Source: a virus
Length of the DNA stretch: 33,576 bases
Strand: one strand, 5' to 3'
Virus record (IMG/VR): IMGVR_UViG_3300024431_000020
Location: 1 to 33,576 of that record
The position numbers and the translations under genes were made by a program. The notes under the pieces were generated by a model. The model made no database searches. It worked only from the letters and a program-made list of their open reading frames with translations, and had not been told where the DNA came from. Positions 1-33,576 of this stretch are shown in pieces (the stretch's first letter is position 1; each line of letters starts with the position of its first letter).

Positions 1-27
1 CTCCCCATCCTCATACCAATGGTGTGA
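1..27 (+). CDS. possible 3' end of an upstream gene (partial)
   Basis: Frame 1 is open from the window edge and ends at the TGA at 25-27, one base before the ATG of the next small ORF at 29. Only eight codons are visible, so nothing can be said about the product. The tight spacing fits the packed organisation seen elsewhere in the window. It may equally be chance reading frame. Confidence 0.2.
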   Translation, partial: LPILIPMV

Positions 28-28
28 C

Positions 29-130
29 ATGGATACCAATATGCTGATGGTGGGCATACTGCTGGGCCTCATCGGAGTCGCTGGGCTTAGCGTGATGGCA
101 TACACCTTATGGAGTGAACATGGACAGTGA
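29..130 (+). CDS. 33-aa single-span membrane peptide
   Basis: This ORF encodes 33 residues: a short N-terminus, one uninterrupted hydrophobic stretch (about residues 5-26, rich in Leu, Ile, Gly and Val), and a short polar tail ending SEHGQ. It would sit in the host inner membrane. No family is recognised. The stop overlaps the start of the next ORF at 120, which fits translational coupling. No good ribosome binding site precedes the ATG at 29, and the frame stays open to the window edge, so the true start may lie upstream and the gene may be truncated here. Small membrane peptides are common in phage early and middle regions, but function cannot be inferred. Confidence 0.45.
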   Translation: MDTNMLMVGILLGLIGVAGLSVMAYTLWSEHGQ

Positions 131-323
131 GAGAGATAGAAGGATCAGGTCTGCGGGTGTACTGCAATCTGTGATCGCAAGCGGTGCCCCCGTAAATGAG
201 TGGGTGGTCCGTTCTAAGTATGGCCTCCGCATCGTCAACTACTTGACGGCGGGGCTGGGAGGGGTGAGGCTGAAGGCCCCCAAGATTCCTTCGGCATTGG
301 AGAATGACAATGGCAACAACTAA
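120..323 (+). CDS. small hypothetical protein, 67 aa
   Basis: The protein has a charged N-terminus (MDSERDRR), then a mixed helical-looking region, and ends in an Asn-rich tail. The ATG at 120 has GGAG at 111-114 with a 5-base spacer. A GTG at 114 in the same frame is possible but overlaps that site. The gene overlaps the upstream peptide gene by 11 bases and the SSB gene by 14 bases. I do not recognise a family. Its place immediately before the SSB gene suggests co-expression with the replication module, and nothing more can be said. Confidence 0.5.
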   Translation: MDSERDRRIRSAGVLQSVIASGAPVNEWVVRSKYGLRIVNYLTAGLGGVRLKAPKIPSALENDNGNN

Positions 324-1017
324 GATCAAGCTGACCAACCGTAAGCTGCTCACCCCCAAGGGACAGTTCCAGTGGGCGTACCTGAGCAAGCCGGATGATG
401 CTTTCAACAAGAGCCAGTACCGCTGCACCATCTACTTCTTGGACAAGAAGGACGAGGAGTATGTGGCGTTCGTCGGCAACATCAAGCGGCTCGCCAAGGA
501 GTACGCCAAGGAGATCGGCAAGCCGATCAAGAGCGTCAACATCCCGATGAAGGTAGCCACTGAGAGTCAGGCCGAGAAGGCTGGCGTCCCGGTGGGCACC
601 CCGTTCATCGAGGCCAAGACCAAGGCCATGACTAAGGAAGGCAAGGCCAAGGGTCCGGTCGCTGTGTTCAATGCCAAGGGACAGAAGGACATGAGCCTTC
701 AGGTCTTCGGCGGGGACATCGGTAGGCTGGAGATCACCGTTGACGGGTACGATTCCCCGCCACCCATTGGCCGGGGCCTGACCCTGTACCTCAACGCCGC
801 CCAGCTTCTCAAGTCGAGTGGCAAGGGCAGTGCGGGTGGTATGTTCGAGCAGGAGGATGACTTCCTCACGGATGACACCGACGACAGCCCGGTCAACGAG
901 GCTGACCCGGATGAGTTCGAGGATGAGGACGAGGAGGACAGCGACTTCGGGGAAGGCGATGAGGACGAGGAGGACAGCGACGAGGAGGATGACGATCCCA
1001 CCGCTGGCCTTCTGTGA
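310..1017 (+). CDS. single-stranded DNA-binding protein (T7 gp2.5-like)
   Basis: The 235-aa product matches T7 gp2.5 in length (232 aa), gene position and design. A basic N-terminal OB-fold-like part (rich in Lys, with KIKLTNRKLLTPKG at the start) is followed by a strongly acidic tail from about residue 179 with some 33 Asp/Glu. In T7 the tail contacts DNA polymerase and helicase and modulates ssDNA binding. T7 gp2.5 ends in an essential Phe; this one ends in PTAGLL, with no terminal aromatic residue. Two ATGs are available, at 304 and 310. GGAG at 299-302 is 7 bases from the second but 1 base from the first, so 310 is chosen. The stop overlaps the GTG start of the resolvase gene by 4 bases. 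Confidence 0.85.
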   Translation: MATTKIKLTNRKLLTPKGQFQWAYLSKPDDAFNKSQYRCTIYFLDKKDEEYVAFVGNIKRLAKEYAKEIGKPIKSVNIPMKVATESQAEKAGVPVGTPFIEAKTKAMTKEGKAKGPVAVFNAKGQKDMSLQVFGGDIGRLEITVDGYDSPPPIGRGLTLYLNAAQLLKSSGKGSAGGMFEQEDDFLTDDTDDSPVNEADPDEFEDEDEEDSDFGEGDEDEEDSDEEDDDPTAGLL

Positions 1018-1385
1018 TCCGAATAGTTCTGGACGTAGTGCCGGTCCCTGCTTCGAGGCCCCGTGTCTCGAAGTGGGGCACCTACTACGGCAAGACGTAC
1101 AAGGCGTTCCGCAAGGCGATGGAGAAGGAGCTATCAGGATGGGAGGACCCACCCATAGCGGGTGCCCTCATCGTGGATGTCACGTTCCATTGCAAGACGC
1201 CAAAGAAACCCACCAAGCTGTGGCCCCGTGGGGACATAGACAACTACCTCAAGGCACTGTTCGACTCGTTGAACGGTATCGTATGGGGTGATGATGACCA
1301 GATCATCATGGCGGTGGGGTCAAAGGTATATGCGGACAACCCGCACATCGAGGTCATCATTAGACCGGGAAGAGATAGACCATGA
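1014..1385 (+). CDS. rusA: RusA-family Holliday junction resolvase
   Basis: The 123-aa product has the RusA signature: RGDIDNYLKALFDSLNG followed by VWGDDDQI. The acidic residues Asp74, Asp76 and the Asp93-95 cluster match the metal-binding Asp triad of RusA (Asp70, Asp72, Asp91 in E. coli). RusA dimers cut four-way junctions; in a phage this resolves replication and recombination branches before packaging. Length agrees with RusA (about 120 aa). It sits where T7 carries the unrelated junction endonuclease gp3, between the SSB and primase-helicase genes, so it is probably the functional substitute. Start is GTG overlapping the SSB stop (GTGA), and its own stop overlaps the next ATG (ATGA), which implies translational coupling on both sides. 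Confidence 0.88.
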   Translation: MIRIVLDVVPVPASRPRVSKWGTYYGKTYKAFRKAMEKELSGWEDPPIAGALIVDVTFHCKTPKKPTKLWPRGDIDNYLKALFDSLNGIVWGDDDQIIMAVGSKVYADNPHIEVIIRPGRDRP

Positions 1386-3139
1386 GTGATACAAGCAAGC
1401 AACCCTGCCCTCAGTGCCGGGAGAAGGGCGAGGACACCAGTGGTGACAACCTCGTCAACTTCGGTGAGGGACGCGGGGCACACTGCTTCGCTTGCGGCTA
1501 CCATGTCCACGGTGACGGGGTGATGAAGAGGACGGCATCGTCCAGCCTCTCCAGTCCCATCAAGGGCAAAGTCATCAGCCTGAAACACAGGCACATTGAC
1601 CAACGCACCACCCACCTGTTCGACTACCGCTGCTATAGGCAGGGCGGGGTTGTCAAGGAGTGTGCCAACTACTACCTCGACGGCAAGATCGTGGCCCAGC
1701 ATACGCGAGGCCCAAAGAAGCAGTTTAGGTGGAAGGGTGACACTGACAACCTGCCCCTGTTCGGGCAGTGGCTGTGGTCAGGTAAGGGTAAGCGTATCGT
1801 AGTGACGGAAGGCGAGATTGATTGCATGTCCGTCAGCATGCTGTGGCAGAACCGATGGCCGGTCGTGTCCCTACCCAATGGGATACAGAGCGGGCTCAAG
1901 TACATCCGCATGAACGCTGAGTTCCTGTCGGGGTATGACCAGATCGTCCTGTGCTTCGACAACGACGAGGCAGGGCGAGCGGGGGCTGAGGAATGTGCTG
2001 AGATCCTACCACCCGGTAAGGTCCGCATCGCACACACCTCACTCAAGGATGCCAACGAGCATGTGCTGAAGGGTGAGACAAAGACCCTGATGACTGCGAT
2101 CTACGAGGCCCGCCAGTACCAGCCCGATGGCATACTGCATGCCAGTGATGTCACCTCAGGGGATGCACCCGTCCAGCGGATGTGGTCGTTCCCATGGTGC
2201 AACCTGACCAAGGGCCTGATGGGCCAGCGGTCGGGAGAGATGTCACTGTGGGCATCAGGCACGGGCAGTGGCAAGTCCACGGTCATGCGGGAGATGGTGT
2301 ATCACCACCTGATTCGCGGCAGGACAGTGGGCGTCCTCATGTTGGAGGAGTCACCGCTCGAAACGCTAGATGACCTGATCGCACTCAAGCTGAACAAGGC
2401 AGTGCGTCAGATCAGAGCGAGCCGCATCCTCAACGCCCTGCTCATTGACGAGGGTGGCGAGGCACTGGACTTCGGGTTCCCTGACAACCTCACTGACGAG
2501 GAGTATGATGAGACACGAAAGTTCTTCGGAGGGCTTCCGCTGTACATATATGATCACCATGGAACCAATGAGTTCGGGTCAGTATTGCAGCGGGTCGAGT
2601 ACATGGCAGCAGCCCTTGAGTGCGACATCATCGTTATTGATCATGTCACCGCACTGGTGGCTGGGATGGCTCGCAATGGTAGCGAGCGTGAGTGCATCGA
2701 CGAGATTATGCGGCAGCTTCGGTCCATCGTGGAGCGAACAGGCGTACATATTGACATCGTGTCTCAACTGAACAGACTCGACGGCAAGGCAGCAGAGGAA
2801 GGGGCACAGATCAGCCTCAAGAACCTGCGTGGTTCGGGCTCACTGGGTAGTGTGCCGAACAATGTCATCGCCATCGAACGCAACCAGCAAGCAGAAGACC
2901 CGGAGGAACGCAACATGATAAAGGTGCGTATCCTCAAGGGCAGATTCATAGGTGACACGGGTATCGTAGGTCACCTCAAGTTCAACAAGCAAACCCGTCG
3001 TCTGGATGAGGCCGAATGGACCGAGCCGGGCGACCACACGGAGATAGAAGATGTCGGATCAACGATCAACGCAGAAGAAATCCTCCCCGAAGAAGGCGGA
3101 GTCACTGAAGACCATGGACTTGGTGCAGCCGTGGCCTGA
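1382..3139 (+). CDS. bifunctional DNA primase-helicase (T7 gp4-like)
   Basis: The 585-aa protein is organised like T7 gp4. An N-terminal zinc finger (Cys9, Cys12, Cys35, Cys38) recognises primase sites. A TOPRIM RNA polymerase domain follows, with Glu143 in VTEGEID and the metal-binding Asp193/Asp195 in CFDNDEAG. The C-terminal RecA/DnaB-type helicase has a Walker A GTGSGKST (residues 293-300), a Walker B-type IVIDH (Asp420) and a late LRGSGSLGSVPNNVIAIERN segment typical of the gp4 helicase core. It unwinds DNA as a hexamer at the fork and primes lagging strands for the family A polymerase encoded downstream. The length is close to T7 gp4 (566 aa). The start ATG overlaps the resolvase stop. 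The last 89 bases overlap a small ORF in another frame. Confidence 0.95.
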   Translation: MSDTSKQPCPQCREKGEDTSGDNLVNFGEGRGAHCFACGYHVHGDGVMKRTASSSLSSPIKGKVISLKHRHIDQRTTHLFDYRCYRQGGVVKECANYYLDGKIVAQHTRGPKKQFRWKGDTDNLPLFGQWLWSGKGKRIVVTEGEIDCMSVSMLWQNRWPVVSLPNGIQSGLKYIRMNAEFLSGYDQIVLCFDNDEAGRAGAEECAEILPPGKVRIAHTSLKDANEHVLKGETKTLMTAIYEARQYQPDGILHASDVTSGDAPVQRMWSFPWCNLTKGLMGQRSGEMSLWASGTGSGKSTVMREMVYHHLIRGRTVGVLMLEESPLETLDDLIALKLNKAVRQIRASRILNALLIDEGGEALDFGFPDNLTDEEYDETRKFFGGLPLYIYDHHGTNEFGSVLQRVEYMAAALECDIIVIDHVTALVAGMARNGSERECIDEIMRQLRSIVERTGVHIDIVSQLNRLDGKAAEEGAQISLKNLRGSGSLGSVPNNVIAIERNQQAEDPEERNMIKVRILKGRFIGDTGIVGHLKFNKQTRRLDEAEWTEPGDHTEIEDVGSTINAEEILPEEGGVTEDHGLGAAVA

Positions 3140-3272
3140 TGGCAAGAGCATGCACCAGCTTGACGAGTTGAACATCATGTTCAGCACCCGCGAGCTTCGG
3201 CTGGTGGTGAGTGAGTTGCAGGGGCGGGTCGCCGCCCTTGAGAATCGTCCCGTGTTCATGGACGCGAAGTGA
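3051..3272 (+). CDS. small hypothetical protein, 73 aa
   Basis: The N-terminal third is basic and Ser/Lys rich and is read out of frame within the primase-helicase gene. The C-terminal part (LDELNIMFSTRELRLVVSEL and onward) looks like a short amphipathic coiled-coil helix. A good ribosome binding site (GGAGA at 3040-3044, 6-base spacer) supports the ATG at 3051; an in-frame ATG at 3114 is an alternative without a clear site. The ORF bridges the otherwise non-coding gap 3140-3268, and its stop overlaps the GTG of the polymerase gene by 4 bases. This supports it being real. No family is recognised. Confidence 0.6.
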   Translation: MSDQRSTQKKSSPKKAESLKTMDLVQPWPDGKSMHQLDELNIMFSTRELRLVVSELQGRVAALENRPVFMDAK

Positions 3273-5182
3273 TCACATACCTCGCGGACATCGAAGCCAA
3301 CGGCAGACTTGAACTCGACATGAAGCGTGGCGTGGTCAAGGTGCGGGAGGCGACGGTGATCCATCTGCTGGTGATGAAGAATCTCCAGACAGGCGAGGTC
3401 AAGGTGTACCGCAGGAACGAGAGAGAGGACACCATAGCTGAGGGGTGGGCCGAGCTACAGCGAGCCGGTCTCGTCATTGGACACAACTTCATCCAATACG
3501 ATTGGCCCCTCCTCTGCCGCCTCGAAGGAGAGCCCGCCCACCGGCCCAAGATATTCGATACCTTGGTCGGCGGTCGGCTACTCTGGCCGGATGAGAAGGC
3601 TCACCCGTATGGTGGTAACTCTCTCGATGCTCTGTCGGTGGTGGCTGGCGGTGCCCGCAAGATGCCCTTCAAGGGGCCGTGGGATTGCTGGTCGCAGGAG
3701 ATGGAGGACTACTGCATCGGGGATGTGGAGGCAGAGGAGAGCATTTTCCTATGGATGCGACCTCGCCTCCAACCCTATGCAGTGGCGTTCCGCATCGAGA
3801 CCCGCATCGCTACGATCATAGCCGCCCAGCAGGAGAACGGTGTCCGCATTGACATCGAGCAAGGCGAGCAACTGATCGAGCGGATGGAGATCGTGAGGGC
3901 CGATGCCCTCGACAAGTTGCAGGCTGCATTCCCTCCCACCGTGGAGGTAATGAAGTCACGGTGGTGGCTGGGGGCTGACGGCGTGGAGTACGACACGAAA
4001 AAGTCTGGTCCCAAGGATGGGGAGTGGGGTGAGTTCAAGACGAAGGAACACCCCTTCGAGTGTACGACGCAGCACCTTGCCCGTCGCTTCAAGGAGAAGT
4101 ATGACTGGGACGCACCGCTCACCAAGAAGGAGAACCCCTCCATCAAGGAGGATGTGCTGCTGGCCCTCGACTTCGAGGAAGCCGAGTGGGCGTACCACCA
4201 CAACATGGCGAAGATGAGGCTGGGGCACCTGATGGACTGGACTATCAGGGCACGGGAGTGCCGCACCCCCGGCGTCATACACCCCAGCATCAACACCAAC
4301 GGTGCGGTCACGGGCCGCATGACCCACAGCCAGCCCAATCAGACGGCAGCACCCAAGGTGCAGACCGACGAGGACTCAGGCCACCCGCTGCTGGAGTGGG
4401 AAGGACGATGGGGGTGGGAGATGCGGTCACTGTGGAAGCCAGCCCATGAGGGGTGGTGGCAGTGGGGTGCAGATGCGAGCGGGCTGGAGTACCGCATGCT
4501 GGCCGATGCCATGTGGCAATGGGACGGCGGGGCATACGCCAAGATCATCCTGACTGGAGACATTCATGAGCATAACCGAAGGGCAGGCGGGCTTCTTACT
4601 AGGTCCCAATCGAAAGAGACTGGATATGCCTTCCTTTACGGAAGCGGAATGGAATCACTTGGTATCACTATCGGAACCCATCCTTCGCTTGATGGTAAGC
4701 AACGGAAGAGGTATTCCAAGCTGCTTCGATCCGAGAAAGGTCGCAAGTCTATTGGGGCGGGGTTCCGACGCAACCTTAGGAAGGGACTGCCCGCCCTCGG
4801 CAAGCTGATCGACCACTGCATCCACGCCGCCGACCAGTACGGCTATCTCACGCTGTATGATGGACGCCGGGCACCGGCCCGCAAGTCGTATGCCGCACTG
4901 AACACCAAGCTACAGGGCAACGGGGCCATCGTGATGAAGCTCGCCCTGATCCTGTTCGTGCATCGGATGGAGGTTGAGTTCGGGTTCAAGCACGGGGTGG
5001 AATACGCCCTGATGCTGAACGCACATGACGAGTTCCAAGGCGAGGCTCTCACCAAGGTGGTAGCAGAACATGCGGGTCAAGCCGCAGTGTGGGCTATCGG
5101 TGAAGCGGGCCGTCGCCTCAAGTGCAAGATACAACTAGATGGAGAGTATCGGGTCGGCAAAAGCTGGGCCGAGACACACTGA
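3269..5182 (+). CDS. family A DNA polymerase with 3'-5' exonuclease (T7 gp5-like)
   Basis: This 637-aa enzyme is the replicative polymerase. The N-terminal proofreading domain shows Exo I (Asp7, Glu9 in ADIEANG), Exo II (GHNFIQYD) and Exo III (YCIGDVEAEE). The polymerase part has motif A (GADASGLEYR, Asp402 and Glu407), motif B (R445-x3-K449-x3-Y453-x3-YG) and motif C (AHDEF, His586-Asp587-Glu588). Tyr453 corresponds to T7 Tyr526, the E. coli Phe762 position, which is associated with T7-like lytic phages. The start is a GTG overlapping the previous stop; the ORF has no ATG at its head. G+C falls to about 48% over 4591-4750, the motif B segment, against about 64% on each side by hand count. 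Length is a little shorter than T7 gp5 (704 aa). Confidence 0.95.
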   Translation: MITYLADIEANGRLELDMKRGVVKVREATVIHLLVMKNLQTGEVKVYRRNEREDTIAEGWAELQRAGLVIGHNFIQYDWPLLCRLEGEPAHRPKIFDTLVGGRLLWPDEKAHPYGGNSLDALSVVAGGARKMPFKGPWDCWSQEMEDYCIGDVEAEESIFLWMRPRLQPYAVAFRIETRIATIIAAQQENGVRIDIEQGEQLIERMEIVRADALDKLQAAFPPTVEVMKSRWWLGADGVEYDTKKSGPKDGEWGEFKTKEHPFECTTQHLARRFKEKYDWDAPLTKKENPSIKEDVLLALDFEEAEWAYHHNMAKMRLGHLMDWTIRARECRTPGVIHPSINTNGAVTGRMTHSQPNQTAAPKVQTDEDSGHPLLEWEGRWGWEMRSLWKPAHEGWWQWGADASGLEYRMLADAMWQWDGGAYAKIILTGDIHEHNRRAGGLLTRSQSKETGYAFLYGSGMESLGITIGTHPSLDGKQRKRYSKLLRSEKGRKSIGAGFRRNLRKGLPALGKLIDHCIHAADQYGYLTLYDGRRAPARKSYAALNTKLQGNGAIVMKLALILFVHRMEVEFGFKHGVEYALMLNAHDEFQGEALTKVVAEHAGQAAVWAIGEAGRRLKCKIQLDGEYRVGKSWAETH

Positions 5183-5421
5183 TGAGAGTAATACTGAAGA
5201 CAAGGTGCGGGTGTACCCGCATTATCTGCCTGACCGGGTGTCCGCCCAATGTTAGGGTGCCGATGTTGAGGCGGGTCAACGCCCTTCGGCACAGTCCGGG
5301 CGACATCGTGGACACACCGTGGAACAACCCCGACTATGTGTACCCCATTGACGACCGCCTCTTTACGACCACCGGGCAGCGGGATGAGGACACCGGGCTG
5401 ATGCTGTATGAGGAGGACTGA
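5182..5421 (+). CDS. conserved-looking small phage protein, 79 aa
   Basis: The protein begins MRVILKTRCGCTR, a short basic segment with a Cys-Gly-Cys (residues 9-11), followed by a Pro- and Asp-rich middle and an acidic end (DTGLMLYEED). I recall a similar N-terminal KTRCGCTR pattern in small unnamed phage proteins, but I know no function. The ATG at 5182 overlaps the polymerase stop (TGATG), and the stop overlaps the next ATG the same way, so it is translated as part of the polymerase operon. An in-frame ATG at 5122 lies inside the polymerase gene and is not favoured. Confidence 0.65.
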   Translation: MRVILKTRCGCTRIICLTGCPPNVRVPMLRRVNALRHSPGDIVDTPWNNPDYVYPIDDRLFTTTGQRDEDTGLMLYEED

Positions 5422-5855
5422 TGTACAAAGGAACACACGCATGGGGCAACACGGTGAGTGCCCAAATCCACACAGCAGTTGAGCAACTGCTTGAGGATGG
5501 ACCTTTCAAGACCGAGAGTTGTCGGGACATTCGCACTTGCTCGCAACTAATCAGCCTGCATTGGAGACCCTTCAAGACGGGGCCGACGTTCTGCTCCTTT
5601 ATACGGTACGACGACGGCTTCATCATGACCGATATGTCGGACAAGAAGAAGGGAGACATCGCATGGACTATCGGGATGGACTTGGCCTCAAGATTTCCTG
5701 AGATGCTGACCCGCATCTCAGACAACAGCGATAAGTGGGATGCACTGCAAACCAAGATTCACAACCGAGTATGGAGGAGAGCATGGCGAAATACTACTGC
5801 ACTTTGGCGAAAGTTTACGATGTGGGAGAAGGCGGGCAACACCACGCATGACTGA
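5421..5855 (+). CDS. hypothetical protein, 144 aa, low G+C
   Basis: The start is well supported: GAGGAGG precedes the ATG, which overlaps the previous stop (TGATG). The sequence has scattered Cys and Trp residues and a basic, Trp-rich C-terminus (residues about 112-135), with no motif I can name. G+C of the first 280 bases is about 52% by hand count, well below the roughly 64% of the adjacent polymerase flanks, which hints at later acquisition. Its last 73 bases are shared with a 22-codon ORF in another frame (5783-5851) and with the first bases of the ligase gene, so up to three frames are used here. The C-terminal end may therefore be a recombination junction rather than conserved protein. 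Confidence 0.6.
   Translation: MYKGTHAWGNTVSAQIHTAVEQLLEDGPFKTESCRDIRTCSQLISLHWRPFKTGPTFCSFIRYDDGFIMTDMSDKKKGDIAWTIGMDLASRFPEMLTRISDNSDKWDALQTKIHNRVWRRAWRNTTALWRKFTMWEKAGNTTHD
5783..5851 (+). CDS. 22-codon ORF duplicating the ligase N-terminus
   Basis: This ORF encodes MAKYYCTLAKVYD and nine further residues. The ligase gene just downstream starts MTDYYCTLAKVYD. Ten residues (YYCTLAKVYD) are identical, yet four of the ten codons differ synonymously (ACT/ACC, TTG/CTC, GCG/GCC, AAA/AAG). It has the best ribosome binding site nearby (GGAGGAGA at 5773-5780). Its stop overlaps the ligase ATG (ATGA), whereas the ligase ATG has only a weak, distant site of its own. It is either a leftover 5' end of a second ligase allele from recombination, or a leader peptide that couples translation into the ligase. 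It lies within the end of the 144-aa ORF in another frame. Confidence 0.45.
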   Translation: MAKYYCTLAKVYDVGEGGQHHA

Positions 5856-6657
5856 TTACTACTGCACCCTCGCCAAGGTTTACGATGCGGATAAGCACGA
5901 CGTTACGGGGTGGGTTTGGAGCGAGAAGCTCGACGGAGTGAGGGCACTGTGGCGTCCCGACGAGGGCCGCTTCGTGTCACGCAGCAACAAGCCACTCAAT
6001 GTCCCGCCGTCGTGGCTGAAGATGATGGCCGAGGTGAAGATACCCCTCGATGGCGAGTTCTTCATGGGCCGGGGCCGTTTCAATGAGACCATCTCGGCGG
6101 TGCGGAAGAAGGCACCCACTGAGGAGCAGTTCATCGGCGTGAAGTACGCCGTGTTCGACGCCGTGGTGGAACAGGCCGACTTCGCGGAGAGGCTGAGCAT
6201 GGCAGAGATGGCAGTGGCTAGGGTCAAGGACACCCGCCTCTTCGTTCACCTCCATACGACCGTGACCAACATGGCCTCGATTGGCGTGGCGTATCTCTCC
6301 ATCATGGCGTCGGGGGGAGAGGGCATCATGTTCCGCAACCCCGGTTCGCAGTACGAGTTCAAGAGGACGAGCAACCTACTCAAGATGAAGGGGGAGATAG
6401 ACGGCAAGGCCACGGTGCGGGCAATACAGCCCGGCAAGGGCAAGCACGAAGGACGCATGGGTGCCCTTGAAGTGGACGCCTTCTACGAGGGCAAGGCCAT
6501 CTCATTCGAGGTGGGCACGGGGTTCACTGACGAGGAGCGGCAATGGTGGTGGGACAATGACCCCGTGGGTCAGGTCATCCGGTGGCGGGGGATGGAATTG
6601 ACAGTGGACGACAGCGTTCGCTTCCCAGTGTATGTATGCAGAGATGAGGGAGACTAA
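5848..6657 (+). CDS. ATP-dependent DNA ligase
   Basis: The 269-aa product shows the nucleotidyltransferase motifs in order: motif I SEKLDGVR with the adenylated Lys27, motif III-like LDGEFFMGRGRF, motif IV GGEGIMFRNP and motif V LLKMKGEID. A C-terminal OB-fold region follows, with EVGTGFTDEER. It seals nicks, chiefly between Okazaki fragments after the exonuclease encoded downstream removes primers. The size is that of compact phage and viral ligases; T7 ligase is 359 aa. The start at 5848 is chosen because MTDYYCTLAKVYD matches the usual ligase beginning (LAKVYD then the KLDG motif). An upstream in-frame ATG at 5740 would add unrelated residues. It is followed directly by the kinase-like gene. 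Confidence 0.92.
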   Translation: MTDYYCTLAKVYDADKHDVTGWVWSEKLDGVRALWRPDEGRFVSRSNKPLNVPPSWLKMMAEVKIPLDGEFFMGRGRFNETISAVRKKAPTEEQFIGVKYAVFDAVVEQADFAERLSMAEMAVARVKDTRLFVHLHTTVTNMASIGVAYLSIMASGGEGIMFRNPGSQYEFKRTSNLLKMKGEIDGKATVRAIQPGKGKHEGRMGALEVDAFYEGKAISFEVGTGFTDEERQWWWDNDPVGQVIRWRGMELTVDDSVRFPVYVCRDEGD

Positions 6658-7320
6658 ATGCAAATCGTAGGATTCGGTGGGCTCGCTAAGGCGGGCAAGA
6701 CGACAGCAGCGTGCATCTTGTCAACGTGGGCATTCGAGCGGGGCTACCATGTGGTGGCTGACCAGTTCGCAAGGCCCCTCAAGATGGCCGCGAGGATGAT
6801 GGGGTTCATCAAGGGTGGGGAGTACGATGACCTGTATCGTGATTTCTGCCAGTACGCCGGGACCGACTTGGCCCGCAAGCGGGGGCATGTGGACTGGTTC
6901 GCCAACCTGATGCAGAAGCGTCTGGATGTCTACGCCCTTGAGGAGCAGCAGCGTATGGCGGTGGAAAGCGGGCCAATCACAGAGTTCCATGAGACCATCG
7001 TGATCGTAGATGATCTCCGGTTCCAGAACGAGGTTGACCTACTCAACCTATACAAGGGACGCACCGTGTTCATCTGTGCAGCCCAACGGTTGAAGGATAT
7101 GGACGCCAAGTGGCGTCAGCATGAGAGCGAGGCCCTCGCCTATGACTACACTTACGGCAGGCTGCCGGACAAGACCTTCAACTTCAGCGTACCGAACAAT
7201 AAGTGGAGTGTGTCGGAGGATGACCACGATGGAATCACCTTCCCACTCCTGATCAAGGCCATCCACGATTTGGCCCCCACACTGGCGTCACTGGACGCAG
7301 CGGAGAGACTGCATGAGTAA
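6658..7320 (+). CDS. P-loop kinase, deoxynucleoside monophosphate kinase-like
   Basis: The 220-aa protein opens with a beta strand and a Walker A loop GLAKAGKT (Gly8-Thr15). Around residues 118-133 it has IVIVDDLRFQNEVDLL. The pattern of hydrophobic strand, DD-x-R-F-x-N-E is typical of phage dNMP kinase-like P-loop proteins. In phages such enzymes phosphorylate dNMPs recovered from host DNA to supply dNTP synthesis. The position between ligase and exonuclease fits a nucleotide-supply role, since exonuclease releases dNMPs. Start ATG 6658 follows GAGGGAG and directly abuts the ligase stop. Substrate is inferred from family resemblance only; another P-loop kinase activity is possible. Confidence 0.7.
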   Translation: MQIVGFGGLAKAGKTTAACILSTWAFERGYHVVADQFARPLKMAARMMGFIKGGEYDDLYRDFCQYAGTDLARKRGHVDWFANLMQKRLDVYALEEQQRMAVESGPITEFHETIVIVDDLRFQNEVDLLNLYKGRTVFICAAQRLKDMDAKWRQHESEALAYDYTYGRLPDKTFNFSVPNNKWSVSEDDHDGITFPLLIKAIHDLAPTLASLDAAERLHE

Positions 7321-7429
7321 GTGCAAGTACGGGGTGGAACTACACCCTGACTGGTGGCGTCCCCATTGGGATTATTGTGCAGGCTGTTGCCGAGATTTAC
7401 TGAAACGATTTGAGGAGATACTTACATGA
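7313..7429 (+). CDS. 38-aa cysteine-containing peptide
   Basis: This short ORF has a ribosome binding site (GGAGAG just upstream), starts 8 bases before the kinase stop and ends in an ATGA overlap with the exonuclease start, exactly the architecture of the neighbouring genes. It fills a gap that would otherwise be non-coding (7321-7425). The product has Cys4 and a CAGCC cluster (Cys22, Cys25, Cys26) plus several Trp and His residues, which could bind a metal. The C-terminal half (RDLLKRFEEIL) looks helical. I recognise no family. Confidence 0.6.
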   Translation: MSKCKYGVELHPDWWRPHWDYCAGCCRDLLKRFEEILT

Positions 7430-8193
7430 GTGAACGACGATACCACACCGAGCGGACGGCCCTGATTGACGCCGATCACCTTGCCTACCAGCAGGCGGCG
7501 GCGGCACATGCCAACCAAGACTCGGCACATGAGATGAATGAGCGTATTCAGGACCTGTTGGCGGCATACACCCGCCTCGCCTGTTGCACCAAGTTCATCA
7601 CCGTGTTCAGTTGCAGCCGGGAGGACAACTTCCGGCGTGGCATCTACGCACCGTACAAGACCAACCGCACCGCCGAGCCCCCAGCCATGTTGGATGCGGC
7701 TCGTCAGTTGCTGGCTGAAGCAGGCCCCACCATCACCCGCCCCAAGGTGGAGGCAGACGATGTGATGGGCATACTCCAGACCAACGGCAAGATCGCCCAC
7801 ACGGTGATCGTGTCGGTGGACAAGGACATGCGGTCCATCCCCGGTTTGCACCTCAACCCCACCAAGGACGACTTCCCGGTGCGGGTCACACTGGAGGAAG
7901 CGGACCACGCCTTCTATGTCCAGTGGCTCACTGGCGATCCCACTGATGGCTATCCCGGCATCAAGGGAGTAGGCAAGGTCAAGGCCGAGAAGATCATACG
8001 CTATGCTGAGAACGGCACGGAGCGAGCGATTCTTGAGGCGTACCGGAACGCGGGCAAGACCCCGTTCGAGGCCATGGAGCAGGCCGCGTGTGCCCGCATC
8101 CTGAGGGCAGAGGACTGGAGCGTCGAGGGAGGCCCCATCCTGTGGGAGCCGGGCATTGATGTCGCGGAGGTTTGGGAGGAAGAGGTGGTATGA
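7426..8193 (+). CDS. 5'-3' exonuclease, FEN family (T7 gp6-like)
   Basis: The 255-aa protein has the flap-endonuclease layout. Strand one carries ALIDADHLAY (Asp15, Asp17). EADDVMG and VSVDKDM supply further metal-binding Asp residues. A helix-3-turn-helix DNA-binding segment, DGYPGIKGVGKVKAEKII, lies near residues 170-187. Such enzymes remove RNA primers and degrade DNA from 5' ends, which in T7 also supports recombination, concatemer processing and host DNA breakdown. Length is close to other phage FEN exonucleases (T7 gp6 is 300 aa). The start overlaps the stop of the 38-aa gene, and the stop overlaps the next ATG. It closes the replication module. Confidence 0.92.
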   Translation: MSERRYHTERTALIDADHLAYQQAAAAHANQDSAHEMNERIQDLLAAYTRLACCTKFITVFSCSREDNFRRGIYAPYKTNRTAEPPAMLDAARQLLAEAGPTITRPKVEADDVMGILQTNGKIAHTVIVSVDKDMRSIPGLHLNPTKDDFPVRVTLEEADHAFYVQWLTGDPTDGYPGIKGVGKVKAEKIIRYAENGTERAILEAYRNAGKTPFEAMEQAACARILRAEDWSVEGGPILWEPGIDVAEVWEEEVV

Positions 8194-8759
8194 CCAATTT
8201 GGACGGAATATCGGGACTCTCCCGGAACACGCCCTCCACAGTGACCCTCACAGTCTACTTTCTAGGCCCAATAGCGGGCAAAACGCCCCTTTGGATACGT
8301 TTGGCCCGCCTCCGCTACTCCCACATCGCCTTCGCCATCGGTGGCAAGCTGTGGGACCAGCCGTTCAACGACTATTGCCATGTCTACGACGAAGCCGAGT
8401 GGTTGGTCGAGAAGAGGAAGACCGGAAACCGCTCATACGCGGCATTCACTGTTCGTGGTGAGTTGGACTGGAGTGTTGCGGAAGACGCGGTGAATGGACT
8501 AGCAGGAGTGAGGTCTATACCTCCCCTGATTGCCCTTCGATGGCTACACCTGTGGCCCCGCCCCGTGAGAAATTGTGTGACCCCTGTTCGGACCCTACTG
8601 AACATCATGGGTCACTTCACAGACGAGGAGACTTGCGATGGGATCTACAAATCCCTCCGATTCGCCGCCAAAGCCTGTTGTGTTGGCCTTTACGGACTGG
8701 ACCCCCGTGTCGTCCATGTTGCTGCGGGATCTCTCGGCCCTTATACAGGCACGAATTGA
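8190..8759 (+). CDS. putative permuted papain-fold (NlpC/P60-like) peptidase
   Basis: The 189-aa product has two segments that together resemble circularly permuted papain-like phage proteins: an early His in RLRYSHIAFAIGG (residues about 42-54) and a later Cys in RNCVTPVRTLLNIMG followed by DEETCDGIYKSL. In that fold the His and Cys would form the catalytic pair, cutting peptide or amide bonds, often in peptidoglycan. The motif match is from memory of such families and is not conclusive. The ATG at 8190 overlaps the exonuclease stop (ATGA); an in-frame start at 8172 is less likely. It lies just before the portal gene. No other peptidoglycan enzyme is obvious in the window, so it could be an endolysin or virion-associated. 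Confidence 0.4.
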   Translation: MTNLDGISGLSRNTPSTVTLTVYFLGPIAGKTPLWIRLARLRYSHIAFAIGGKLWDQPFNDYCHVYDEAEWLVEKRKTGNRSYAAFTVRGELDWSVAEDAVNGLAGVRSIPPLIALRWLHLWPRPVRNCVTPVRTLLNIMGHFTDEETCDGIYKSLRFAAKACCVGLYGLDPRVVHVAAGSLGPYTGTN

Positions 8760-8970
8760 GAACCTCCAGTCAGGCGTAGAATACAACATGGTCACCGCTG
8801 AGGTGGCCCTCGGTATAGTGGCCCGATCACAGGGCATGCGGGATGTACTCTCCATGCTGGTGAAGTGCCACGCCGTGCAGAACCCCCCACCCAAGGAAGA
8901 AGAAGATGGGCGAACTCAAAGCAGACGGCGAGCCGGTCGCTGGCGGTCTCCCTCTCCCTCACCCGGATGA
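8638..8970 (+). CDS. hypothetical protein, 110 aa
   Basis: A strong ribosome binding site (GAGGAGA about 8 bases before the ATG) and coverage of the gap 8760-8905 support this ORF, although its first 122 bases overlap the preceding gene and its last 65 overlap the next. The core (about residues 27-77, LLRDLSALIQARIENLQSG and onward) looks like a pair of amphipathic helices; the ends are Pro-rich and Arg/Ser-rich. The Arg/Ser-rich C-terminus is read in a frame where the next gene also codes, so it may not be conserved. No family is recognised. The position before the portal gene suggests a virion assembly or late role, which is only inference. Confidence 0.5.
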   Translation: MGSTNPSDSPPKPVVLAFTDWTPVSSMLLRDLSALIQARIENLQSGVEYNMVTAEVALGIVARSQGMRDVLSMLVKCHAVQNPPPKEEEDGRTQSRRRAGRWRSPSPSPG

Positions 8971-9223
8971 GGCAAAGATCAGGGCACAGAATGCCCGTCG
9001 AAAGTCTCGCCGGGCTCAGGCTGCATCGCTCGCCTTTCAGGTACAGCAGACAGAGGGCCAAGACCTCGACCGCTTCGGGGATACCCGTGTAGTGGGCGGG
9101 AGGTTCGAGAGCCTACAAGAGGTGCCGGATCGTGAACGCCCCGAAAGCACGGGCCTCGATCTGGACGACCTTATGCAGTTCCTCGGTCTCTTCAATTTTG
9201 ATCCCCGTGTGATAAAAAAGTAA
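8906..9223 (+). CDS. hypothetical protein, 105 aa
   Basis: This protein starts MGELKADGEPVAGGLPLPHP, has a basic Ala/Arg helix (residues about 22-45, EAKIRAQNARRKSRRAQAAS), and ends in a hydrophobic segment DLDDLMQFLGLFNFD with a basic tail. A purine-rich AAGGAAGAAGAAG lies directly upstream of the ATG. It ends 10 bases before the portal start, with the portal ribosome binding site inside its terminal codons. I do not recognise it. Genes at this place in T7-like phages (gp6.7-gp7.3) are often small virion or tail-assembly proteins, so a minor structural role is possible but unproven. Confidence 0.6.
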   Translation: MGELKADGEPVAGGLPLPHPDEAKIRAQNARRKSRRAQAASLAFQVQQTEGQDLDRFGDTRVVGGRFESLQEVPDRERPESTGLDLDDLMQFLGLFNFDPRVIKK

Positions 9224-9233
9224 AGGAGTAGCG

Positions 9234-10793
9234 ATGCCCGAACTGCCCATGAGTTTCAAGGATAGGTTCGACCACTTCGACCAACTCCGAAAGGAGGGGC
9301 TGGAGAGGAAACGTGAACACGCCATGTTGACGATGCCTTCTCTGCTCCCCCCGGAGGGACGGGCATCCAACACTGCACTTGATGTACCCTACAACTCGCT
9401 TTCAGCGGAGGGTATCAACAACCTTGCATCCCGCATCATGTCCGTGGTCTTCCCCCTCAACGGCCAGAGCGTCTTCGAGATCCTAGTCGAAGCACCGTTC
9501 AAGCCAGAGGGCAAAGACGACTCGGAGTTGGACGCGGTGTTCACCTCATTCGAGCAGAGTGTCATGGATACGCTCGCACCCACCAATATGCGGGCCTCGA
9601 TCAACCTTGCGTATCGTCACCTGATCGCCATTGGCGATGTGATGCTGCACATGGACGACAACTTCAACTTCAGACTCTTCCGAGCCGACCAATATGTGGT
9701 CCGCCGTAAGCATGAGGGAAGCTGGGAAGAGATCATCATTCGTGAGGCGGTGAATGCCGAGTGGCATCCAGAGTTGAAAGCCCTCCCCAAGGGGGATACC
9801 AACGCCACGGGCCTCAGGGAAGATGGTACGCAGGAGCAATGGGAGCCCCTGTACACTCAGATTATGAAGCACCCTGATGGCAGCGTGTGCGTAGAGCAGG
9901 AGTTCCGGGGCCACAAGGTGCCCGGCACAAAAGAGAAGCATCTGGTATCACCCTACATGCCCGCTCGCTGGTCATCCCTGATCGGTGAGTCATACGGCGT
10001 GTCTCTGGTGGAAGATATGTTCGGTGACATCCGAACGCTCGACTCCCTCAGTAAGGCACTGCTGGACGGCGTGATGCTCAACGCAGAGTACCGCTGGATT
10101 CTGAATCCCGGTGGCATGCTTGAGCTACAGGACTTCCTCGACTCCATCAACGGAGACACCCTCGCGGGTGGCAGGGAAGACCTCACCCCGATGTCCTTCC
10201 AGAACAACGCTCAGGTGGCCGCTGCCCAAGCCGCAGTCGCCCACCGCGAAGCCATCCTTGGTCGCCGCTTCCTGATGAACAGTGCCGTGCAGCCTACGGG
10301 TGATCGCGTCACGGCCCGTCAGGTTACGCTGCTGGCACAGGAACTGGAGCAGGCACTCGGCGGCATCCTGTCGCTGGCCTCTACGGAGCTACAGGAGCCC
10401 ATCATTCGTCGTGCCATGTTCATCATGGGTAAGCGAGGGTTGCTGGACAGCCGGATCATCGAACAGATCGATGAGCAAGGCGGATTCCTCAAGCTACGCC
10501 TCAGGGCGGGGCTGGAGATTCTCAACCGAGAGGCTGAGAAAGAGAACCTTGAACGAGCAATCGGTATCATGACGAACATGAGCGATGCAATGCTCGAAGG
10601 TGCGAATATGCACATCATTGGCCGCGACTGGTGGCAGGCACAGGGCCTCGACGCCAAGGGCCGGTGGAAGACCGACGAGGAAATGGAGCAGGCGAGGCAG
10701 CAACGTCAGCAGGCAGCCCAGCAGCAGCAAGTCATGCAAGCTGGTCTACAGGCGGGTGTTGCTCAAGCCTCCGAACAAGGAGATAGTCAGTGA
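9234..10793 (+). CDS. portal / head-tail connector protein (T7 gp8-like)
   Basis: The 519-aa product matches T7 gp8 in size (536 aa), place and sequence style: an N-terminal DVPYNSLSAEGINNLASRI and VVFPLNGQSVFEI, a middle SPYMPARWSSLIGESYGVSL, and a late RVTARQVTLLAQELEQALGG. A Gln-rich C-terminal tail follows. Twelve copies form the ring at the capsid vertex through which DNA is packaged and ejected; it binds the terminase, scaffold and tail tube. AAAGGAG precedes the ATG at 9234 by a good spacing. The stop overlaps the GTG of the scaffold gene. Confidence 0.93.
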   Translation: MPELPMSFKDRFDHFDQLRKEGLERKREHAMLTMPSLLPPEGRASNTALDVPYNSLSAEGINNLASRIMSVVFPLNGQSVFEILVEAPFKPEGKDDSELDAVFTSFEQSVMDTLAPTNMRASINLAYRHLIAIGDVMLHMDDNFNFRLFRADQYVVRRKHEGSWEEIIIREAVNAEWHPELKALPKGDTNATGLREDGTQEQWEPLYTQIMKHPDGSVCVEQEFRGHKVPGTKEKHLVSPYMPARWSSLIGESYGVSLVEDMFGDIRTLDSLSKALLDGVMLNAEYRWILNPGGMLELQDFLDSINGDTLAGGREDLTPMSFQNNAQVAAAQAAVAHREAILGRRFLMNSAVQPTGDRVTARQVTLLAQELEQALGGILSLASTELQEPIIRRAMFIMGKRGLLDSRIIEQIDEQGGFLKLRLRAGLEILNREAEKENLERAIGIMTNMSDAMLEGANMHIIGRDWWQAQGLDAKGRWKTDEEMEQARQQRQQAAQQQQVMQAGLQAGVAQASEQGDSQ

Positions 10794-11701
10794 CTCAACT
10801 TCCCACGGGCACACCGCCCGTCGAGCCCGTTGCACCCGTAGAGCCCACGCCGGGCAGTGCGGAGTACAACGCTCAAGTCGCCATGACGGCACAGCACAAC
10901 ATCCCCGCCAAGTTCCGCAAGCCGGATGGCACGGTGGATGAAGCCCTGCTGCTGGCGTCATACAAGCAGCTTGAGCAGTTGCAGCGAGGAGTAACCCCGG
11001 ACCCTACGGCGGGGGTTCCAACCCCTTCCCCACAGGAAGTGTTGAATGGTACGGCTGGGAACTCAGCAAGCCCCGCTTCTACTACGTCGCCAGCCCCATC
11101 GACTTCCGGTACAGTTGAAGAGATCCTCTCACAGGAGAAGGCCCCTGAATCGGTTATCAACTGGGGTGCTGTCCGCTCTGGTACGGCTACCGAGTCGGAT
11201 GTCGCTGCCATTCAGAAGCTGGGCGTACCCGATGACTTCATCAAGCAGTTCACCGCAGACCGACAGGCCGCGAAAACCGCTGCTATCAAGGAAGTCGCGG
11301 AGTCCATCGGTGGTGAGGAGAATCTCAAGGCCACTCTAACGTGGGCACAAAAAACTCTGAGCGAGTCAGCGTGGAACGATCTTCGCAAGGCTGTCTCAGA
11401 GGGTACACAGAGCAAGACGCTGTTGATTGGGCTGCATGCCCAGTATGTGGCCTCACAGCCCAAGGAGTCGAGCCTTGTAGTTCCTGCCGAAGGTGGACTG
11501 GGCATAGGCACCTCCGTTCCGCAACCTTATGCCTCCAAGAAGGAGATGTTTGCGGACATGGGTGAACTTGATTCGTCGGGCAAGGAAATCTACTCCTACA
11601 GCCCGGTGAAGCAGAAGGATGTTGCCTTCCGCATCTTCATCACCAATGGTGGAAACCCCGACAACTTCGAGAGCCTGTACAAACCGGCCACTGACTATTG
11701 A
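10790..11701 (+). CDS. capsid assembly / scaffolding protein (T7 gp9-like)
   Basis: The 303-aa protein sits between portal and capsid genes, as T7 gp9 does (307 aa). The N-terminal 110 residues are Pro/Thr/Ser-rich and low in complexity. A helical, charged middle follows (VPDDFIKQFTADRQAAKTAA through about residue 225), and then a short C-terminal part containing KKEMFADMGELDSSGKEIYS, where the capsid-binding region would be expected. Scaffold guides procapsid assembly and leaves before or during packaging. Start is GTG at 10790, with AAGGAG at 10777-10782 and overlap with the portal stop; there is no nearby ATG. Confidence 0.85.
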   Translation: MTQLPTGTPPVEPVAPVEPTPGSAEYNAQVAMTAQHNIPAKFRKPDGTVDEALLLASYKQLEQLQRGVTPDPTAGVPTPSPQEVLNGTAGNSASPASTTSPAPSTSGTVEEILSQEKAPESVINWGAVRSGTATESDVAAIQKLGVPDDFIKQFTADRQAAKTAAIKEVAESIGGEENLKATLTWAQKTLSESAWNDLRKAVSEGTQSKTLLIGLHAQYVASQPKESSLVVPAEGGLGIGTSVPQPYASKKEMFADMGELDSSGKEIYSYSPVKQKDVAFRIFITNGGNPDNFESLYKPATDY

Positions 11702-11824
11702 TCAAACGGGTGGCAGAGGTGGGTAGCTCCCATCTATGAGCCGGTACTACGCTGAGGTTCGCCCCTCGGCTGCTCCTGCCGCCCTATTTATCTTGGCTAG
11801 ACGACGACGACGACGCCACCCCGT

Positions 11825-11849
11825 CCCCACCCTTATCAAGAGCGTGGGG
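11825..11849 (+). terminator. GC stem-loop, weak terminator or RNA processing hairpin
   Basis: CCCCAC at 11825-11830 pairs with GTGGGG at 11844-11849, and CTT/AAG can pair inside the loop. It is followed by GCTTTGTTC, which is a poor U-tract. It may attenuate transcription from the portal-scaffold operon, or be an RNase III-type hairpin upstream of the capsid message. Confidence 0.3.
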
Positions 11850-11973
11850 GCTTTGTTCAAGACGACTTCCCCTCCGGGTCAGTGTAGACGCATGCTTCGG
11901 GCCACCTCAGGTAACGCCAAAGCTGCATCCTCTACCTCACTCGCTGACAGGCCCGTTAGGCCCACCCCGTGGT

Positions 11974-12000
11974 GGCACAACCTAGAGAGCGGCACAACCT
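11974..12000 (+). repeat. 10-base direct repeat GGCACAACCT upstream of capsid gene
   Basis: GGCACAACCT occurs at 11974-11983 and again at 11991-12000, a 17-base period, ending 60 bases before the capsid ATG. It could be a protein-binding site or part of a phage promoter; no other copy was noticed. Confidence 0.45.
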
Positions 12001-12059
12001 GAATGGGACACCAGAATCATTTACGTTTACCAACCATAAGCAGAAGGAGGCTACCCAAA

Positions 12060-13133
12060 ATGGCTAGTCCCTCACTTCCGATTCGCTTTGGTTCCAACAC
12101 CGCTCTCACTTCGCCCGCGTTCGATGACCTGTATCTCCCCATTTTCGGTGGAGAGGTCCTCAAGCGTTACAACGAGTTTCTCGGCATCACTTCTAAGATG
12201 AAGCGTCGGGATATCACCGTTGGCAACACCGCTCGCTTCCCGCGACTCGGTGGCATGACGGCTGAGCGACATGCTGTTGGTACTAAACTGCTGGGCCTCG
12301 ACGCCGAGCAGACCGAAGTGACCATCACGCTCGATGAGCGTCCGCTGGTCTCTCACTTCCGCCTCGATGACATCGACCAAGCTATGTCGCACTTCGAGGT
12401 CCGATCCGAGTACGCGATGCAGGCCGCACAGGCCCTCGCTGAAGCTCAGGATCAGTTCTCCCTGCGGCTGGCGATCAACGCCTCCCGTGAGACCCCGACC
12501 ACCGTGTACGGTGGCTCAGGTTCCAACTTCCCCGGTGGTGGCATCGACGGCAACGGACTCGCTGCGGTCGGCACACTGTGGGCGGCTGGTGTAGAGCCCT
12601 CTGTGGCACAGGTATTGGTATTCCTCGGCCTGCTCGATGACATCTCAATTCGGTTCGACCAGTTGCGTGTCCTCAAGCCGAGCCGTTGGGTTGCCGTGGA
12701 CGTTCCGGCGTTCCACCGCATCCGCGACATTGGCTTCCCGAAGAATCCCACGGACCTCAATAACGCCCTTCTGCCGCTGTTCAGTGGCGACGGACGGCAT
12801 GGTCCGACGACCACGCAGAGCGTTCTCATGCCCGGCGATACGTTCGCCTCAACGATTGCCTACAACGGCTTCACCATCTTCCCCTCCAACATTTGCTCGA
12901 CCGTCTTCGGACAGGATCTGTCCTCGGACGACGAGGCCAAGTATCAGGGTGACTTCACCGCCACCCGTGCGATGGTGTGGCAGGAAGAGGCGGTCGGAGT
13001 GGCTGTCAAGATGGATGTCAACAGCGAAGCTGAGCGAGACATCTCGCGTCAGGACTGGCTGTTCGTTACGAAGATGCTCTCCGGTGGTGGGACGATCCGT
13101 CCCGAAGCTGCCGTTGAGATCATTGACGACTAA
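12060..13133 (+). CDS. major capsid protein (T7 gp10-like)
   Basis: The 357-aa product follows the scaffold gene and matches T7 gp10A in length (345 aa). It shows the usual podovirus capsid pattern: an N-terminal region with FDDLYLPIFGGEVLKRYNEF, then RFPRLGGMTAERHAVGTKLLG, a DERPLVSHFRLDDIDQAMSH segment, and a basic-hydrophobic core with RWVAVDVPAFHRIRD. It should adopt the HK97 fold and form the icosahedral shell. The ATG at 12060 has AAGGAGG at 12044-12050 (9-base spacer). An in-frame ATG at 12003 has no such site and would add a basic stretch unlike capsid proteins. I see no clear slippery site for a gp10B-like frameshift at its end. Confidence 0.92.
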   Translation: MASPSLPIRFGSNTALTSPAFDDLYLPIFGGEVLKRYNEFLGITSKMKRRDITVGNTARFPRLGGMTAERHAVGTKLLGLDAEQTEVTITLDERPLVSHFRLDDIDQAMSHFEVRSEYAMQAAQALAEAQDQFSLRLAINASRETPTTVYGGSGSNFPGGGIDGNGLAAVGTLWAAGVEPSVAQVLVFLGLLDDISIRFDQLRVLKPSRWVAVDVPAFHRIRDIGFPKNPTDLNNALLPLFSGDGRHGPTTTQSVLMPGDTFASTIAYNGFTIFPSNICSTVFGQDLSSDDEAKYQGDFTATRAMVWQEEAVGVAVKMDVNSEAERDISRQDWLFVTKMLSGGGTIRPEAAVEIIDD

Positions 13134-13162
13134 ATCCAAAATCAACTGAAAGGAGCCATTCA

Positions 13163-13765
13163 ATGGCTGTTCAGAATACTCGGTTCACGCCCCAGCGGCG
13201 TGGACCCTCCCTTCAGGACGGGGCAGGCGGAACAAGTGACCGGGCTAGAGCCCGTGAGCGTGATCCGGTTCTCCGCAATGTTGGGGCACTCACGGAAATG
13301 ATTCGCCTGCTTCCGGGTGGGGCCGATGTTTCCGGGGGTGATGCCCATGTGTATGACTTTGGCGGCTGCGACAAGATGTCGGTGGGCCGCTATCGTTTGA
13401 CTCGACAGACTGCGGCCTCCACAACTGCCGAGCCTCTCAGCGACTACACGCACTGTGAGTTCGATATTATCGAGGTTACGGCGGGTGTCTTCACGGCCAC
13501 CGTCACGCTGACCATCGATGATAACGATCCCGACATCGTGTCGGCACAGACCAACGGAACCATCCTCACGGCAGTGGACCCCGATATCGCGGGAGCGACT
13601 TCGGATACACGGGCCACGGTGTTCGTTGCGGATGCCGCTGCGGTTACGGAACTCGCTGCGGCTGGTGTCGAAAGTGGATCTGCGGTGATTGCTGTTGGCG
13701 ATCTCGTCCTTATGGACGCGGAAGAGGCCAGCAACCATGTGTTCACCATGCGGCGTCTGAGCTAA
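13163..13765 (+). CDS. hypothetical protein, 200 aa, probable virion component
   Basis: A good ribosome binding site (AAAGGAG) precedes the ATG, 29 bases after the capsid gene. The N-terminal 45 residues are Arg-rich and likely flexible. The rest alternates short hydrophobic and Thr/Val/Asp segments (TATVTLTIDDNDPDIVSAQT and beyond), suggesting a beta-rich domain. No T7 gene occupies this position. Being co-transcribed with the capsid gene and upstream of a strong terminator, it is probably made in quantity; a capsid decoration or head-stabilising role is a guess from position. Confidence 0.65.
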   Translation: MAVQNTRFTPQRRGPSLQDGAGGTSDRARARERDPVLRNVGALTEMIRLLPGGADVSGGDAHVYDFGGCDKMSVGRYRLTRQTAASTTAEPLSDYTHCEFDIIEVTAGVFTATVTLTIDDNDPDIVSAQTNGTILTAVDPDIAGATSDTRATVFVADAAAVTELAAAGVESGSAVIAVGDLVLMDAEEASNHVFTMRRLS

Positions 13766-13790
13766 GACAGACTCTCCTCTCTCACTCGTC

Positions 13791-13824
13791 CCCCTTGGGT
13801 CTTCGGACTCAAGGGGATTTTTTT
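13791..13824 (+). terminator. strong intrinsic terminator with UUCG tetraloop
   Basis: An 11-bp stem (CCCCTTGGGTC at 13791-13801, GACTCAAGGGG at 13806-13816, one G-U pair) is closed by C-UUCG-G, the most stable tetraloop, and followed by A and seven T residues. It lies 25 bases after the stop of the gene following the capsid gene, matching the T7 Tphi terminator just downstream of gene 10. It would limit tail gene transcription relative to capsid. Confidence 0.93.
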
Positions 13825-13837
13825 CGTTAGGAACGCC

Positions 13838-15688
13838 ATGCCCCTCAGACCCCGCGAGATCAACGACTCCCTTAGCTCTGCTGCTATCACGGCCCTGATC
13901 CGTGAGTCGGTCAAGAGGGAAGTACGTCGTTTGAATACTACCATCGGTAGTCTTGATCACGGGGCTTTGCTGGGCCTCAGCGACGACGACCATACGCAGT
14001 ATCTCACTGAAACCCGGCACGATGCCCTCCCGGCTGACAACCCCCACTCGCTGACGTTCACCCAAGCGGTCACTGCCGATGGCGGCACGGACATCTTGGC
14101 GTCAGAGGCTGAGACCCTGACGGACGGCTCCAATGCGGATGCCCTCCATGTGCATGCCGCTATAGACGGGGCAGACCACGGGGCTCTTTTGGGGCTAGGG
14201 GACGACGACCACTCTGCGTACGTTCGGAATGTGACCGGCACATTCATAGACGGCACTATCCCTCGGCTAGACGGCACCGGAGGTCGAGACCTCCAAGGAG
14301 CCGTGGTGGGTGACGGATGGGTTATTCTAGACAACCAGAGAATGATTGCCCCAACAGCCGCCACGTTCGACTTGGGTGCTAACGGAGTGTTCATTGTCTT
14401 TGACGCGGATGGGGACTCTTCCGTGGGCTCCTTCATAGATGACATTATCGTCTTCGCCACTGGGGGGGTTTCTAGGTTTTCCATCACCAACGTGGGTGTC
14501 TTTTATACCACCCTTATAAATCTCCTCGGCAACGAATTGGTCTTCGACTCCGATGGTGACACCTCCATTAGTTCCGCTGTGGACGACATTCTGGTGTTCG
14601 CCACAGGCGGCTCTACCCGCATGACCCTGACCAATACGGAACTCGACTTCAACACGGCGATTCTGTTGAACCACTTGGAGTTGATACTTGACAATGAGGG
14701 TCTTGCTAAGATTCGATCCAACGCGGTATCAGGAGACCAAATTGAGATTGAGCATAACAGCAGCGTTGTAGCCTCGTTCTCTAACACCGGGATCAACTTC
14801 AACGACACGGTGACCATGAATGGTGTAGGGATCTTCGGAGCATCCATCCTGTCTATGAGTGGCCCTATAGACATGAACAATAATGACATCGACACAGAGG
14901 GTGGAGACATCCTGTTGGGTACTGGTCTACTCGATACCGAAGGCGGGATCATCCAGTCAGGTGGTGCCCTCATCGACTCCGAGGGTGGCATCATCGACAC
15001 CGGCGGGGCTAACCTGTTCCTCGGTTCTTCCCCCGGCACGGAAAGTGGTGTACTCGACTTCGAGAGTGACGGCACCGTAACTATCCGATCTGACGCTGCC
15101 GCAGTGGGGTACATCTTCAAAAGCATCTTTGATATATTCAAGATAAACCTCAATGAATGTAAAGGGTTGTTCAGCACTATGGCTTTCGGCGGTGCGGGCA
15201 ACGTGACTTACGAGTTGGACTCATCTGGTAGCACTAAGATGGACACTACCGGTGGCGGGGCTTCTGCGACAATCCGCTTTACCATCAACAATACGTCAGC
15301 AGGACAGTTTCAACTTGTCGGCGGTGAAGCGAACTTCACGGCCCCTCTCTCCGTCACCTCCCCCGGCAACGCCTTGATCTTGTCGGGTGGGTTCACTACT
15401 AGCACTGTAGGTGGTGATCTAAGGCTACGCCCCGGTGTGGGTAGTACCACTGGCGGAAATGTGCTGTTCGAGGACGAGACCGGCAGCGAGATTGCTCGCG
15501 TGGACTCAGTAGTAGGAGCCTTCATCGTGGACACAATACTTGACATCAATGCCCCCATCGCTTTTGGAATTGGTAACCCGTGTACTCTAGGAAACACCAC
15601 CGTCCTAGGTCCCGGCACAACGCAACAGAACGAGTGGGTGCAAATCAACGTGAACGGCAATACCCGCTGGATCGCAGTGTGGGCTTAG
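13838..15688 (+). CDS. tail fibre or tail spike-like protein with internal repeats
   Basis: The 616-aa protein has the fibre motif DHGALLGLSDDDHTQYL at residues 40-56 and again, slightly changed, at 113-129; this motif is widespread in phage fibre proteins. A second repeat pair (FDADGDSSVGSFIDDIIVFA at 188-207 and FDSDGDTSISSAVDDILVFA at 236-255) and a run of DTEGG/DSEGG units near 350-385 suggest a beta-helix or beta-prism shaft. The C-terminus ends WVQINVNGNTRWIAVWA, an aromatic end like that of trimeric fibres. The gene lies between capsid and tail tube genes, not after the ejection proteins as in T7. The terminator at 13791 precedes it, so it may need readthrough or its own promoter. Confidence 0.75.
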   Translation: MPLRPREINDSLSSAAITALIRESVKREVRRLNTTIGSLDHGALLGLSDDDHTQYLTETRHDALPADNPHSLTFTQAVTADGGTDILASEAETLTDGSNADALHVHAAIDGADHGALLGLGDDDHSAYVRNVTGTFIDGTIPRLDGTGGRDLQGAVVGDGWVILDNQRMIAPTAATFDLGANGVFIVFDADGDSSVGSFIDDIIVFATGGVSRFSITNVGVFYTTLINLLGNELVFDSDGDTSISSAVDDILVFATGGSTRMTLTNTELDFNTAILLNHLELILDNEGLAKIRSNAVSGDQIEIEHNSSVVASFSNTGINFNDTVTMNGVGIFGASILSMSGPIDMNNNDIDTEGGDILLGTGLLDTEGGIIQSGGALIDSEGGIIDTGGANLFLGSSPGTESGVLDFESDGTVTIRSDAAAVGYIFKSIFDIFKINLNECKGLFSTMAFGGAGNVTYELDSSGSTKMDTTGGGASATIRFTINNTSAGQFQLVGGEANFTAPLSVTSPGNALILSGGFTTSTVGGDLRLRPGVGSTTGGNVLFEDETGSEIARVDSVVGAFIVDTILDINAPIAFGIGNPCTLGNTTVLGPGTTQQNEWVQINVNGNTRWIAVWA

Positions 15689-15696
15689 GAGAAACA

Positions 15697-15888
15697 ATGA
15701 AGTACATGAAACTGACTGTCCCCTTGGTGCAGAAGCTAGTAGACTATCTGGTGACTAAACCATGGGCCGAAGTAAACGAATTGCTAACGCTCTTACAGCG
15801 TACTAAGATAGAAACGGAGGAAGCCGATGGCGACAGATGCGTCAATGACGAAACTGGAAGCAGTGAACAGGATGCTGAGGTCAGCTAA
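15697..15888 (+). CDS. small phage protein, 63 aa
   Basis: AGGAGA at 15687-15692 supports the ATG at 15697, directly after the fibre gene stop. The first 37 residues (KLTVPLVQKLVDYL, then TKPWAEVNELLTLLQ) form two predicted helices in a pattern I recall from short unnamed T7-like phage proteins (LV-x-x-YL-x-x-x-P-x-x-EV-x-x-L). The C-terminal part is acidic and overlaps the start of the tail tube A gene by 62 bases in another frame. Function is unknown. Confidence 0.6.
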   Translation: MKYMKLTVPLVQKLVDYLVTKPWAEVNELLTLLQRTKIETEEADGDRCVNDETGSSEQDAEVS

Positions 15889-16492
15889 GGAGCACCCGGT
15901 CTCCTCCATCATCAGCGTCACTGAGAACGACAGCCTCATGGCGGTCTCGGTCCTTGATGAGGTGACCCGAAGGGTCCAGATGAACGGCCTGCACTGCAAC
16001 CAGACACAGACCTCCTTCACCCCGGACGCCGGGAACAACAACAGGGTGGTTCTCCCCGACAACACCCTACAGGTGACCGGGTGGAACGAGCATGCGAACC
16101 GCAACTACTTCCACCGCTGTGTGGACGGGGTTCTGCTCCTGTTCGACGCCACCCCGGAGCCCCTCGCCGCTGCGACCACTGACTTCGATGACGACGACAC
16201 CGTGTTCGTCCGGCTCACACAGCTTCTGGAGTTCGAGGACCTTCCCCAGCCCATCCAGTTCTGGATCGTGGACGAAGCGGCGGTCGAGTACCATATGTCC
16301 GTGCTGGGCTCCAGCATGATGCACAGGCATCTGCAAGAGACCGCCTTCCGAGCCCGCATCGAAGGCCGGAAGTACGACATGCGATCTCGCCCCGTCAACA
16401 TCATCACCAGTGGCCGCTCTATGGGACCTCGCCTCGGCATCGCCGGTGCTCCCCGTAGTTGGCCGGGCAACGACATGCGGAGACAAGGCTAA
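15827..16492 (+). CDS. tail tubular protein A (T7 gp11-like)
   Basis: The 221-aa protein matches T7 gp11 in length (196 aa) and neighbourhood, directly before a gp12-like gene. It begins with a helical TKLEAVNRMLRSAKEHPVSS segment, typical of tail tube A, followed by DEVTRRVQMNGLHCNQTQTSF and a beta-rich body. It forms the adaptor ring under the portal. GGAGG lies upstream of the ATG with normal spacing. The stop overlaps the ATG of the lysine-rich small gene (TAATG). Confidence 0.85.
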   Translation: MATDASMTKLEAVNRMLRSAKEHPVSSIISVTENDSLMAVSVLDEVTRRVQMNGLHCNQTQTSFTPDAGNNNRVVLPDNTLQVTGWNEHANRNYFHRCVDGVLLLFDATPEPLAAATTDFDDDDTVFVRLTQLLEFEDLPQPIQFWIVDEAAVEYHMSVLGSSMMHRHLQETAFRARIEGRKYDMRSRPVNIITSGRSMGPRLGIAGAPRSWPGNDMRRQG

Positions 16493-16596
16493 TGCCAAAG
16501 CACACTGCTGCCGAGAAGCGTAAGAACAAGAAGGCGAAGAAGTCTAACCTCGCCCCGCCGTTCGAGAAGAAATCCAAGAAGAAGAAGGGTAAGTAA
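16492..16596 (+). CDS. 34-aa lysine-rich basic protein
   Basis: This tiny gene is bounded on both sides by TAATG overlaps, with tail tube A upstream and tail tube B downstream, so no base is wasted. The product has 14 Lys, 1 Arg and 1 His among 34 residues, with two basic blocks (KRKNKKAKK and KKSKKKKGK) around a short SNLAPPFE. It would bind nucleic acid or acidic protein surfaces. I know no named family. The position suggests synthesis in step with the tail tube proteins; its role could be DNA condensation, tail assembly, or simply coupling translation between its neighbours. Confidence 0.7.
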   Translation: MPKHTAAEKRKNKKAKKSNLAPPFEKKSKKKKGK

Positions 16597-18920
16597 TGCC
16601 ACTCGCCAACATCCGAATCCAGTCCCTCATGGGCGGTGTGTCCCGGCTGTCACAGAACCAGCGGACTCCATTCGAGGTGGAGGCAATGGACAACTGCGAC
16701 ATCCAGATCACACGCGGCACCGACAAGCGTAATTCGCTGGAGCATATTGCTGGCGTGGGCGGGACCCAAGAGGCCCTGAACATCACGCTCGCGGGCAACG
16801 CCTTCATGTTCTGGATCAACCGCAGTGCGACAGAGCGGTTCGTGGTCTTCGTAGACCCCGACGCCGCAGATGATCTGAACATCATTCAGGCATTCAATAT
16901 CGTCACAGGGGTAGAGGTCTCCGTGCTGGCAGAGGAAGCTGACGGAACAGAGTCTGCTCTCGATACAATCGAGGATGACATCGTTGCGATGGTGGCCTAT
17001 CTAGCCAGCGGAACGCAGACCATCCGGCAGCGGTTCCGTGCAGTGACAGTGGAAGACTCCACCTTCATCCTCAACCGCGAGGTGGAGACCTCCCTTGAGG
17101 GCGATGCCATAGACTATAAGGACGCGGCGATGGGTAACCTCATCCGCCTCCAGTCCGATCCCAACAACCAACCGTCATGGATCGACTTCGACCAGCCCCC
17201 GACCACCGTGGAAGCCTACCCCGACCGCGACGACCTAGTGACCGGGGGAGAGGTATCCGGCACCGGCAACGTCATCTGGTACGCCCGTGACGACGATAGA
17301 GGACTCCCGCAGGGATTCTACTGGGCCACCAGTGCCACCCAGCCGCCGTGGTATCAGAGGCTCCCCACGGAGGGAGCTAACGGGTTCCTCCAGCGGGACA
17401 CCATGCCGCTGCGGCTGGCATTCGACGGCACCCGCTTCCTGCTCCAGTTTGTAGACTGGACAGAGCGGAGGGCTGGCGACAGCACCACCAACCCCGGCCC
17501 GTCATTCATCGGACTCAGGATGAACGACATGGCGTTCCATCAGGGACGCTTCTGGTTCCTCGCCGGGGAACGCATCGTGTCCAGCCGGGTGAACGACCTG
17601 TTCAACCTCTGGATCGACAGCACTGCTGTAGGCATCGTGACGGACGCGGACCCCATTGACCGGGGCATCCAAGGCCGACGCATCTCGAACGGGCTGTTCG
17701 CGGAGTCCTTCCGCGAGTCCCTGATCGTGATTACGGACGGCAACCGACAGATAGAGGTCCGAGCTAATGGACCCATCACGCCGGGCACGGTGCAGTTGTA
17801 CGACAGCACCAACGTGTTCGCCGTGGGGTACGTCAAGCCAGTCATCAAGGGCTCCCAGTTGTACTTCCCCAGTGAGCAGGACTTTGCTATGATCCTGTAT
17901 GAGTACAACTATGACCCGGAGCAGATCACCAACGTGGCACTGGACTTGACGGAGCGTATCCACGGATACATCCCCGCCGAGGCCCATACCATGGCGACCT
18001 CCGACTCCCACGACCAAATCTTTATGCTGACACTGGCCGATCCAGATGCCGTCTATGTGAACAAGCAGTTGTTCACCGGGGCTAAGCGTGTCCTCAACTC
18101 ATGGTATCGCTGGGTCTTCCCCGGCGTGGATGAGGTTATGGGCTGCTTCGTCTTCGATGACTTTCTGTTCTTCGTCAACAAGCGTACCGGCACAGACGCC
18201 GTGCAGCGTGTGTTCCTTGAGAGGATGCCCCTTGGGCAGCCAGAGCAGGACACCACGGGCTCCCCGGCTCAGACCCTCGGCTACGCCACCCGCATAGACC
18301 GCAAGCAGGAGATTCAGGGCACCTACGATTCGGGCACTGGCCTGACCACGTTCACCCTTCCCTTCGAGGACGAGACCATCGACACGATTGTTCTGTCCGC
18401 GACATGGGACACGGTTGATACCAAGGCGGCGGGCACGCTCATCGTTGCCGCCGACTTCGTTTCAATCATTGCAGATTCCGGTGAGACTGATATCATCCTG
18501 ACGGGTGACTTCGAGAACAACACGGACGGGGATGACGCCCCGGCGTGGCTGGGAATCAGCTACGAGGCCGAGGTCACCCTCAGTCAGCAGTTCGTGCGGG
18601 ATCAGAATAGCAACATCCTGCACGGCAACACCCACCTCATGCGGGCCAAGATTCGGCACCGCGACTCCGGTGGGTACAAGGTCAAGATCACCCCTGAGGG
18701 CCGGGACGAACTCATCAAGGAGTTCGTTGTGCCCACCATCGGCAGCAGCCCCATCGACGGCGACCAACTGGACGACTTCGGTGAGTTTCAGGTGAGGATC
18801 ATGGCCCACTCTCAGAACCTTGTCATCAAGCTCGTCAACGACACTCCCTTCCCCACCGCATGGGTGGACATGGAGATCGACTGCGAGTTCATCCCTCAAT
18901 CCTACTCCCCGGTGAGATAA
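16596..18920 (+). CDS. tail tubular protein B (T7 gp12-like nozzle)
   Basis: The 774-aa product is close to T7 gp12 (794 aa) and starts in the family style with IRIQSLMGGVSRLSQNQRTP, followed by NCDIQITRGTDKR. A long beta-rich body contains IHGYIPAEAHTMATSDSHDQ and a later WYRWVFPGVDEVMG, segments that fit the nozzle propeller. The nozzle forms the distal tail tube, to which fibres attach and through which DNA is ejected. The ATG overlaps the previous stop, and the stop overlaps the next ATG (TAATG). Confidence 0.9.
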   Translation: MPLANIRIQSLMGGVSRLSQNQRTPFEVEAMDNCDIQITRGTDKRNSLEHIAGVGGTQEALNITLAGNAFMFWINRSATERFVVFVDPDAADDLNIIQAFNIVTGVEVSVLAEEADGTESALDTIEDDIVAMVAYLASGTQTIRQRFRAVTVEDSTFILNREVETSLEGDAIDYKDAAMGNLIRLQSDPNNQPSWIDFDQPPTTVEAYPDRDDLVTGGEVSGTGNVIWYARDDDRGLPQGFYWATSATQPPWYQRLPTEGANGFLQRDTMPLRLAFDGTRFLLQFVDWTERRAGDSTTNPGPSFIGLRMNDMAFHQGRFWFLAGERIVSSRVNDLFNLWIDSTAVGIVTDADPIDRGIQGRRISNGLFAESFRESLIVITDGNRQIEVRANGPITPGTVQLYDSTNVFAVGYVKPVIKGSQLYFPSEQDFAMILYEYNYDPEQITNVALDLTERIHGYIPAEAHTMATSDSHDQIFMLTLADPDAVYVNKQLFTGAKRVLNSWYRWVFPGVDEVMGCFVFDDFLFFVNKRTGTDAVQRVFLERMPLGQPEQDTTGSPAQTLGYATRIDRKQEIQGTYDSGTGLTTFTLPFEDETIDTIVLSATWDTVDTKAAGTLIVAADFVSIIADSGETDIILTGDFENNTDGDDAPAWLGISYEAEVTLSQQFVRDQNSNILHGNTHLMRAKIRHRDSGGYKVKITPEGRDELIKEFVVPTIGSSPIDGDQLDDFGEFQVRIMAHSQNLVIKLVNDTPFPTAWVDMEIDCEFIPQSYSPVR

Positions 18921-19462
18921 TGACCGAGTTTAGTGAAGATATTGCAGAAATCTCTACCGGATTCGCAGAGGTCTTCTCCAAGGCTGCGATCTCGCAGAAC
19001 ATAGAGAAGCTCCGCATCGCAGAGGGAACCATCGGTGCCGCTACCGACGCCATCAATCTGGAGAAGGAAACAGGCCGTCGCAAGGTGGCCCAAGCCCTCG
19101 CCTTCAACACCGGGGCCGTGTCTGCACAGCAGGCATTCACCGGGGGTGGCCTAGCAGGATCGGGTGCAGCCCTTATTGACTCCGCTACCTTTCAGGCGGC
19201 GGATCAGGCCGCGATTATTGATGCGAACGCTGCGGCCAAAGAGGTCGCGGTCATCTTCGCCAACCAGCCCATCCTTGATGACCCCATCCTCGCGGCCATC
19301 CAAGGGCTGACCACGGGCCTTGAAGTGGGCACCTCCATCGCCAACTCCCTGTTTGCAGAGGCGGAAGTGCATAACTTCGCTGGGCCGGGCGGGTTCTTTA
19401 CCCAATTCACCATCCCCGGATTTGACATCAACGACTTCATTGAAGGATTAGGAGGCCCTTAG
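18920..19462 (+). CDS. internal virion protein, gp14-like
   Basis: The 180-aa protein is similar in length to T7 gp14 (196 aa) and occupies the same place, between tail tube B and two large ejection proteins. It is Ala/Gly-rich and largely helical, with RKVAQALAFNTGAVSAQQAF and EVAVIFANQPILDDPILAAI segments, and a hydrophobic Gly/Phe-rich end. T7 gp14 forms an outer-membrane pore during DNA ejection; here that role is inferred from synteny. The ATG at 18920 overlaps the tail tube B stop; the in-frame ATG at 18860 is within that gene. Confidence 0.6.
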   Translation: MTEFSEDIAEISTGFAEVFSKAAISQNIEKLRIAEGTIGAATDAINLEKETGRRKVAQALAFNTGAVSAQQAFTGGGLAGSGAALIDSATFQAADQAAIIDANAAAKEVAVIFANQPILDDPILAAIQGLTTGLEVGTSIANSLFAEAEVHNFAGPGGFFTQFTIPGFDINDFIEGLGGP

Positions 19463-22320
19463 TGCCTAAGGAAACCATTCGCAGAGTGCAGACGGGACCG
19501 GGGAGTGTAGCCCCCGCTTTCACCCCGCCCGCCACTCCGGTTGCCACCCCGTCCTTTGCTCAGCGGGAGGGGCCGACCAACTTCACGCAGTTCCGAGATG
19601 CCGTGCTCGCCGTGGGGCGAGGTGCCGCATCCGTGGCTAGTGCCCGGTCGAACATCGCGTCCCGCATGCAGGCCCTCAAGAAGCAGGGTGTTGCAGAGAC
19701 AGAGAGACTGATTGAGAGGCAGAGCCAACAGCTACAGCAGCAGAGGCAGGGCGAGGCCGAGCAGGCCCGCAGAGCCATCCTACTGGAGGCTGAGAAGAAG
19801 GGACCGGACTGGGTGGAGCGTCAATTCCGCAGCAGGATGGTCAACGCAGGCTCCCGTGAGGAAGCCCTGTTTTGGGAGGGAGCGTGGCGTCCCGCTGCTG
19901 CCGCTGTCCATAGGGATAGCGAGGAGCAGTTCCGGCAGGAGTTCAACTCCCATGTCCGCTCTGTAAGCGACATCGCCACCACTCTCCAACTCCAGATAGA
20001 TGCTGACCCCGCCACCAAAGCGGTCCTCATCGGTAACGGAGAGAAGATCACCAGCCGCGTACAGGACTGGATGATCCTCAAGGTCAACGAGGCCCAGCCG
20101 GGCGTCTTCGATCTACAGGAGGGGGACAGCGAGGACAAGGCCCGCAGCAAGGAGATGCTACTGCACCAGTTGATGCAGCAGTCCTTCAAGATCGCGGACG
20201 CCCTAATCGCTAAGAACAACGGCGATGTCGAGAAGTCTAACAACATCCTCGGCACCCAGCAACTGGAGGCCGATTTCTTCTCCACCATGACCGGACAGCA
20301 GGACCCCTCGTTCCTTCCCGCTCAGGTGGAGGCCACTATGCAGAACCGCTTCGGCCACCTCACGGTGGAGCAGCAGCGGGCACAGGTCCGCGTCATGATC
20401 ACCGGCTCCCTCACTGCCCTCGGCAGAGGGGCCTACGGCATCGACGCCCTCAACAACATCGGCTTGGCTACCCACCTCCTCGACATGGAGGTGGACGGGC
20501 AGGCTATCTTCTCCCCTGCGGAGAAGCAGAGGCGAAGGATCGACCTTCTGGTACTCGCGGAGAACACGGCTAAGCGGGAGATGGAGTCCGAGATCGGACG
20601 GCTACGAGAGTCGCTCCGTCCTGACCCCAACGCCCTCGCCATAATGACCACCCAAGACCCCATCACGGGATTCACTCCCATTGACGACGCGGCCAACCGT
20701 GTCCTCGCAGAGATGGGCTTCCTTGGGGCCACGAACCTGAACCCGGAGGGGCAGCGAATCATCAATGCAGTACGCACAGCGGCTGCTAAGATTCTAGACG
20801 CCACTAGGGTGCAGAGAAACAAGCACTCCCTCTCTATCGCCAACCACAACATGGTTATGAAGGGGGACCCCGGTGCCAACGCCGACAAGGCTCACCGCTG
20901 GTCACCCTTCACCCGTGCTCATATGTCTGGTGTGGAGTTCGCGGTCACTGAGGTGCCCCCCATGGGCGATCAGGATATCGAGGAGTTCAAGGGCCTGCTC
21001 GTAGAGGTGGCCGGGAAACTGGGCATCAGTCGGGATGTGGTGGACAACTGGGACGGTCGGGACGCCGCGTACACCGACGAGAACGGGGACCTGAATAAGG
21101 TCATCGCTACGGCTGAGGCCCTCCAGTGGAACAACGACGCCACCCAGTCCTTCTATGGCATCCCCGCCGAGATGGCTAAAGACAAGATGGCTCTGCTCCG
21201 CTCCGACGACACCAACAGACTCATGGCCTTTGGTCACTGGGTCTCTGCTCTCAAGGTGGGGGCGAACGAGTCTTGGGACAACTTCCTCGACGCCAAGGGC
21301 GTGTCCTCTCAGGAGGTTGCGGCAGCTTGGTGGGTACGCATCAACCTGAAGCAGGGCAGGCCCCGCTTCACGGACACTGGGGAGGTTCTCCCCGGCGACT
21401 TCCAGACGGACCCTGCTGTCCTCATGACTGAGGTTCAGGCCATCATGCGTAGCAGGCCCGTACCCTCATGGTCGGGTGCTGACACCGGGCTGGATGATGT
21501 GGACCGCAGCAACGCGGCGAACATGGCAGATGTTATGGCTGAGATCGTCAGCGGTCAAGTAGACCTCGAAGGCGATGACAACGACCGCTTCGGGGCTCGC
21601 ATCCAAGCTCAGTTCCTCCGTCTGTTCCTCTCGGACCAAGACCACACGGGGCGTATGCTCCGCAACCTCTGGTTCGCTGGCCGGGCCGCTGAGCCCGACC
21701 TAGACGACGCCCAGCGTGGGGCCATGCTCTGGTCATGGATACGGGGGAAGGGATACCGCTGGCGTGAGATCAACGACCGAGTGGTGCTGATCATAGACCC
21801 GCAGGGATACACTGGGGCCGAAGGGGCTTCCATCCAAGGTTCGGTGGACATGCACATGCAGATGCAGTTCTCCCCGCTGTACCGCTCTTTCATTCAGGAC
21901 GCCATGGACTTGGAGCCCTTCGAGGTTCCCAACAACTACGCACAGATGTTCCTACTCGGATCTGGCAAAGACCCCGGCGTCGGGGGCACTTCAGACATCC
22001 GAGGACGATGGAATATGTCCGATCAGGTTACTGATCGGCTGCTGGAGTCCCGTGCCAACTACGGCGGCTTCGTCATCGAAGGCGTAGATCTCCGTGGCAA
22101 CCCCATGGCTACCCCGCTTACAAAGCACCCCGCCCTCATGCGGTGGGACGACGGAACATCCTTCATGGTGCCCGCAGGGGTTACCATGTCTGTAATTGGT
22201 AACCAAGACCTGTTCGCCCCTGTGTTTAGACTGCCCAAGGCCCGGCAATCTCTCAACTTGCTGACACCGGCTAACGCCCCAGCACACGCGAGACCCGGAT
22301 TCTCTCGGCCCCAGTTCTAA
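19462..22320 (+). CDS. large internal virion protein, gp15-like
   Basis: The 952-aa protein follows the gp14-like gene, as T7 gp15 (747 aa) does. The N-terminus (to about residue 45) is Pro/Thr-rich. A coiled coil follows (about 65-120, with LIERQSQQLQQQRQGEAEQA), and the rest is mostly helical. T7 gp15 is part of the core stack and of the tube that crosses the periplasm during ejection. Start is GTG at 19462 with GGAGG at 19451-19455, overlapping the previous stop. Identification rests on order and size; no catalytic motif is visible. Confidence 0.65.
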   Translation: MPKETIRRVQTGPGSVAPAFTPPATPVATPSFAQREGPTNFTQFRDAVLAVGRGAASVASARSNIASRMQALKKQGVAETERLIERQSQQLQQQRQGEAEQARRAILLEAEKKGPDWVERQFRSRMVNAGSREEALFWEGAWRPAAAAVHRDSEEQFRQEFNSHVRSVSDIATTLQLQIDADPATKAVLIGNGEKITSRVQDWMILKVNEAQPGVFDLQEGDSEDKARSKEMLLHQLMQQSFKIADALIAKNNGDVEKSNNILGTQQLEADFFSTMTGQQDPSFLPAQVEATMQNRFGHLTVEQQRAQVRVMITGSLTALGRGAYGIDALNNIGLATHLLDMEVDGQAIFSPAEKQRRRIDLLVLAENTAKREMESEIGRLRESLRPDPNALAIMTTQDPITGFTPIDDAANRVLAEMGFLGATNLNPEGQRIINAVRTAAAKILDATRVQRNKHSLSIANHNMVMKGDPGANADKAHRWSPFTRAHMSGVEFAVTEVPPMGDQDIEEFKGLLVEVAGKLGISRDVVDNWDGRDAAYTDENGDLNKVIATAEALQWNNDATQSFYGIPAEMAKDKMALLRSDDTNRLMAFGHWVSALKVGANESWDNFLDAKGVSSQEVAAAWWVRINLKQGRPRFTDTGEVLPGDFQTDPAVLMTEVQAIMRSRPVPSWSGADTGLDDVDRSNAANMADVMAEIVSGQVDLEGDDNDRFGARIQAQFLRLFLSDQDHTGRMLRNLWFAGRAAEPDLDDAQRGAMLWSWIRGKGYRWREINDRVVLIIDPQGYTGAEGASIQGSVDMHMQMQFSPLYRSFIQDAMDLEPFEVPNNYAQMFLLGSGKDPGVGGTSDIRGRWNMSDQVTDRLLESRANYGGFVIEGVDLRGNPMATPLTKHPALMRWDDGTSFMVPAGVTMSVIGNQDLFAPVFRLPKARQSLNLLTPANAPAHARPGFSRPQF

Positions 22321-22342
22321 GCCAGAATTGCAAGGAATTAGT

Positions 22343-25300
22343 ATGCCCGCTCGCTTCGACACTACCGGCTCAGGAAAAGAAATGCGTCGAGACCTCCTCG
22401 GCCATGCTCAGTATGAGCCCAAGATGTTTCTCGGTGGAGACTCCATCATCGGATGGGAGGCCACCTACACGCCCCCGGAGCTTAGCTTTTGGGGCGTTGT
22501 CACTCACGACAAGCAGATCAACGCTGCCTTGACGGAGAGTGGCAACCTCGCCACTTGGATGTTCAACACATTCCTTGACCCTCTGGTCCCCGGTGACCAG
22601 AGGTTCGTGGGCCTTGGCCCCGGCATGCTCATGCGAGCAGCGAACCCGGAGAAGGATGAAACGATCAGTGGGTGGAAACTCCTCAGCCGACAGATTTCCC
22701 CCGTCCAGAACGTGGCCGACATCGACCAACGAATCGAGTTCAGGGATGAGGACTTCAACGCTGAGGAAGCCACCAACCGCTGGATGAATGAAGGCAACAA
22801 CGGACAGCTTCTCAAGATGGCACGGGAAGAGGGCTTCGACCTCGAAGGCATGCTTCGGGAAACCCGCAACCTGAACCACTTCGTCCACACACAGAACCTC
22901 ATCTTCACCCACGCGAGGGCGTGGCAGAACATCCGTGCGTGGGAGGATAAGGCTGGCCTGACGGCCAAGTGGACAAGCCGCGTGATGTCGCTGGCTACCA
23001 ACTACCTCCTGACGGACCCCACGGTCGCCCCGTCCATGGTCCTCCCCTTCGGGTGGGCACGGGCACTCGGCAGTTCCGTCAAGATCGGGTCCAAGGTCAT
23101 CCGCCTCACCGCTCCCATCGTGGGCGGGCAGAAGGCGTTGGCACTGGGCAAGGCGGCTGCCTCCCTGTCCCCGGAGGCGATGCACATCGGCCTCGCCACC
23201 CATGTAGGGCACCGGGCTGCGGTCGCTATCGAGATGGGCGTCTACGGAGGTGTCTTCGATGGGGCAGTGCAGGCCCAGCGTATGGAGCAGAGCGAGATTC
23301 TCTTCGACAACCCGGACTACCAACAGTCCTTCTCTTGGGGCGAGATGGGTCTCGCCGTTGGAGTGAGTGCCCTCGCGGGATTCGTCTTCGCGGGGCGTGG
23401 CACCCACAGCCTCAGGGAGGCCCGCAAGGCAGTGACAGAGGTGGCCGGGGGTGGCCCCCACTCTCCCATCTCCCACTCCTTCGATAACGTCCCGGCCCAA
23501 GCACGGCTGGATCTCGCCAACGTCCGAGTACAGCGGGCCGCACAGGCGGTGCTGGGCTCGAAGGCTGGGGAGATTGGGCACTACCTTGACCCCACCCTAC
23601 TCAGCGAGGTCGGGCTCACCCCCTTCCACATCGCTGTGGTGCTGGAGCAGTTGGCACGGGCTACCGCAGGACGTAACATATCCAAGGGTACTGTCATGCG
23701 AGTTCTAGCCGACCTCTTTACGGACGCGGCTGAGTCCCGTGCTACCCGCAACGTACTGGAGCAGACCTTCGCCACCGAGATCGAGAAGGCGGCACTGGCT
23801 AGGGCTCTCGCCCGTGCAGCCCGTGCCAACCCCAATGCCTCCAACATGGAGGTTCTGGACGCAGCTAAGCGACTGGTCCCGCAGGAGATCGAGAAGATCG
23901 AAGCGGAGATGCAGCGGCGGGCCGCACAGGTTATCCCCGCACAGACTACGGAGCTTGAGTATTGGCTCAACGAGTCCGTCGAAATTGCAGGCATTGCCCG
24001 CATCCGCAACCTCACGCAGGCTGAGCTTGACTACATGGCTGTCATCCGTGGCAAGCTCGCCTCACAGAATTGGACGGACCCCTTCGAGGGCCTCGCCTCC
24101 CAAATCAGCCAACGCTGGACGGACGGCTCCATATTCTCCCCGCTCCGTGCCCGCACAGGTACACCCCTCTCCAAGGCCATGACCAAGATCCTCTCGGAGG
24201 AAGAGGCTGTGGCTAAGGCGGTCAACGACCACATTCAGTTTGGTGGGGCCGATCTGAAGAAGACCATCACCAACGCCCGTGCTCGTTTGCGTCGGGCGAA
24301 GAAGTCCTTCGACAAGCTCGCCGGTGAAATACCCCCGGACACTATCGCCACTGTTCCTGCATCCGAGCTTACCCGCAGTGTGCGTAAGCTGATGCTCAAA
24401 TGGGCGGCAGATCCCCCGAAGACAGTTCGGGCAAGGCAGCAGGCCCTTCAGGAACTGATGGACGGTAACGACTTCGGGGAGACAATCCTTATTGAGGATG
24501 TCTCCTTCCTCGGTCGGCTCGTCGCGGGCTGGGGCGGTGGACGGTTCCTCCGCTCTATCGCCACGGCTGGCACCGGGATGGATCAGACCATCCGGTCCAC
24601 CCTCGGCATGCTGCGGGAGATCGCCCATGAGTTCGACAACGCGAAACTGCGAATGGGGGATCTTGACCCCACCCGCTTGGCGGTCCACCGGACCATTCAG
24701 GATCTACAGAACGACCTAGCCGTCCGTACCTCCGAGATACTGGACGAGCTTGGACGCCTGCACCACGCGGGCAAGTGGGGAAACTCTTTCTTCCACTACC
24801 CCACCTACATCAAGAAGAGGGCAGCCTTCGACAAGGAAGTCATCCGCCACATAGCGGACGACACCTTCACCTCCACTGACGCCGATGTCATGCGGGTGGC
24901 TGAACTCTGGCTGAAGCACTCTGAAGAGATTGCCGATGTCGGCCAAGCGGTGGGCACCCTGCCCAACCGTATCAAGGGCCGCAAGTTCTTCCCCCGTCGC
25001 TGGAACGTGGGCGTCATCGCCAAGGATGAGCAAGCATTCATCAACGACCTCACCGCCCACTTCGAGGCAAGGTGGGAACTGTCTGATGATATCCATCTGG
25101 ATACCCTCGTTGCCATGAACGTAGCTTTCCGCGACATCGGGCAAGACGGAGAACTCAAGGGGTGGATAATCCAAGGCCGCAAAGGAACAACCCGATCCCT
25201 CAAGCGTAAAGAGCTAAAGGCTTTGGGTGTTGACGAAGGGGACTATAATACAGCATTGCGTACTATAGACCCGGAAGACGGGTTCACCCCGCTGAGCCGT

Positions 25301-27391
25301 TCCGCTAAGGACGCGGCTGCCCGGCTGCAAGGCTCCGACGCCTTCGAGCAACTACCGAACGGCAAGATCAAGAGGACGCATCACGGGTCACCCCGATCCG
25401 AGGGCGACCGGGCCATCGAGGAATCAGTGTGGAGCAACCCCGCTCTGCACAAGTACCTCGACTTCCGGTTTGCTAACGGCGTCCACCAATACATGAACAG
25501 CACCGCGATGCGTATTACGAATACGGCCCGCCACCAACAGCGGTGGGGCATCCCCGGCCTGACCATGGAGGAGACTCTCGACTTCATTGAAATCAAGTTG
25601 GCCTCTCTCCCCGGTACGAACATGACCAAGGATGAGTGGCGGGTTGGCATCAACACCCTACGGGAGAAGCTGCACCTCGCTGAGGGGCGGCTCCCCACCC
25701 TGCGGGACCACACCAACAAGTTCCAAGAGTTCCTCTCCGCTACCGCCAACGCTGCTGCCGGTGCCCTCTACGGGTCCGGTATCGGGCAGGCGGTGCTGTC
25801 CACCGAGGTGGCTCAGGCCATCATGTCCCGGCTCAACGTGCGTCCTGATGTCCTCGTTCAGAGGACCATGGGCATCTTCAAGAGCTTGGGGCGGGGCAAG
25901 GAGATGCGAGCGAACATGCAGGCTCTTGGCCTGACCGTCCGACAGTACCGACTCCACACGCTGGAGCGTCTGACAGGCGGTGCTGCCCACTCCGAGGGCT
26001 TCCAGTTCGCCATCGTGCCGAAGCTGCTGGGTCCTTGGATGGACGTTTGGGAGCAGTTCAGGGGCCGCACTGCCTCCTCCGGTGGTGCCGCTCTAGGCAA
26101 GGCCGGGATCGTCCCCGCCGCCCTCAGAGCCTACGCAGGCAACATGATGACCATCGGTGGCATGGACTACTGGACCCAGTTCAGTCGCATGCTCCATGTC
26201 CAGTCAATGCTGGACGAGACCGGACGGTTCTTCAAGGCTGCGGAGAAGACGGCCCAAGCACTGCAAGACAGTGCGGGCCTACTCGATGACATCGAGCGGA
26301 AGGCCAGTGAGGCAGTGCGGAAGGCGGCGAAGGAAGTCACCGACGAGGTGGAGAAGAAGGCCCTGACCAAGGGCCGTCAGGCTCGCTTCAAGGAGTGGCG
26401 GTCCATCGTCCGCAAGAACGGGTTCGGCGGCAACTGGCAGATCGCAGAGCGTATGGCACGGGCCAAGCTGCTCGATCCCCGCAGGCTCGCCATCCTCCGC
26501 AAGGCGGGCGATGCAACCGGAGCCCTCAAGGACACCGGCCTCTTCAAGACGTTCGATTGGAATGAACTGGGCAAGTACCAGTCATTCAATGCCGACGAAC
26601 TCGCTGAGTTGATCTCGGCCAAGAGATCCCTGCGTGACATGATGGTTCAGACCCTGCACAAGCGGGTGTCGGAGCAATCGCTCATGCAGACACCTACCTC
26701 GCCAACATCCAGAACATGGATGGGCCGCGTTCACCTGTCCATGACCACCTTCGCAAGATCGTGGTTCGACAACAACATCCTCGACACCGCTCAGATGCCC
26801 GTAAGGGCGGCGACCGGAATGCTGGGGATGTACTTGGTGGGCGAGACCATGAACCGCACCATGCGGGACATCTGGCGAGGCCGTGACCTCGACTCCATCA
26901 TGGAGGATGCTAAGGCTGACCCGGACAACTACATTGCACGGGCCTTCACCAACATCCCGCTACTCGGCCAGTACAGCATGCTCGCCCGCCCCGCCGTAGA
27001 TGCACTGACCCTCAACGGTCGGATGCAACGGGTGGACACGGGAGAGAGTGCTGCCGAAGGGGCCTTCGGGTCCATCATCAACATGCTCTTTGACTCCGTA
27101 CACGGCATCTCTCCCCTCGCGGAGGACGCCGAGGTACAGTCCCGTACTTGGCGTACCGCGTCCCGGTTCATTCCGGGGTATCGCACATGGTGGGCTATGC
27201 TGCTCTCCGAGGGCGTCAAGCAGACCACGGGCGTTGATGTGCCCGGCAGTATCGAAGGGGGAGGCCGGTTCCGCCGCTACGGTGGGCAGAGCTTTGACAT
27301 CCCGGAGATACCGGACCCCGTTGATAACGCAGAGCTAAATGTAGGCCCTGAGTTTCCCGAAGACCTTTCATTCCTTTACAAGCAGGACTAG
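22343..27391 (+). CDS. very large internal virion / ejection protein, gp16-like
   Basis: At 1682 aa this is the largest gene in the window, in the T7 gp16 position (1318 aa). The N-terminal 230 residues do not show the lytic transglycosylase signature found in T7 gp16. Two hydrophobic Gly/Ala segments occur at about residues 285-310 and 335-355 (LAVGVSALAGFVFAGRG), and another near 1485-1505 (MPVRAATGMLGMYLVGETMN). Long charged helices dominate between them. This protein probably lines the ejection channel in the cell envelope. AGGAA precedes the ATG at 22343. An in-frame TTG at 22328 is less likely. A local AT-rich patch lies near 25200-25270. Confidence 0.65.
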   Translation: MPARFDTTGSGKEMRRDLLGHAQYEPKMFLGGDSIIGWEATYTPPELSFWGVVTHDKQINAALTESGNLATWMFNTFLDPLVPGDQRFVGLGPGMLMRAANPEKDETISGWKLLSRQISPVQNVADIDQRIEFRDEDFNAEEATNRWMNEGNNGQLLKMAREEGFDLEGMLRETRNLNHFVHTQNLIFTHARAWQNIRAWEDKAGLTAKWTSRVMSLATNYLLTDPTVAPSMVLPFGWARALGSSVKIGSKVIRLTAPIVGGQKALALGKAAASLSPEAMHIGLATHVGHRAAVAIEMGVYGGVFDGAVQAQRMEQSEILFDNPDYQQSFSWGEMGLAVGVSALAGFVFAGRGTHSLREARKAVTEVAGGGPHSPISHSFDNVPAQARLDLANVRVQRAAQAVLGSKAGEIGHYLDPTLLSEVGLTPFHIAVVLEQLARATAGRNISKGTVMRVLADLFTDAAESRATRNVLEQTFATEIEKAALARALARAARANPNASNMEVLDAAKRLVPQEIEKIEAEMQRRAAQVIPAQTTELEYWLNESVEIAGIARIRNLTQAELDYMAVIRGKLASQNWTDPFEGLASQISQRWTDGSIFSPLRARTGTPLSKAMTKILSEEEAVAKAVNDHIQFGGADLKKTITNARARLRRAKKSFDKLAGEIPPDTIATVPASELTRSVRKLMLKWAADPPKTVRARQQALQELMDGNDFGETILIEDVSFLGRLVAGWGGGRFLRSIATAGTGMDQTIRSTLGMLREIAHEFDNAKLRMGDLDPTRLAVHRTIQDLQNDLAVRTSEILDELGRLHHAGKWGNSFFHYPTYIKKRAAFDKEVIRHIADDTFTSTDADVMRVAELWLKHSEEIADVGQAVGTLPNRIKGRKFFPRRWNVGVIAKDEQAFINDLTAHFEARWELSDDIHLDTLVAMNVAFRDIGQDGELKGWIIQGRKGTTRSLKRKELKALGVDEGDYNTALRTIDPEDGFTPLSRSAKDAAARLQGSDAFEQLPNGKIKRTHHGSPRSEGDRAIEESVWSNPALHKYLDFRFANGVHQYMNSTAMRITNTARHQQRWGIPGLTMEETLDFIEIKLASLPGTNMTKDEWRVGINTLREKLHLAEGRLPTLRDHTNKFQEFLSATANAAAGALYGSGIGQAVLSTEVAQAIMSRLNVRPDVLVQRTMGIFKSLGRGKEMRANMQALGLTVRQYRLHTLERLTGGAAHSEGFQFAIVPKLLGPWMDVWEQFRGRTASSGGAALGKAGIVPAALRAYAGNMMTIGGMDYWTQFSRMLHVQSMLDETGRFFKAAEKTAQALQDSAGLLDDIERKASEAVRKAAKEVTDEVEKKALTKGRQARFKEWRSIVRKNGFGGNWQIAERMARAKLLDPRRLAILRKAGDATGALKDTGLFKTFDWNELGKYQSFNADELAELISAKRSLRDMMVQTLHKRVSEQSLMQTPTSPTSRTWMGRVHLSMTTFARSWFDNNILDTAQMPVRAATGMLGMYLVGETMNRTMRDIWRGRDLDSIMEDAKADPDNYIARAFTNIPLLGQYSMLARPAVDALTLNGRMQRVDTGESAAEGAFGSIINMLFDSVHGISPLAEDAEVQSRTWRTASRFIPGYRTWWAMLLSEGVKQTTGVDVPGSIEGGGRFRRYGGQSFDIPEIPDPVDNAELNVGPEFPEDLSFLYKQD

Positions 27392-27394
27392 AAT

Positions 27395-29677
27395 ATGTCC
27401 CATGAACCTATTGGGGAAGCTAGCTTTAGCTTCTACACTGTCCTCAAAACGGATAGAGGATCTATTGATAAGTTCTTCCTCACCCGCATGGGACTTCTCC
27501 CTGCTTCGGTTTCCCCTTACGAGAAGCAACTTCGTGTTGCCGTCAACGGTGTCGAGTACACCTACGACGATGGCTCTGACCCCCTATTGATTACCAATAA
27601 GTGGCAGTACGAAACGACACCCAAGCCCGCTCAGGGCTTGCTGGTGTCGGATATTCGGATCGTGATGGGATCAGGTGTGCTACAGATCACCCAGTTCGGT
27701 ATCCGAGATGGTGATGGCAACTGGTATACTGACCTAGAGTTTGGTGTCAATGTCTTCTTGGTCGGGGCAGGGAACGAGGAGAGGCTGTTCGACCTCGACG
27801 GTACTACCCAGTACAACGACAACGGAAGCCCTCAGACTGTATTCGTTGTCTTCGACAAACCGAGAGTAGTGAGTGCCTTTGGATGGGCTAGGTCCATCGG
27901 CGGGGCCGCCAGCATAGACACAATAGAGGTTGCCGTCAACGTGGGGGGCAACTCTATGCTGCTAGAAGACCCGGACTACAAGGTGGCAGGAGAACTAACC
28001 GGCATTGTGGCGGATGACTACACTGACCCCATCAACTACAACCCGGACAAAGACCTCCTGTTCATTGAGGTGGCAGCCTCGCTGGGTAAGGAGGACGACA
28101 TAGTGAACAATCCAGTCGTATCTGTTACTCCTGACCTCACCGAAGATGAAGACCGTATAACCATCTGGAGGGAGACCCGACAGGACCGTCCCCACAACCC
28201 ACCCCGTCCGGGTGCCCGTGCGGACGGAGATAACCTACACTGGTTCTTTACCCAGCGTCTATTCATCATGCAGGACTTGTGCGATTACCATGAGCTTGGG
28301 GCTTTCCTTGATGGAGTGCCGTATACTGCGGAGACTCATGATTACGATGCGGGTAACCAGAAGGCTGAGTTCTTGAACCACGGCCTTCAATCTGTATTTT
28401 CTATAAGAAGTATTGATTTTCTTTTGGGCATCCCCGGTAGGGACAACCTTGAGGACCAGTTGATTGTGGAGGAGGGCAACAGGACCGATGGCACCAGCGA
28501 CTTCTGGCTTGACGAGACCAACGGCTACACGATAAACTCTACCGCTCTCACGGCTACCCGCGATGCTGGAACCACCTCGAAGGATGTTCGCATCCGCCGA
28601 CAGACCAAGATCGACGGGCTGTGGTTCGACCTGAGGGATAAGACCCTTTCATGGAACTCCATGATCATCGTCCTCCTCATGCGACAGATTCGCAATCTCG
28701 TACAGGAGGCTTGCTTCGTCCCCACCTTCTTCGCGGGCTCGATGCTGTTCAATACCATCTTCCCACGCGAGTGGAACTGGCTGATTTACGGCGGGACGGA
28801 CCCCTTCTTTATCTTCGGTGGTCCCTTCTGGACTGGCGATGGGGAGGTGGTGGTGTTCGACAACGAACTCATATTGACGGACCCCACGGACTACACGACC
28901 GAGTTCCCGCAGATCACCTTCAACGACAACCCCGACGAGCCCCACATAGGCACAACCGGGAACTACTGGTCGAACTCCGCATCGGTTCTTCCCGGCGATC
29001 CTGACGGCAGCGACGACGCGGATGCCAACGATCCGACCTCCGACGAATCCCCCATAGACCCCCTTGATCCACTCTTCAACGCGGGTATCGCCATCGGCAT
29101 CAGCGTGAACTTCGTTCCCACCAGCCTTGTGCAGAGCGGACCCATAGAGGGACTGCCCAATGGTTTGGAAATCGAGACTATTTTCCAAGGTAATGGGACC
29201 GCCTTTGCTAACGCCATGTACCTGAAGATAAACCTCGTAGTCACCCAAGCCTTTGGCGGGCAGACGGTGGTGGGCAGGCGTGTGGTTGCATACTGTAATA
29301 CTGTATGTAATGGCTTCGGATCATTCGGTCTCCGATGCGTAGTCCAGATGACTGACAACACTGGTGGTGGGTCATTCTCGGTACGCGAGAGCGGGGACTT
29401 CACTGGGTGCGGGGACAGCGGGGCCATCGTCACAAACGTCTTGGGGATGTGGAGTGACTGGCTGGCACACCGTGGTGCATACTCAACCCGTGAAATTGTC
29501 ACGGGGGCAGAACGAGCTATGAACCAAATCATAAACTCGGAGCAAAACAATAGCATAGATCAACTGCTCTCTACAGGTATTGTTAGCGGGCTCAATGCTA
29601 TTGTAGGACAGGACCAAGCAGGGGGTGGTGACGGCACCACCAATAACGACGACCTCAACGATGTGATGGGACCATAA
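27395..29677 (+). CDS. tail fibre / receptor-binding candidate, gp17 position
   Basis: The 760-aa protein starts 3 bases after the gp16-like gene and lies where T7 has its tail fibre gp17. The first 130 residues are beta-rich (VLKTDRGSIDKFFLTRMGLL, then VAVNGVEYTYDDG), a plausible tail attachment domain. The middle holds TGDGEVVVFDNELILTDPTD and similar beta stretches. The C-terminal third has a Cys group (YCNTVCNGFGSFGLRCVVQ) and a helical Asn/Gln-rich end. The start of the gene looks less G+C rich than its neighbours by eye, typical of exchanged host-range genes. A direct receptor role is inference; it may instead anchor the other fibre protein encoded at 13838. Confidence 0.55.
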   Translation: MSHEPIGEASFSFYTVLKTDRGSIDKFFLTRMGLLPASVSPYEKQLRVAVNGVEYTYDDGSDPLLITNKWQYETTPKPAQGLLVSDIRIVMGSGVLQITQFGIRDGDGNWYTDLEFGVNVFLVGAGNEERLFDLDGTTQYNDNGSPQTVFVVFDKPRVVSAFGWARSIGGAASIDTIEVAVNVGGNSMLLEDPDYKVAGELTGIVADDYTDPINYNPDKDLLFIEVAASLGKEDDIVNNPVVSVTPDLTEDEDRITIWRETRQDRPHNPPRPGARADGDNLHWFFTQRLFIMQDLCDYHELGAFLDGVPYTAETHDYDAGNQKAEFLNHGLQSVFSIRSIDFLLGIPGRDNLEDQLIVEEGNRTDGTSDFWLDETNGYTINSTALTATRDAGTTSKDVRIRRQTKIDGLWFDLRDKTLSWNSMIIVLLMRQIRNLVQEACFVPTFFAGSMLFNTIFPREWNWLIYGGTDPFFIFGGPFWTGDGEVVVFDNELILTDPTDYTTEFPQITFNDNPDEPHIGTTGNYWSNSASVLPGDPDGSDDADANDPTSDESPIDPLDPLFNAGIAIGISVNFVPTSLVQSGPIEGLPNGLEIETIFQGNGTAFANAMYLKINLVVTQAFGGQTVVGRRVVAYCNTVCNGFGSFGLRCVVQMTDNTGGGSFSVRESGDFTGCGDSGAIVTNVLGMWSDWLAHRGAYSTREIVTGAERAMNQIINSEQNNSIDQLLSTGIVSGLNAIVGQDQAGGGDGTTNNDDLNDVMGP

Positions 29678-30066
29678 TGGAAAGTACAATGAGATTCATT
29701 CAACGTGTGGCGTTCGCCATCTTCGTCATCTGCGGCCTCGCTGGCATCGCCCTCGTACTCAGCGGATGCTCTATGGCCCGTGGGCCAAGCGGCGAGATCA
29801 TCGTCGGCATCCCTGTGGGAGTGCTGGTGGAGACTAGCGAGCAGGCCCTCATCGGTGCAGCGGGAATGATCCCCGTGGTCGGCCCCTTCATCCAGACATT
29901 GCTGATCGGTGCAGGGGCCTCAGGGCTCACCGTCGCCGGTGCTGCTAAGGCCGGGCGTATGGCTCTGGAGAAGCGGCGGAAGGCTTCCGACATCGCCCGC
30001 GAGGAACTCCGGGTGGAGGTCGCAGAACTCAAGGCCGAGAAGGCCGCAAGGGAGGCCAATGCTTGA
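29677..30066 (+). CDS. lipobox protein with central hydrophobic region, lysis candidate
   Basis: The 129-aa product begins with a basic n-region (MRFIQR), a hydrophobic core and LSGC at residues 28-31, a canonical lipobox with Ser at +2, which favours outer-membrane sorting. A second hydrophobic Gly/Ala stretch lies at about 57-86 (MIPVVGPFIQTLLIGAGASG), followed by a charged coiled-coil end rich in Lys/Glu/Arg. The arrangement, lipoprotein anchor plus inner hydrophobic segment, recalls unimolecular spanins, which fuse inner and outer membranes at lysis, but those usually end at the membrane span. The ATG at 29677 overlaps the previous stop; the ATG at 29689 has a slightly better site (GGAAAG). 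It lies in the T7 lysis gene position. Confidence 0.6.
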   Translation: MESTMRFIQRVAFAIFVICGLAGIALVLSGCSMARGPSGEIIVGIPVGVLVETSEQALIGAAGMIPVVGPFIQTLLIGAGASGLTVAGAAKAGRMALEKRRKASDIAREELRVEVAELKAEKAAREANA

Positions 30067-30214
30067 GACAATCGGACTGGTGGTGGGCGGGGGCATCCTC
30101 GCCGCCACCTTCAAGATCGCATACGAAATGGGCTTCATCAAACGGGGCCTCAATGGACTCGTTCGCAAGGTGGACGACCACGAATATAGACTCCGTGATA
30201 TGGAGAAAGACTGA
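30059..30214 (+). CDS. 51-aa membrane protein, holin candidate
   Basis: GGAGG sits 5 bases before this ATG. The product has one N-terminal membrane span (residues 4-27, IGLVVGGGILAATFKIAYEM) and a charged C-terminal helix (RKVDDHEYRLRDMEKD). It overlaps the lipobox gene by 8 bases and the next gene by one (TGATG). T7 holin gp17.5 (67 aa) is in the same location just before the small terminase. A holin or a small spanin partner is therefore plausible, but a single-span phage membrane protein could have other roles. Confidence 0.45.
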   Translation: MLETIGLVVGGGILAATFKIAYEMGFIKRGLNGLVRKVDDHEYRLRDMEKD

Positions 30215-30534
30215 TGGCATCAGCTAGAATCGACGGACCCGCAGGGGCCACCACCACGGTTATCGCGGCCCCCGGCGTAGGTAAGAAGATCCGCATCCAC
30301 GCCATCTTCGCGGCGACGAACCATACCACAGGCAGCTTCCGGCTGCACTCAACTACCGTGGATGTTATTGGTGATGCAGGAATCCCAGTGAACAACACCA
30401 CGATTGCACGGGAGGTCATCATGCCGTACTCGCCGTCCCCTTGGGCAGAGCTTGCGGATAATGAGGCACTCTCAGTAACCACTGTGGCCTCCACCTGTGT
30501 GGGGCGTGTCATCTTCCAAACGGTGGATGCCTAA
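30214..30534 (+). CDS. small beta-rich hypothetical protein, 106 aa
   Basis: The sequence reads as a compact beta-sandwich: TTTVIAAPGVGKKIRIHAIF, then SFRLHSTTVDVIGDAG, and a C-terminal ADNEALSVTTVASTCVGRVI. I recall this layout (VIAAP-x-x-GKKIRV) in small proteins of several phages, often without assigned function. It sits between the holin candidate and the small terminase, overlapping both neighbours by one base (TGATG, TAATG). A minor virion or decoration role is possible; nothing catalytic is seen. Confidence 0.6.
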   Translation: MASARIDGPAGATTTVIAAPGVGKKIRIHAIFAATNHTTGSFRLHSTTVDVIGDAGIPVNNTTIAREVIMPYSPSPWAELADNEALSVTTVASTCVGRVIFQTVDA

Positions 30535-30821
30535 TGGGATCACCGCAGGAATGGGACAGCCTAGACCAGCCCGGCCTGTCAGCCGAGGAACTGGAAGCCA
30601 AGCTTCATGCTGGGGCAGCCCGACAGATGCTCAAGTGGATCGAGGCCGAAGAGGTCACCGCTGGGCAGATGCAGGCTATCCTCCGCTTCCTCAAGGACAA
30701 CGATGTGACAGCCCTTCCAATACCCGGCTCGCAGATGGAGCGGATTGCGGCCAAGCTGTCCCTCCCATTTAGGATCACCGATGCTGGCACAGAAGCTGAG
30801 TCACCTCGATCCGACGACTGA
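30534..30821 (+). CDS. small terminase subunit (T7 gp18-like)
   Basis: The 95-aa protein lies immediately upstream of, and overlaps by 41 bases, the large terminase gene, as T7 gp18 (89 aa) precedes gp19. It is helical and contains MQAILRFLKDNDVTALPIPG, a segment characteristic of T7-type small terminases. The C-terminus is acidic (TDAGTEAESPRSDD). It should oligomerise and recognise phage DNA for packaging and hand it to the large subunit. Its ATG overlaps the preceding stop (TAATG). Confidence 0.83.
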   Translation: MGSPQEWDSLDQPGLSAEELEAKLHAGAARQMLKWIEAEEVTAGQMQAILRFLKDNDVTALPIPGSQMERIAAKLSLPFRITDAGTEAESPRSDD

Positions 30822-32556
30822 CCCCTTTCACGACTTCCGTAACTTCGCCTACCTGATCTTCACGGAGATCCTCAAGTTCGGGGAGCCTCACGCCATCCAG
30901 TACGACATCATGGACTGGATGCGGGGCCTTCCCGAATCGCAGGACGGCATCCGCCGAGGACAGGTACAGGCCATGCGAGGATGTGGGAAGTCCGTCATCT
31001 CTTGTATATACTGCTGCTGGCTCTGGTACTGCAATCCAACGATCCGCGTCTGCCTCATCTGCTCCAACGGAGTAAAGGCAGAAGAGTCCGCGTCGTTGGT
31101 GAAGCAGATCATGGATGCTTGCGAACTCCTCCACCACCTGCGACCTGACCCTGAAAGCGATGTGGTACTCCACCACGGCAAGAAGGTTCGGGGGTTGGCG
31201 AAGGAGCAGAACAAGATGACGAGGTTCGATGTCCGGGGAGCAGGCCCCGGCAAGGACCCATCGTTCGCATGTTACCCGCTGTTCGGAGGTTGGACCGGCT
31301 CCCACCCCGACATCATCATCCCCGACGACATCGAGATCCCGGAGAACTCAGGGACCCCCGGCAAGCGTCGGAAGATCATCAAGAAGGTTCAGGAGTGCGA
31401 GTCCCTCATCCTTGAGGGCGGCACCATCATGTACATGGGCACCCCGCAGACGGAGGAGTCCGTGTACTTCGAGTTGGACAACAAGGGCTACGCCATCCGC
31501 AAGTGGCCCGCTGAACTGGTGGACCCCGCTGGGGAGCAGGCCGAGTATGTCTCGCCCATGCTTCTGCAACGGGTACACGACGGGGAGTCCCCCGGTGACC
31601 CCTCCTACCCGGAGAGGTTCCCCCGTGAACGCCTCATCGAGAAGAAGGCCAAGGGCCTCGCGTACTACGCTCTCCAGATGCTGCTGGACCCCAGCTACTC
31701 GGACGCCGCACGATTCCCCCTCAAGCTGAGGGACCTGATCATATTCGACGCTCCGAGCGACTGTGCCCCCACCAACATCTACTACGGCGGAATCCTCAAG
31801 CGTATCCCCGATCTCCACCCGTGGGGACTGGGAGAGGACTACTTCTGTGGTCCCGGCCACATAGAGCCCCAGTACGAGAAGTACACCGACCTCCTCATGT
31901 ACATTGACCCCGCAGGCGGTGGGGCCGACAGCATAGGCTACTGTGTCGCGGGAGTGCTCAATGGGATCATCTACATCCTCGACTGCGGCGGAATGCGGGG
32001 TGGGAACTCCGCAACCCTCATGGAGAAGCTCTCACGGCTGGGATTCAAGCACGGCGTCAAGAAGTACATCGTGGAGTCCAACTGGGGAGGCAGCAAGACA
32101 GAAAGTGCCTACGCCCAACTCCTACAGCCCATTCTCATCAAATGGAACGGGCAAGTGAGCGTGGAGCTAAATTACGTCACTGGGCAGAAGGAAACTCGCA
32201 TCCTCGACACCTTGGAGCCCATCGTGGGGTCCCACCGACTGGTGGTACACTCCCGATGCGTTTATCGCAAGGATGACGACGACAGACGCAATTTCCTCTA
32301 CCAGTTCACTCATCTCAACCGGGACCGTGGTGCCCTTGGCTACGACGACGAGATTGATGCCTGCTACGGTGCAGTGACCCAATTCGTGTCCCATGTAGTC
32401 CTCGATCCCTCCAAGAGGGAGGCCGAGAGACATATAGCCGCCTCCGTCGCTACTGCCGAGCAGTGGGACAAGGAAATGGCGGGGAAGGGCAGGAAGTCAT
32501 GGCGAAAGGGCCGAGAAAGCCTGAGGCTGTCAAAAGGAAGATGGAAGAGAGCCTAG
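30781..32556 (+). CDS. large terminase subunit, packaging ATPase-nuclease (T7 gp19-like)
   Basis: The 591-aa product matches T7 gp19 (586 aa). The ATPase half has a Walker A-type RGCGKS (residues 66-71) and a Walker B-type IIIPDD (Asp182/Asp183). The RNase H-like nuclease half has LLMYIDPAGGG with Asp376, then VESNWGG, and ends with DDEIDA (522-527). It pumps concatemeric DNA into the procapsid through the portal and cuts at genome ends. The ATG at 30781 is chosen, preceded by AGGATC; an in-frame start at 30745 would add residues unlike the family. Its C-terminal tail is strongly basic, and it overlaps the next small gene by 58 bases. Confidence 0.95.
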   Translation: MLAQKLSHLDPTTDPFHDFRNFAYLIFTEILKFGEPHAIQYDIMDWMRGLPESQDGIRRGQVQAMRGCGKSVISCIYCCWLWYCNPTIRVCLICSNGVKAEESASLVKQIMDACELLHHLRPDPESDVVLHHGKKVRGLAKEQNKMTRFDVRGAGPGKDPSFACYPLFGGWTGSHPDIIIPDDIEIPENSGTPGKRRKIIKKVQECESLILEGGTIMYMGTPQTEESVYFELDNKGYAIRKWPAELVDPAGEQAEYVSPMLLQRVHDGESPGDPSYPERFPRERLIEKKAKGLAYYALQMLLDPSYSDAARFPLKLRDLIIFDAPSDCAPTNIYYGGILKRIPDLHPWGLGEDYFCGPGHIEPQYEKYTDLLMYIDPAGGGADSIGYCVAGVLNGIIYILDCGGMRGGNSATLMEKLSRLGFKHGVKKYIVESNWGGSKTESAYAQLLQPILIKWNGQVSVELNYVTGQKETRILDTLEPIVGSHRLVVHSRCVYRKDDDDRRNFLYQFTHLNRDRGALGYDDEIDACYGAVTQFVSHVVLDPSKREAERHIAASVATAEQWDKEMAGKGRKSWRKGRESLRLSKGRWKRA

Positions 32557-32672
32557 AGACCCGCCGAGCCCACATGATGGTGCTTGGGGTCGAAACTGGA
32601 CGCCCCGACCTCCAGAAGTTCTTCGAGTTGTGCCTAAGGGCACATGCAATCGACACACTAAAGGAATTATGA
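32499..32672 (+). CDS. hypothetical protein, 57 aa
   Basis: AGGAA lies 3 bases before this ATG, and the ORF continues 116 bases beyond the terminase stop to an ATGA overlap with the next gene, which supports it. The product is basic at the N-terminus (MAKGPRKPEAVKRKMEESLE) and helical throughout, ending LQKFFELCLRAHAIDTLKEL. I do not recognise it. Post-terminase small genes in T7-like phages (such as 19.5) are poorly understood. Confidence 0.55.
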   Translation: MAKGPRKPEAVKRKMEESLETRRAHMMVLGVETGRPDLQKFFELCLRAHAIDTLKEL

Positions 32673-32674
32673 CG

Positions 32675-32854
32675 ATGGCAGCATCACAGAAGAAACCAAC
32701 GCTCTCTCAGTTCCAGAGAGCGTTCGTAATGCGACATTTGGCGAAAGTCAAGCAGATTGCGAAGGATCAGGGCACCGTGGTCACCGCAAAGGGCCAAGCT
32801 GCTGCAAGAGCGGCTGTTGAGCGTACTCTGCTCGCACAAAACCGGAGGAGATGA
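32675..32854 (+). CDS. small basic hypothetical protein, 59 aa
   Basis: AAGGA at 32661-32665 is 9 bases from the ATG at 32675 and only 3 from an in-frame ATG at 32669, which overlaps the previous stop (ATGA). I take 32675, but 32669 is possible. The protein is basic (FQRAFVMRHLAKVKQIAKDQ, then AAARAAVERTLLAQNRRR), probably two helices, and could bind nucleic acid. No family is recognised. The next gene starts two bases after this stop. Confidence 0.6.
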   Translation: MAASQKKPTLSQFQRAFVMRHLAKVKQIAKDQGTVVTAKGQAAARAAVERTLLAQNRRR

Positions 32855-32855
32855 T

Positions 32856-33248
32856 ATGGCACACCGACAACCCCTTGCAACGCAAGGAAAACCCCCAACT
32901 GACACCGCAGGTGTCGTGGACAAGGTAAAACGGAGTGGACTGTCTGCCGAAGAGACCGTTGCGAAGAGTTTGGCCGAGGGCCGAGGGGAAGTGGACCCTA
33001 ACGAGGTCGTGCAGCCCGCCCCGGTGGTGAAGGACCCCCGCGTGGACCCAAGGGAGCCTTTCTTGACCGCTGGCGAGTCAAGAGACTTCAATCAGGCCCT
33101 TTCCATGTGGTTGCTGGGGGAAACCCTCAGCGGACGCGAACAACCCGACCACGACACCCAAGCGACGGTGCGGACTGGTCTGGTGGACACCTTGATGGGC
33201 CAACGGGTCAATCAAGGGGGTGCGTTCATGCAATTCCTCGGAATGTAG
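32856..33248 (+). CDS. hypothetical protein, 130 aa, last gene before the right end
   Basis: GGAGGAG directly upstream gives a strong start at the ATG at 32856. The N-terminal 90 residues are polar, with Thr, Asp and Pro (RQPLATQGKPPTDTAGVVDK and PAPVVKDPRVDPREP), and probably flexible. The C-terminal 40 residues contain a Trp-Leu-Leu helix (FNQALSMWLLGETLSG) and a Gly/Met end (GGAFMQFLGM). No function is recognised. It is the last ORF on the + strand; only the repeat-rich non-coding end follows. Confidence 0.6.
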   Translation: MAHRQPLATQGKPPTDTAGVVDKVKRSGLSAEETVAKSLAEGRGEVDPNEVVQPAPVVKDPRVDPREPFLTAGESRDFNQALSMWLLGETLSGREQPDHDTQATVRTGLVDTLMGQRVNQGGAFMQFLGM

Positions 33249-33273
33249 GATCGACTGGGGGTAGGGTGTGGAA

Positions 33274-33305
33274 GCGGGGGGATCTGAACAAGGATCGCCC
33301 CCCGC
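33274..33305 (+). other. strong GC hairpin after the last gene
   Basis: GCGGGGGG (33274-33281) plus ATC pairs with GAT (33293-33295) and CCCCCCGC (33298-33305), with a 2-base bulge and an 8-base loop. No T-run follows, so it is not a standard intrinsic terminator; it could stall replication or transcription. Confidence 0.7.
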
Positions 33306-33326
33306 ACCCCCCGCCGACCCCCCCGC

Positions 33327-33561
33327 GTCCGATAACCTGCAACCGGCAGAATCGCTACAGATCGGACAACCGGGGGCCGCGTTATCGGACGTTCCGCCGC
33401 CCGCCGCAGGGTCCGATAACCTTTCCGGGGGGATGGTCCGATAATCTCACGGGGGTCCGATAATCAGCGGCTGGCACGCCGAGGCATGGTCCGATAACCT
33501 GCCTTTTTCGTCCGATAATAACCGCCCCCCTGCCGATCCAGCGTCCAGCGAGTTATCGGAC
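33327..33561 (+). repeat. cluster of GTCCGATAA repeats in both orientations
   Basis: Exact GTCCGATAA occurs on the + strand starting at 33327, 33411, 33436, 33455, 33489 and 33510, and on the - strand (as TTATCGGAC) at 33382-33390 and 33553-33561. A partial - copy (ATCGGAC) is at 33361-33367. The copies are followed by C or T. The pair 33381-33390 and 33411-33420 forms a perfect 10-bp inverted repeat. Spacing is irregular (19 to 43 bases among the later copies). I noticed no other copy in the window. Confidence 0.95.
33482..33508 (+). terminator. probable intrinsic terminator containing one repeat copy
   Basis: AGGCA (33482-33486) pairs with TGCCT (33500-33504) and GGT (33488-33490) with ACC (33497-33499), with one bulged T and a CCGATA loop. 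The hairpin is followed by TTTT. It is the first T-run hairpin after the late operon, so it could end late transcription. The loop and inner stem are formed by the repeat copy at 33489. Confidence 0.5.
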
Positions 33562-33576
33562 TATTCCCTCTCAAAG

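What the first reader, a model, noticed from the sequence alone, without database searches (positions are those of the whole stretch)
33327..33561. Eight-copy GTCCGATAA cluster at the non-coding right end
A 9-base word appears eight times exactly, plus one partial, within 235 bases and in both orientations, including a perfect 10-bp inverted repeat. I saw no copy in the preceding 33 kb. Random expectation for a 9-mer in 235 bases is far below one. T7 has arrays of a short repeat beside its terminal repeats, but of different sequence. This may be the binding array of a replication initiator, a terminase-recognition or concatemer-processing site, or an operator for a host or phage regulator. The imperfect palindrome GGTCCGATAACC in some copies favours a DNA-binding protein.
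Basis: partly seen in the sequence, partly recalled or inferred. Interest (0 to 1): 0.78.

Follow-up and report, generated by a model that had tools for sequence, protein, structure and literature searches.

The report
Phage array of a shared 9-base word
Near one end of a T7-like phage genome lies a non-coding stretch packed with the nine-base word GTCCGATAA, and the same word forms arrays in unrelated phages and beside a family of Schlafen-like bacterial genes, which suggests a shared but still unidentified DNA-binding protein.

Summary
In detail: eight exact GTCCGATAA in 235 bp, none elsewhere in the window (0.12 expected). But the 'right end' is a contig break. A 49,997-bp contig, 99.98% identical over 33.3 kb, continues the array to 15 exact copies over 1.8 kb, most in a 1.3-kb non-coding gap between the end of the late genes and a 428-bp terminal repeat.

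The phage is an autographivirus (T7-like). Relatives down to about 30% TerL identity carry arrays of the same word downstream of terL. The word also forms arrays in unrelated phages: 63 viral stretches hold three close direct copies, against 3 for a matched control word. Copies are spaced with the DNA helix, which points to a protein-binding array.

The same word forms arrays in bacterial genomes. In 38 of 111 hits it lies just behind, inside or near a Schlafen AlbA_2/HATPase/winged-helix gene, a family linked to phage defence. No phage-encoded binder was found.

Best reading: the array is bound by a host protein, perhaps of that Schlafen type, possibly as a decoy. The binding array is well supported; ligand and function are inferred. 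Terminase site, replication origin, XerC arms and resolvase sites were considered and are not supported or remain open.

The parts
33327..33335 (+). array site 1, GTCCGATAA (CGTCCGATAACC)
33361..33367 (-). partial copy, core ATCGGAC only
33382..33390 (-). array site 2 (11-bp inverted match to site 1)
33411..33419 (+). array site 3
33436..33444 (+). array site 4
33455..33463 (+). array site 5
33489..33497 (+). array site 6
33510..33518 (+). array site 7, preceded by TGCCTTTTTCG, which also precedes a site in relative L348
33553..33561 (-). array site 8; the array continues beyond the window in IMGVR_UViG_3300020235_000072 (L009 7583-9364)
33251..33263 (+). conserved promoter-like element TCGACTGGGGGTA, identical in L348; a one-mismatch copy lies inside both terminal repeats of the 50-kb contig
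   Evidence: role inferred
33274..33305 (+). G+C-rich hairpin between the promoter-like element and the array
   Evidence: MFE of the 81-nt stretch -41.7 kcal/mol, z -1.9
30745..32556 (+). terminase large subunit (PHROG 38)
30534..30821 (+). terminase small subunit (PHROG 891)
32463..32672 (+). small basic ORF, no PHROG match; absent from the terL-array interval of L348
32675..32854 (+). small basic ORF (59 aa), no PHROG match
32856..33248 (+). last ORF before the array, no PHROG match

Best explanation
The cluster is the first half of a protein-binding array of at least 15 exact asymmetric sites, (A)(C/G)GTCCGATAA(C/T), in the non-coding region between the end of the late genes and the terminal repeat of a T7-like phage. 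The protein that fills it is most likely not phage-encoded but made by the host. The best candidate is a DNA-binding protein of the bacterial Schlafen AlbA_2 / HATPase_c_4 / winged-helix kind (COG2865), because the same word forms short arrays at the 3' end of those genes in many phyla. On this reading the phage array soaks up (titrates) that protein during infection. Shown here: the array, its position, its conservation in relatives, its helical spacing, the reuse of the word in unrelated phages, and its link to AlbA_2 genes. Inferred: that a protein binds, which protein it is, and that titration is the purpose.
For: 8 copies vs 0.12 expected; 15 in the 50-kb contig, all in 1.8 kb. Same word downstream of terL in relatives at 52%, 51% and about 30% TerL identity. 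63 viral stretches with three close direct copies vs 3 for a control word of the same dinucleotide make-up, and those 3 are perfect tandem repeats. Many sites lie in long ORF-poor gaps. After removing identical spacers, same-strand spacing has a 10-bp period (R 0.29, p about 5e-9) and inverted pairs a period near 10.5-11 bp (R about 0.58, p 1e-5 to 3e-5). In bacteria 38 of 111 three-copy hits share one AlbA_2/HATPase_c_4/HTH protein: 24 arrays begin within 36 nt of its stop codon (51 sense and 36 antisense copies, so not a peptide repeat) and 12 lie inside the ORF. AlbA_2 genes without this word sometimes carry other repeated words at the same places. No PF04326 in 50 array-carrying viral records, so those phages do not make the protein themselves. 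Schlafen RNases with a C-terminal histidine-kinase fold and wHTH are reported beside BREX loci, with a preprint cited for anti-phage defence (PMC12839542).
Against: GTCCGATAA arrays with 21-bp spacing occur in Bacillaceae genomes in which PF04326 was not found, so AlbA_2 cannot be the only binder. Flanks differ: phage sites avoid T before the word, while AlbA_2 arrays mostly have ATGTCCGATAA. Spacing geometry differs: about 10n+5 bp in phages, 10-11 and 21 bp in bacteria. The hosts of the array phages are unknown, so no phage-host pair links the two arrays. The other AlbA_2 words are mostly 12-bp in-frame repeats that could be peptide linkers, and many AlbA_2 genes there have none.
Confidence: 0.33

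Rival explanations
1. Terminal array for replication, concatemer processing or packaging, working like the SRL/SRR short-repeat arrays of T7 and filled by phage proteins.
For: Lies between terL and a 428-bp terminal repeat, behind a promoter-like element that also occurs in the repeat. Copies lie downstream of T7-type TerL in all loci that hold one, about 8 independent lineages. The L023 group has a related upstream element, a G+C-rich stretch and four copies in conserved arrangement. Isolate Rhizobium phage Pasto has an irregular array of a different word (GCACCCATCGGC) at its left end.
Against: Same word in YuA-like and 100-180 kb phages and in bacteria. No copies near the left end, so no SRL counterpart. 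Physical ends were not mapped.
Confidence: 0.25
2. Binding array for another, unidentified host protein (a global regulator or nucleoid protein), used as an operator cluster or to exploit host physiology.
For: Word constant across phyla, in Bacillaceae, Bacteroidales, Lentisphaerae, Treponema and one Asgard genome; some of those genomes lack PF04326.
Against: Only one other of 197 further Bacteroidota genomes has two copies within 24 bp, so arrays are sporadic, unlike a core regulon. No candidate protein.
Confidence: 0.25
3. Array of XerC half-sites (the XerC arm of dif) recruiting Xer recombinase.
For: ACGTCCGATAA and AGGTCCGATAA are the XerC arms of dif in Anaeromyxobacter and Myxococcus (PMC2731167). 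The phage flank consensus A-S-word-Y agrees. One large-phage lineage encodes a XerC/D-like recombinase of about 295 aa.
Against: Tolerated variants do not follow dif arm variation (Spearman 0.20, p 0.33) and no XerD arm stands at the right distance. Word also constant in Bacillaceae, whose dif arm differs (B. subtilis ACTTCCTAGAA). G001 has no tyrosine recombinase match. The match was found by a literature search over many sites.
Confidence: 0.09
4. Minisatellite-like sequence drift without function.
For: Bacterial genomes with this word often carry several variable-length tandem arrays of it.
Against: In the phages spacers are unrelated while the word stays exact, single-mismatch variants are concentrated at certain positions, spacing follows the helix, and position is conserved in diverged relatives.
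Confidence: 0.05

Closest known systems
T7 SRL/SRR short-repeat arrays beside the terminal repeats (from memory)
   Same: Short repeated word in non-coding DNA near the end of an autographivirus genome, between the terL side and the terminal repeat
   Different: Different word (T7: CCTAAAG, from memory); no counterpart near the left end; same word reused in unrelated phages and in bacteria
3' arrays of bacterial Schlafen AlbA_2 / HATPase_c_4 / HTH genes (COG2865)
   Same: Identical nine-base word in multi-copy arrays, both orientations, in non-coding DNA
   Different: Tight 10-11 or 21-bp spacing, mostly 3-5 copies, flank T/A instead of C-G/C-T; described here, not found in the papers searched
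dif XerC arm of Myxococcus/Anaeromyxobacter
   Same: Contains the exact word with matching flanks
   Different: Needs a XerD arm 6 bp away; absent in the arrays
Iteron-type replication origins
   Same: Clustered repeats of one word with helical spacing
   Different: No adjacent initiator gene identified
Stoperators of cluster A mycobacteriophages (from memory)
   Same: Asymmetric repeated operator-like word in a phage
   Different: Those are scattered through the genome; these are confined to 1.8 kb

Membership tests
T7 SRL/SRR-type terminal array | array between terL/right-end promoter and right terminal repeat | tested here: met
   promoter and repeat inferred from sequence, ends not mapped
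T7 SRL/SRR-type terminal array | matching array beside the left terminal repeat | tested here: not met
   no copies outside the last 3 kb
T7 SRL/SRR-type terminal array | word CCTAAAG | tested here: not met
   the word is GTCCGATAA
Binding site of AlbA_2/HATPase_c_4/HTH (COG2865) proteins | same word arrayed at the gene | tested here: met
   36 of 38 arrays inside the ORF or within 36 nt 3' of its stop
Binding site of AlbA_2/HATPase_c_4/HTH (COG2865) proteins | array present only where the protein is encoded | tested here: not met
   several Bacillaceae genomes with arrays but no PF04326 match
Binding site of AlbA_2/HATPase_c_4/HTH (COG2865) proteins | protein binds the word | not testable with these tools
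   needs EMSA or pull-down
dif / XerCD site | XerC arm core sequence | tested here: met
   (delta-proteobacterial dif)
dif / XerCD site | XerD arm 6 bp from the XerC arm | tested here: not met
   no TTAT excess at +15
dif / XerCD site | variation as in dif XerC arms | tested here: not met
   Spearman 0.20, p 0.33
Tn3-type res site (serine resolvase) | serine recombinase encoded by the element | tested here: not met
   0 of 50 array viruses
Iteron replication origin | A+T-rich unwinding region in the array | tested here: inconclusive
   lowest 100-bp GC 0.46 at 49021, outside the dense part; about 0.49-0.50 inside it
Iteron replication origin | adjacent initiator gene | tested here: inconclusive
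   no match, but small unknown ORFs remain
Operator of a phage-encoded regulator | shared DNA-binding protein encoded near arrays | tested here: not met
   none shared across 110 proteins of 22 viral loci; distant genes not covered

The most novel reading that the evidence does not exclude
Unrelated phages have independently acquired decoy arrays of the DNA word that bacterial Schlafen AlbA_2-type proteins place at their own genes, a DNA-based counter-measure that titrates a host defence or regulatory protein.
Probability: 0.25. Interest if true: 0.92.

Novelty: new variant of a known kind. Interest (0 to 1): 0.68.

Why it matters
A single nine-base word that forms arrays in unrelated phages, in bacteria of many phyla and at Schlafen-type genes implies a widespread DNA-binding activity that the papers searched here do not describe. 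If the ligand is a Schlafen-type protein, phages would be fighting it with DNA sites instead of a protein, and the array would give a direct handle on how such proteins are controlled. If it is another protein, the array is a ready-made bait to find it.

Tried and rejected
Serine resolvase (Tn3 res half-site resemblance recalled from memory): no resolvase gene in 50 array viruses. XerC arms: attractive sequence match, set aside on variant tolerance and missing XerD arm. Peptide repeat as the general cause: 34 bacterial hits are indeed in-frame repeats with all close spacings a multiple of 3, but the 3' AlbA_2 arrays run in both orientations with 10-11 bp steps and the phage arrays here are non-coding. 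RptR defence-island repressor: its site is TAGCTA. Isolate phages with the array, to learn the host: 12 near isolates checked, none has it. Tandem query against plasmids: no match. Printed word in the literature: almost only primer-like hits plus the dif paper. Phage-encoded AlbA_2: none. Search for papers on phage DNA decoys: nothing on point.

Full report
What is there. The window holds eight exact copies of GTCCGATAA between 33327 and 33561, six forward and two reverse, where shuffled sequence gives 0.12 in the whole window. Spacers between copies are not repeated. The inverted match between the first two copies is 11 bp.

The window is cut off. A search with the terminase large subunit found contig IMGVR_UViG_3300020235_000072 (49,997 bp). 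It is 99.98% identical over 33.3 kb of the window and 100% over the last 7.8 kb, and it continues past the window end. There the array goes on to 15 exact copies in 1.8 kb, 14 of them inside a 1.3-kb stretch without an ORF of 120 aa or more, with further degenerate CCGATAA copies. The rest of the 50 kb holds none. The contig begins and ends with the same 428 bp, longer than usual assembler overlaps, so probably a real terminal repeat; physical ends were not mapped.

What carries it. PHROG matches give a T7-like set: ssDNA-binding protein, primase/helicase, DNA polymerase, ligase, exonuclease, head-tail adaptor, scaffold, capsid, small and large terminase. The longer contig adds an 832-aa ORF that reads like a T7-type RNA polymerase (by eye). 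Nearest isolates by TerL and polymerase are mostly Autographiviridae at about 30-34% protein identity. So the phage is an autographivirus-like phage of unknown host.

Order at the end of the late genes. terL, three small unknown ORFs, a promoter-like TCGACTGGGGGTA, a G+C-rich hairpin, the array, then the terminal repeat. The 13-base element is identical in relative L348 and occurs with one mismatch inside both terminal repeats; the hairpin stretch folds at -41.7 kcal/mol (z -1.9). The L348/L257 relative (TerL 51% identical) has the same order without the small ORFs, and its array is more degenerate, with core CCGATAAC. Every fetched locus that contains a T7-type TerL has copies downstream of it, about eight independent lineages (one also has a copy just inside the end of terL). 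These loci were picked for having the word, but not for its side. A second group (L023 and others) has four copies in a conserved layout behind a related element.

The word is not private to this phage. A scan for two copies within 30 bp returned at least 119 viral stretches, and 63 hold three such direct copies. A control word with the same dinucleotides gave 3, all perfect 15-bp tandem repeats. Carriers include YuA-like siphoviruses (TerL 53% identical to YuA) and phages of 70-180 kb with up to about 40 copies. The near isolates checked lack it, so arrays are sporadic. Flank consensus is A/n, C or G, GTCCGATAA, C or T. One-mismatch variants are 28-fold in excess in array regions (630 against 22.6 expected), but not elsewhere in the same loci (192 against 216), and concentrate at a few positions.

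Helical spacing. After removing identical spacers, same-strand neighbours (n 230) follow a 10-bp period with peaks near 15, 25, 34 and 44 bp (R 0.29, p about 5e-9); inverted pairs (n 32) follow about 10.5-11 bp (p 1e-5 to 3e-5). Several periods were tried, and related phages are not fully independent, so the p values are rough. This is what a row of bound proteins on one helix would give.

Bacteria. The three-copy pattern has 111 hits in 84,980 genomes; by a rough estimate of mine chance alone would give well under one. 34 are in-frame coding repeats with all close spacings multiples of three. 38 hits share one protein with Schlafen AlbA_2 (PF04326, 3 of 3 members scanned) and, in one of those three, also HATPase_c_4 and a DeoR-type HTH over the cut-off. 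In 24 of the 38 the array starts no more than 36 nt behind the stop codon (three overlap it), with 51 sense and 36 antisense copies; in 12 it lies inside the ORF. Some AlbA_2 genes of other loci show other repeated words in the same places, for example TTTGGCCCG four times at 33-34 bp behind one gene. The remaining hits include intergenic arrays in Bacillaceae with 21-bp steps, some in genomes without a PF04326 match. An Asgard archaeal chromosome has an irregular array beside CTP synthase.

Which protein? None of 50 array viruses encodes PF04326 or a serine resolvase. 110 proteins near arrays of 22 viral loci share no DNA-binding family. Hence a host protein is more likely than a phage one, though distant or unknown phage genes are not excluded. 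The Schlafen-type protein is the only family found here that is linked to the word. A 2026 comparative study of BREX loci reports Schlafen RNases with a C-terminal histidine-kinase fold and wHTH beside defence genes and cites a preprint on anti-phage activity (PMC12839542). The titration idea joins these facts but is inference.

XerC. The word is the core of the XerC arm of dif in Myxococcus and Anaeromyxobacter (PMC2731167), and one large-phage lineage encodes a XerC/D-like recombinase. But no XerD arm follows, tolerated variants do not track dif, and the word is constant in bacteria with other dif arms (PMC3025954 for B. subtilis). I keep it as a minor rival.

Terminal function. Position argues for it, and isolate Pasto has an irregular array of another word at its left end, so end arrays with lineage-specific words may be common in this family. 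The reuse of one exact word in unrelated phages argues that position is not the whole story.

Verdict. A protein-binding array is well supported (about 0.85 in my judgement). The ligand and purpose are open; the host Schlafen-type decoy is my best single guess at 0.33.

Noticed in passing
window 1-298 vs L129-L131 (50-kb contig): The window's left 204 bases match the longer contig at only 91%, and the stretch up to 298 is replaced, while the remaining 33.3 kb is 99.98% identical: a small local gene swap or indel.
   Followed up: partly
50-kb contig (reverse of G001) 9344-10045: A 233-aa ORF with trypsin-like motifs (TAAHV ... GNSGGPV) directly before the RNA polymerase ORF; unusual for a T7-like phage.
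   Followed up: no
L132, L138, L142, L166, L169, L177, L201, L228 and others: Bacterial Schlafen AlbA_2/HATPase/HTH genes end in tandem GTCCGATAA arrays, in either orientation, across many phyla and in Methanoculleus (L148, L216).
   Followed up: partly
L272, L274, L275, L292, L299: AlbA_2 genes without GTCCGATAA carry arrays of other words behind or inside the gene (TTTGGCCCG, CACCCCGGA, GGTAAAGT, GGTTGGTA, GTGGTCAG), as if each protein had its own word.
   Followed up: partly
L133, L176, L184, L191, L224: Bacillaceae intergenic arrays of GTCCGATAA at exact 21-bp steps with unrelated spacers, in genomes partly without AlbA_2.
   Followed up: partly
L349-L354: Large array phages encode a XerC/D-like recombinase next to an ORF that reads like a ClpP protease.
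   Followed up: no
L171 4091-5604: A Heimdallarchaeota chromosome (MAG) has 14 irregularly spaced copies beside CTP synthase.
   Followed up: partly
L361 187-455 (Rhizobium phage Pasto left end): Irregular array of GCACCCATCGGC in non-coding DNA near the left end of an isolated autographivirus.
   Followed up: partly
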